DNA from: a virus
DNA length: 33,372 nucleotides
Virus record (IMG/VR): IMGVR_UViG_3300025617_000064
Coordinates: 1-33,372 of that record
Strand: one strand, 5' to 3'
A model generated the notes under the pieces. The model was given only the letters and a program-made list of their open reading frames with translations, had not been told where the DNA came from and did no database searches. The position numbers were made by a program, and so were the translations under genes. The stretch's first letter is position 1. Every line of letters starts with the position of its first letter. Below are positions 1-33,372 of this stretch, in pieces.

Positions 1-1
1 T

Positions 2-181
2 GCAGAATCTGATGGTAAAAACAACGTTGAGATCGAAGGCGTAGCAGTTGCACGAGACTTAGAATCAACTCCAGATGCAGCAACTGGCGAATGGATGTAC
101 AAAATTGAAGAAAGTGAAACACTAACGTGTAATTTTTATATTGATCCAGGTATTTTAACTTCGGTTCCGACACCAGCATAA
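2..181 (+). CDS. C-terminal end of an unidentified protein (5' partial)
   Basis: An open frame runs in from the left window edge and ends at TAA 179-181, immediately followed by a second in-frame TAA. The 59 visible residues are acidic and rich in Glu, Asp and Thr. They contain VEIEGVAVARDL and end in FYIDPGILTSVPTPA. The start lies outside the window. A strong intrinsic terminator follows directly, so this is the last gene of its transcription unit. No family was recognised; a beta-rich virion or early protein are both possible. Confidence 0.6.
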   Translation, partial: AESDGKNNVEIEGVAVARDLESTPDAATGEWMYKIEESETLTCNFYIDPGILTSVPTPA

Positions 182-182
182 T

Positions 183-208
183 AAAAAGCACCGTGAGGTG
201 CTTTTTTT
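183..208 (+). terminator. Rho-independent terminator
   Basis: A perfect stem AAAAAGCACC (183-192) pairs with GGTGCTTTTT (197-206) around a GTGA tetraloop and runs into seven T residues. It lies one base after the stop codon of the preceding gene and just before the early promoter at 229. Confidence 0.9.
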
Positions 209-228
209 ATAGCCAAAATGCAGAAAAA

Positions 229-262
229 GGTTGACCTTACCCTCTAGTTGTCTTATTATAAT
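229..262 (+). promoter_or_regulatory. Sigma-70-like early promoter 1
   Basis: The -35 box TTGACC (231-236), within GGTTGACC, is followed 17 bp later by TATTAT (254-259). A perfect TATAAT (257-262) overlaps it at 20 bp. The site lies between a terminator and the gene starting at 287. The same GGTTGAC block recurs at 681, 1981 and 2678. Confidence 0.75.
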
Positions 263-286
263 AGTATAGACAGTAAGGAGCAAGAC

Positions 287-631
287 ATGCAAAACGAAAT
301 CCAAAACTTGTTAAACGCAATTGTAGATGATTACCGTTTGTTCTTACTCGGCTCACGTTACCTCGACTTTGAAACTAAAATGGGCGACGTTGAAAAGTTT
401 GCCGACGGACTTGAAGTTAAACAAGGTAAAAAGTACATCAAAATTGAAAAGCAGCTTGGATCACAGCGTATGGTATGGGGTTTTGTTGTTGGTGTAGACA
501 ACGACAAAAAATTCCGCAAAGGCGACATTTTAATGGCGGCAGGGTTCAATGCTCCTGCTCGCAACCAGGCTCGTGGCAACATCTTAGACAACGACTTTGA
601 TGTAACCTGGAGCGGTCCAAAGTATTTGTAA
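287..631 (+). CDS. Small early protein of unknown function
   Basis: A 114-aa protein. The ATG at 287 was chosen because AAGGAG (275-280) lies six bases upstream. The frame also opens at 248, but that lies inside the promoter and would precede the transcription start. The sequence has a short helical N-terminus, then a beta-type region with KQGKKYIKIEKQ and MVWGFVVG, ending in DNDFDVTWSGPKYL. No signal peptide or membrane segment is seen. It forms a one-gene unit between an early promoter and a strong terminator, which fits an early host-directed protein. The family was not recognised. Confidence 0.8.
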   Translation: MQNEIQNLLNAIVDDYRLFLLGSRYLDFETKMGDVEKFADGLEVKQGKKYIKIEKQLGSQRMVWGFVVGVDNDKKFRKGDILMAAGFNAPARNQARGNILDNDFDVTWSGPKYL

Positions 632-650
632 GAATTCTCTTTAAGGTTAC

Positions 651-680
651 AGCCCGGCTTAAGCTACCGGGCTTTTTTTT
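651..680 (+). terminator. Rho-independent terminator
   Basis: AGCCCGG (651-657) pairs with CCGGGCT (667-673) around a nine-base loop and is followed by a run of T to 680. It closes the one-gene unit at 287-631. The next promoter's GG follows without any gap. Confidence 0.9.
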
Positions 681-710
681 GGTTGACTTATCTGTGCTTG
701 TGTCTATAAT
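681..710 (+). promoter_or_regulatory. Sigma-70-like early promoter 2 (tRNA cluster)
   Basis: TTGACT (683-688), in the context GGTTGACT, is followed after 16 bp by a perfect TATAAT (705-710). The first tRNA begins only nine bases after the -10 box, so transcription would start at or next to the mature tRNA 5' end. Confidence 0.8.
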
Positions 711-719
711 AATAAACAT

Positions 720-794
720 GCAGGAGTGATGTTAACGGTAGCATGTCGGTCTCCAAAACCGATCGTTGGGGTTCGAATCCCTACTCCTGTGCCA
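720..794 (+). tRNA. tRNA-Trp (CCA)
   Basis: A full cloverleaf can be drawn. The acceptor GCAGGAG (720-726) pairs with CTCCTGT (784-790). The D stem is ATGT/GCAT. The anticodon stem TCGGT/ACCGA encloses CTCCAAA with anticodon CCA at 753-755. The T arm TGGGG/CCCTA has loop TTCGAAT. Discriminator G is followed by an encoded CCA (792-794). This is the first of three tandem tRNAs under the promoter at 681. It decodes UGG, the only Trp codon. Confidence 0.93.
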
Positions 795-798
795 AGAT

Positions 799-874
799 TG
801 CCCTATAGCTCAGTTGGTAGAGCAACGGACTGTTAATCCGTTTGTCCCTGGTTCGAGCCCAGGTGGGGCAGCCA
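799..874 (+). tRNA. tRNA-Asn (GTT)
   Basis: The acceptor TGCCCTA (799-805) pairs with TGGGGCA (864-870). The anticodon stem ACGGA/TCCGT carries GTT at 832-834. The T arm CCTGG/CCAGG has the canonical TTCGAGC loop. Discriminator G is followed by encoded CCA (872-874). It lies four bases after the Trp tRNA, so the cluster is surely co-transcribed. Confidence 0.95.
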
Positions 875-878
875 TTTT

Positions 879-953
879 GTGGACGTGGCTGAAAGGTCAG
901 GCGACAGACTGCAAATCTGTTTTATGCTGGTTCGAATCCAGTCGTCCACTCCA
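879..953 (+). tRNA. tRNA-Cys (GCA)
   Basis: The acceptor GTGGACG (879-885) pairs with CGTCCAC (943-949). The anticodon stem ACAGA/TCTGT holds GCA at 911-913. The T stem CTGG/CCAG has loop TTCGAAT. Discriminator T is followed by encoded CCA (951-953). It is four bases after tRNA-Asn. No clear terminator follows, so transcripts may continue into the gene at 994. Confidence 0.93.
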
Positions 954-980
954 CATTTGTTGATTCAAAATAAGTTTTAT

Positions 981-988
981 TTTAAATA
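981..988 (+). promoter_or_regulatory. Weak late-promoter-like box TTTAAATA
   Basis: TTTAAATA resembles the T4 late consensus TATAAATA, but it ends only five bases before the ATG at 994. A transcript from it would be essentially leaderless. Expression of the 994 gene by read-through from the tRNA promoter is equally possible. Confidence 0.3.
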
Positions 989-993
989 GTGTT

Positions 994-1977
994 ATGGACA
1001 ATTTTGATTATAGTAGAGTTACCAACGATAAGACATGGTACAAAGACAGTGGACTAATTGGAACAGGAAACATACTTTGGCTTACATTTAAAGAACAAAA
1101 TTGGACAATCGACGAAATAAAAGCTCAAACTGATTGGGATAATGCTGAAAAGATTTTCCTGATAGGTCAAGAAGCTAGAATATTAGATTGGACAAAAGAA
1201 GATCCCAGGATTCATGTTTGGGACAGTGAGCACCATCCAGGCAAGGACAGGTATCGCTGTTACTATTATTGGATACATGAGGCTAAAGAAGTTGAACTTG
1301 CTTACAATGCAAGAGCTAAATTAACCAACCCATTGGAAAATAAACCTCAATATACATTTAACGCACTATTAGGTTATGCTAGAGAACACAGGGTGTTTGT
1401 ATACAACAGTATTCTAGAACACAGGTTAGAATCTAAAATTTTATTAAACTATATAGGTGATCAAGCTAATCAAAAATGGATTCCTGGTACCGACTTCGAC
1501 AAAGATGTTGACACTCCTTCGCTTTTTTATGCTGCAACACCAATGCCGTTGAATCAACCTGGCATGTATGGCAGATTAGGTATAATTGTTCCGCATAAAG
1601 TGTATAATCAAAGTTGGTTTTCTATAGTTGCCGAAACAAGACCTGATCAAAGATTCATCACTGAAAAAACAATGAAGCCGATAATAGCAAAAAAACTATT
1701 TGTGTTGTTTGGCGCAAAGCACCATCTTAAAGATCTCAGAGAGTTAGGGTTTAAAACGTTTGACAGTGTTATCGACGAAGAATACGATAATATCTTAGAC
1801 AACGAAACTCGTTGGCGGGCTGCTTTTGAGCAAGTCAGGTATCTTTGCGATCAAGATCCTGCGGAAGTGTATACGAAAATCTTACCTGTGCTAGAACACA
1901 ATCAAAAACATTTCTTTGAACTAAACTTGTTAGAAAATGCATTTGCTGAAGTTAATGCTATTGCACGTTACTCATAA
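994..1977 (+). CDS. Glycosyltransferase-like protein, paralogue 1
   Basis: A 327-aa protein without signal peptide or membrane segments. The C-terminal third carries a signature also found in the genes at 9936 and 19895. It reads FITEKTMKPIIAKK (about 224-237), a hydrophobic strand plus Gly (LFVLFGA), then L-x2-LGFKTF and a following acidic D-x2-YD. This EK...G...L..GF layout recalls the nucleotide-sugar side of GT-B/exostosin-like enzymes, but no catalytic assignment can be made by eye. It stands alone between the tRNAs and the early promoter at 1981. No good Shine-Dalgarno precedes the ATG. Confidence 0.7.
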   Translation: MDNFDYSRVTNDKTWYKDSGLIGTGNILWLTFKEQNWTIDEIKAQTDWDNAEKIFLIGQEARILDWTKEDPRIHVWDSEHHPGKDRYRCYYYWIHEAKEVELAYNARAKLTNPLENKPQYTFNALLGYAREHRVFVYNSILEHRLESKILLNYIGDQANQKWIPGTDFDKDVDTPSLFYAATPMPLNQPGMYGRLGIIVPHKVYNQSWFSIVAETRPDQRFITEKTMKPIIAKKLFVLFGAKHHLKDLRELGFKTFDSVIDEEYDNILDNETRWRAAFEQVRYLCDQDPAEVYTKILPVLEHNQKHFFELNLLENAFAEVNAIARYS

Positions 1978-1980
1978 AAA

Positions 1981-2011
1981 GGTTGACCTTTTTGTCTAAT
2001 TCGGTTACACT
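1981..2011 (+). promoter_or_regulatory. Sigma-70-like early promoter 3
   Basis: TTGACC (1983-1988) within GGTTGACC is followed after 17 bp by TACACT (2006-2011). It lies three bases after the stop of the 994 gene and drives the 2039-2674 group. Confidence 0.7.
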
Positions 2012-2038
2012 ATTAATATAGAAAGTTAGGAGAGCGTT

Positions 2039-2164
2039 ATGGATATTATTGAAGAGTTTGATGTAGCAACCGAAGTTGATCGTTATAAAGAGTATTCTGA
2101 ATCTCAAGCATTTGATGTTTTCATTGACGAGCTTGCAATTCTTCATTGCGGAGACGTTTATTAA
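2039..2164 (+). CDS. 41-aa acidic microprotein
   Basis: A short open frame that starts at ATG 2039 with AGGAG (2028-2032) six bases upstream and ends at TAA 2162-2164. It encodes 41 residues: an acidic N-terminus (MDIIEEFDVATEVD), a Tyr/Glu-rich middle and a C-terminal LAILHCGDVY. Evidence that it is real: it follows an early promoter at the right distance, has a good ribosome binding site, and its stop overlaps the next start (TAATG). Function is unknown. Translational coupling to the SWIM protein downstream is likely. Confidence 0.7.
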   Translation: MDIIEEFDVATEVDRYKEYSESQAFDVFIDELAILHCGDVY

Positions 2165-2508
2165 TGATCAAGATATTGCGCGAAGTCACTGGTACTGTAA
2201 ATGGTTTTACTTACCAGCCACACCTTTATTATGTACGTGGTGACAAACTGGTTTGGTTTCAAGTTGCTGACTACAGCCGCGGATTAGACAAATACGCAGT
2301 GCCTAAAAAGTTTGATCGTGCTAGACGCAAATTTGAAACCATTGGCAAAATTGAAGAAGAAGCAGACATCAAATCAAACACTGTTGAAGTTGTAGGCAGT
2401 AAAGGGAAAACATATACTGTAGACTTAGACGAAGGCACTTGTAATTGCACAGGATTTAGATTTCGTGGAAAATGCAAACACTTTGAACAAGCCATTGGGG
2501 TTAGATAA
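2164..2508 (+). CDS. SWIM-type zinc-finger protein
   Basis: A 114-aa protein. The ATG at 2164 overlaps the previous stop as TAATG; an in-frame opening at 2146 lies inside the preceding gene without its own site. The C-terminus has C93-x-C95, eight residues, then C104-x-H106. This is the CxC...CxH pattern of SWIM zinc fingers, which bind DNA or protein. The N-terminal half (GFTYQPHLYYVRGDKLVWF) is beta-rich and unassigned. It belongs to the early unit from promoter 1981. A regulatory or nucleic-acid-binding role is inferred from the finger alone. Confidence 0.78.
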   Translation: MIKILREVTGTVNGFTYQPHLYYVRGDKLVWFQVADYSRGLDKYAVPKKFDRARRKFETIGKIEEEADIKSNTVEVVGSKGKTYTVDLDEGTCNCTGFRFRGKCKHFEQAIGVR

Positions 2509-2674
2509 CATAAGTCAGGTTAAAAATACCTGGGTATTCTTTGACGATCATTTTAGTTTGATTGCTCACGTGGGTTACAATGGATTTAGTTTGTTGCCTG
2601 AGTGGGTAGACAGAATGATCGAATATTGTGAATATAAAGTAATCAATCGTCACGGTGAAAAAATAAAAGTATAA
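2465..2674 (+). CDS. Small hypothetical protein (start uncertain)
   Basis: An open frame ends at TAA 2672-2674 and continues back into the SWIM gene. Possible starts are GTG 2465 (69 aa, 44-base overlap) or TTG 2495 (59 aa, 14-base overlap). Neither has a clear ribosome binding site. The distinctive part, VKNTWVFFDDHFSLIAHVGY followed by LLPEWVDRMIEY, looks like a folded alpha/beta protein. It fills a space that otherwise has no gene in this packed genome. Function is unknown. Confidence 0.55.
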   Translation: MENANTLNKPLGLDNISQVKNTWVFFDDHFSLIAHVGYNGFSLLPEWVDRMIEYCEYKVINRHGEKIKV

Positions 2675-2677
2675 AAC

Positions 2678-2708
2678 GGTTGACCAGAATACAAACTTAT
2701 CTTATACT
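2678..2708 (+). promoter_or_regulatory. Sigma-70-like early promoter 4
   Basis: TTGACC (2680-2685) in GGTTGACC is followed by a 17-bp spacer and TATACT (2703-2708). It directs the AAA+ ATPase gene with a leader of about 30 bases containing AGGAG at 2735-2739. Confidence 0.8.
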
Positions 2709-2746
2709 ATATGTATAGTTAGAAATTGACACATAGGAGCTAGATG

Positions 2747-3553
2747 ATGTCAGTAGCAAAAAAAGCAGTAACCAAGTTCGAAACAGACGAGCAAGTAATG
2801 AAGCGTATTAAAACACGTTTTGATATCTTGCACGATATGACCAAAGCCGCAATCAACAACGATGTTCGTGCAATGATTGTAACAGGACCTCCAGGTGTGG
2901 GCAAGAGCTTTGGGGTTGAAGCTGAATTAGAAAAGGCTTCAATGTTTGACGTAATTGGAGGCAGTGGCCTCAAGTACGAAGTTGTAAAAGGTGCAATGAC
3001 AGCAGTGGGGTTGTACGCTACACTGTACAAGCACAGTGATCGAAATCACGTGCTGGTGTTTGATGATTGTGACAGTGTGCTGATGGATGATCTCTCTCTT
3101 AACATCCTCAAGGCAGCTCTTGACTCAGGCAAGAAGCGTACAATCCACTGGAATGCGGATAGTTCAAAATTGCGTGGCGAGGGTATTCCTAACAAGTTTG
3201 ATTTCCACGGCAGTGTTATCTTTATAACTAATATTAAGTTTGAGAACGTGCGTAGCAAAAAGCTCAAAGACCATCTGGAAGCACTGCAAAGTCGTTGCCA
3301 CTATTTGGATCTTACATTGGACACAATGCGTGATAAACTGCTACGCATCAAACAGATTTTCCAAGAAGGAGAACTGTTCGAGGCATATGGATTCACACCA
3401 GAGCAAGGAGAAGAGATTCTTGCGTTTATGGGCGAAAACAAAAATCGCCTACGTGAAATGAGTTTGCGTATGGCTCTTAAGATTGCTGACTTAACCAAAG
3501 TAAGCAGTAATTGGAAAGAGTTGGCAGAGAATACAGTAATGTATCGTGCCTAA
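2747..3553 (+). CDS. AAA+ ATPase
   Basis: A 268-aa ATPase. Walker A GPPGVGKS is at residues 47-54 and Walker B VLVFDDCD at 102-109. A later SVIFITN strand probably holds the sensor Asn. ATG 2747 is preferred because AGGAG (2735-2739) is seven bases upstream; ATG 2744 is only four bases away. The gene is monocistronic under early promoter 2678 and is followed by a structured RNA region. One loop of that region is complementary to this gene's ribosome binding site, suggesting feedback control. The cellular target is unknown. Related AAA+ proteins occur in T4-like marine phages, as far as I recall. Confidence 0.88.
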   Translation: MSVAKKAVTKFETDEQVMKRIKTRFDILHDMTKAAINNDVRAMIVTGPPGVGKSFGVEAELEKASMFDVIGGSGLKYEVVKGAMTAVGLYATLYKHSDRNHVLVFDDCDSVLMDDLSLNILKAALDSGKKRTIHWNADSSKLRGEGIPNKFDFHGSVIFITNIKFENVRSKKLKDHLEALQSRCHYLDLTLDTMRDKLLRIKQIFQEGELFEAYGFTPEQGEEILAFMGENKNRLREMSLRMALKIADLTKVSSNWKELAENTVMYRA

Positions 3554-3563
3554 AGAATTACAA

Positions 3564-3632
3564 CTAGACCGAAAGGCTAGTGTAATATAGATCGTCATTT
3601 CACAGTCTAGCTCCTGGACGATCTATCACTTA
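3564..3632 (+). ncRNA. Candidate structured RNA with anti-RBS loop
   Basis: Two hairpins lie in the gene-free stretch after the ATPase. The first (3564-3580) has a GAAA tetraloop with CTAG.CC paired to GGCTAG. The second has a perfect 10-bp stem: ATAGATCGTC (3587-3596) with GACGATCTAT (3617-3626), around a 20-base loop. Within that loop TCTAGCTCCT (3606-3615) is the exact reverse complement of AGGAGCTAGA (2735-2744), the ribosome binding site and first start base of the upstream ATPase gene. The region may be a regulatory 3' UTR or a processed small RNA. No convincing separate promoter was seen. Confidence 0.55.
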
Positions 3633-3667
3633 AGGCGGGCGGTGTAAAAGCCCCCGCCTGTTTTTTT
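3633..3667 (+). terminator. Rho-independent terminator
   Basis: AGGCGGG (3633-3639) pairs with CCCGCCT (3653-3659) and is followed by G and seven T. It ends the ATPase/structured-RNA transcript 13 bases before the next gene. Confidence 0.88.
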
Positions 3668-3679
3668 ATTAAGGCTAAT

Positions 3680-4450
3680 ATGAAAATACTTGCATCTGGT
3701 TGTAGTTTTACCAAAGGTCATGGATTAGATTTAGAACATAATGATCCAAAATTATGGGTAAATCAAATAGCCAATAAATTGAACAGCAAAGTCCATAACA
3801 TCGCTGAACACGGCTACAATAATCAAACAATTTTTCTTGAAACTCTTAATCAACTAACACACAATGACTATGATCTTGCTATAGTTGCATGGAGTGTGTT
3901 GCCCAGGTGGAATTTTCATTTAGGATTTGAACTGTATACTACACACAGCCATTTAAGTGGTCACGCAATTAATACCAATCAAAAAAACTTTTCAGCAAAA
4001 TGGCAAAGTGATTTAAAAAATAAATTGTTAGAAGGGCACAATGACCATTGGCACTTGCTCGAACTTGTTAAGTATGTTAACATTTTAATAAACGTGCAAA
4101 CAAAATTAAAAAATCAAAAGATTGTTTTTGTTAACACATACGGTTATTGGGCTGATAACTTTTTTACAAAAAAGAATATAGCATTACCCAGTGATCTGTC
4201 AGACTATGAACAAGAGTTATTAAATGTTGAGACAAGGGACGATGAAGAAATATTCGCACTTTACAACTTGATGCACGAACAATATTCAGAATCCGGGGGA
4301 ATACAGGAAAAATATTGGTTAAATTTGTATAATTCTTTTGGGAAATTAAAAATTGACGATGCGTCAGAAATAGATAAACACCCAGGTTACGCTAGTCAAA
4401 ATATATTTGTTGATCAATTGTGGCCCATACTTGAAGAAAAAATTAAATGA
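3680..4450 (+). CDS. SGNH-like hydrolase, paralogue 1
   Basis: A 256-aa protein. The N-terminal strand MKILASGCSFTKG places a Ser in the GCS(F/W) turn, and the C-terminus carries DKHPGYASQ, a plausible Asp/His pair. This S...D-x-H layout is that of SGNH/GDSL esterases and acetylhydrolases, although the family block is GCSFT, not GDSL. The same signature recurs at 5904, 13202 and 13872. The gene opens the long overlapping array; its end overlaps the UvsW start as ATGA. It is notably A/T-rich compared with UvsW. The substrate is unknown; acyl groups on surface glycans are one guess. Confidence 0.72.
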   Translation: MKILASGCSFTKGHGLDLEHNDPKLWVNQIANKLNSKVHNIAEHGYNNQTIFLETLNQLTHNDYDLAIVAWSVLPRWNFHLGFELYTTHSHLSGHAINTNQKNFSAKWQSDLKNKLLEGHNDHWHLLELVKYVNILINVQTKLKNQKIVFVNTYGYWADNFFTKKNIALPSDLSDYEQELLNVETRDDEEIFALYNLMHEQYSESGGIQEKYWLNLYNSFGKLKIDDASEIDKHPGYASQNIFVDQLWPILEEKIK

Positions 4451-5907
4451 GAACAGCACACTTAATCGTCAAAGACGAAGTAAATTTAAAAATTGAAGGG
4501 CTTGAATTGGACACCAGACGTAAACTGGTAAACAAGTTCAAGTATGATGTACCTTATGCTCGTTACTTGCCAGCAGTCCGCCTCGGACGTTGGGACGGTA
4601 AAGTCAGCTATTTTCAACTTGGCGGTAGCACCTTTGTAAACCTGTTGCCTGAGATTCTTCCCGTACTAGAAGCAGAGCGTTACGATATTGAACTAACAGA
4701 TCTGCGCGAGTATCGCACCAACTTTGATTTTGAACCTGTAACAGAAGAAAGTTACGCAGACATACTGTGGCCAAAGAATCATCCAGCAGAAGGACAGCCG
4801 GTTAAACTGCGTGACTATCAAGTTGAAATTGTAAACGGCTTTTTACAAAATCCACAGTGCCTGCAAGAGATTGCAACAGGTGCTGGTAAAACTATTATGA
4901 CTGCGGCACTTAGTGAACGAGTAGAGCAGTATGGACGCAGTATTGTAATTGTACCAAACAAGAGTCTAGTTACACAAACGGAAAAGGATTACCGTAACAT
5001 GCAGTTGGATGTGGGTGTGTTTTATGGCGACCGTAAGGAATTTGGTTGCAAGCACACTATCTGCACTTGGCAAAGTCTAAACGTGCTACTAAAGAATACT
5101 CGTAATCAAGTTGCTGAGATTACTATCAATGAGTTTCTTGAAGATGTGGTAGCAGTTATTGTAGACGAAGTACATATGGCCAAAGCAGATGCTCTAAAGA
5201 CGCTACTTACCGGCGTGATGAGCCACATTCCTATTCGTTGGGGACTAACAGGCACAGTGCCCAAAGAACAGTTTGAGTTTCAAAGTATTCATGTAAGTTT
5301 AGGTCCTGTGATCAACAAGCTCAGTGCTAGTGAACTACAAGATCAAGGAGTGCTAGCACAGTGTCATGTTAACATTGTGCAATTAGTAGATCACGTGGAA
5401 CATAATAACTATCAAAGTGAGCTTAAATATTTGTTAGAAGAAGCAGGAAGACTAGACACTATTGCCGGCCTAGCAGAGGAAGTAAACAAGACTGGCAATA
5501 CTCTAATCTTGGTAGATCGTATCTCGGCAGGCACTGCATTGCAGGAACGTTTGCCAGACAGTGTGTTCATCTCAGGATCTACCAAAGCAGGTGAACGTCA
5601 AGATCATTATGACGAAGTACAGATCTCGGAAGGGAAAATCATCATTGCTACATATGGAGTTGCGGCTGTTGGGATTAATATTCCTCGGATATTCAATCTT
5701 GTTCTTATTGAGCCTGGTAAGAGTTTTGTTCGGGTAATACAAAGTATCGGGCGTGGCATTCGTAAAGCTGAAGACAAAGACCACGTACAAATTTGGGATA
5801 TAACTAGTACATGTAAGTTTGCTAAACGTCACTTAACAAAACGCAAAGCCTACTACAAAGAAGCAAACTATCCATTCACTGTGGAGAAACTGGATTGGCA
5901 AAAGTGA
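4447..5907 (+). CDS. uvsW: UvsW-like DNA/RNA helicase
   Basis: A 486-aa superfamily 2 helicase. An N-terminal domain (1-85), including RYLPAVRLGRWDGKVSYF, matches the DNA-recognition domain of T4 UvsW. Helicase motifs follow: ATGAGKT (143-149), DEVH (240-243), GLTGT (266-270) and a C-terminal QSIGRGIRK arginine-finger motif. T4 UvsW unwinds R-loops and branched DNA, shifts replication from origin- to recombination-dependent mode and restarts forks. Length is close to T4 UvsW. ATG 4447 overlaps the previous TGA. The next gene starts inside its stop as GTGA. Confidence 0.95.
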   Translation: MRTAHLIVKDEVNLKIEGLELDTRRKLVNKFKYDVPYARYLPAVRLGRWDGKVSYFQLGGSTFVNLLPEILPVLEAERYDIELTDLREYRTNFDFEPVTEESYADILWPKNHPAEGQPVKLRDYQVEIVNGFLQNPQCLQEIATGAGKTIMTAALSERVEQYGRSIVIVPNKSLVTQTEKDYRNMQLDVGVFYGDRKEFGCKHTICTWQSLNVLLKNTRNQVAEITINEFLEDVVAVIVDEVHMAKADALKTLLTGVMSHIPIRWGLTGTVPKEQFEFQSIHVSLGPVINKLSASELQDQGVLAQCHVNIVQLVDHVEHNNYQSELKYLLEEAGRLDTIAGLAEEVNKTGNTLILVDRISAGTALQERLPDSVFISGSTKAGERQDHYDEVQISEGKIIIATYGVAAVGINIPRIFNLVLIEPGKSFVRVIQSIGRGIRKAEDKDHVQIWDITSTCKFAKRHLTKRKAYYKEANYPFTVEKLDWQK

Positions 5908-6611
5908 AAACACTTTACAGTCTAGGTTGTAGTTTTATGAGCGACGATACAAGTCGTCCTCATGAGCGTACATTCTTGCAACAGTTTTGCGATAAACACA
6001 ATTACGAATACCATTGCCTTGCTAGGCCAGGTGCTACAAACTTTGTTATTAATTTACAAGTAGATATGGCAATAAAACAACAGCCAGATTTAATTGTTAT
6101 AGGTGGTACCAGCAGCGATAGAATTCAAATTGTTATGGATCCAGATAATTGGCGAGCACCATTGGAACTAAAACACATAGTGTACAAAGGCTACAAGTGT
6201 AGCAGTGAAACTGAACTAATGTCCAACGAAGAATTCATTGTAGCAGATACACTAGCAAACATAGTAGAAGCACCTTATGTTAGTGTACCAGAACATACCA
6301 AGAAGGCTGTTAAAAACTATATTGCAGAATTACATGATACTGGGCTACAGTATCATATCGACGGTTGCATACTACGAGATAGTTTAAGAAAATTGCTGGA
6401 CAGCGGTTTAAACTTTATTTTTATCCCAGGGCCTATGTTTCCGATGGGCTGGCGTCGGCTAGTAGGAAATAGAATATGGCCCAAGGATAAACCTCAACCT
6501 TGGGATATGCCATGTGGATCGCATAATATCAGTAATCATAATCCTCCTGAGGCTCATGCACAATTTTTACAAACATTAGAGGAGATACTTGATGATTTAC
6601 AATGGGTCTAA
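5904..6611 (+). CDS. SGNH-like hydrolase, paralogue 2
   Basis: A 235-aa protein. GTG 5904 was chosen because it overlaps the UvsW stop (GTGA), as neighbouring genes do. An upstream in-frame TTG at 5895 adds three residues. It begins KTLYSLGCSFMSDD, has a central DLIVIGGTSSDR strand-turn typical of the second SGNH block, and ends with SHNISNHNPPEAH, a His-rich segment at the place of the catalytic His. It is more divergent than the copies at 13202 and 13872. No secretion signal is seen, so it would act in the cytoplasm unless released at lysis. Confidence 0.68.
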   Translation: MKTLYSLGCSFMSDDTSRPHERTFLQQFCDKHNYEYHCLARPGATNFVINLQVDMAIKQQPDLIVIGGTSSDRIQIVMDPDNWRAPLELKHIVYKGYKCSSETELMSNEEFIVADTLANIVEAPYVSVPEHTKKAVKNYIAELHDTGLQYHIDGCILRDSLRKLLDSGLNFIFIPGPMFPMGWRRLVGNRIWPKDKPQPWDMPCGSHNISNHNPPEAHAQFLQTLEEILDDLQWV

Positions 6612-7548
6612 TGATCCTCCTGGTTTTGGAAACCCAACCCTAGATCCACAAGACTTGCAAACAGATCGAATGGTTATTGTACAATATCCAGCAGGCGCCG
6701 GCGGAAAATTTTTAATGAACTGCTTGGGAATTAGTAACGGAGCAGTTTTACAAGATTCAGAATTAGCTGAACAGCAGTTAAAAGGAAATTTAAATTTAGA
6801 AGACAAGGTTAACTTGCTGTTAGAAAGAATACAAAATACTCAAAAAAGTTGGCAGGATCTTGGATTAGGATGTTTAACACTATTTGGAGTATTGAATACA
6901 ATAAGTGATACTGAATGGGTATATCCTGAATTAGCATATCATCAACAGTGGAATCCAGTTATCAAAGAAATTATCGAAAACAATTGTTACATGTTTACGG
7001 TAACTCATATTGCTAGAACCACTAAGTGGAATAAAGAGATATGGCCTAATGCAAAAGTTATTGTTTTTACTAACACCGATTCCTTCTTTGAAAAATATAG
7101 AAGTAATTTTAATAGGTTACCCGAGCTAGCAAAAACGTCGCAAAGTGTTGATATATGGAATAAAATGAAACAACCTGATTGGCCTGATCTTCCTCCAAAA
7201 TGGATAGAAAACTTTGATCTTTCGCCATTTGTTGAAATTAAACAAGAAATAGAACAGCATAAAAAGTATAACGAATTAGTAAAACAATTACCATCAAAGC
7301 AATACTTTGATCAGGTCAAACAACTTGAAAATAAAAAAACACAAGAAATGTTACAGCAACCAGAATTCGCTGACCATTTTATCTGGGATACAGATTGGTA
7401 TCTAGATTCTGATGTGTTTTTAGATAAAGTCAACGAACTGTATAATTTTTTAGAGCTTGAAGATTACAATAGAGATCTGCTAGCAAAAATACACACAGAA
7501 TATTTGTCTACATTGAAAAATGTACAAAATTACATTTACCAAAACTAA
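6592..7548 (+). CDS. P-loop / sulfotransferase-like protein
   Basis: A 318-aa protein. ATG 6592 has GGAG (6581-6584) seven bases upstream; TTG 6589 is less likely. Near the N-terminus, MVIVQYPAGAGGKFLMNCL (27-45) is a hydrophobic strand followed by a Gly-rich loop. Later a strand AKVIVFTNTDSFFEKYR resembles the second PAPS-contacting motif of sulfotransferases. The resemblance is local and the remaining sequence is unfamiliar. The gene overlaps the preceding SGNH gene by 20 bases and sits among accessory genes, consistent with small-molecule or glycan modification. It could also be a different P-loop enzyme. Confidence 0.6.
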   Translation: MIYNGSNDPPGFGNPTLDPQDLQTDRMVIVQYPAGAGGKFLMNCLGISNGAVLQDSELAEQQLKGNLNLEDKVNLLLERIQNTQKSWQDLGLGCLTLFGVLNTISDTEWVYPELAYHQQWNPVIKEIIENNCYMFTVTHIARTTKWNKEIWPNAKVIVFTNTDSFFEKYRSNFNRLPELAKTSQSVDIWNKMKQPDWPDLPPKWIENFDLSPFVEIKQEIEQHKKYNELVKQLPSKQYFDQVKQLENKKTQEMLQQPEFADHFIWDTDWYLDSDVFLDKVNELYNFLELEDYNRDLLAKIHTEYLSTLKNVQNYIYQN

Positions 7549-7576
7549 TTGCAAAAATTACAAAATAGGTTATAAT
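7549..7576 (+). promoter_or_regulatory. Internal sigma-70-like promoter, possibly leaderless
   Basis: TTGCAA (7549-7554) is followed by 16 bp and TATAAT (7571-7576). The ATG at 7583 is seven bases past the -10 box, where transcription would be expected to start. No Shine-Dalgarno is visible. Confidence 0.5.
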
Positions 7577-7582
7577 AAACAC

Positions 7583-8083
7583 ATGAGAATATTAACACTA
7601 GAAAACGAACCATTTGATTTAGATCAGCTTCCTGACGAAATTGACGATATGCGGTTTGCTATTTTTGACAATAGTGACCCAAGTGATCCAGATTATCATT
7701 TTATTCCTCTCATTTTCTTAGAAAGTTTTAATAGCCCAGCACTGGTACTGCGAATTGGTAATCATAGGATTAAAATGCCTATTGATTGGCAAATCCTAAT
7801 CGGAGAACCAGACGTGGGAGACTTAGAAATGCTACCTCTTACCAGTATCAACGACAGAGGATTCAAAGCATTTGAGTTCAATCCACGTACTAGCTTTAGT
7901 CCCACATACCACGATATTGAGATTGTGGACGTATATCAAGACGTAAGTTGGTACGCACCCAAACTTAAAAACGGGCAAATGTTGTGTGTACCGATCAATG
8001 ACGGCGAAAAGCCGTTGTGTGTGTACTTTGTAAAAGACATCTCTCGTAACTGCGAACTAGTTGATTACAACAAGGCATTTTGA
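7583..8083 (+). CDS. Conserved-looking hypothetical protein
   Basis: A 166-aa acidic protein. The open frame extends back to 7520, but ATG 7583 is chosen because it gives the natural N-terminus MRILTLENEPFDLDQLPDE and lies just after a promoter-like TATAAT. The body has a hydrophobic core (HFIPLIFLES, ALVLRIGNHRIKMPIDW) and a C-terminal LCVYFVKDISRNCELVDY. No motif was recognised. Its codon use looks like the core genes, unlike the A/T-rich accessory genes beside it. Its stop overlaps the next ATG as TGATG. Confidence 0.75.
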   Translation: MRILTLENEPFDLDQLPDEIDDMRFAIFDNSDPSDPDYHFIPLIFLESFNSPALVLRIGNHRIKMPIDWQILIGEPDVGDLEMLPLTSINDRGFKAFEFNPRTSFSPTYHDIEIVDVYQDVSWYAPKLKNGQMLCVPINDGEKPLCVYFVKDISRNCELVDYNKAF

Positions 8084-8799
8084 TGAATCTATTAGAAAAT
8101 ATCAACGGTTACGATAAAGCACAGTGGCAGGCTGAGTTTTCAAAAACCGAGCTATACCAGCAACTGTTGCAAGACTATGATATTTTAATGTTTGATAAAA
8201 ACAGTGAAGTTGTGTCGGCAATGACGCCTAGGCAGAACTGGGGTGACAGGAATAAACAAACATTCTTTTCAGCAACTATATTTTATTATTTAGAAAAGTT
8301 GTTTGAGCTCGATCATAAAACAGTTTATGACATTGGGTGTGGTTGGAATATATTTAAAAAGTATTATCCTAACATTGTTGGTATTGGTGCAGAGCAACCT
8401 GGAACAGAAACATATTATGCTGATATACACGACTATGTTGATAAAATATATGTAGATGGCCATCAGGAATTTTTTGATTGTTTTTTTAGTATAAATGCGT
8501 TACACTTTAGACCGCTCAATGAAATTGGTTTACTAGTAGACGAACTTGTTTCTATGTTGAAGCCAAATGGAACTTCTTTTGTAACATTCAATAGTGATAT
8601 GTTTGTTAAATTTGAAACAGAAGAAAACAAAATTAAATTATTCGGAACACCAAAACCAAAAAGCAGTCAGGTAGAGCTATACATAAGAGAACAGTTAGCA
8701 ACAGCTGATGTACAATGGAATATTGTTGATATTGATTTATCAGTTTCTGCTGATGGATTAGACGGCAATGTCAGATTAATGTTTACAAGGACCAACTAG
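8083..8799 (+). CDS. Class I SAM-dependent methyltransferase-like protein
   Basis: A 238-aa protein starting at ATG 8083, overlapping the previous TGA. VYDIGCGWNIF (81-91) fits methyltransferase motif I, the SAM-binding loop. FDCFFSINALHF fits motif IV, and LKPNGTSFVTFNS follows as the typical late strand. No target-recognition domain for DNA is obvious, so a small-molecule, glycan or protein substrate is as likely as nucleic acid. It ends with tandem TAG TGA, and the next gene starts at GTG inside the TAG. It is markedly A/T-rich. Confidence 0.72.
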   Translation: MNLLENINGYDKAQWQAEFSKTELYQQLLQDYDILMFDKNSEVVSAMTPRQNWGDRNKQTFFSATIFYYLEKLFELDHKTVYDIGCGWNIFKKYYPNIVGIGAEQPGTETYYADIHDYVDKIYVDGHQEFFDCFFSINALHFRPLNEIGLLVDELVSMLKPNGTSFVTFNSDMFVKFETEENKIKLFGTPKPKSSQVELYIREQLATADVQWNIVDIDLSVSADGLDGNVRLMFTRTN

Positions 8800-9266
8800 T
8801 GAGTGATAAACTGAACATTGCCAATGAAATGCGTTGCCTGGATAGCAAGGACAGAACATTCTATGACAGTTTGACAGAAGAAGAACGCAAAAAGTTCAGT
8901 AATTATCTTATGATTCGTTGGGCAACTGGAGTTCAAGATCCAGCATTACAAGAATACTATTTACTTTCTACAAACCAAAGACTAAACAAACACTTCTTTG
9001 AACTGAGCAAGCATCCTAAACTGCAATGGTTGCTTGCAACTACAATTTCGCCAGGCGAAGATGCAATCAGAGAAGAAAAAATATCTTTTCCTCCGAGACA
9101 TCAATGGATTGCTCCTAAGAAAAAAGAAAAAGGCGACAACGAAATTAAAAAAGCATTGTTGGAATTGTATCCAACAATGAAAGCAGATGAAATTAATCTG
9201 CTGAGTAAAATGATTACCAAGAAAGAACTCAAGGAGCTAATGAAGGATCTTGGAAACGACAAGTGA
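8799..9266 (+). CDS. Putative clamp-loader small subunit (gp62-like)
   Basis: A 155-aa protein starting at GTG 8799, overlapping the previous TAG by one base. The pattern LSTNQRLNKHFFELSKHPKL, then WLLATTISPG, and a C-terminal helix LLSKMITKKELKELMKDLG, resembles my memory of marine T4-like gp62 proteins. Those act with gp44 to load the sliding clamp gp45. In T4, gp62 sits with gp44/gp45; those are not in this window, so context does not prove the call. Core-like codon use supports a conserved replication function. An alternative is an unrelated small helical protein. Confidence 0.6.
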   Translation: MSDKLNIANEMRCLDSKDRTFYDSLTEEERKKFSNYLMIRWATGVQDPALQEYYLLSTNQRLNKHFFELSKHPKLQWLLATTISPGEDAIREEKISFPPRHQWIAPKKKEKGDNEIKKALLELYPTMKADEINLLSKMITKKELKELMKDLGNDK

Positions 9267-9939
9267 ATTGTACAAGTGCAAATTCTGTAGTAAAGAGTTC
9301 AAAAGAGAAAGCACACTAGCAGCACATCTTTGCGAACCTAAACGTAGGCACAACCAACAGAATGAAAAAGGTGTTCAGATCGGATTGAATGCCTATTTGC
9401 GTTTCTATGAAATGACACAAGGCAGTGCCAAGTACAAGACCTATGAAGACTTTGCTAAAAGCCCTTACTATGCGGCATTTGTAAAGTTTGGCAGACAGTG
9501 TGTAATGATCAATGCTATCAACGTAAAAGCCTATATTGATTGGTTGTTAAAGAATAATAAAAAATTAGATCATTGGTACAAGGATAGCATGTATGACGAA
9601 TACTTACAACAGTATCTCAAACATGAAGCATTAACAGATGCACTACAACGTGCTATTGAATACAGTATAAAGTGGGGAGAAGAACGTGAACTTCCTCCAC
9701 ATGACTTTTTGCGTTATGGTAATCCTAATGCAGTAGCATTTGCTATCAGCACTGGACGTATTAGTCCGTGGGTTGTGTTTAACTGTGAAAGCGGACAAAA
9801 GTTCCTCGAAAGCATGAACACAGATCAAATGCACATTGTGTGGCCCTGGATTGATCCAGACTTTTGGCAAAAAAAGTTCAAGGATTATCCAGCAGATCAG
9901 GCGTATGCCGAAGAAATATTAAAACAGGCTGGCTGGTGA
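9250..9939 (+). CDS. Zinc-finger protein, C2HC-like N-terminus
   Basis: About 229 aa from TTG 9250; a second TTG at 9268, two bases after the upstream stop, would give 223 aa. Neither has a convincing Shine-Dalgarno. The N-terminus YKCKFCSKEFKRESTLAAHL followed by Cys is a C-x2-C-x12-H-x-C finger like classical C2H2 fingers. The rest is helical and aromatic-rich (FVKFGRQCVM, WVVFNCESGQKF, MHIVWPWIDPDFWQKKF). It lies in the core array just after the gp62-like gene. Nucleic-acid binding is inferred from the finger only. Its end overlaps the next gene as GTGA. Confidence 0.75.
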   Translation: METTSELYKCKFCSKEFKRESTLAAHLCEPKRRHNQQNEKGVQIGLNAYLRFYEMTQGSAKYKTYEDFAKSPYYAAFVKFGRQCVMINAINVKAYIDWLLKNNKKLDHWYKDSMYDEYLQQYLKHEALTDALQRAIEYSIKWGEERELPPHDFLRYGNPNAVAFAISTGRISPWVVFNCESGQKFLESMNTDQMHIVWPWIDPDFWQKKFKDYPADQAYAEEILKQAGW

Positions 9940-11051
9940 AAAAAATAAATGTAGTAACATACAACGATGGTTACGGGCTTCAATTGTTTGATAAGCTATA
10001 TGCTTATAGACAATCTTTAAACAAAGACTTTGCTCCAGATATAGATATCTCTTTTTCGCAATCTGTTAAAAAGAATAGTTTCAATATATTTTTTGATTAT
10101 ATGCCCCAAACAGCAGTTGACGCTAAAAAATACGATTTAGTTATATTAGACAACAGCGACGAACCACTCGGCGGTGTATGCACTTATTCTATGTTAGATG
10201 CAATTCAAAATGAAAATGTATATGTGCAAGCAAACAGTGTGTTCCACAAAGATAAAAATTTTGAATCTGAAAAAATTATTCCTTTGTTTGGCGATATAGA
10301 AAACGTAAAAGATTTTTACACAAGACCGTTTTATCCTCAATATTACCAACCTGTAGAATATAATAAAATTAAAAAAATTTGTTACATCAACGGAAACAAT
10401 CGAGCAGATAGGCACCATTTTGTAACACTACTAGAAAAAAATACCAATATACCATGCACTAATAACTTAGCCGGCATGATACACGAAACAAACGACAGCC
10501 TCATTGAATCTGAATCAGATAAGCAGTTTAGAGAATTTGTAAACACAACTTATCAAATCAATCGTAATGCAAAGCACGAATATTACAGTAAAATTGTCAG
10601 TTGCGGAATTGGCGAGAAATTTGGAAAAATTCTTCCGGGATACTTTTTGATGCAAGAATACCAAGAGTACAGTGTAATTGCATTCCATGTATCTTCTTGG
10701 ATCAACGATGAATTATCAATATCTGAAAAAGACATTAAATGTTTTATTGCCAGGTGCTTGCCTTTCCCTATTGGGGGAAGAAACACCAATGTCTTGTACA
10801 ACCAAATAGGATTTAAAACAGCCTGGAATCTGTTACCTGATTATCTAAAGGGTTTCGACCAAGAGCCAGACCATTGCATCCGGGCTGAAGCAATAATGCA
10901 AGCACTAACATGGCTTGATGACAATATACCCGTTCTTTCAGAAGAAATTAACAAATTAACAGAACACAACAAAAACTTGTATTTCAATAATAAATTTGCT
11001 AAAATAGGTGTAGAAAAGTTTAATAGGATATTAAAAGATTATGAGTGCTGA
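9936..11051 (+). CDS. Glycosyltransferase-like protein, paralogue 2
   Basis: A 371-aa protein. The frame opens at 9864, but GTG 9936 overlaps the upstream TGA in the local style and gives a natural start, KKINVVTYNDGYG. The C-terminal region SISEKDIKCFIARCLPFPIG followed by GRNTNVLYNQIGFKTAW matches the EK...G...L..GF signature of the genes at 994 and 19895. The N-terminal half has KYDLVILDNSDEP and KKICYINGNNR strands, compatible with a two-domain GT-B-like fold. It is strongly A/T-rich compared with its neighbours, suggesting an inserted accessory gene. Substrate unknown. Confidence 0.68.
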   Translation: MKKINVVTYNDGYGLQLFDKLYAYRQSLNKDFAPDIDISFSQSVKKNSFNIFFDYMPQTAVDAKKYDLVILDNSDEPLGGVCTYSMLDAIQNENVYVQANSVFHKDKNFESEKIIPLFGDIENVKDFYTRPFYPQYYQPVEYNKIKKICYINGNNRADRHHFVTLLEKNTNIPCTNNLAGMIHETNDSLIESESDKQFREFVNTTYQINRNAKHEYYSKIVSCGIGEKFGKILPGYFLMQEYQEYSVIAFHVSSWINDELSISEKDIKCFIARCLPFPIGGRNTNVLYNQIGFKTAWNLLPDYLKGFDQEPDHCIRAEAIMQALTWLDDNIPVLSEEINKLTEHNKNLYFNNKFAKIGVEKFNRILKDYEC

Positions 11052-11607
11052 TGTAGACATTGACTTTGCTGATAGAAAACAGATACTTGAGTTAGTCAAG
11101 CATATTCCAGCACGACAAGAAAACAACGGTGAAGTCCGCAGACACAATTCGGGTGTGTTTGTAACAGATATTCCTCTAGACCCAATCCACGAGTGCAGTA
11201 GCATTAATTATAGAGAAGCAGAAACTCGCGGATACTTTAAAATTGACTTTCTTAATCAAAGTGTGTATGAACTAGTAAAAGATCAAGCACACTACGATTG
11301 TATGCTAGCAAAAGAACCCAATTGGAATCTATTGTTAGATGCACCGTTTTGTGAACGTGTAGTACACATTGGAAATTATACAGACTTAGTAAAAGAAATG
11401 CGTCCAGATAGTATTCCAAGGATGGCTGCTTTTATTGCAATTATTCGCCCAGGTAAAGCACATCTGCAAAGACAACCATGGGAAACAGTGTTTGCAAGTG
11501 TTTGGGATGGCGACGATAGCAAAGGCTTTGTGTTTAAAAAATCACACAGTATCAGTTATGCTAGACTGGTAGCATTGCACATTAATCTATTAGAGGAACA
11601 ACAGTGA
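11041..11607 (+). CDS. Miniature DNA polymerase III alpha (DnaE)-like protein
   Basis: A 188-aa protein with five blocks in the same order as bacterial DnaE. DVDIDF at 4-9 matches the catalytic PDFDVDF. RRHNSGVFV at 33-41 matches KHAGGVVI. FKIDFL at 66-71 matches KFDFLGL with the third catalytic Asp (D69). YTDLVKEMRPDS leading to AIIRPG (about 113-138) matches MKDLIKRLQPD...ALFRPG. GFVFKKSHSISYARL (162-176) matches GYGFNKSHSAAYAL. PHP, most of the fingers, and the beta-binding and OB domains are absent. All three catalytic acids are kept. It could be a minimal polymerase, an accessory factor or a repurposed relic. ATG 11041 overlaps the previous gene by 11 bases. Confidence 0.72.
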   Translation: MSADVDIDFADRKQILELVKHIPARQENNGEVRRHNSGVFVTDIPLDPIHECSSINYREAETRGYFKIDFLNQSVYELVKDQAHYDCMLAKEPNWNLLLDAPFCERVVHIGNYTDLVKEMRPDSIPRMAAFIAIIRPGKAHLQRQPWETVFASVWDGDDSKGFVFKKSHSISYARLVALHINLLEEQQ

Positions 11608-11840
11608 GATATGTAGCCTGGCCACACATAGGAGGAAGCAATGCCATGACAAGAGGTCTGGCTTGGAAGAGTGTTACAGACAAACTGGATCGTATACCTG
11701 TTGTGTATACACAATTAGACAAACACCATTGTGTCGCAATGAGCGAGCAAGACTTTACTCTGTTTGCACTAAAATGGGATCACCAGAATCTAGGATTCCT
11801 AAAATGGCAAATTGCTAATCCACCTTACGAACAAGAGTAA
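11604..11840 (+). CDS. 78-aa hypothetical protein
   Basis: Starts at ATG 11604, overlapping the TGA of the DnaE-like gene (ATGA), so the two are probably translationally coupled. The 78 residues include MRYVAWPHIGGSNAMTRGLA, RIPVVYTQLDKHHC and a C-terminal LGFLKWQIANPPYEQE. There is no membrane segment or recognised motif. The tight coupling suggests it may work with the miniature DnaE-like protein. Its last 26 bases overlap the convergent minus-strand gene. Confidence 0.7.
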   Translation: MRYVAWPHIGGSNAMTRGLAWKSVTDKLDRIPVVYTQLDKHHCVAMSEQDFTLFALKWDHQNLGFLKWQIANPPYEQE

Positions 11841-12192
11841 TACTTTTACGTTTTGTTTTCTTTCTGCTTAATTCTGCTAAACTAGTTGCCGGTCCATGCA
11901 AAATATCTAAATCTTTATTAACAAATGTTTTCAGATAAGGCCTGAATGGATCCCAGTCTGTTTTTAAGAATATGTTAATAGGTATTGTACGATTGCTTTC
12001 CCACCACCATACGTTGGCAAGATCTAAGAATAACTGCTTTAAGTCATTGTTTTGTATACTACCAAAGTCGTAGATAGTTGTTACAATATCATCACGATTT
12101 TGTATTATGCCTACATACTCGTTTCCGGCGTATGTGCAAAACGTTATAAAAGGATAGCGTTGTGCTAATTTTTCAAATACTTCTGGACCCAT
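11815..12192 (-). CDS. Hypothetical protein, only minus-strand gene
   Basis: A 125-aa reading frame on the minus strand from ATG at 12192-12190 to TAG at 11817-11815. The translation looks like a real globular protein (FITFCTYAGNEYVGIIQNR, WWWESNRTIPINIFLKTDW) with a basic C-terminus KKTKRKSITLVRKVD. No + strand gene covers 11841-12221, which supports it. It converges on the 11604 gene with a 26-base overlap. Its start codon overlaps the + strand late-promoter box CATAAATA at 12190-12197. Function is unknown. The basic tail could bind nucleic acid. Confidence 0.8.
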   Translation of the reverse strand: MGPEVFEKLAQRYPFITFCTYAGNEYVGIIQNRDDIVTTIYDFGSIQNNDLKQLFLDLANVWWWESNRTIPINIFLKTDWDPFRPYLKTFVNKDLDILHGPATSLAELSRKKTKRKSITLVRKVD

Positions 12193-12197
12193 AAATA
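12190..12197 (+). promoter_or_regulatory. Late promoter box CATAAATA
   Basis: CATAAATA matches the T4 late consensus TATAAATA except the first base. It lies 24 bases before the ATG of a fibre/baseplate-type gene and is followed by GGAG at 12207-12210. Confidence 0.6.
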
Positions 12198-12221
12198 GCT
12201 TATATTGGAGTTTTTATTAAA

Positions 12222-13205
12222 ATGTATTCTACCACGGCGTATTTATATCAACAAAAACAGACTGTTTTAATACCTGATACCAGTGGTGCTTACTACGATC
12301 GGAGATGGCAACCAGTGTATGCAAAGAACCTAAAAATCAATCGCGGTGTTGATAATGTAATACTATTTGAATTTATCAATCAAGACCAGAAGCCCGTAAA
12401 TATTTCGGGTAGCACAATCACATTTCACTTGATCTCACAAGACGGTGAAACCAGTTTACTTCGTAAAGATCTAGTCGCACTTAACAGCACTTTTGGCAGA
12501 GCTAAAGTAACACTCACTGAAGAAGATTTAGACACTATCGATACACAACCAGCTAATTGGAGTCTGGAACGTGCCAGTGGTGATTTATATGAAGCAGTGT
12601 TTGTAGACGACTATGCAGGCGGCCGAGGAGTTGCTGACGTTGTAGACAGTGTGTACCCTGACTTTAAGCCTAGTGCTACTATGAATGTACCTGATTATAT
12701 AGTGCAACAAATAGATAGTCCTAATAGAACACACACTGGTATTGTATACACTGCTGGTAAAGATTTGCATACTTTCCAATTTGATTTTGACAACTTCTCG
12801 GGTAATATCAAAGCACAAGGTGCTGACACGCAACTAGGGCCTTGGTATGATATCGGTAGCCAAACTTCGTATACTTCAACTAGCACAAGAAGTTACATCA
12901 ACGTAGCAGGGCATCATAATTACATACGATTTGAAATAAATCAGTATGGGAAAGGCGCAACTGCAACTGCGGTTGTAAACAATGGTGCAGTTACAAGTAT
13001 ATCTCTTGCAGCTGGCGGAAGTGAATATCAAACTAGTACACCTAATGTCGATATCAACGGATTAGGCACTGGCGCAACTGCAACTGCTACTGTTACAGGT
13101 AATGCAGTAAGCAATGTCAATCTAGTATCCGGGGGACAAGGATACTTAACAGCACCAAATGTTAACATTAATCTTGGAAGCATAACCAGCATCGTTTATA
13201 GATGA
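12222..13205 (+). CDS. Virion structural protein, baseplate/fibre type with repeats
   Basis: A 327-aa protein. Residues 35-130 (NLKINRGVDNVILFEFINQD, VNISGSTITFHL) resemble the N-terminal beta-domain of upper-baseplate (BppU-like) proteins. The middle (FQFDFDNFSGNIKAQGA) is a beta-sandwich-like segment. Residues 243-317 hold two copies of a Gly/Ala/Thr/Val-rich unit of about 39 residues (GATATA...GG..Y...PNV.I.G), common in tail fibres. A late promoter box and GGAG precede the ATG. It is the only obvious late gene in this part of the array. Role in host contact or fibre attachment is inferred. Confidence 0.75.
   Translation: MYSTTAYLYQQKQTVLIPDTSGAYYDRRWQPVYAKNLKINRGVDNVILFEFINQDQKPVNISGSTITFHLISQDGETSLLRKDLVALNSTFGRAKVTLTEEDLDTIDTQPANWSLERASGDLYEAVFVDDYAGGRGVADVVDSVYPDFKPSATMNVPDYIVQQIDSPNRTHTGIVYTAGKDLHTFQFDFDNFSGNIKAQGADTQLGPWYDIGSQTSYTSTSTRSYINVAGHHNYIRFEINQYGKGATATAVVNNGAVTSISLAAGGSEYQTSTPNVDINGLGTGATATATVTGNAVSNVNLVSGGQGYLTAPNVNINLGSITSIVYR
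12954..13177 (+). repeat. Tandem 117-bp repeat inside a fibre gene
   Basis: The 17-mer GGCGCAACTGCAACTGC occurs at 12954-12970 and again at 13071-13087, an offset of 117 bases (39 codons). The following residues also align between copies: GGS/GGQ, Y, PNV, IN. The second copy is shortened before the stop. Confidence 0.75.
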
Positions 13206-13879
13206 TTAAAAAACTAGTAGGGTTTGGTTGCAGTTGGATTCAAGGCGACGAAATTGAACATCCAACTGAACAACCGGGCTCTCGACGACATCGACTCTAC
13301 CGCGAAAAAAATTGTACACTAGGACAATTGGGTAAACTATTGGGTGCAAAACGAGTAGAAAATTACGGCATCAGCGGCGGTAGTTTGCAAAGCACTCAAT
13401 GGGAATTTCTAAAGTGGGCTCAATCTGTTGATGACTACAGCGATACAATGGTAGTAGTTGGGTTAACTGAGTCTAGTAGAACAAGTTGGTGGAATGGCCC
13501 TAATAAAAATAAATCTCAATTTGGTGGGAAATACATGCACAATCATTTGGTGTATCCAGGACATCCGTGGGAAGATTTTGTTAAGTTCCATTATGTAAAC
13601 TCTGATGATGACGAACTGCGAGTTATCAATTATCGTCAAACAGTTCTATTAATACACAATCATTGTTCGGTTAATAATATCCCGCTTTTTATATTTAATG
13701 TATTTCCGTCTCCTTATGCTACAAAAATGGTTACACACCCGAGTTGGAATGCCAGAGGGTATATGCACAGACTGGACAGCGAAGGGCAACCTGTATTAGC
13801 GCCAGGTAAGCATCCTAACGAACATGGTAGTCGTTTGTTAGCAGAAAAATTATATTCAATGGTAAACAGCAATGCCTAA
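13202..13879 (+). CDS. SGNH-like hydrolase, paralogue 3
   Basis: A 225-aa protein. VGFGCSWIQGDE opens the protein with the putative nucleophile Ser, NYGISGGS gives the Gly block, VVVGLTESSR the second strand, and GKHPNEHGSRLLAE the C-terminal His block. Start ATG 13202 overlaps the fibre gene's TGA (ATGA). The adjacent gene at 13872 is its closest relative in the window, so a local duplication is likely. No signal peptide. It probably removes or transfers acyl groups from an unknown substrate. Confidence 0.75.
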   Translation: MIKKLVGFGCSWIQGDEIEHPTEQPGSRRHRLYREKNCTLGQLGKLLGAKRVENYGISGGSLQSTQWEFLKWAQSVDDYSDTMVVVGLTESSRTSWWNGPNKNKSQFGGKYMHNHLVYPGHPWEDFVKFHYVNSDDDELRVINYRQTVLLIHNHCSVNNIPLFIFNVFPSPYATKMVTHPSWNARGYMHRLDSEGQPVLAPGKHPNEHGSRLLAEKLYSMVNSNA

Positions 13880-14540
13880 AACACTTGTAGCATTTGGCTG
13901 TAGTTGGACATACGGTGACGAGCTATTAGATCCAAATATCAAATCTGGCGAAAATTGTAGTAGTAGACACAACGAACAGTATCGTAATGATCATTGCTTT
14001 GCTGGGCTAGTAGCAAAGCATTACAATTTAGATTTTATTAATACAGCATCACCAGGTGGAAGTTTAGAAAGCACAAGATATGCATTATATTATATTTTGC
14101 AAAATTACTGCCCAGAAGATTTGATTTTTGTTGTAGGATTAACAAACAGTATTAGACAAAGTTGGTTTGATGCAAGTTCAAATTCTGACAACAAATGGGA
14201 CCGGTTTGTGCATAATACCAGTATAGGGTGGCCGACGAACCCAAGCACTGATTGGGAAAAACTAAATTATCATTGGTACAGTAAATGCAATTGCCCGGAT
14301 CAAGAATTGTATAATATTCATCTAACATTGGGATATTTTAACGGATCCGGTGTGCCAACAGTTTTTGTTCCAGTGTTCGACGATTTACCAGAATTAAAAG
14401 GCAAAAACATTTGTAACTTTGTGTTAGAAAATATCCTTGACTCAACCGATCTAGAACAAAATAAACATCCTAACGAAACTGGACATCAAAAAATTTCAAA
14501 AAGGTTGATTGAATACATAGATTCTGTTAAACTAATTTAA
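13872..14540 (+). CDS. SGNH-like hydrolase, paralogue 4
   Basis: A 222-aa protein, in tandem with and clearly related to the 13202 gene: VAFGCSWTYGDELLDPN, NTASPGGSLESTRYAL, FVVGLTNSIRQSWFD and KHPNETGHQKISKRL all align. It overlaps the preceding gene by eight bases and its TAA overlaps the primase ATG (TAATG). It is A/T-rich next to the primase. The paired copies may act on two related substrates or form a heterodimer; both ideas are inference. Confidence 0.75.
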   Translation: MPKTLVAFGCSWTYGDELLDPNIKSGENCSSRHNEQYRNDHCFAGLVAKHYNLDFINTASPGGSLESTRYALYYILQNYCPEDLIFVVGLTNSIRQSWFDASSNSDNKWDRFVHNTSIGWPTNPSTDWEKLNYHWYSKCNCPDQELYNIHLTLGYFNGSGVPTVFVPVFDDLPELKGKNICNFVLENILDSTDLEQNKHPNETGHQKISKRLIEYIDSVKLI

Positions 14541-15508
14541 TGTTTGATATTCTACAATACTTGCCTGCAAAACGTAAACAAACTTCAAGCGGTTGGATTT
14601 CGTTTAACGCACCGTGCTGTACACACAACGGCGAAAGCCCAGACAAACGTCAGCGCGGAGGTTTAAAAGTAGCAGATGATTCGTGGAGCTATCATTGCTT
14701 TAACTGTAACTTTACAGCAAGTTTCTTAATGGGACGCAATCTCTCATTTAAGGCAAGGCGTTTACTGCAATGGCTAAACGTACCGCAAGACGAAATTGAA
14801 CGCATCAATCTGGAAAGCCTGCGACATCGCAGTATTGAAGGCATTGCCAACGAACGTAGACAAATCACACAACGTTTAATGAATATAGAGTTCGAAGAAC
14901 GTGACTTGCCTGACTTTGCAGAAATACTAACACCTGAGAAAAGTTTGTGGAAGTACATAGAACAGCGGTGTTTACCTGCAGACTATCCTTACATGTTTCA
15001 GCAACATGAACACATAGCAAGACACGGTATAGTAGTACCATTTACACACGACAATACTATTGTAGGGCATACAACACGTTACATAGATGGGCGTACTCCA
15101 AAGTATATACAAGAAGCACAGCCAGGATATGTATTTGGCACAGACTTGCAAAAGGATGAATGGAAATATGCTATTGTGGTTGAAGGTGTGTTCGATGCTC
15201 TTTGTATCAACGGACTTGCTGTATTACACAATGAAATCAACGAAGCACAGAGTAGATTGATTCGCAGTTTAGAAAAAGAAATAATTGTGGTACCGGACCA
15301 CGACGAAGCAGGACTTAAATTAATTGACAGTGCATTGGAATACGGATGGAGTGTGAGTGTGCCCGACTGGGAACGTGATATCAAAGACGTAAATGATGCT
15401 GTATGCCGTTACGGCAAACTAACCACTGTTATGTCCATAATGGAAAATGCAGTCTCGGGCAAAATAAAAATAGAAATGTCTCGAAAAAAATTAAAAAGAA
15501 AACTATGA
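14540..15508 (+). CDS. DNA primase, T4 gp61-like
   Basis: A 322-aa primase. An N-terminal zinc-binding region has Cys26/Cys27, His29 and C53-x2-C56 (YHCFNCNF). The TOPRIM catalytic core is VVEGVFDAL with Glu215, and VVPDHDEAG with Asp253 and Asp255. T4 gp61 makes pentaribonucleotide primers and works with the gp41 helicase, encoded here one gene downstream at 16578. Length is close to T4 gp61. Codon use is core-like. The C-terminus is very basic (MSRKKLKRKL). Its stop overlaps the radical SAM start (ATGA). Confidence 0.92.
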   Translation: MFDILQYLPAKRKQTSSGWISFNAPCCTHNGESPDKRQRGGLKVADDSWSYHCFNCNFTASFLMGRNLSFKARRLLQWLNVPQDEIERINLESLRHRSIEGIANERRQITQRLMNIEFEERDLPDFAEILTPEKSLWKYIEQRCLPADYPYMFQQHEHIARHGIVVPFTHDNTIVGHTTRYIDGRTPKYIQEAQPGYVFGTDLQKDEWKYAIVVEGVFDALCINGLAVLHNEINEAQSRLIRSLEKEIIVVPDHDEAGLKLIDSALEYGWSVSVPDWERDIKDVNDAVCRYGKLTTVMSIMENAVSGKIKIEMSRKKLKRKL

Positions 15509-16581
15509 AACATTGCCCCGAAATACATCACGGATTATATTTGCAACCAATTGGTACACAAGGAGTAAAGTATGCTCCGTGTTGCCAGGCCAAGACAGCG
15601 ACAGTAAACAACAATGATTTTTCTTTTAAGCATGATTCTTATCTATTAGCTCTAAGAGACGAAAACACAGCAGGTGTACAGTCAACTGAGTGTAATCGTT
15701 GTTGGGAAGTAGAAGATGCCGGCGGAGTTAGTAAACGTCAAGGCTCACTACAGTTTGCAAAAGAAAACACAGTAGACAGTACAGGGTTACAATTTTTAGA
15801 ATACAATGTGAATTGGAGTTGTAATTTAGCTTGTGTAATGTGTGGCCCAGAGTTTAGCAGTAGATGGGCTAAAGAATTAGGATTAACCGATTCGGCAGAT
15901 TTAGCTAATAAAACCAAAAATCAAATAATCGACAGTTTGGATTTATCAACGATTAAAAGAATTCATTTCAATGGTGGAGAACCGTTGCTTAATGAAGAAC
16001 ATGTAAAGTTATTAAAAAAGATCGATAACATCAATCAATGTAAATTAACTTATAACACCAATGGCACAGTGTTACCAAGTAAAACTGCAATACAATATTG
16101 GGAACAAAGTCGATTAGTTCAAGTCTGGTTTAGTATCGATGCCACTGACAGTGCCTTTGAATACATACGCTGGCCCGGTCATTGGCAACAAGTGCAAAAG
16201 AATATACAATGGTATATTGATAATTGTCCTAGTAATGTTATGTTTGGACTAAATGTAACAGTAGGCAGTTATAATTTACTGGAAATTGATAAACTGTATC
16301 GTTGGTTCGAAAACAACATAGCAACCAACCGAGAAGGAGATCCGAGTGATTTTAATTGGCAAACCGCCTATAACTTCGATTATAAGTATTTGCCTGACAT
16401 TATCAAAGATGAATGTTTGAAGAAATTAAGTTACATTGAATCCTTAAAATCGTTGTATAATAATGTTGAGGATAACACAGAAATTCCGAACAATCGATGG
16501 ATAACCAAATTGGATAACATTGATCTTCGTCGTGGCACAGACTGGAAAACTGCACTGGAAATTGGCAAATATTATAAATGA
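15505..16581 (+). CDS. Twitch/SPASM-type radical SAM protein
   Basis: A 358-aa protein from ATG 15505, overlapping the primase TGA; the longer frame from 15403 lies inside primase. C106-x3-C110-x2-C113 (CNLACVMC) binds the SAM [4Fe-4S] cluster and FNGGEP (155-160) is the SAM-contacting loop. Upstream Cys pairs, YAPCCQ (26-27) and ECNRCWE (63-66), fit auxiliary-cluster ligands of twitch/SPASM enzymes. These enzymes modify peptides, sugars or other small molecules by radical chemistry. No precursor peptide was spotted nearby. It sits between primase and helicase genes, an unusual place, and is A/T-richer than both. Confidence 0.85.
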   Translation: MKHCPEIHHGLYLQPIGTQGVKYAPCCQAKTATVNNNDFSFKHDSYLLALRDENTAGVQSTECNRCWEVEDAGGVSKRQGSLQFAKENTVDSTGLQFLEYNVNWSCNLACVMCGPEFSSRWAKELGLTDSADLANKTKNQIIDSLDLSTIKRIHFNGGEPLLNEEHVKLLKKIDNINQCKLTYNTNGTVLPSKTAIQYWEQSRLVQVWFSIDATDSAFEYIRWPGHWQQVQKNIQWYIDNCPSNVMFGLNVTVGSYNLLEIDKLYRWFENNIATNREGDPSDFNWQTAYNFDYKYLPDIIKDECLKKLSYIESLKSLYNNVEDNTEIPNNRWITKLDNIDLRRGTDWKTALEIGKYYK

Positions 16582-17975
16582 AAGATTATTCACCTGAAGT
16601 ACAACAACTGTTTTTAGAAATCATGTTACAAGATGCACAGAGCTTTTTGCGTGTACAGAACATCTTTAACAGTGAGAACTTTGAGCGCAACTTACAAGAA
16701 GCAGCACAGTTCATTTACGATCACAGCAACGAACACAAAACACTTCCAGATCGTAAACAGGTATCAGCAGTAACAGGTGTTAAACTACAAGAAATTCCAG
16801 AACTCAACGACGGACACTTGGATTGGTTTTTGCAAGAGTTCGAAGGCTTTACAAAACGCAAAGAACTAGAACGTGCTATTCTTAAAAGTGCAGATATGCT
16901 GGAAAAAGGACAGTATGATCCTGTAGAAAAACTTATCAAGGATGCTGTACAGATTTCGCTTACAAAAGACTTGGGTACAGACTACTTTGAGGATCCACGA
17001 GCTCGATTGAGTGCGCTCAAAGACAACAACGGACAGAATTCAACAGGTTGGCCTGCACTGGACAAACTGTTGTATGGTGGTTTCAACAGAGGCGAACTAC
17101 AGATATTTGCAGGTGGATCAGGTTCGGGTAAGTCGCTGTTCATGCAGAACTTGGCTGTGAACTGGTTAGAAGCAGGACTCAACGGCGTGTACATTACACT
17201 AGAACTTAGTGAAGGGTTGACTGCTATGCGTATCGACAGTATGTTAACCAACACTGCGGCCAAGCAATTGTTTAAAGATCTTGACACAGTGGAAATGAAA
17301 GTCAAGATGATGAAAAAGAAAGCAGGTAACCTGCAGATTAAATACATGCCAGCACAGAGCAACGTAAACGACATTCGTGCATTCTGTAAAGAGCTACAGA
17401 TTAAAACTGGGCGTGGTATTGACTTTATGTGTGTTGACTATTTGGACTTGTTGATGCCAGTGAGTGCAAAGGTGTCACCGAACGATCAGTTTATCAAAGA
17501 CAAGTATGTTTCAGAAGAACTGCGTAACCTAGCAAGGGAAATGAACATCTTGTTTGTAACAGCATCGCAGTTGAACCGTAGTGCTGTTGAAGAAATTGAA
17601 TTTGATCACAGTCATATTGCAGGGGGTATCTCTAAAATCAACACTGCTGATAACGTGTTTGGTATCTTTACAAGTAGAGCAATGCGTGAACGTGGACGCT
17701 ATCAAATCCAAGCAATGAAAACACGAAGCAGTTCGGGTGTAGGACAAAAGGTAGACTTAGAGTTTGACATGGAGAGCTTGCGTATTCGTGACCTAGGCGA
17801 AGACTATGCAGGACAAGGTGCTATCACTGGCGCCGGAAACAGCATGTATGATACCATCAAAGCCAAGAGCAACATGGTAACAAACAACACACAAGAAGAT
17901 GACGGCCCTGTACCACAAGCCCAAGTTGAGAGCACCAAGCTCAAACAAATGCTTGCAGGATTAAAAGCAAAATAA
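16578..17975 (+). CDS. Replicative DNA helicase, T4 gp41-like (DnaB family)
   Basis: A 465-aa DnaB-family helicase. The helical N-terminal domain covers about 1-130. The RecA core has Walker A GGSGSGKS (179-186), YITLELSEG with the catalytic Glu209, Walker B FMCVDYLDLL and FVTASQLNRSA (H3 region). The C-terminal tail is Gln/Lys-rich. In T4 the gp41 hexamer unwinds the lagging strand and recruits gp61 primase. ATG 16578 overlaps the previous TGA. Primase and helicase are separated only by the radical SAM gene, so expression is probably joint. Confidence 0.95.
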   Translation: MKDYSPEVQQLFLEIMLQDAQSFLRVQNIFNSENFERNLQEAAQFIYDHSNEHKTLPDRKQVSAVTGVKLQEIPELNDGHLDWFLQEFEGFTKRKELERAILKSADMLEKGQYDPVEKLIKDAVQISLTKDLGTDYFEDPRARLSALKDNNGQNSTGWPALDKLLYGGFNRGELQIFAGGSGSGKSLFMQNLAVNWLEAGLNGVYITLELSEGLTAMRIDSMLTNTAAKQLFKDLDTVEMKVKMMKKKAGNLQIKYMPAQSNVNDIRAFCKELQIKTGRGIDFMCVDYLDLLMPVSAKVSPNDQFIKDKYVSEELRNLAREMNILFVTASQLNRSAVEEIEFDHSHIAGGISKINTADNVFGIFTSRAMRERGRYQIQAMKTRSSSGVGQKVDLEFDMESLRIRDLGEDYAGQGAITGAGNSMYDTIKAKSNMVTNNTQEDDGPVPQAQVESTKLKQMLAGLKAK

Positions 17976-19898
17976 ATGAAAACTGTAAGCCTGGTACAAG
18001 TAGGATTTCAAACAGGTCCTAAAGAACTAAATGCTTACTATCTTCCTTACAGCGTGGGTTGTATTTGGACCTATGCAAACACCAGTGAATATGTTAAACA
18101 ACATTATAAACTAGAGCACATAGTATGGCGTAGAGATCCAATTGATCAACTAGCACCACAATTAGCTGAAACAGATATAGTTTTATTCAGTTGTTATGTG
18201 TGGAATAAAAATTACAGTTACACATTAGCCGAAGCCGTTAAAAAACTAAATTCAAATGCAATAATAATCTTTGGAGGGCCGGAACCTCCTATTGCTCAAT
18301 CTTATATCTTTAAAAAATATCCATACATTGATATTGTGGTTAAACTGGAAGGCGAAAAAATTCTAAAGAGCCTTTTAGAGAACCTCGACAACGTTGAATC
18401 AGTGCCTGGACTGTTAATCAATAAAAACGAAACAGCACACGACACTGGAACCGCACCTAGAATTACTGACTTAGAAGAATTGCCTAGCCCATACCTTGAA
18501 GGATTCTTTGATGAAATGATCACAAACAATCCTGACATAACATGGAACACTGTGCTGGAAACCAACAGAGGATGTCCGTTCCAGTGTACCTTTTGTGACT
18601 GGGGAAGTTTAACATATCAAAAAGTTAAAAAGTTTGGACTAGAACGAGTGTTTGCCGAAATTGACTGGATGGTGAGAAACTGCGAGTACATAGCAATCGC
18701 CGATGCAAACTTTGGGTTGTTCGTTGAAAGAGATGACATGATTACAGATCATTTTATTGCTTGCCAGAAAAAATACGACAAGCCAGTGATGTGGAGCGTA
18801 AACTGGGCAAAGAATGTAAAGAATGATGTAATTGGTATTGTTAAAAAACTTACAAGCAATCCTAAGACCAGATTCTGGGGATTAACACTTAGTGTGCAAA
18901 GTCTTGATTCAAATGTTCTTGGAATTATCAAACGACGAAACATGCATGCTGAGAATATCAGTGAAATTTATACATTAGCTGAACAACAAGGGATTCCTGT
19001 TTACAGTGAATTTATTTTTGGTTTACCTGGCGAAACAGTCGAAAGTTGGAGAGAAAACTTTTACAAGTTGATGCGCCTGGGCATTCATAGTTTTGTTGAT
19101 GTTAACCTGAATCAGTTGTTGGAAAATTCTGAAATGACATTGATTCAGAAAGACGAATATCATATAAAAACAACGACAGTTTATGACTTTATGGCTGGAG
19201 CATACAACAACGATGCCTGGCCAGAAAACATGGAAATGGTTACCAGTACTAGTTCGATGAACCGTGAACAAATGGTAGACAGCTATGTGTTTACTTGGTT
19301 TATAAAAACATTCCACATGTTTGGAATTACCAACTGGATAAGCAGATTCTTGTTCAAGTATAAGAACATTGATTACGCTGAATTTTACGACAACTTGTAT
19401 CAATACATGATTCAAGATCCATGGTTTGCTGAACAAGAACGCACTATTAGACGAGTATACGATCACTGGACATTGTATGGAGAAATCAAAGATGTAGATG
19501 TTGCAGGCGTGCAAATACACGGCTGGAATTTGCTCTACATGACTGCAATGAAATTACAATACGAAAAGAAAAAGGATTACATATGTAATCTAGTAGAAAA
19601 ACATATACGATCACTGGATTTAAATTTAGAAGAAGATATACTTGACGAATTGTTAACCATGCAACAAACTTATCTAATAGATATAAACAAAGGCGAGCAA
19701 TATCCTTTGCAAAAAACATTTAATTATAATTTCTATGATTATTTGATTAGTGATGTTGATTTTGAAAAACAAAAAAATACATTAGAATTTTATTGGGAAA
19801 GTTCTAAAAAAGAATCAATGTATACAAAGATTGAAAGAATATTTTTCCAACGCAGAACTGGATATACCAAAGCTGCAATTAATAGGGTAGAACAATGA
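17976..19898 (+). CDS. B12-binding-domain radical SAM protein
   Basis: A 640-aa protein starting directly after the helicase stop. Residues 1-150 look like a cobalamin-binding Rossmann domain (DIVLFSCYVWNKNY, AIIIFGGPEPP) but lack the classical DxHxxG His. C200-x3-C204-x2-C207 (RGCPFQCTFC) is the radical SAM cluster motif. VYSEFIFGLPGET is the typical late barrel strand of this class. The C-terminal 200 residues are helical and unassigned. Family members methylate or rearrange unreactive carbons in lipids, antibiotics and cofactors. The substrate is unknown. It is grouped with the glycosyltransferase-like gene by an ATGA overlap. Confidence 0.85.
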   Translation: MKTVSLVQVGFQTGPKELNAYYLPYSVGCIWTYANTSEYVKQHYKLEHIVWRRDPIDQLAPQLAETDIVLFSCYVWNKNYSYTLAEAVKKLNSNAIIIFGGPEPPIAQSYIFKKYPYIDIVVKLEGEKILKSLLENLDNVESVPGLLINKNETAHDTGTAPRITDLEELPSPYLEGFFDEMITNNPDITWNTVLETNRGCPFQCTFCDWGSLTYQKVKKFGLERVFAEIDWMVRNCEYIAIADANFGLFVERDDMITDHFIACQKKYDKPVMWSVNWAKNVKNDVIGIVKKLTSNPKTRFWGLTLSVQSLDSNVLGIIKRRNMHAENISEIYTLAEQQGIPVYSEFIFGLPGETVESWRENFYKLMRLGIHSFVDVNLNQLLENSEMTLIQKDEYHIKTTTVYDFMAGAYNNDAWPENMEMVTSTSSMNREQMVDSYVFTWFIKTFHMFGITNWISRFLFKYKNIDYAEFYDNLYQYMIQDPWFAEQERTIRRVYDHWTLYGEIKDVDVAGVQIHGWNLLYMTAMKLQYEKKKDYICNLVEKHIRSLDLNLEEDILDELLTMQQTYLIDINKGEQYPLQKTFNYNFYDYLISDVDFEKQKNTLEFYWESSKKESMYTKIERIFFQRRTGYTKAAINRVEQ

Positions 19899-20917
19899 AC
19901 GTACACAAGTATGGATGGTTACATTACGGCGACATAGATTTTGATTTTGACAGTGAAAATGATATCCTGAATTCAATTGATGTATGTTCAATCAGTAGAC
20001 TTGAGCAATTAATACACGAACGAGGAAAACCGAAGTACATTGTCGATAACGGCGCTGACGCAATGTTACAGGATGTAGCATCAAACGTTTATAATGTTCC
20101 ATATCTTTTTTATGATTTTATAACCGATTTTAAAACCATTGAAGATACATTCACTGACGAATTGCCAGATACTGAGCATTGTTTTAGCTTTATGATTAAT
20201 AAAAAAGTTATGCATCGAATGTTAACAATTAAACTAATAGAATGGTTTAAATTAACGCAGTACGATTATACATGGAGCGGTGCCGGCAGACACATTGACA
20301 TGACACACATTATCAATGAGTGGGACAGTGTAGGATTAGACGATCATCAGATGAGATCTTTTTTTACTGTACCGATTGAAATACCGGCAAAATATCACCT
20401 ACATCCAGATTGTCCACCAGAACATTACGATATGCATTATGACACATCGGAAGGTATAATTTGGTCGTATCAACACGCAGTCCGTCCTTTCATGATGAAA
20501 TCAGCAGTGCATTTGGTAACCGAATCTCAACAACAAGACTTTGCATTTACTGCAAACTTTACAGAAAAAACTATTCATCCACTGGTATCGTTGAATTTCT
20601 TTATTCATGTAGGCGGATATCGGCATCCAGAAAGATTAAAAGCAATGGGTTTTGATATTTTTGAAGATACCATAGATCACAGTTATCAATACATGCCGAC
20701 ATTGTGGCAACGTTGTTACTGGGCAATTAAATTGAACTTGCGAATCCTCAGCGATTTGGATTATGCTAAAAAACTTAGAGAAACACACTATGAACGATTG
20801 TTGAGTAATAGAAAAAAAGTATTTGACAATACTGTTAAAAATTACATTGTACATAAAATGGATAGTTGGCCATCAGATCTCGCCGACGCAATGAAAACTT
20901 ATTGGAAATTTAAATAA
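19895..20917 (+). CDS. Glycosyltransferase-like protein, paralogue 3
   Basis: A 340-aa protein; ATG 19895 overlaps the radical SAM gene's TGA. The C-terminal signature FTEKTIHPLVSLNFFIHVGG, then RLKAMGFDIFEDTID and HSYQYMP, aligns with the genes at 994 and 9936. The N-terminal half has WLHYGDIDFDFDSENDI and KYIVDNGADAM strands plus a His/Trp-rich middle. No membrane anchor. It is the last gene of the middle array and A/T-rich. Coupling to the B12-type radical SAM enzyme suggests the two act on one product, but this rests on position only. Confidence 0.7.
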   Translation: MNVHKYGWLHYGDIDFDFDSENDILNSIDVCSISRLEQLIHERGKPKYIVDNGADAMLQDVASNVYNVPYLFYDFITDFKTIEDTFTDELPDTEHCFSFMINKKVMHRMLTIKLIEWFKLTQYDYTWSGAGRHIDMTHIINEWDSVGLDDHQMRSFFTVPIEIPAKYHLHPDCPPEHYDMHYDTSEGIIWSYQHAVRPFMMKSAVHLVTESQQQDFAFTANFTEKTIHPLVSLNFFIHVGGYRHPERLKAMGFDIFEDTIDHSYQYMPTLWQRCYWAIKLNLRILSDLDYAKKLRETHYERLLSNRKKVFDNTVKNYIVHKMDSWPSDLADAMKTYWKFK

Positions 20918-20920
20918 ATA
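20913..20920 (+). promoter_or_regulatory. Possible late promoter box AATAAATA
   Basis: AATAAATA overlaps the TAA of the previous gene and lies only four bases before ATG 20925. The first head-block transcript would then be nearly leaderless, as at 981-988. The match could be chance in A/T-rich DNA. Confidence 0.35.
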
Positions 20921-20924
20921 CGTT

Positions 20925-21188
20925 ATGCAAAAAAAGACTCGTAGTATTCTTGAAGAATTAGACAGTATCTATAGTGATCGTTATGCCGAACAAAATGAGC
21001 GTCGATACATTGTGGAAAGCCGAGCAAATAATGTTATTGCTAGTGCTGTACGTCTAATGGAACAAATTGAAGAACTATACGATGCAGAAAGTGCAGAGAA
21101 TCTTCAGCGTAAACTGCTCAATGCTATCCGACTACGAGATCCTGACAAATTTGCACGATCAGTGAGAAGAGCAGATGAAAGTAAATGA
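20925..21188 (+). CDS. Small charged helical protein, head block
   Basis: An 87-aa protein, almost entirely predicted helix, rich in Glu, Arg and Ala (RSILEELDSIYSDRYAEQNE, RLMEQIEELYDAESAENLQR). It has no Cys, Trp or membrane segment. It starts the late block and overlaps the next gene by 14 bases. Size and composition recall small prohead-core proteins such as T4 gp67/gp68, but no homology can be shown by eye. ILE at residues 8-10 matches the (L/I)-x-E protease pattern noted for its neighbours. Confidence 0.7.
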   Translation: MQKKTRSILEELDSIYSDRYAEQNERRYIVESRANNVIASAVRLMEQIEELYDAESAENLQRKLLNAIRLRDPDKFARSVRRADESK

Positions 21189-21846
21189 AGTATTAACCGA
21201 AGCCGGTGTAATGGACACACTAAAGGCTGTTGCACAACAAGGCCTTATTAGTGGCACAGACAATATACGCCAGACAGCTAACAAACTAGCAACACAACGA
21301 AGTGTGCAACAACTTGCTGATCAAATGGTCAAAGTTTGGAATGGCCTTACAACACAAGAAAGAAATAGATTACAGGGCGCCGGCGGCGACGGTAGCATAG
21401 GTGAGCGCCAATATGAAGAAATGCTTGCAAATTTTGTTTCAAAAAACATTGTTGGACAAGACTTGAATAACATCAAAGACAACAACACAAAACAAGAAAT
21501 TGCTAATATTATACAACGAGTTCAAGACAACAGAGAAACTCCTCGAGAGTTTGCAGAATTATTCAGACAGTTAATTGTCATGGGGCTGATTGCCAGAATG
21601 CAATCGCCTACAGGCACAACCACAAGGAACGATCAACCAGTTGAGCCAGAGCAGAGAGCAGTAGGCAATGAAAGAACTGCCATGCGTGAACTAGAACAAG
21701 CACTAGATCAACTTGGGATACGTCGACAAATGCGTCAACAAATTGGCGGACTAGTAAATCAGCTAGGTGGCGGGCAAAGTGTTAAAAGAACAGGGAATCC
21801 AGCTGTTGATGCTTTTCTGATGAGCATGGGACTACAACTTAGATGA
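21175..21846 (+). CDS. Head-block protein, Gln-rich, candidate packaged protein
   Basis: A 223-aa helical protein rich in Gln and Arg. The N-terminus MKVNEVLTEAGVMD contains L-T-E/A at 7-10, like the T4 capsid-targeting and gp21 cleavage pattern. A low-complexity middle (SPTGTTTRNDQPVEPEQRAV) separates two helical halves. The end GNPAVDAFLMSMGLQLR is hydrophobic. Its TGA overlaps the next ATG (ATGA). Function unknown; a prohead core or internal head protein is the best guess from position and the N-terminal motif. Confidence 0.65.
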   Translation: MKVNEVLTEAGVMDTLKAVAQQGLISGTDNIRQTANKLATQRSVQQLADQMVKVWNGLTTQERNRLQGAGGDGSIGERQYEEMLANFVSKNIVGQDLNNIKDNNTKQEIANIIQRVQDNRETPREFAELFRQLIVMGLIARMQSPTGTTTRNDQPVEPEQRAVGNERTAMRELEQALDQLGIRRQMRQQIGGLVNQLGGGQSVKRTGNPAVDAFLMSMGLQLR

Positions 21847-23708
21847 TTCTCAACGAAGGCGGCAACGAATTTAAAAACGAAGACGGCAGTCCGGCAACTG
21901 TACGAATCAATCAAACAGATGTAAAACCCACAGTAGCCTGGTTAGAGCAACTTACAGGATTACCACTGTTGGACAACATGCTAGGTAGCACAGGTGTTGC
22001 ACCGACGTCGGGCGATTTAGATCTTGCAGTTGATGCCAACAAAGTAGACAAAGGTCAGTTTAGATCCAAACTAGAACAGTGGGCAACCAGTCATGGACTA
22101 GAGCCTAAGGAATGGGTTTCGGCAACTGGTATTAACATTCATCTTAAAACACCTATCACAGGACGTCCAGACAAAGGCTATGTGCAAACTGACTTTATGT
22201 TTTTACAAAAGCCTGATTTCCAAAAATGGTACTTAACACAGGATCATGACAGCAACTTCAAAGGCGTGACACGAGCTATACTGTTAGCAAGCATTGCAAA
22301 AAGCATGGGTTACAAGATCAATCAAAACGTTGGGTTGGTTAACAGAGCTACCAACGAGCTGGTCACCGACAATCCAGACGAAGTTGCAAAACTGTTTATT
22401 CCGGGTGCCACAGACAGAACACCGTTAGGAAGTGTTGAAAAGATTATGAAGGCACTTGCTAAGGATCCTAAGCGAGAACAAAAAATAGCAGACTTCCGTG
22501 ATTATGCTGCAAAGCAAGGAATTAAACTTGAAGAAACGGTTGACACAGAGGACTCGAATAGTGTACACTGGTTAGCTAGACTGAGAGACAGAGTTGTTAA
22601 TCAGGGCATGCAGGTTATTGTTGAAGCTGAGATCTTGGAGGAAGGTATCGAACACCCAGAAGATTTAGTGTTTGATCAGGGTAGTAGAGGAATTGCTACC
22701 GCATTACAAGGACTACAACGCACAGCGAGCAAGCCTACTACTGCAACAGTTAAGTGGGACGGTAAGCCAGCAATCATATTTGGACGCAAACCCAATGGCG
22801 AGTTTGTGCTCACAGACAAAGGCGGCTTTGTCAAATCAGGTGGTGTAGGACTAGCAACAACACCACAGCAGATGACAGACGTATTAGCACAACGCCGAGG
22901 CGGCGGCAGGGAAGAACTTGCACAGCTCTACGGTGAGATGTGGGATACTATCAAACGTGCAACACCTAAAAACATGCGCGGTTATTTACAAGCAGACTTG
23001 TTGTTTCATCCGCAAAGACCATATGCTGTTAAAGACGGCAAGGTAGAATTTACACCTAACACCGTCACTTACAGTGTAGATGCTGACAGCGATACGGGCA
23101 AGCAAATACAAAAAGCCAAGTTCGGTATTGTTATTCACAGTATGATAAAAGAGCCAGGTGCTGATGTACGTCCAGTAGAAGGTGCTACAGTAACTGATGT
23201 TCCTGAATTGTTTGTTGCAAATCAAAACATCAAAGACAGTGTTGCTAGTGTGAATCTTGACAAGGAAAAAGTAGCCAAGTTAAAAGCTGTAGACAGTTCA
23301 CAAATTGATCGTTTGTTCAACCCTCAAGAGTTGCGTGACAGACGAATCACCAGTTTCCCTAAACTGTTCAAGCAGTATATCAACAGCAAAGTTCGTTCAG
23401 GTAACTTTGATAACTTGATCAAAGACTTTGTGCCTTGGATACAACAAAAGATCCCAACACAAGCGCCACGTATACTAGAATGGATGCAAGCAAACCCTGC
23501 AGGTGTTCGAGCATTGGTGCAAAGTTTCTTGCTTATCAGCAGTCTTAAAAACGACCTGATACGAGAGCTTGATAAATCAGCTCATGAAATTAGTGCAAGA
23601 ATTGACGACGAACCCGGGCATGAAGGCTATGTCGGGCAGGATGTAAAGTTTGTGGATCGCATGAGATTTAGCCAAGCAAACTTTGCCAAGAACAATCCGG
23701 ATCTGTAA
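21843..23708 (+). CDS. Fusion of pol-beta-type and ligase-type nucleotidyltransferase domains
   Basis: A 621-aa protein with two nucleotidyltransferase motif sets. N-terminal: GST (48-50), then D58-L-D60 in SGDLDLAVD, and D117 in VQTDFMF. This is the GS...DxD...D layout of pol-beta-type enzymes. C-terminal: K304-W-D-G307 (motif I of covalent ligases/cappers), a FVLTDKGGF strand (321-329), LQADLLF (382-388), EGYV (594-597, like motif IV) and K602-FVDR (like motif V). A long helical insert (about 440-590) separates the middle and last motifs. LNE/G at 3-5 matches the head-targeting motif. It lies in the head block. RNA ligation, tRNA repair or protein modification are all possible. Confidence 0.7.
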   Translation: MILNEGGNEFKNEDGSPATVRINQTDVKPTVAWLEQLTGLPLLDNMLGSTGVAPTSGDLDLAVDANKVDKGQFRSKLEQWATSHGLEPKEWVSATGINIHLKTPITGRPDKGYVQTDFMFLQKPDFQKWYLTQDHDSNFKGVTRAILLASIAKSMGYKINQNVGLVNRATNELVTDNPDEVAKLFIPGATDRTPLGSVEKIMKALAKDPKREQKIADFRDYAAKQGIKLEETVDTEDSNSVHWLARLRDRVVNQGMQVIVEAEILEEGIEHPEDLVFDQGSRGIATALQGLQRTASKPTTATVKWDGKPAIIFGRKPNGEFVLTDKGGFVKSGGVGLATTPQQMTDVLAQRRGGGREELAQLYGEMWDTIKRATPKNMRGYLQADLLFHPQRPYAVKDGKVEFTPNTVTYSVDADSDTGKQIQKAKFGIVIHSMIKEPGADVRPVEGATVTDVPELFVANQNIKDSVASVNLDKEKVAKLKAVDSSQIDRLFNPQELRDRRITSFPKLFKQYINSKVRSGNFDNLIKDFVPWIQQKIPTQAPRILEWMQANPAGVRALVQSFLLISSLKNDLIRELDKSAHEISARIDDEPGHEGYVGQDVKFVDRMRFSQANFAKNNPDL

Positions 23709-24262
23709 TGAAGTTTTTCCAAGAGTTAAACGAAAGTAGATTATATCGCAGATTGGGACAACTGGAAGGCAAAAGCGTTCATGACATTGCTGAACGACTA
23801 TTTGAACATTTACTAGCACTACAGATCATGTGCAACATAGATAGAGGTCGTGCTAGTCGCTATGCTGAACAAATCATGAGACAGCAACAATTTGACGGAT
23901 TCCGTGTCAGTCAGCCAGACTTGTACAACTTGATTACTCTAATACTAAAGCAGGATCAGTACAGTCATCTAATAGACACTGATGTTACTGTTGGCCTTCC
24001 AGAGTTGAGATTGCGACGTAATCTAAGAGATATTGCTCGTGGCGGATTTGATAATAACGATTATAGTTACATGATGTTGATGTTGCAACGTAGATTTGAT
24101 CGGCTACCAAAAATGTTAATAGGATTGCGTAGACAAATCAGTGACTGGCAAAATGTGAACCCTAACGATCACAAACAAATCATTCGTAGACTGCTTTGGC
24201 AAATGCGTGAAAAGGGCATACAAAGCGATTTCTATCGTGACCTTTCTCGTCTAGTCGACTGA
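23708..24262 (+). CDS. Head-block hypothetical, capsid-targeting-like N-terminus
   Basis: A 184-aa basic, helical protein, ATG 23708 overlapping the previous TAA. MKFFQELNESRLYRRLG is close in layout to the T4 internal-protein targeting peptide (MK, aromatics, LxE/S at 7-10). The rest is Arg/Leu-rich (RGRASRYAEQIMRQQQFDGF, MLMLQRRFDRLPKMLIGLRR), suited to binding nucleic acid or packing in the core. No enzyme motif was seen. It is the last gene before the separate late unit at 24340. Confidence 0.65.
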   Translation: MKFFQELNESRLYRRLGQLEGKSVHDIAERLFEHLLALQIMCNIDRGRASRYAEQIMRQQQFDGFRVSQPDLYNLITLILKQDQYSHLIDTDVTVGLPELRLRRNLRDIARGGFDNNDYSYMMLMLQRRFDRLPKMLIGLRRQISDWQNVNPNDHKQIIRRLLWQMREKGIQSDFYRDLSRLVD

Positions 24263-24289
24263 ATATACCCACCCATTTTTTTCCTTTTG

Positions 24290-24297
24290 GATAAATA
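24290..24297 (+). promoter_or_regulatory. Late promoter box GATAAATA
   Basis: GATAAATA lies 43 bases before ATG 24340 in a true intergenic gap. The predicted transcript starts near a small hairpin GGAC/GTCC (24304-24316), which could stabilise the 5' end. AGGAG follows at 24327-24331. Confidence 0.65.
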
Positions 24298-24339
24298 AAA
24301 GTAGGACGGATAGTCCAACCATTATTAGGAGAGATTAAA

Positions 24340-24723
24340 ATGGCTTCAATTACTAAAACTCATGGTGATACTCAACCAGTATTTGCCCTAGACACAGCAG
24401 ACGGTAAAATTGCACCAGCTACAGCTACAGCTGGTACTGTTGTAAACGTTCAAGGTCCTGCACTTGACTTCTTCACACTAACAGCTAACGCTACTGTTGC
24501 TGGTGAGCAAGGCGTTTCAGAATATGTTGACACAGTTCTTAAAGCTGTTCAGCAGAAAGCTACTATTGCTACATACCAAGTAGACGCTGCTCAGATTTCA
24601 CTTGCTGTTTACCCAGCCGGTGCTTACACTGCGGCTTCACTACTTACTGCTGCTAACGTAACATACACTGGTTTCCAGTTGAATAGTTCAGCAGACGTAG
24701 GTCTAAAGCTAGCTACATCATAA
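24340..24723 (+). CDS. Small, probably abundant virion protein
   Basis: A 127-aa protein, very rich in Ala, Thr and Val. It has no Cys, Trp or Arg and no Met after the start. The beta-type sequence (GTVVNVQGPALDFFTLTANA, AQISLAVYPAGAY) suits a decoration or small structural subunit. Signs of high output: its own late promoter, AGGAG eight bases before ATG, an own terminator, and biased codon use (many GCT, ACT, GTT and CAG). This combination is unusual in the window and points to a copy-rich capsid or tail component. Family not recognised. Confidence 0.75.
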   Translation: MASITKTHGDTQPVFALDTADGKIAPATATAGTVVNVQGPALDFFTLTANATVAGEQGVSEYVDTVLKAVQQKATIATYQVDAAQISLAVYPAGAYTAASLLTAANVTYTGFQLNSSADVGLKLATS

Positions 24724-24748
24724 GACTACTAACTTCAATCGAAGTTAC

Positions 24749-24776
24749 AGCCCTGGATTTATTCCGGGGCTTTTTT
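24749..24776 (+). terminator. Rho-independent terminator
   Basis: AGCCCTGG (24749-24756) pairs with CCGGGGCT (24764-24771) and runs into six T. A second perfect 6-bp hairpin, AACTTC/GAAGTT (24731-24746), lies just upstream. The following ATG (24777) touches the last T. Confidence 0.88.
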
Positions 24777-25022
24777 ATGGCGTTAAATACTGGTATGACA
24801 AAGTATGTTTTTGAATCACCCGACGGCGGCGAAACAGTGTATCGTAGACAATTTGGCGAACAACACAGAGAACTTGTAAAAGGTGATCCAGCAAAAACAT
24901 TACAAGAAGCTCAAAGACTGTATCAGTGGAAACAGATTTTTAAGGTTGCTGAAACAGATCCTGAATTAGCAGAACTAATTGATCGTGTTGAAGTGTACTA
25001 CAGGTTAAAGAATGCTTTATAG
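24777..25022 (+). CDS. Small conserved-looking hypothetical protein
   Basis: An 81-aa protein beginning at the base after the terminator T-run. ATG 24795 (75 aa, MTKYVFESPDGGE) is an alternative. Neither start has a Shine-Dalgarno, so expression depends on read-through, a weak TTAAATA at 24783, or coupling. The sequence has a beta-type start with DGGETVYRRQFGE and a helical end (AQRLYQWKQIFKVAE, LAELIDRVEVYYRLK). TAG is the stop and overlaps the next gene by 11 bases. Function unknown; probably virion-related by position. Confidence 0.65.
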   Translation: MALNTGMTKYVFESPDGGETVYRRQFGEQHRELVKGDPAKTLQEAQRLYQWKQIFKVAETDPELAELIDRVEVYYRLKNAL

Positions 25023-25419
25023 ATACGAAGTATCTACACTATTTGATTGTACTGCAACAGGAGTACAAAATCATCGACGTACATCAGGCATGGACAACGA
25101 AGAATGGCACTATAAAAGAAATCAGCAGCGTAATTTTGAAACAATCATACAATGTATTAGCCTTAGATGTCAACCAATGAATATAAACGGTCCTTACGTT
25201 TTTAGTAATAACGAAAATCAGTTATACTGGCAGTTTAGTTTTGAAACAGATAAACAAGATATATTTCTTAAAAACAACAACCCAGTTGAATTATTAGAAG
25301 AAGATTGTAATCAAGTTCCTATGATTATTGGACTTGGAGAAAGTGTTAAAGAATTATTTTTTACACCTTATATGATTACACAAGGCAAAACTGCTAATAC
25401 AATTTTTGCACAAGTCTAA
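25012..25419 (+). CDS. Hypothetical late-block protein
   Basis: A 135-aa protein with MLYRYEVSTLFDCTATGVQN at the start, a QPMNINGPYVFSNNENQLYW middle and FFTPYMITQGKTANTIFAQV at the end. It is A/T-rich and has no recognised motif, signal or membrane segment. It overlaps the preceding gene by 11 bases and ends just before a late promoter box, so it closes the 24777-25419 pair. Confidence 0.7.
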   Translation: MLYRYEVSTLFDCTATGVQNHRRTSGMDNEEWHYKRNQQRNFETIIQCISLRCQPMNINGPYVFSNNENQLYWQFSFETDKQDIFLKNNNPVELLEEDCNQVPMIIGLGESVKELFFTPYMITQGKTANTIFAQV

Positions 25420-25427
25420 AATAAATA
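25420..25427 (+). promoter_or_regulatory. Late promoter box AATAAATA
   Basis: AATAAATA starts one base after the previous stop and lies 24 bases before GTG 25452. AAGGATTTAAA between box and start offers a modest Shine-Dalgarno (AAGGA). Confidence 0.5.
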
Positions 25428-25451
25428 TTATAAAGATTTTAAGGATTTAAA

Positions 25452-25712
25452 GTGGAAACCAAAGCCATTGAAAAAAAGAATTTAGAAACACATGTTGAGC
25501 TATGTGCTGAACGATACAAGTTTCTAGAAAGCAAGTTAGAAAGCGTTGAAGAAAAAGTTGCTGGAACAGAACTTGTAATTCGTGAAGTACATGACATGAT
25601 TGCTGCAATGACTCAACGACGCAACGATCAAATTATCACATGGGGCGGCGGTATAATTGCAACTCTAGTAGGAGTAATAGGATGGCTATTGGTAACATAC
25701 GTTCTGGCATAA
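25452..25712 (+). CDS. Holin-like small membrane protein (coiled coil plus C-terminal TM)
   Basis: An 86-aa protein starting at GTG 25452. Residues 1-58 are a charged, heptad-like helix (AERYKFLESKLESVEEKV). Residues 62-85 form one membrane segment with a Gly-rich start (ITWGGGIIATLVGVIGWLLV). This is the layout of XhlA-like holin-associated proteins. A phage holin or holin helper fits the size and late promoter, but no endolysin is next to it, so another membrane or head-assembly role is possible. The next gene starts inside its 3' end. Confidence 0.65.
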   Translation: METKAIEKKNLETHVELCAERYKFLESKLESVEEKVAGTELVIREVHDMIAAMTQRRNDQIITWGGGIIATLVGVIGWLLVTYVLA

Positions 25713-26218
25713 GCAGAACACGAGCCGCAGAGTTATTAGAGAAAATAACGCAAAGCCACTTATTAAATAATCCTAACAGTATACTTCAGACTGAACATAG
25801 TATTCAGGCATTTGGTGTTTACACTATCAATAAACAACCTGGACTGTTTAAAATATATAAAAATCGAGTATATGTTGCCGAAACTGCAACAGCCCGCAGT
25901 GCTCTTGCTTGGTGTATAGCAGACAAATACTGCGTACAAAATTTAAGAAACAATATATTACTTTTAGATCGCCAGCTGGGTGTCAAACAAGCAGATATTA
26001 ACTTCTTTAAAAGCATAATCAGCAAACCTATAGATTCTGCACAACGTTTTGTAATAGAAGATAAATTACAAGATGCATTGTATAAAGCACGACAGATTAA
26101 AAATCAATTAGACAAATGTTTAAATTCGGCTAAATACTATCAGCTAAAAGGATTCGAGAATGAAACTTCAAGACTTGGAATCAAATCGCCTAACAGAAAC
26201 ATCTCAAAAGGTATTTGA
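25682..26218 (+). CDS. Hypothetical late-block protein
   Basis: A 178-aa basic protein from ATG 25682, overlapping the holin-like gene by 31 bases; the open frame upstream to 25640 has no start with a site. It begins MAIGNIRSGISRTRAAELLE, has a small beta region (FGVYTINKQPGLFKIYKNR, VYVAETATARS) and two C-terminal helices (IEDKLQDALYKARQIKNQLD). No known motif. Its last 59 bases are also the start of the scaffold-like gene. Confidence 0.65.
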   Translation: MAIGNIRSGISRTRAAELLEKITQSHLLNNPNSILQTEHSIQAFGVYTINKQPGLFKIYKNRVYVAETATARSALAWCIADKYCVQNLRNNILLLDRQLGVKQADINFFKSIISKPIDSAQRFVIEDKLQDALYKARQIKNQLDKCLNSAKYYQLKGFENETSRLGIKSPNRNISKGI

Positions 26219-27107
26219 AAGTTATTTTGGAAAAAAAGTAAACTTTGCTGGATTAAGCAAAGATCAGGCAAGCAGTATGCTTGGCAAAGTTCGCAAGCTT
26301 ATCAGTGAACACAGAAACAGCCCACGACTACACACCAGTGAACGTAACCCTAACTATCTAAAACTTATGGTTATGGAACAAGCATTGACTGCTAAGGTAA
26401 GCGAAGCGCCAGGCGGAAGAATGGGCGGTGCGATGGCTATGCGTGGTAACAGAGGGTACTCTACAGGTAGTCAGGGTACACAGGGAACTCAAGGTGCAAC
26501 TGATCTTTCTCAGATGACACCGCAAGAACGTAAAGCAGCTGAAACTGCGGCAGAGAAAGTTTCTCAAGGTCAAACCAATCTAACACCTCAAGAAAAAGCG
26601 GCTATGCAGAAAAGCACACAGATGGTTGCTAAGACGCAAGCAAACACAGCCGATAGAAACAAAATGGCGCAAATGCTCAAGCAAAGTGCCAACGAAAGTG
26701 TTGTACTTGAAAGCGAAGTACAGCAAGCACAGGTTGTACTAGCAGCTCAAGACATGGTTGATCGAATCCAAGACACTCTTGAAGACGTTACTGAAATGAA
26801 ATTCAAAGATCTCCCAGCTCTAGTTGACAGTATTCGCAACGAAGTTGGCATGAATCAAGCGCAACAGTATATGTCTGACGCAAGTGCTGCACTTGATACA
26901 CTTATTAGCTGTCTACAAGAAACTAAAACAAGTATCGAAAGTGCTCAAGGCGTTATCACTGGACAAGAACCTGTTGTGCCAGGCGAAGGCGATATTGCTG
27001 ATTTAGGCGAGCCAGAAGCTGCAGACATGGAACTTGATACTGAAGTAGACACAGAAGAAGAACCAGAATCAGATCTAGAAGCAAGTTTAGGACGAGCTCG
27101 TAGATAA
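26160..27107 (+). CDS. Scaffold/prohead-core-like protein
   Basis: A 315-aa, mostly helical protein. The N-terminus MKLQDLESNRLTETS carries L-T-E at 11-13. Residues 90-110 are Gly/Gln/Thr-rich and flexible. Helices rich in Gln and Ala follow (QQAQVVLAAQDMVDRIQDTL, LPALVDSIRNEVGMNQAQQY). Residues 275-309 are a strongly acidic tail. High helix, low aromatic content and an acidic tail are typical of phage scaffolds and core proteins. I recall similar proteins in T4-like cyanophages, without a firm function. The start overlaps the previous gene by 59 bases. Confidence 0.65.
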   Translation: MKLQDLESNRLTETSQKVFESYFGKKVNFAGLSKDQASSMLGKVRKLISEHRNSPRLHTSERNPNYLKLMVMEQALTAKVSEAPGGRMGGAMAMRGNRGYSTGSQGTQGTQGATDLSQMTPQERKAAETAAEKVSQGQTNLTPQEKAAMQKSTQMVAKTQANTADRNKMAQMLKQSANESVVLESEVQQAQVVLAAQDMVDRIQDTLEDVTEMKFKDLPALVDSIRNEVGMNQAQQYMSDASAALDTLISCLQETKTSIESAQGVITGQEPVVPGEGDIADLGEPEAADMELDTEVDTEEEPESDLEASLGRARR

Positions 27108-27442
27108 TGTTAATTCGCGAAGTTACAGATGTAGGTAACGAAAAACTGGTCGCTTTAGGCCAGTTTTTAATTGGACGTGCTGATGACACTGGTGCTAAAA
27201 AGTCTATAAGTATCGATGCATTTGTAAGCATGGCTCAGAGCATGGGCATCAACGTTACAACAAGTAATATTCGCGATATTGCTGACAAACCACCCCTTAA
27301 CAATATTATTGTAAACATCACAAACGACGAAGTTATCTTCACTGGTGCTAACAGTACTAGTGCTGATACAATGAGTGTAAAACAAGCACAAAATACAGTA
27401 GAGAAAATGGCAAAACGTGCTTTGCCAAAAGAATTGAAATAA
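27107..27442 (+). CDS. Hypothetical head-block protein
   Basis: A 111-aa protein starting at ATG 27107, one-base overlap with the previous TAA. MLIREVTDVGNEKLVALGQF contains I-R-E at 3-5. The centre GINVTTSNIRDIADKPPLNN and IIVNITNDEVIFTG suggests a small alpha/beta fold, and a C-terminal helix ends in KRALPKELK. It is coupled to the scaffold-like gene. Function unknown. Confidence 0.68.
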   Translation: MLIREVTDVGNEKLVALGQFLIGRADDTGAKKSISIDAFVSMAQSMGINVTTSNIRDIADKPPLNNIIVNITNDEVIFTGANSTSADTMSVKQAQNTVEKMAKRALPKELK

Positions 27443-27461
27443 TCTACATTCCGTGTATAAT
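27434..27461 (+). promoter_or_regulatory. Early-type promoter inside the late block
   Basis: TTGAAA (27434-27439) is followed by 16 bp and a perfect TATAAT (27456-27461). ATG 27468 is seven bases past the box, so a leaderless transcript is predicted, as at 7549-7583. The -35 box overlaps the end of the previous gene. Confidence 0.6.
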
Positions 27462-27467
27462 AGTTGA

Positions 27468-28184
27468 ATGATCGAAAAATTCAATTATCAAAAACTTTCT
27501 CGTACCAACATAAACGGCAAACGTCATTATTGTACGCCAACCGGCGAACCAGTTCCTAGTGTTACCACTATTTTAGATAAAACTAAACCAGAGGAAAAAC
27601 GGCAAGCACTAGCAAACTGGAGAAAGCGTGTAGGCGAAGCAAAAGCACAACAAATCACAACAGAAGCTGCCAGTCGCGGAACAAGAATGCACACATATCT
27701 TGAAAACTATGTGTTAGATGGTATGCTTAAAGAAGCAGGCAGTAATCCGTACAGTTGGGCAAGTCATGCTATGGCACAACAAATTATCAACAAAGGGTTG
27801 TGCAATGTAGGTGAATACTGGGGCATGGAAGTACCGTTGTATTTTCCGCAAGTGTATGCTGGTACAACAGACTGTGTAGGAATACACAATGGCGACGAAG
27901 CAATTATGGACTTTAAACAAAGTAACAAGCCTAAGAAAGAAGAATGGATTGAAGATTATAAACTTCAATTGTGTGCCTATGCTGAAGCACATAACGAAGT
28001 ATACGGTAGTAATATACGCAAAGGTGTCATCTTAATGGCAGTTAAGCCAGAAACAGACGAAATGGGCAATGTGACAAGTACACCCGAGTACCAAGAGTTT
28101 GTTGTACAAGGGGATGATTGGGAATACTGGCGTCAGCAGTGGTGGAAGCGTGTGGAAGAATACTATACGTTGCAATTAGCATAA
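27468..28184 (+). CDS. PD-(D/E)XK nuclease, RecB/Cas4-like
   Basis: A 238-aa nuclease. RGTRMHTYLE (70-79) is the N-terminal His block, Glu121 lies in YWGMEVPL, D135 in AGTTDCVG, and the catalytic D148-F-K150 is in IMDFKQS. The QLCAYAE motif (167-173) completes the RecB/Cas4 signature. Such phage enzymes are usually DNA exonucleases in recombination or host DNA breakdown. There is no Cys set for an iron-sulfur cluster as in true Cas4. It has its own early-type promoter although it lies between head and tail genes. No ribosome binding site is visible. Confidence 0.88.
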   Translation: MIEKFNYQKLSRTNINGKRHYCTPTGEPVPSVTTILDKTKPEEKRQALANWRKRVGEAKAQQITTEAASRGTRMHTYLENYVLDGMLKEAGSNPYSWASHAMAQQIINKGLCNVGEYWGMEVPLYFPQVYAGTTDCVGIHNGDEAIMDFKQSNKPKKEEWIEDYKLQLCAYAEAHNEVYGSNIRKGVILMAVKPETDEMGNVTSTPEYQEFVVQGDDWEYWRQQWWKRVEEYYTLQLA

Positions 28185-28187
28185 ATA
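28180..28187 (+). promoter_or_regulatory. Late promoter box CATAAATA
   Basis: CATAAATA overlaps the stop of the nuclease gene and lies 27 bases before the tail-fibre ATG at 28215, with AGGA at 28197-28200 between. It is identical to the box at 12190-12197. Confidence 0.6.
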
Positions 28188-28214
28188 CCTTATCACAGGA
28201 TTAAGAGCAACAAA

Positions 28215-29810
28215 ATGGCAATAGTTCAAATATCACGTATTACTCATCGTAAAGGGTTAGGCGAGAACCTACCGCAATTAGCCGGAGCTGAATTCGGCTG
28301 GGTCATCGACGAAAGACGTCTGTATATCGGTAACGGTACTATCGAAGAAGGTGCACCTGCAATCGGCAACACCGAGATCCTTACAGAATACAGTGATATT
28401 TTAAGCATTGCTGACAGTTACACATATCAAGGCAGCGAAGCTGGGTATACAGTAGTAACTGGTGTTACCAGTGGCGATCCTGTACAAAGAACACTACAAG
28501 AAAAACTTGATGATTTTGCTAGTGTTAGAGATTTTGGTGCAGTCGGTGATGGTGTAACAGATGATACAGATGCTATCAACAGAGCTATGTTTCAATTGTA
28601 TTGTCGTGAAACAAACACAGAAATACGTCGAAGTTTGTTCTTCCCTGCAGGCACATACAAAGTCACTAATAGTATTAATATTCCTCCATATGCTAAGTTA
28701 TACGGAGAAGGCAGTGAAAGCAGTATTATTAAATTAGATGTTGCTGGCGATAGTGCAGTAGGTGAATACTGTGCAAGAACAGCAGATGGTGATCAGCAAA
28801 TTGGTGTTAATATTGGTAATAATGGTGCATCAGAGCCTAGAAACATCGAAATATCTGGCATGAGTTTCCAAACTGATGAATTACAAGATATATTTTTCAT
28901 TGAAGACGTTGTGCAAATGAGCTTTACAGATGTAAATTTTATTGGACCATTGGTACAAGCAGATTTAACAGATGCCGGCGACGATATTGCTTGTGTTAGA
29001 TTTAGTAGTACTGTTGCACTTATTACAAAACAAATCACATTTGACAGATGTCGATTCAGCGGTTGCAGTTACGGTATTAACACAGATGACCAAGTACAAA
29101 GTGTTACAGTAAGCAACAGCAGATTTGACACACTTTATCAAGGAGTATTGCTAGGACAAGGTACACCAGTGAACGGCGGACCAGAAGGTTTTAGATTAAT
29201 ACAAAACTTGTTTGACAGTGTTGCATACGAAGGTATTATCATTGGCAACGTAAACACTAATATGTCAGGATACAACATTTTCTTAGATGTTGCAAACGAC
29301 TTTAACGGGTTAGGCAGTCCGGTTGCTAGTGTAATTGAAATCAATGGTGACAACAACGTATCTGTAGGAGATATGTTCGAGCGTGACGAAACTGATAATT
29401 TATCGTTTGCAAGAATTGATATCAATAACAAACGTGTGTTTGCTCTTGACAAAGGAGAACGATACAAGTTTGGCACATATAACAGAGAAGTTGGTAAAAC
29501 TACAAGTTTAAGTGTAACTGGTAGTGCAACAAATATTTTTACTATTTCCACTAGCACTGCAAGTGCCTTTACTGTAACATACAAGTTTAGCGAAACAGGC
29601 GGCGGTGCTATGCGTTTTGGTAAACTTACAGTGGTAGCGCAAGACTCAGATGATAGTGCTGGTAGTTTAACTTATACAGACGATTATTCAGAAAATAATG
29701 CTACTGGATTAATTTTAAGCGTAACACAAACAGGGTCTACAACTGTTGCTGTACAATATACAGCTACACTTGCAGGTACATTTAACTATTCAATTGATCA
29801 TTTAGGTTAA
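28215..29810 (+). CDS. Tail fibre/spike with beta-helix (pectate-lyase-like) domain
   Basis: A 531-aa protein. Residues 8-42 (GENLPQLAGAEFGWVIDERR then LYIGNGT) match the short N-terminal module common to phage tropism/fibre proteins. VRDFGAVGDGVTDDTDAI (104-121) is the classic entry to a right-handed beta-helix. The following 280 residues have the Ile/Phe/Asn ladder pattern of that fold. The C-terminal 130 residues are Thr/Ser-rich beta (SLSVTGSATNIFTISTSTAS). Tailspikes of this type bind or cut host surface polysaccharide. A late promoter box precedes it. No catalytic residues were assigned. Confidence 0.85.
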   Translation: MAIVQISRITHRKGLGENLPQLAGAEFGWVIDERRLYIGNGTIEEGAPAIGNTEILTEYSDILSIADSYTYQGSEAGYTVVTGVTSGDPVQRTLQEKLDDFASVRDFGAVGDGVTDDTDAINRAMFQLYCRETNTEIRRSLFFPAGTYKVTNSINIPPYAKLYGEGSESSIIKLDVAGDSAVGEYCARTADGDQQIGVNIGNNGASEPRNIEISGMSFQTDELQDIFFIEDVVQMSFTDVNFIGPLVQADLTDAGDDIACVRFSSTVALITKQITFDRCRFSGCSYGINTDDQVQSVTVSNSRFDTLYQGVLLGQGTPVNGGPEGFRLIQNLFDSVAYEGIIIGNVNTNMSGYNIFLDVANDFNGLGSPVASVIEINGDNNVSVGDMFERDETDNLSFARIDINNKRVFALDKGERYKFGTYNREVGKTTSLSVTGSATNIFTISTSTASAFTVTYKFSETGGGAMRFGKLTVVAQDSDDSAGSLTYTDDYSENNATGLILSVTQTGSTTVAVQYTATLAGTFNYSIDHLG

Positions 29811-29812
29811 AA

Positions 29813-30235
29813 TTGGGCGAATTTGAAGACCGGTTGGTTCTATGGAATCAACTGCGAGCTGACAATCAAAGTAACGATCTCGAGACTGCGTTACTTGCAA
29901 TCAACGACTGGTGGCAAATGCTACCGCTAGACTCGCACTACTTGCATTGGGACGATATTGAACGTTGGCCGGATCCTTGGGATTTATTAGCCGACGGAGT
30001 ATTTTGTTCTGTAGCAAAAAGTTTAGGAATAGTTTATACATTGTATTTGATAAATCGTCCAGAGATCAATGAGATACAGTTAGCACAAACCAACGAAGGT
30101 GACAATTTAGTCCTGATTAACCAGGGAAAATATATTCTTAATTGGGCACCTGGCGAGATGTTAAATACCCGCACTTCACAAATAAAATTTACGCAGATGA
30201 TGGATGCATCTGTGATCACAAAACGTTTAGACTGA
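29813..30235 (+). CDS. Conserved-looking hypothetical protein, tail-fibre neighbour
   Basis: A 140-aa acidic, Trp-rich protein starting at TTG 29813, two bases after the fibre stop; no other start fits the N-terminus GEFEDRLVLWNQLRADNQS. It carries INDWWQMLPLDSHYLHWDDI, WPDPWDLLADGVFCSVAKSL and IVYTLYLINRPEIN. No family was recognised by function, but I recall such proteins in T4-like marine phages. Close coupling to the fibre gene suggests a fibre chaperone or assembly factor, as inference only. Confidence 0.7.
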   Translation: MGEFEDRLVLWNQLRADNQSNDLETALLAINDWWQMLPLDSHYLHWDDIERWPDPWDLLADGVFCSVAKSLGIVYTLYLINRPEINEIQLAQTNEGDNLVLINQGKYILNWAPGEMLNTRTSQIKFTQMMDASVITKRLD

Positions 30236-30242
30236 GGCAAAC

Positions 30243-32549
30243 ATGACACAAATATTAGTAACAAAAAGAGACGGAAGAAAAGAACCGCTTGATATTGATA
30301 AACTTCATCGAGTAGTGTTTTGGGCCACACACGGCATTACTGGCGTTAGTGCTAGCGAAGTTGAAATTAAAAGTCATATCCAATTTTATAACGGCATTGA
30401 CAGTAGTGCAATTCAAGAAACATTAATCAAAAGTGCCGCTGATCTTATTACAGAAGAAGCACCAAACTATCAATATGTTGCCGGACGTCTTATTTGTTAT
30501 CATTTGCGTAAACAAGTATACGGTCAGTTTGAGCCTTGTCATGTATACGATCTTGTTAAAAAGAATGTGGCAGCAGGGTTCTATGACCCAGAACTACTCG
30601 AAGCATACAACGATGCTGAGTGGGAACAAATTAATAGTTGGTTACAACACACTCGCGACGAAGACTTAACTTACGTTGCAATGGAACAATTCCGTGGCAA
30701 ATATCTTGTACAAAACCGTGTAACAAAAGAAGTTTTTGAAACACCGCAAATGGCTTACATGCTGATTGCGGCTACACTATTCCAAGACTATCCACGTGAT
30801 ACTAGGATGAAGTGGGTAAAGGATTATTACAATGCAATTAGTACACATCAAGTTAGTCTTCCTACTCCTGTTATGGCTGGTGTTCGTACTCCTCAACGTC
30901 AGTTCTCAAGTTGCGTTCTTATTGAAACTGATGACAGTTTGGATAGCATTAATGCTACTGCTAGTTCTATAGTAAAATACGTTTCGCAAAAGGCAGGCAT
31001 TGGTGTAGGTGCAGGACGTATTCGTGCTCTCGGAAGTCCTATTCGTAAGGGCGACGCTTATCACACAGGCGTTATTCCTTTTTATAAATTGTTCCAAGCG
31101 GCTACTCGTAGTTGTAGTCAAGGTGGTGTGCGTAACGGAGCGGCTACGCTGTACTATCCAATTTGGCATTTAGAAGTCGAAGACTTGCTCGTACTAAAGA
31201 ACAACAAAGGTACAGAAGATAATCGTGTGCGTCATATGGACTACGGTGTACAGTTTAACAAACTCATGTACGAACGTTTGTTGTCTGGCGGCGACATTAC
31301 ACTGTTTTCGCCAAACGATGTACCAGAAGTGTACGAAGCGTTCTTTGCTGATCAAGAAAAGTTTAAAGAACTGTACGAACGAGCAGAACGCAACACAAAA
31401 ATTCGCAAGAAAACAATCAAGGCAACAGAATTGTTTTCAGCATTTATGCAAGAGCGCAAGGATACAGGACGTATCTACTTGATGAACGTGGATCATGCTA
31501 ACACACACGGTGCGTTCAAACCAGAAGTTGCTCCTGTTAAACAAAGTAACCTGTGTTGTGAAATTGACTTGCCTACTAAACCACTTACTAGTGTAGATGA
31601 CACAGAAGGCGAAATTGCATTGTGTACACTGAGTGCTATTAACTGGGGCAGTTTCCGTTCACCAGAAGAAATGGAAAAGGCTTGTACACTGGCAGTGCGT
31701 GGACTAGATGCATTGTTGAGTTATCAAAACTATCCAATTATTGCGGCAGAACTAGCAACACAAAACCGTCGTCCATTGGGTGTTGGTATTATTAATTTTG
31801 CATACTGGCTTGCTAAGAATGATGTAAGTTACAGCGATCCAGCAGCACTAAAACTAGTAGATACTTGGGCACAGCACTGGAGTTACTATCTGATCAAGGC
31901 TTCAGCTGATCTTGCTGTAGAGCAAGGTGCTTGTCCTAAGAGCAACGAAACCAAGTATGGTGATGGTATACTTCCTGTAGACACCTACAAGCAGGAAGTC
32001 GACGAACTAGTAGCACACGAAGATGCAGTAGATTGGACAGGATTGCGTGAGCAACTACAAGAAACTGGTATTCGTAATAGTACACTAATGGCACTTATGC
32101 CTGCAGAAACCTCAGCACAGATCTCTAATAGCACAAACGGTATTGAGCCACCGCGTAGTTACGTTAGTATCAAGCAGAGCAAAGATGGCGTACTCAAGCA
32201 GGTAGTTCCTGAATACAGACGTCTTAAAAACAAGTACGAATTACTATGGGATCAAAAGTCGCCAGAAGGCTATCTAAAAATTATGGCCATTCTCCAGAAG
32301 TATATTGACCAAGGTATCTCTGTAAATACATCTTACAATCCACAACACTTTGAGGACGAAAAAATTCCAATGAGTACAATGCTACAGCACATGTTGATGT
32401 TTTACAAATACGGCGGCAAGCAGTTGTACTATTTCAATACTTTCGACGGTTCGGGAGAAATTGATATTGATAAAATGAATGCATCACAGCCTTTAGATGC
32501 TGGTATTCCTACCAGTGACGAAGAAGCGTGTGATAGCTGCACAATTTAA
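30243..32549 (+). CDS. nrdA: Ribonucleotide reductase class Ia, alpha subunit
   Basis: A 768-aa protein. An N-terminal ATP-cone ([20 protein letters not shown]) is followed by the catalytic barrel with [10 protein letters not shown] (first redox Cys), [10 protein letters not shown] (radical Cys region) and [19 protein letters not shown]. The C-terminal EACDSCTI holds the shuttle Cys pair. It reduces ribonucleotides to deoxyribonucleotides together with NrdB, feeding phage DNA synthesis. Length is close to E. coli NrdA (761 aa). GAGG (30234-30237) lies five bases before ATG. nrdB follows 13 bases later. Confidence 0.97.
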
Positions 32550-32562
32550 AGAGAAGAAAAAT

Positions 32563-33369
32563 ATGAGCGTACTAAATCTTAAAAAGAATATTGATCACAC
32601 CAAGAGTCTTGCCTTTCTTGATCCAAACGGTGGCGTTGGTATGCAACGCTACGATACACTAAAGTATCGCCAGTTTGACAAACTTACAGACAAGCAACTT
32701 GGTTTCTTTTGGAGGCCGGAAGAAGTTGATGTACTGCGTGATGCAAAAGACTTTAAAGATTTAACACCTTGGGAACAACACATTTTTTCAAGTAACCTAA
32801 AGCGTCAAATTCTACTTGATAGTGTACAAGGTAGAGCACCTGCTGAAAGTTTTAACAGCATTGTAAGTTTGCCTGAACTAGAAAACTGGATCATTACCTG
32901 GACGTTTAGTGAAACTATTCACAGTCGTAGTTACACACATATTATTCGTAACGTGTACACAGATCCTAGTAAAGTGTTTGACGAAATGTACGACATTAAA
33001 GAGATTGTGGACTGTGGTGAACAAATTACCAAATACTACGACGATCTAATCGAAACTTCACGTTGGTATCAACTGTTAGGCGAAGGCACTCACACAGTAA
33101 ATGGTAAAAAAGTCACAGTTGATTTGTACGATCTCAAGAAGAAACTTTGGCTATGTCTTGCTAGTGTAAACGTACTAGAAGGAATTCGTTTCTACGTGTC
33201 ATTTGCTTGCTCGTGGGCTTTCGCTGAGCTCAAGAAAATGGAAGGCAATGCAAAGATTATCAAGTTTATTGCTCGTGACGAAAATGTACACCTTGCTAGC
33301 ACACAGCAGTTAATGAAACTGTTGCCACAAGATGACAAAGATTATGCAAAGATCAAAGAAGAGTGCTAG
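32563..33369 (+). CDS. nrdB: Ribonucleotide reductase beta subunit, ends early at amber codon
   Basis: ATG 32563 is chosen because the frame upstream to 32497 lies inside nrdA. The 268 visible residues include every metal ligand and the radical Tyr: D86, E117, H120, Y124, E206, E240 and H243, each offset by +2 from E. coli NrdB. At KIKEEC the frame meets TAG (33367-33369), where E. coli continues with EECKQEC; the next codon CAA would encode the matching Gln. About 100 C-terminal residues, including the tail that docks to NrdA, are missing. Interruption by an intron, a nonsense change, a split gene or a sequence error are all possible. Confidence 0.9.
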
Positions 33370-33372
33370 CAA

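Follow-up and report, generated by a model that had tools for sequence, protein, structure and literature searches.

Autoregulation in which the 3'UTR of a bacterial mRNA acts on its own 5'UTR has so far been described in a few single cases. The hok mRNA of plasmid R1 folds back on itself, with the 3' end keeping the translation region at the 5' end locked; it is part of a toxin-antitoxin timer, which trimming of the 3' end activates and Sok RNA counters. The c4 RNA of phages P1 and P7 is cut from a leader and targets the downstream gene ant. In Staphylococcus aureus, a 3'UTR motif of the icaR mRNA pairs with its own Shine-Dalgarno (SD) sequence and represses translation (PMC3868564), and the autoregulatory small RNAs OppZ and CarZ of Vibrio cholerae derive from 3'UTRs, with RNase E processing and Hfq involvement shown (PMC7398697). 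A conserved phage family with 3'UTR-to-5'UTR autoregulation was not found in the literature searched. Here, we analyze a phage AAA+ ATPase gene followed by a hairpin whose loop is complementary to the ribosome binding site (RBS) of the same gene.

Results

The window, i.e. the whole stretch of 33,372 nt analyzed here, stems from an uncultured phage, represented by a 33-kb record, and encodes UvsW-like and DnaB-like helicases, products with tail-protein matches and a ribonucleotide reductase. Three tRNA genes are located in tandem at 720-950, upstream of the ATPase locus, and a Radical SAM protein (15403-16578; phrog_14086, with a weaker QueE-like match) adjoins the DnaB-like helicase. The ATPase gene product, an AAA+ protein of 269 aa, belongs to the family of T4 NrdC.10; structure comparison recovered the AAA+ fold only, with best matches to NorQ and ORC/clamp-loader types at a TM of ~0.55 or less. 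A DNA similarity search of the ATPase locus against phage sequences yielded no match. The predicted promoter (Table 1) leaves a predicted leader of about 28 nt, and most homologous loci display a near-consensus sigma-70 promoter, TTGACA/C-17-TATAAT, ~31 nt upstream of the start codon (mean consensus score 10.7/12 versus 8.3 in shuffles). The downstream terminator was not listed by an automated terminator scan of the window. Promoter and terminator delimit a short transcription unit of about 950 nt, and the ATPase gene probably forms a self-contained unit comprising promoter, short leader, strong RBS, ORF, anti-RBS element and terminator, which is presumably expressed early.

Table 1 Features of the ATPase locus in the window, and RBS / 3' element pairs of homologous loci
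Feature	Position	Strand	Sequence or remarks
Predicted sigma-70-type promoter	2680..2708	+	TTGACC-17-TATACT; 10/12 consensus matches
RBS, candidate target of the 3' element	2735..2744	+	AGGAGCTAGA; 12-bp helix spans 2734-2745
AAA+ ATPase gene, T4 NrdC.10-like (phrog_1250)	2744..3553	+	
GAAA-capped hairpin	3557..3586	+	By folding; also in L001 and L030, most relatives without it
Anti-RBS hairpin	3587..3626	+	10-bp stem, 20-nt loop; by folding and stem covariation
Anti-RBS seed	3606..3615	+	TCTAGCTCCT; exact reverse complement of 2735-2744; co-changes with RBS
Intrinsic terminator	3633..3667	+	GC-rich stem 3633-3659, T7 3661-3667; by eye and folding
RBS / 3' element: window, L001, L038			AGGAGCTAGA / TCTAGCTCCT
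RBS / 3' element: L029			AGGAGCTAGAC / GTCTAGCTCCT
RBS / 3' element: L039			GAGCTAGACA / TGTCTAGCTC
RBS / 3' element: L053			TAGGAGCTAA / TTAGCTCCTA
RBS / 3' element: L051			AGGAGCATTC / GAATGCTCCT
RBS / 3' element: L049			CGGAGCAA / TTGCTCCG
RBS / 3' element: L115			AGGAGCCAAC / GTTGGCTCCT
RBS / 3' element: L106			TAACGGAGTA / TACTCCGTTA
RBS / 3' element: L109			GGAGATGAGT / ACTCATCTCC
RBS / 3' element: L090			GGAGTGTGT / ACACACTCC
RBS / 3' element: L005, L010			TTGTAGGGAGTARTA / TATTRCTCCCTATAA; some G-U pairs
RBS / 3' element: L015			ACGAAAGGCA / TGCCTTTCGT
RBS / 3' element: L261			TGTTGAAAGGC / GCCTTTCAACA
RBS / 3' element: L260			CTGACACAGA / TCTGTGTCAG

The initial annotation had placed the hairpin in a gene-free stretch behind the ATPase gene, and this stretch indeed spans 126 nt (3554-3679). 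The claimed perfect stem of 10 bp is formed by ATAGATCGTC (3587-3596) and GACGATCTAT (3617-3626) and encloses a loop of 20 nt, in which TCTAGCTCCT (3606-3615) matches the reverse complement of AGGAGCTAGA (2735-2744) without exception. The helix covers the SD sequence, as had been stated, but does not end before the ATG, since two ATGs are arranged in tandem and position 2744 falls on the A of the first one. One G-U pair can be added at both ends, yielding a helix of 12 bp with an energy of -19.8 kcal/mol, and opening costs are low (1.8 kcal/mol for the RBS and 1.5 kcal/mol for the loop). The GAAA-capped hairpin, the anti-RBS hairpin and the terminator stem are all present in the minimum-energy structure (z -4.8), in line with the compact RNA that had been described. 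Searches with Rfam 15 at the gathering score identified only the three tRNAs in the window and no RNA family in eight relatives; a permissive threshold gave only weak, likely chance matches. In shuffled 3'UTRs of the window locus, a complement of at least 10 nt to the 25-nt RBS stretch arose in 37 of 20,000 cases, a figure for this locus alone that is notable, not proof; decisive evidence comes from the homologues.

Homologous loci, on metagenomic contigs, were collected by protein searches (L001-L019, L038-L117, L132-L211 and L215-L292) and by a DNA pattern search with the loop sequence (L022-L037); loop conservation among the latter is by construction, because they were selected by this sequence, and the main tests used loci found by protein only, except L029. 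For loci of the first set, a rule assigned the start codon to the upstream-most ATG with a good SD sequence; L109, mis-set by this rule, was re-read by eye. In the closest relatives, the loop is kept and the stem replaced. Alignment of 20 class-A hairpins with exact coordinates revealed two-sided changes at 10 of 10 stem pairs, with 91% of cells pairing and a covariation score of 0.65 compared with 0.30 when shuffled and at most 0.17 when slid. The covariation check proposed in the initial annotation hence turned out positive for the hairpin stem as well as between loop and RBS.

Exchange of 3' elements between loci demonstrated that, on average, an RBS fits its own 3'UTR better than swapped ones. 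Across 100 non-redundant loci, the own helix score was 20.1 versus 15.8 for swapped partners (z 14.3, 0 of 50,000 permutations), the duplex energy at 81 loci was -16.1 kcal/mol for own and -13.1 kcal/mol for cross pairs (z -10.6), a flank-only score anchored on the GGAG/CTCC core gave z 5.0 (0/100,000), and a second, largely separate homologue set gave z 5.5; these z values overstate precision, because related loci are not fully independent, and swaps between members of one sequence class act against the measured effect. Helix scores of at least 22 were observed at 35 of the 100 loci (5.5 expected). The pairing is confined to the ATPase gene to a large degree: helices of at least 10 were found for 24 of 90 ATPase genes versus 6 of 323 other ORFs of these loci, where swaps predict 1.4. 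A general system acting on other ORFs was set aside, the six cases mostly resembling internal or out-of-frame starts. The ATPase RBS ranked top within its own locus at 36 of 50 loci (13.6 expected). In the window, it ranks first of 20, scoring 26 versus 19 for the next, and the 10-mer occurs at two places only.

The homologues display ten or more different RBS/seed solutions with compensated changes (Table 1), and neighbouring lineages on the ATPase tree carry different, compensated pairs. The L109, L090, L104 and L106 types are close on this tree, so that their compensated changes are fairly recent. A hairpin that persists after loss of complementarity, the case named beforehand as contradicting the proposal, is rare; where the hairpin is still in place, 7-8 bp or more are kept in most loci, in some of them with a single bulged base. 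A separate arrangement is found in the L003 3'UTR, where the loop of a terminator-like hairpin at +79, GTTTCCTTTATTGTTAG, can itself form 17 bp with the RBS, G-U pairs included, and is preceded by two CTCCC loops.

In four loci, an ORF has been inserted behind the ATPase gene and is itself followed by the element, at +1177 in L057 (TGTTGAACTCCT, a helix of 12 bp, within the loop of a hairpin ahead of a terminator), at +354 in L060 and at +109 in L114 and L115. The element is therefore tied to the transcript 3' end, not to the stop codon. A decayed 7-bp copy is located at +827 in L008 and L017. A minority of loci display no clear element or 6-7 bp only (e.g. L081, L105, L108 and L111), and none of the thirteen cultured T4-like or jumbo phages examined has a clear element (Acj9, CC31, T6, RB69, ValKK3, K493, D486, PBECO4, phiAS4, AhFM11, KEN39, Morttis and fENko-Kae01). 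Cultured phage PA5oct harbors 8 Watson-Crick and 4 G-U pairs, but within a hairpin stem. The anti-RBS element is absent from the L018 clade. Its ATPase gene is followed by another conserved structured RNA (L134:3919-3967, L133:1097-1145, L166:3004-3052 and others) with the pattern CTGCAGTGTGCGTA-GAGGC-AATGTCAATAAGTC-CTCT-TCGATAA, an inner stem varying in a compensatory manner (GAGG/CCTC, ACGG/CCGT, AAGGG/CCCTT, GCGG/CCGC), no Rfam match and no complementarity to the RBS.

Discussion

Collectively, the complementarity, the stem covariation, the co-change of RBS and seed, the gene specificity and the position set by promoter and terminator, all evident from sequence comparison, point to a self-targeting anti-RBS RNA element that probably limits translation of its own, presumably early, ATPase gene. 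They support the specific pairing of the 3'UTR loop with its own RBS proposed in the initial annotation; from these patterns we infer that RBS and seed pair in the cell and that pairing represses translation. As soon as transcription has reached the 3' end, the seed, now exposed, would pair with its RBS over about 10-12 bp. This helix should block 30S binding, because it covers the SD sequence in most lineages, and the paired mRNA would probably be open to RNases. As the seed is made last, early ribosomes would escape and later initiation would be shut off, such that ATPase synthesis would be capped after a first burst by negative feedback without a protein.

Whether the seed acts within one molecule or between molecules divides two readings, each of which we regard as possible yet somewhat short of probable. 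Acting in cis, the 3'UTR would fold back onto the RBS of the same mRNA, limiting translation to rounds begun before the 3' end is made. The short unit with its own promoter and terminator offers a concentration advantage for such folding, the pairing is gene-specific, the unit monocistronic, and icaR provides a precedent (PMC3868564); this advantage shrinks at a distance of more than 1 kb, as in L057, however, and in several loci the seed begins at the stop codon, where terminating ribosomes would cover it. For action in trans, which we hold just as tentatively, RNase processing would free seed, hairpin and terminator as a phage small RNA that represses the mRNA it came from and perhaps further mRNAs of phage or host. 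The order of seed, hairpin, AU-rich stretch and U7 terminator (e.g. L068 and L072) resembles Hfq-dependent small RNAs, and the class-A seed is unchanged even at some loci whose own RBS has drifted to a one-base bulge. Additional RBSs would be on offer in the L093 phage, where the gene directly upstream has GGAGCGATAG, and in the L039 phage (182 kb), where two neighbouring genes of 53 and 145 aa, possible trans targets, have the RBS GGAGCTAGA (G001:C1:138506-138514 and 139367-139375; L212). Such extra targets are nevertheless few and uncontrolled, no other RBS in the window comes near that of the ATPase gene, and whole-contig counts of seed complements before ATGs are too sparse to prove trans targets.

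Explanations without a gene-specific RNA contact fare worse. CTCC is common to most seeds and could reflect a generic anti-SD motif, a 16S mimic or C-rich loop, yet the flanking bases co-change with their own RBS and several helices are located mostly upstream of the SD sequence (L249-L265, L260, L267), making this reading very unlikely. That the complementary arms flank one gene would also fit an inverted repeat at the DNA level, for example at the termini of a mobile gene cassette; we consider this highly improbable, as the arms overlap the SD sequence in most loci and differ between lineages, and one arm resides in a covarying RNA hairpin adjoining the terminator and is separated from the gene by an inserted ORF in four loci. 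Chance complementarity, at about 0.2% per locus and after a broad initial search, might account for a single case but hardly at all for compensated re-occurrence across many lineages.

Beyond the self-targeting element as such, a broader reading, on which we are evenly divided, is that a widespread phage RNA module at the terminator of an early ATPase gene serves as a self-timer of translation and that its seed has repeatedly been rewritten in concert with the RBS, RBS and seed being a co-evolving lock and key that joins both ends of one mRNA. The ten or more compensated solutions constitute natural evidence for selection on pairing, and they supply ready-made orthogonal pairs for a comparison of cis and trans action. 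They also single out the unstudied nrdC.10-type ATPase, whose dose these phages apparently keep under a tight limit.

Among the described systems, the locus resembles hok in that the 3' end would lock the 5' translation region; hok-type features, namely a toxin-antitoxin timer, activation by 3' trimming and a Sok-like counter-RNA, were not seen at the ATPase locus. With the c4 antisense RNA it shares a phage RNA whose loops are complementary to an RBS (reviewed in PMC12197685), but here the element sits at the transcript 3' end and is aimed at its own gene. As in OppZ and CarZ, the transcription unit closes with an RNA element that is complementary to its own transcript and ends in an intrinsic terminator, and a protein-free feedback is proposed (PMC7398697); unlike these, it belongs mainly to a single-gene phage unit. 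The feature by which the icaR type is recognized, a 3'UTR motif complementary to the SD sequence of its own mRNA, is present, and repression would follow the same route. Whereas icaR combines a long 3'UTR, a UCCCCUG motif and RNase III cleavage of the duplex (PMC3868564), the element described here serves a phage gene, is built as a compact hairpin by the terminator, and carries a seed re-tuned with its RBS in many lineages.
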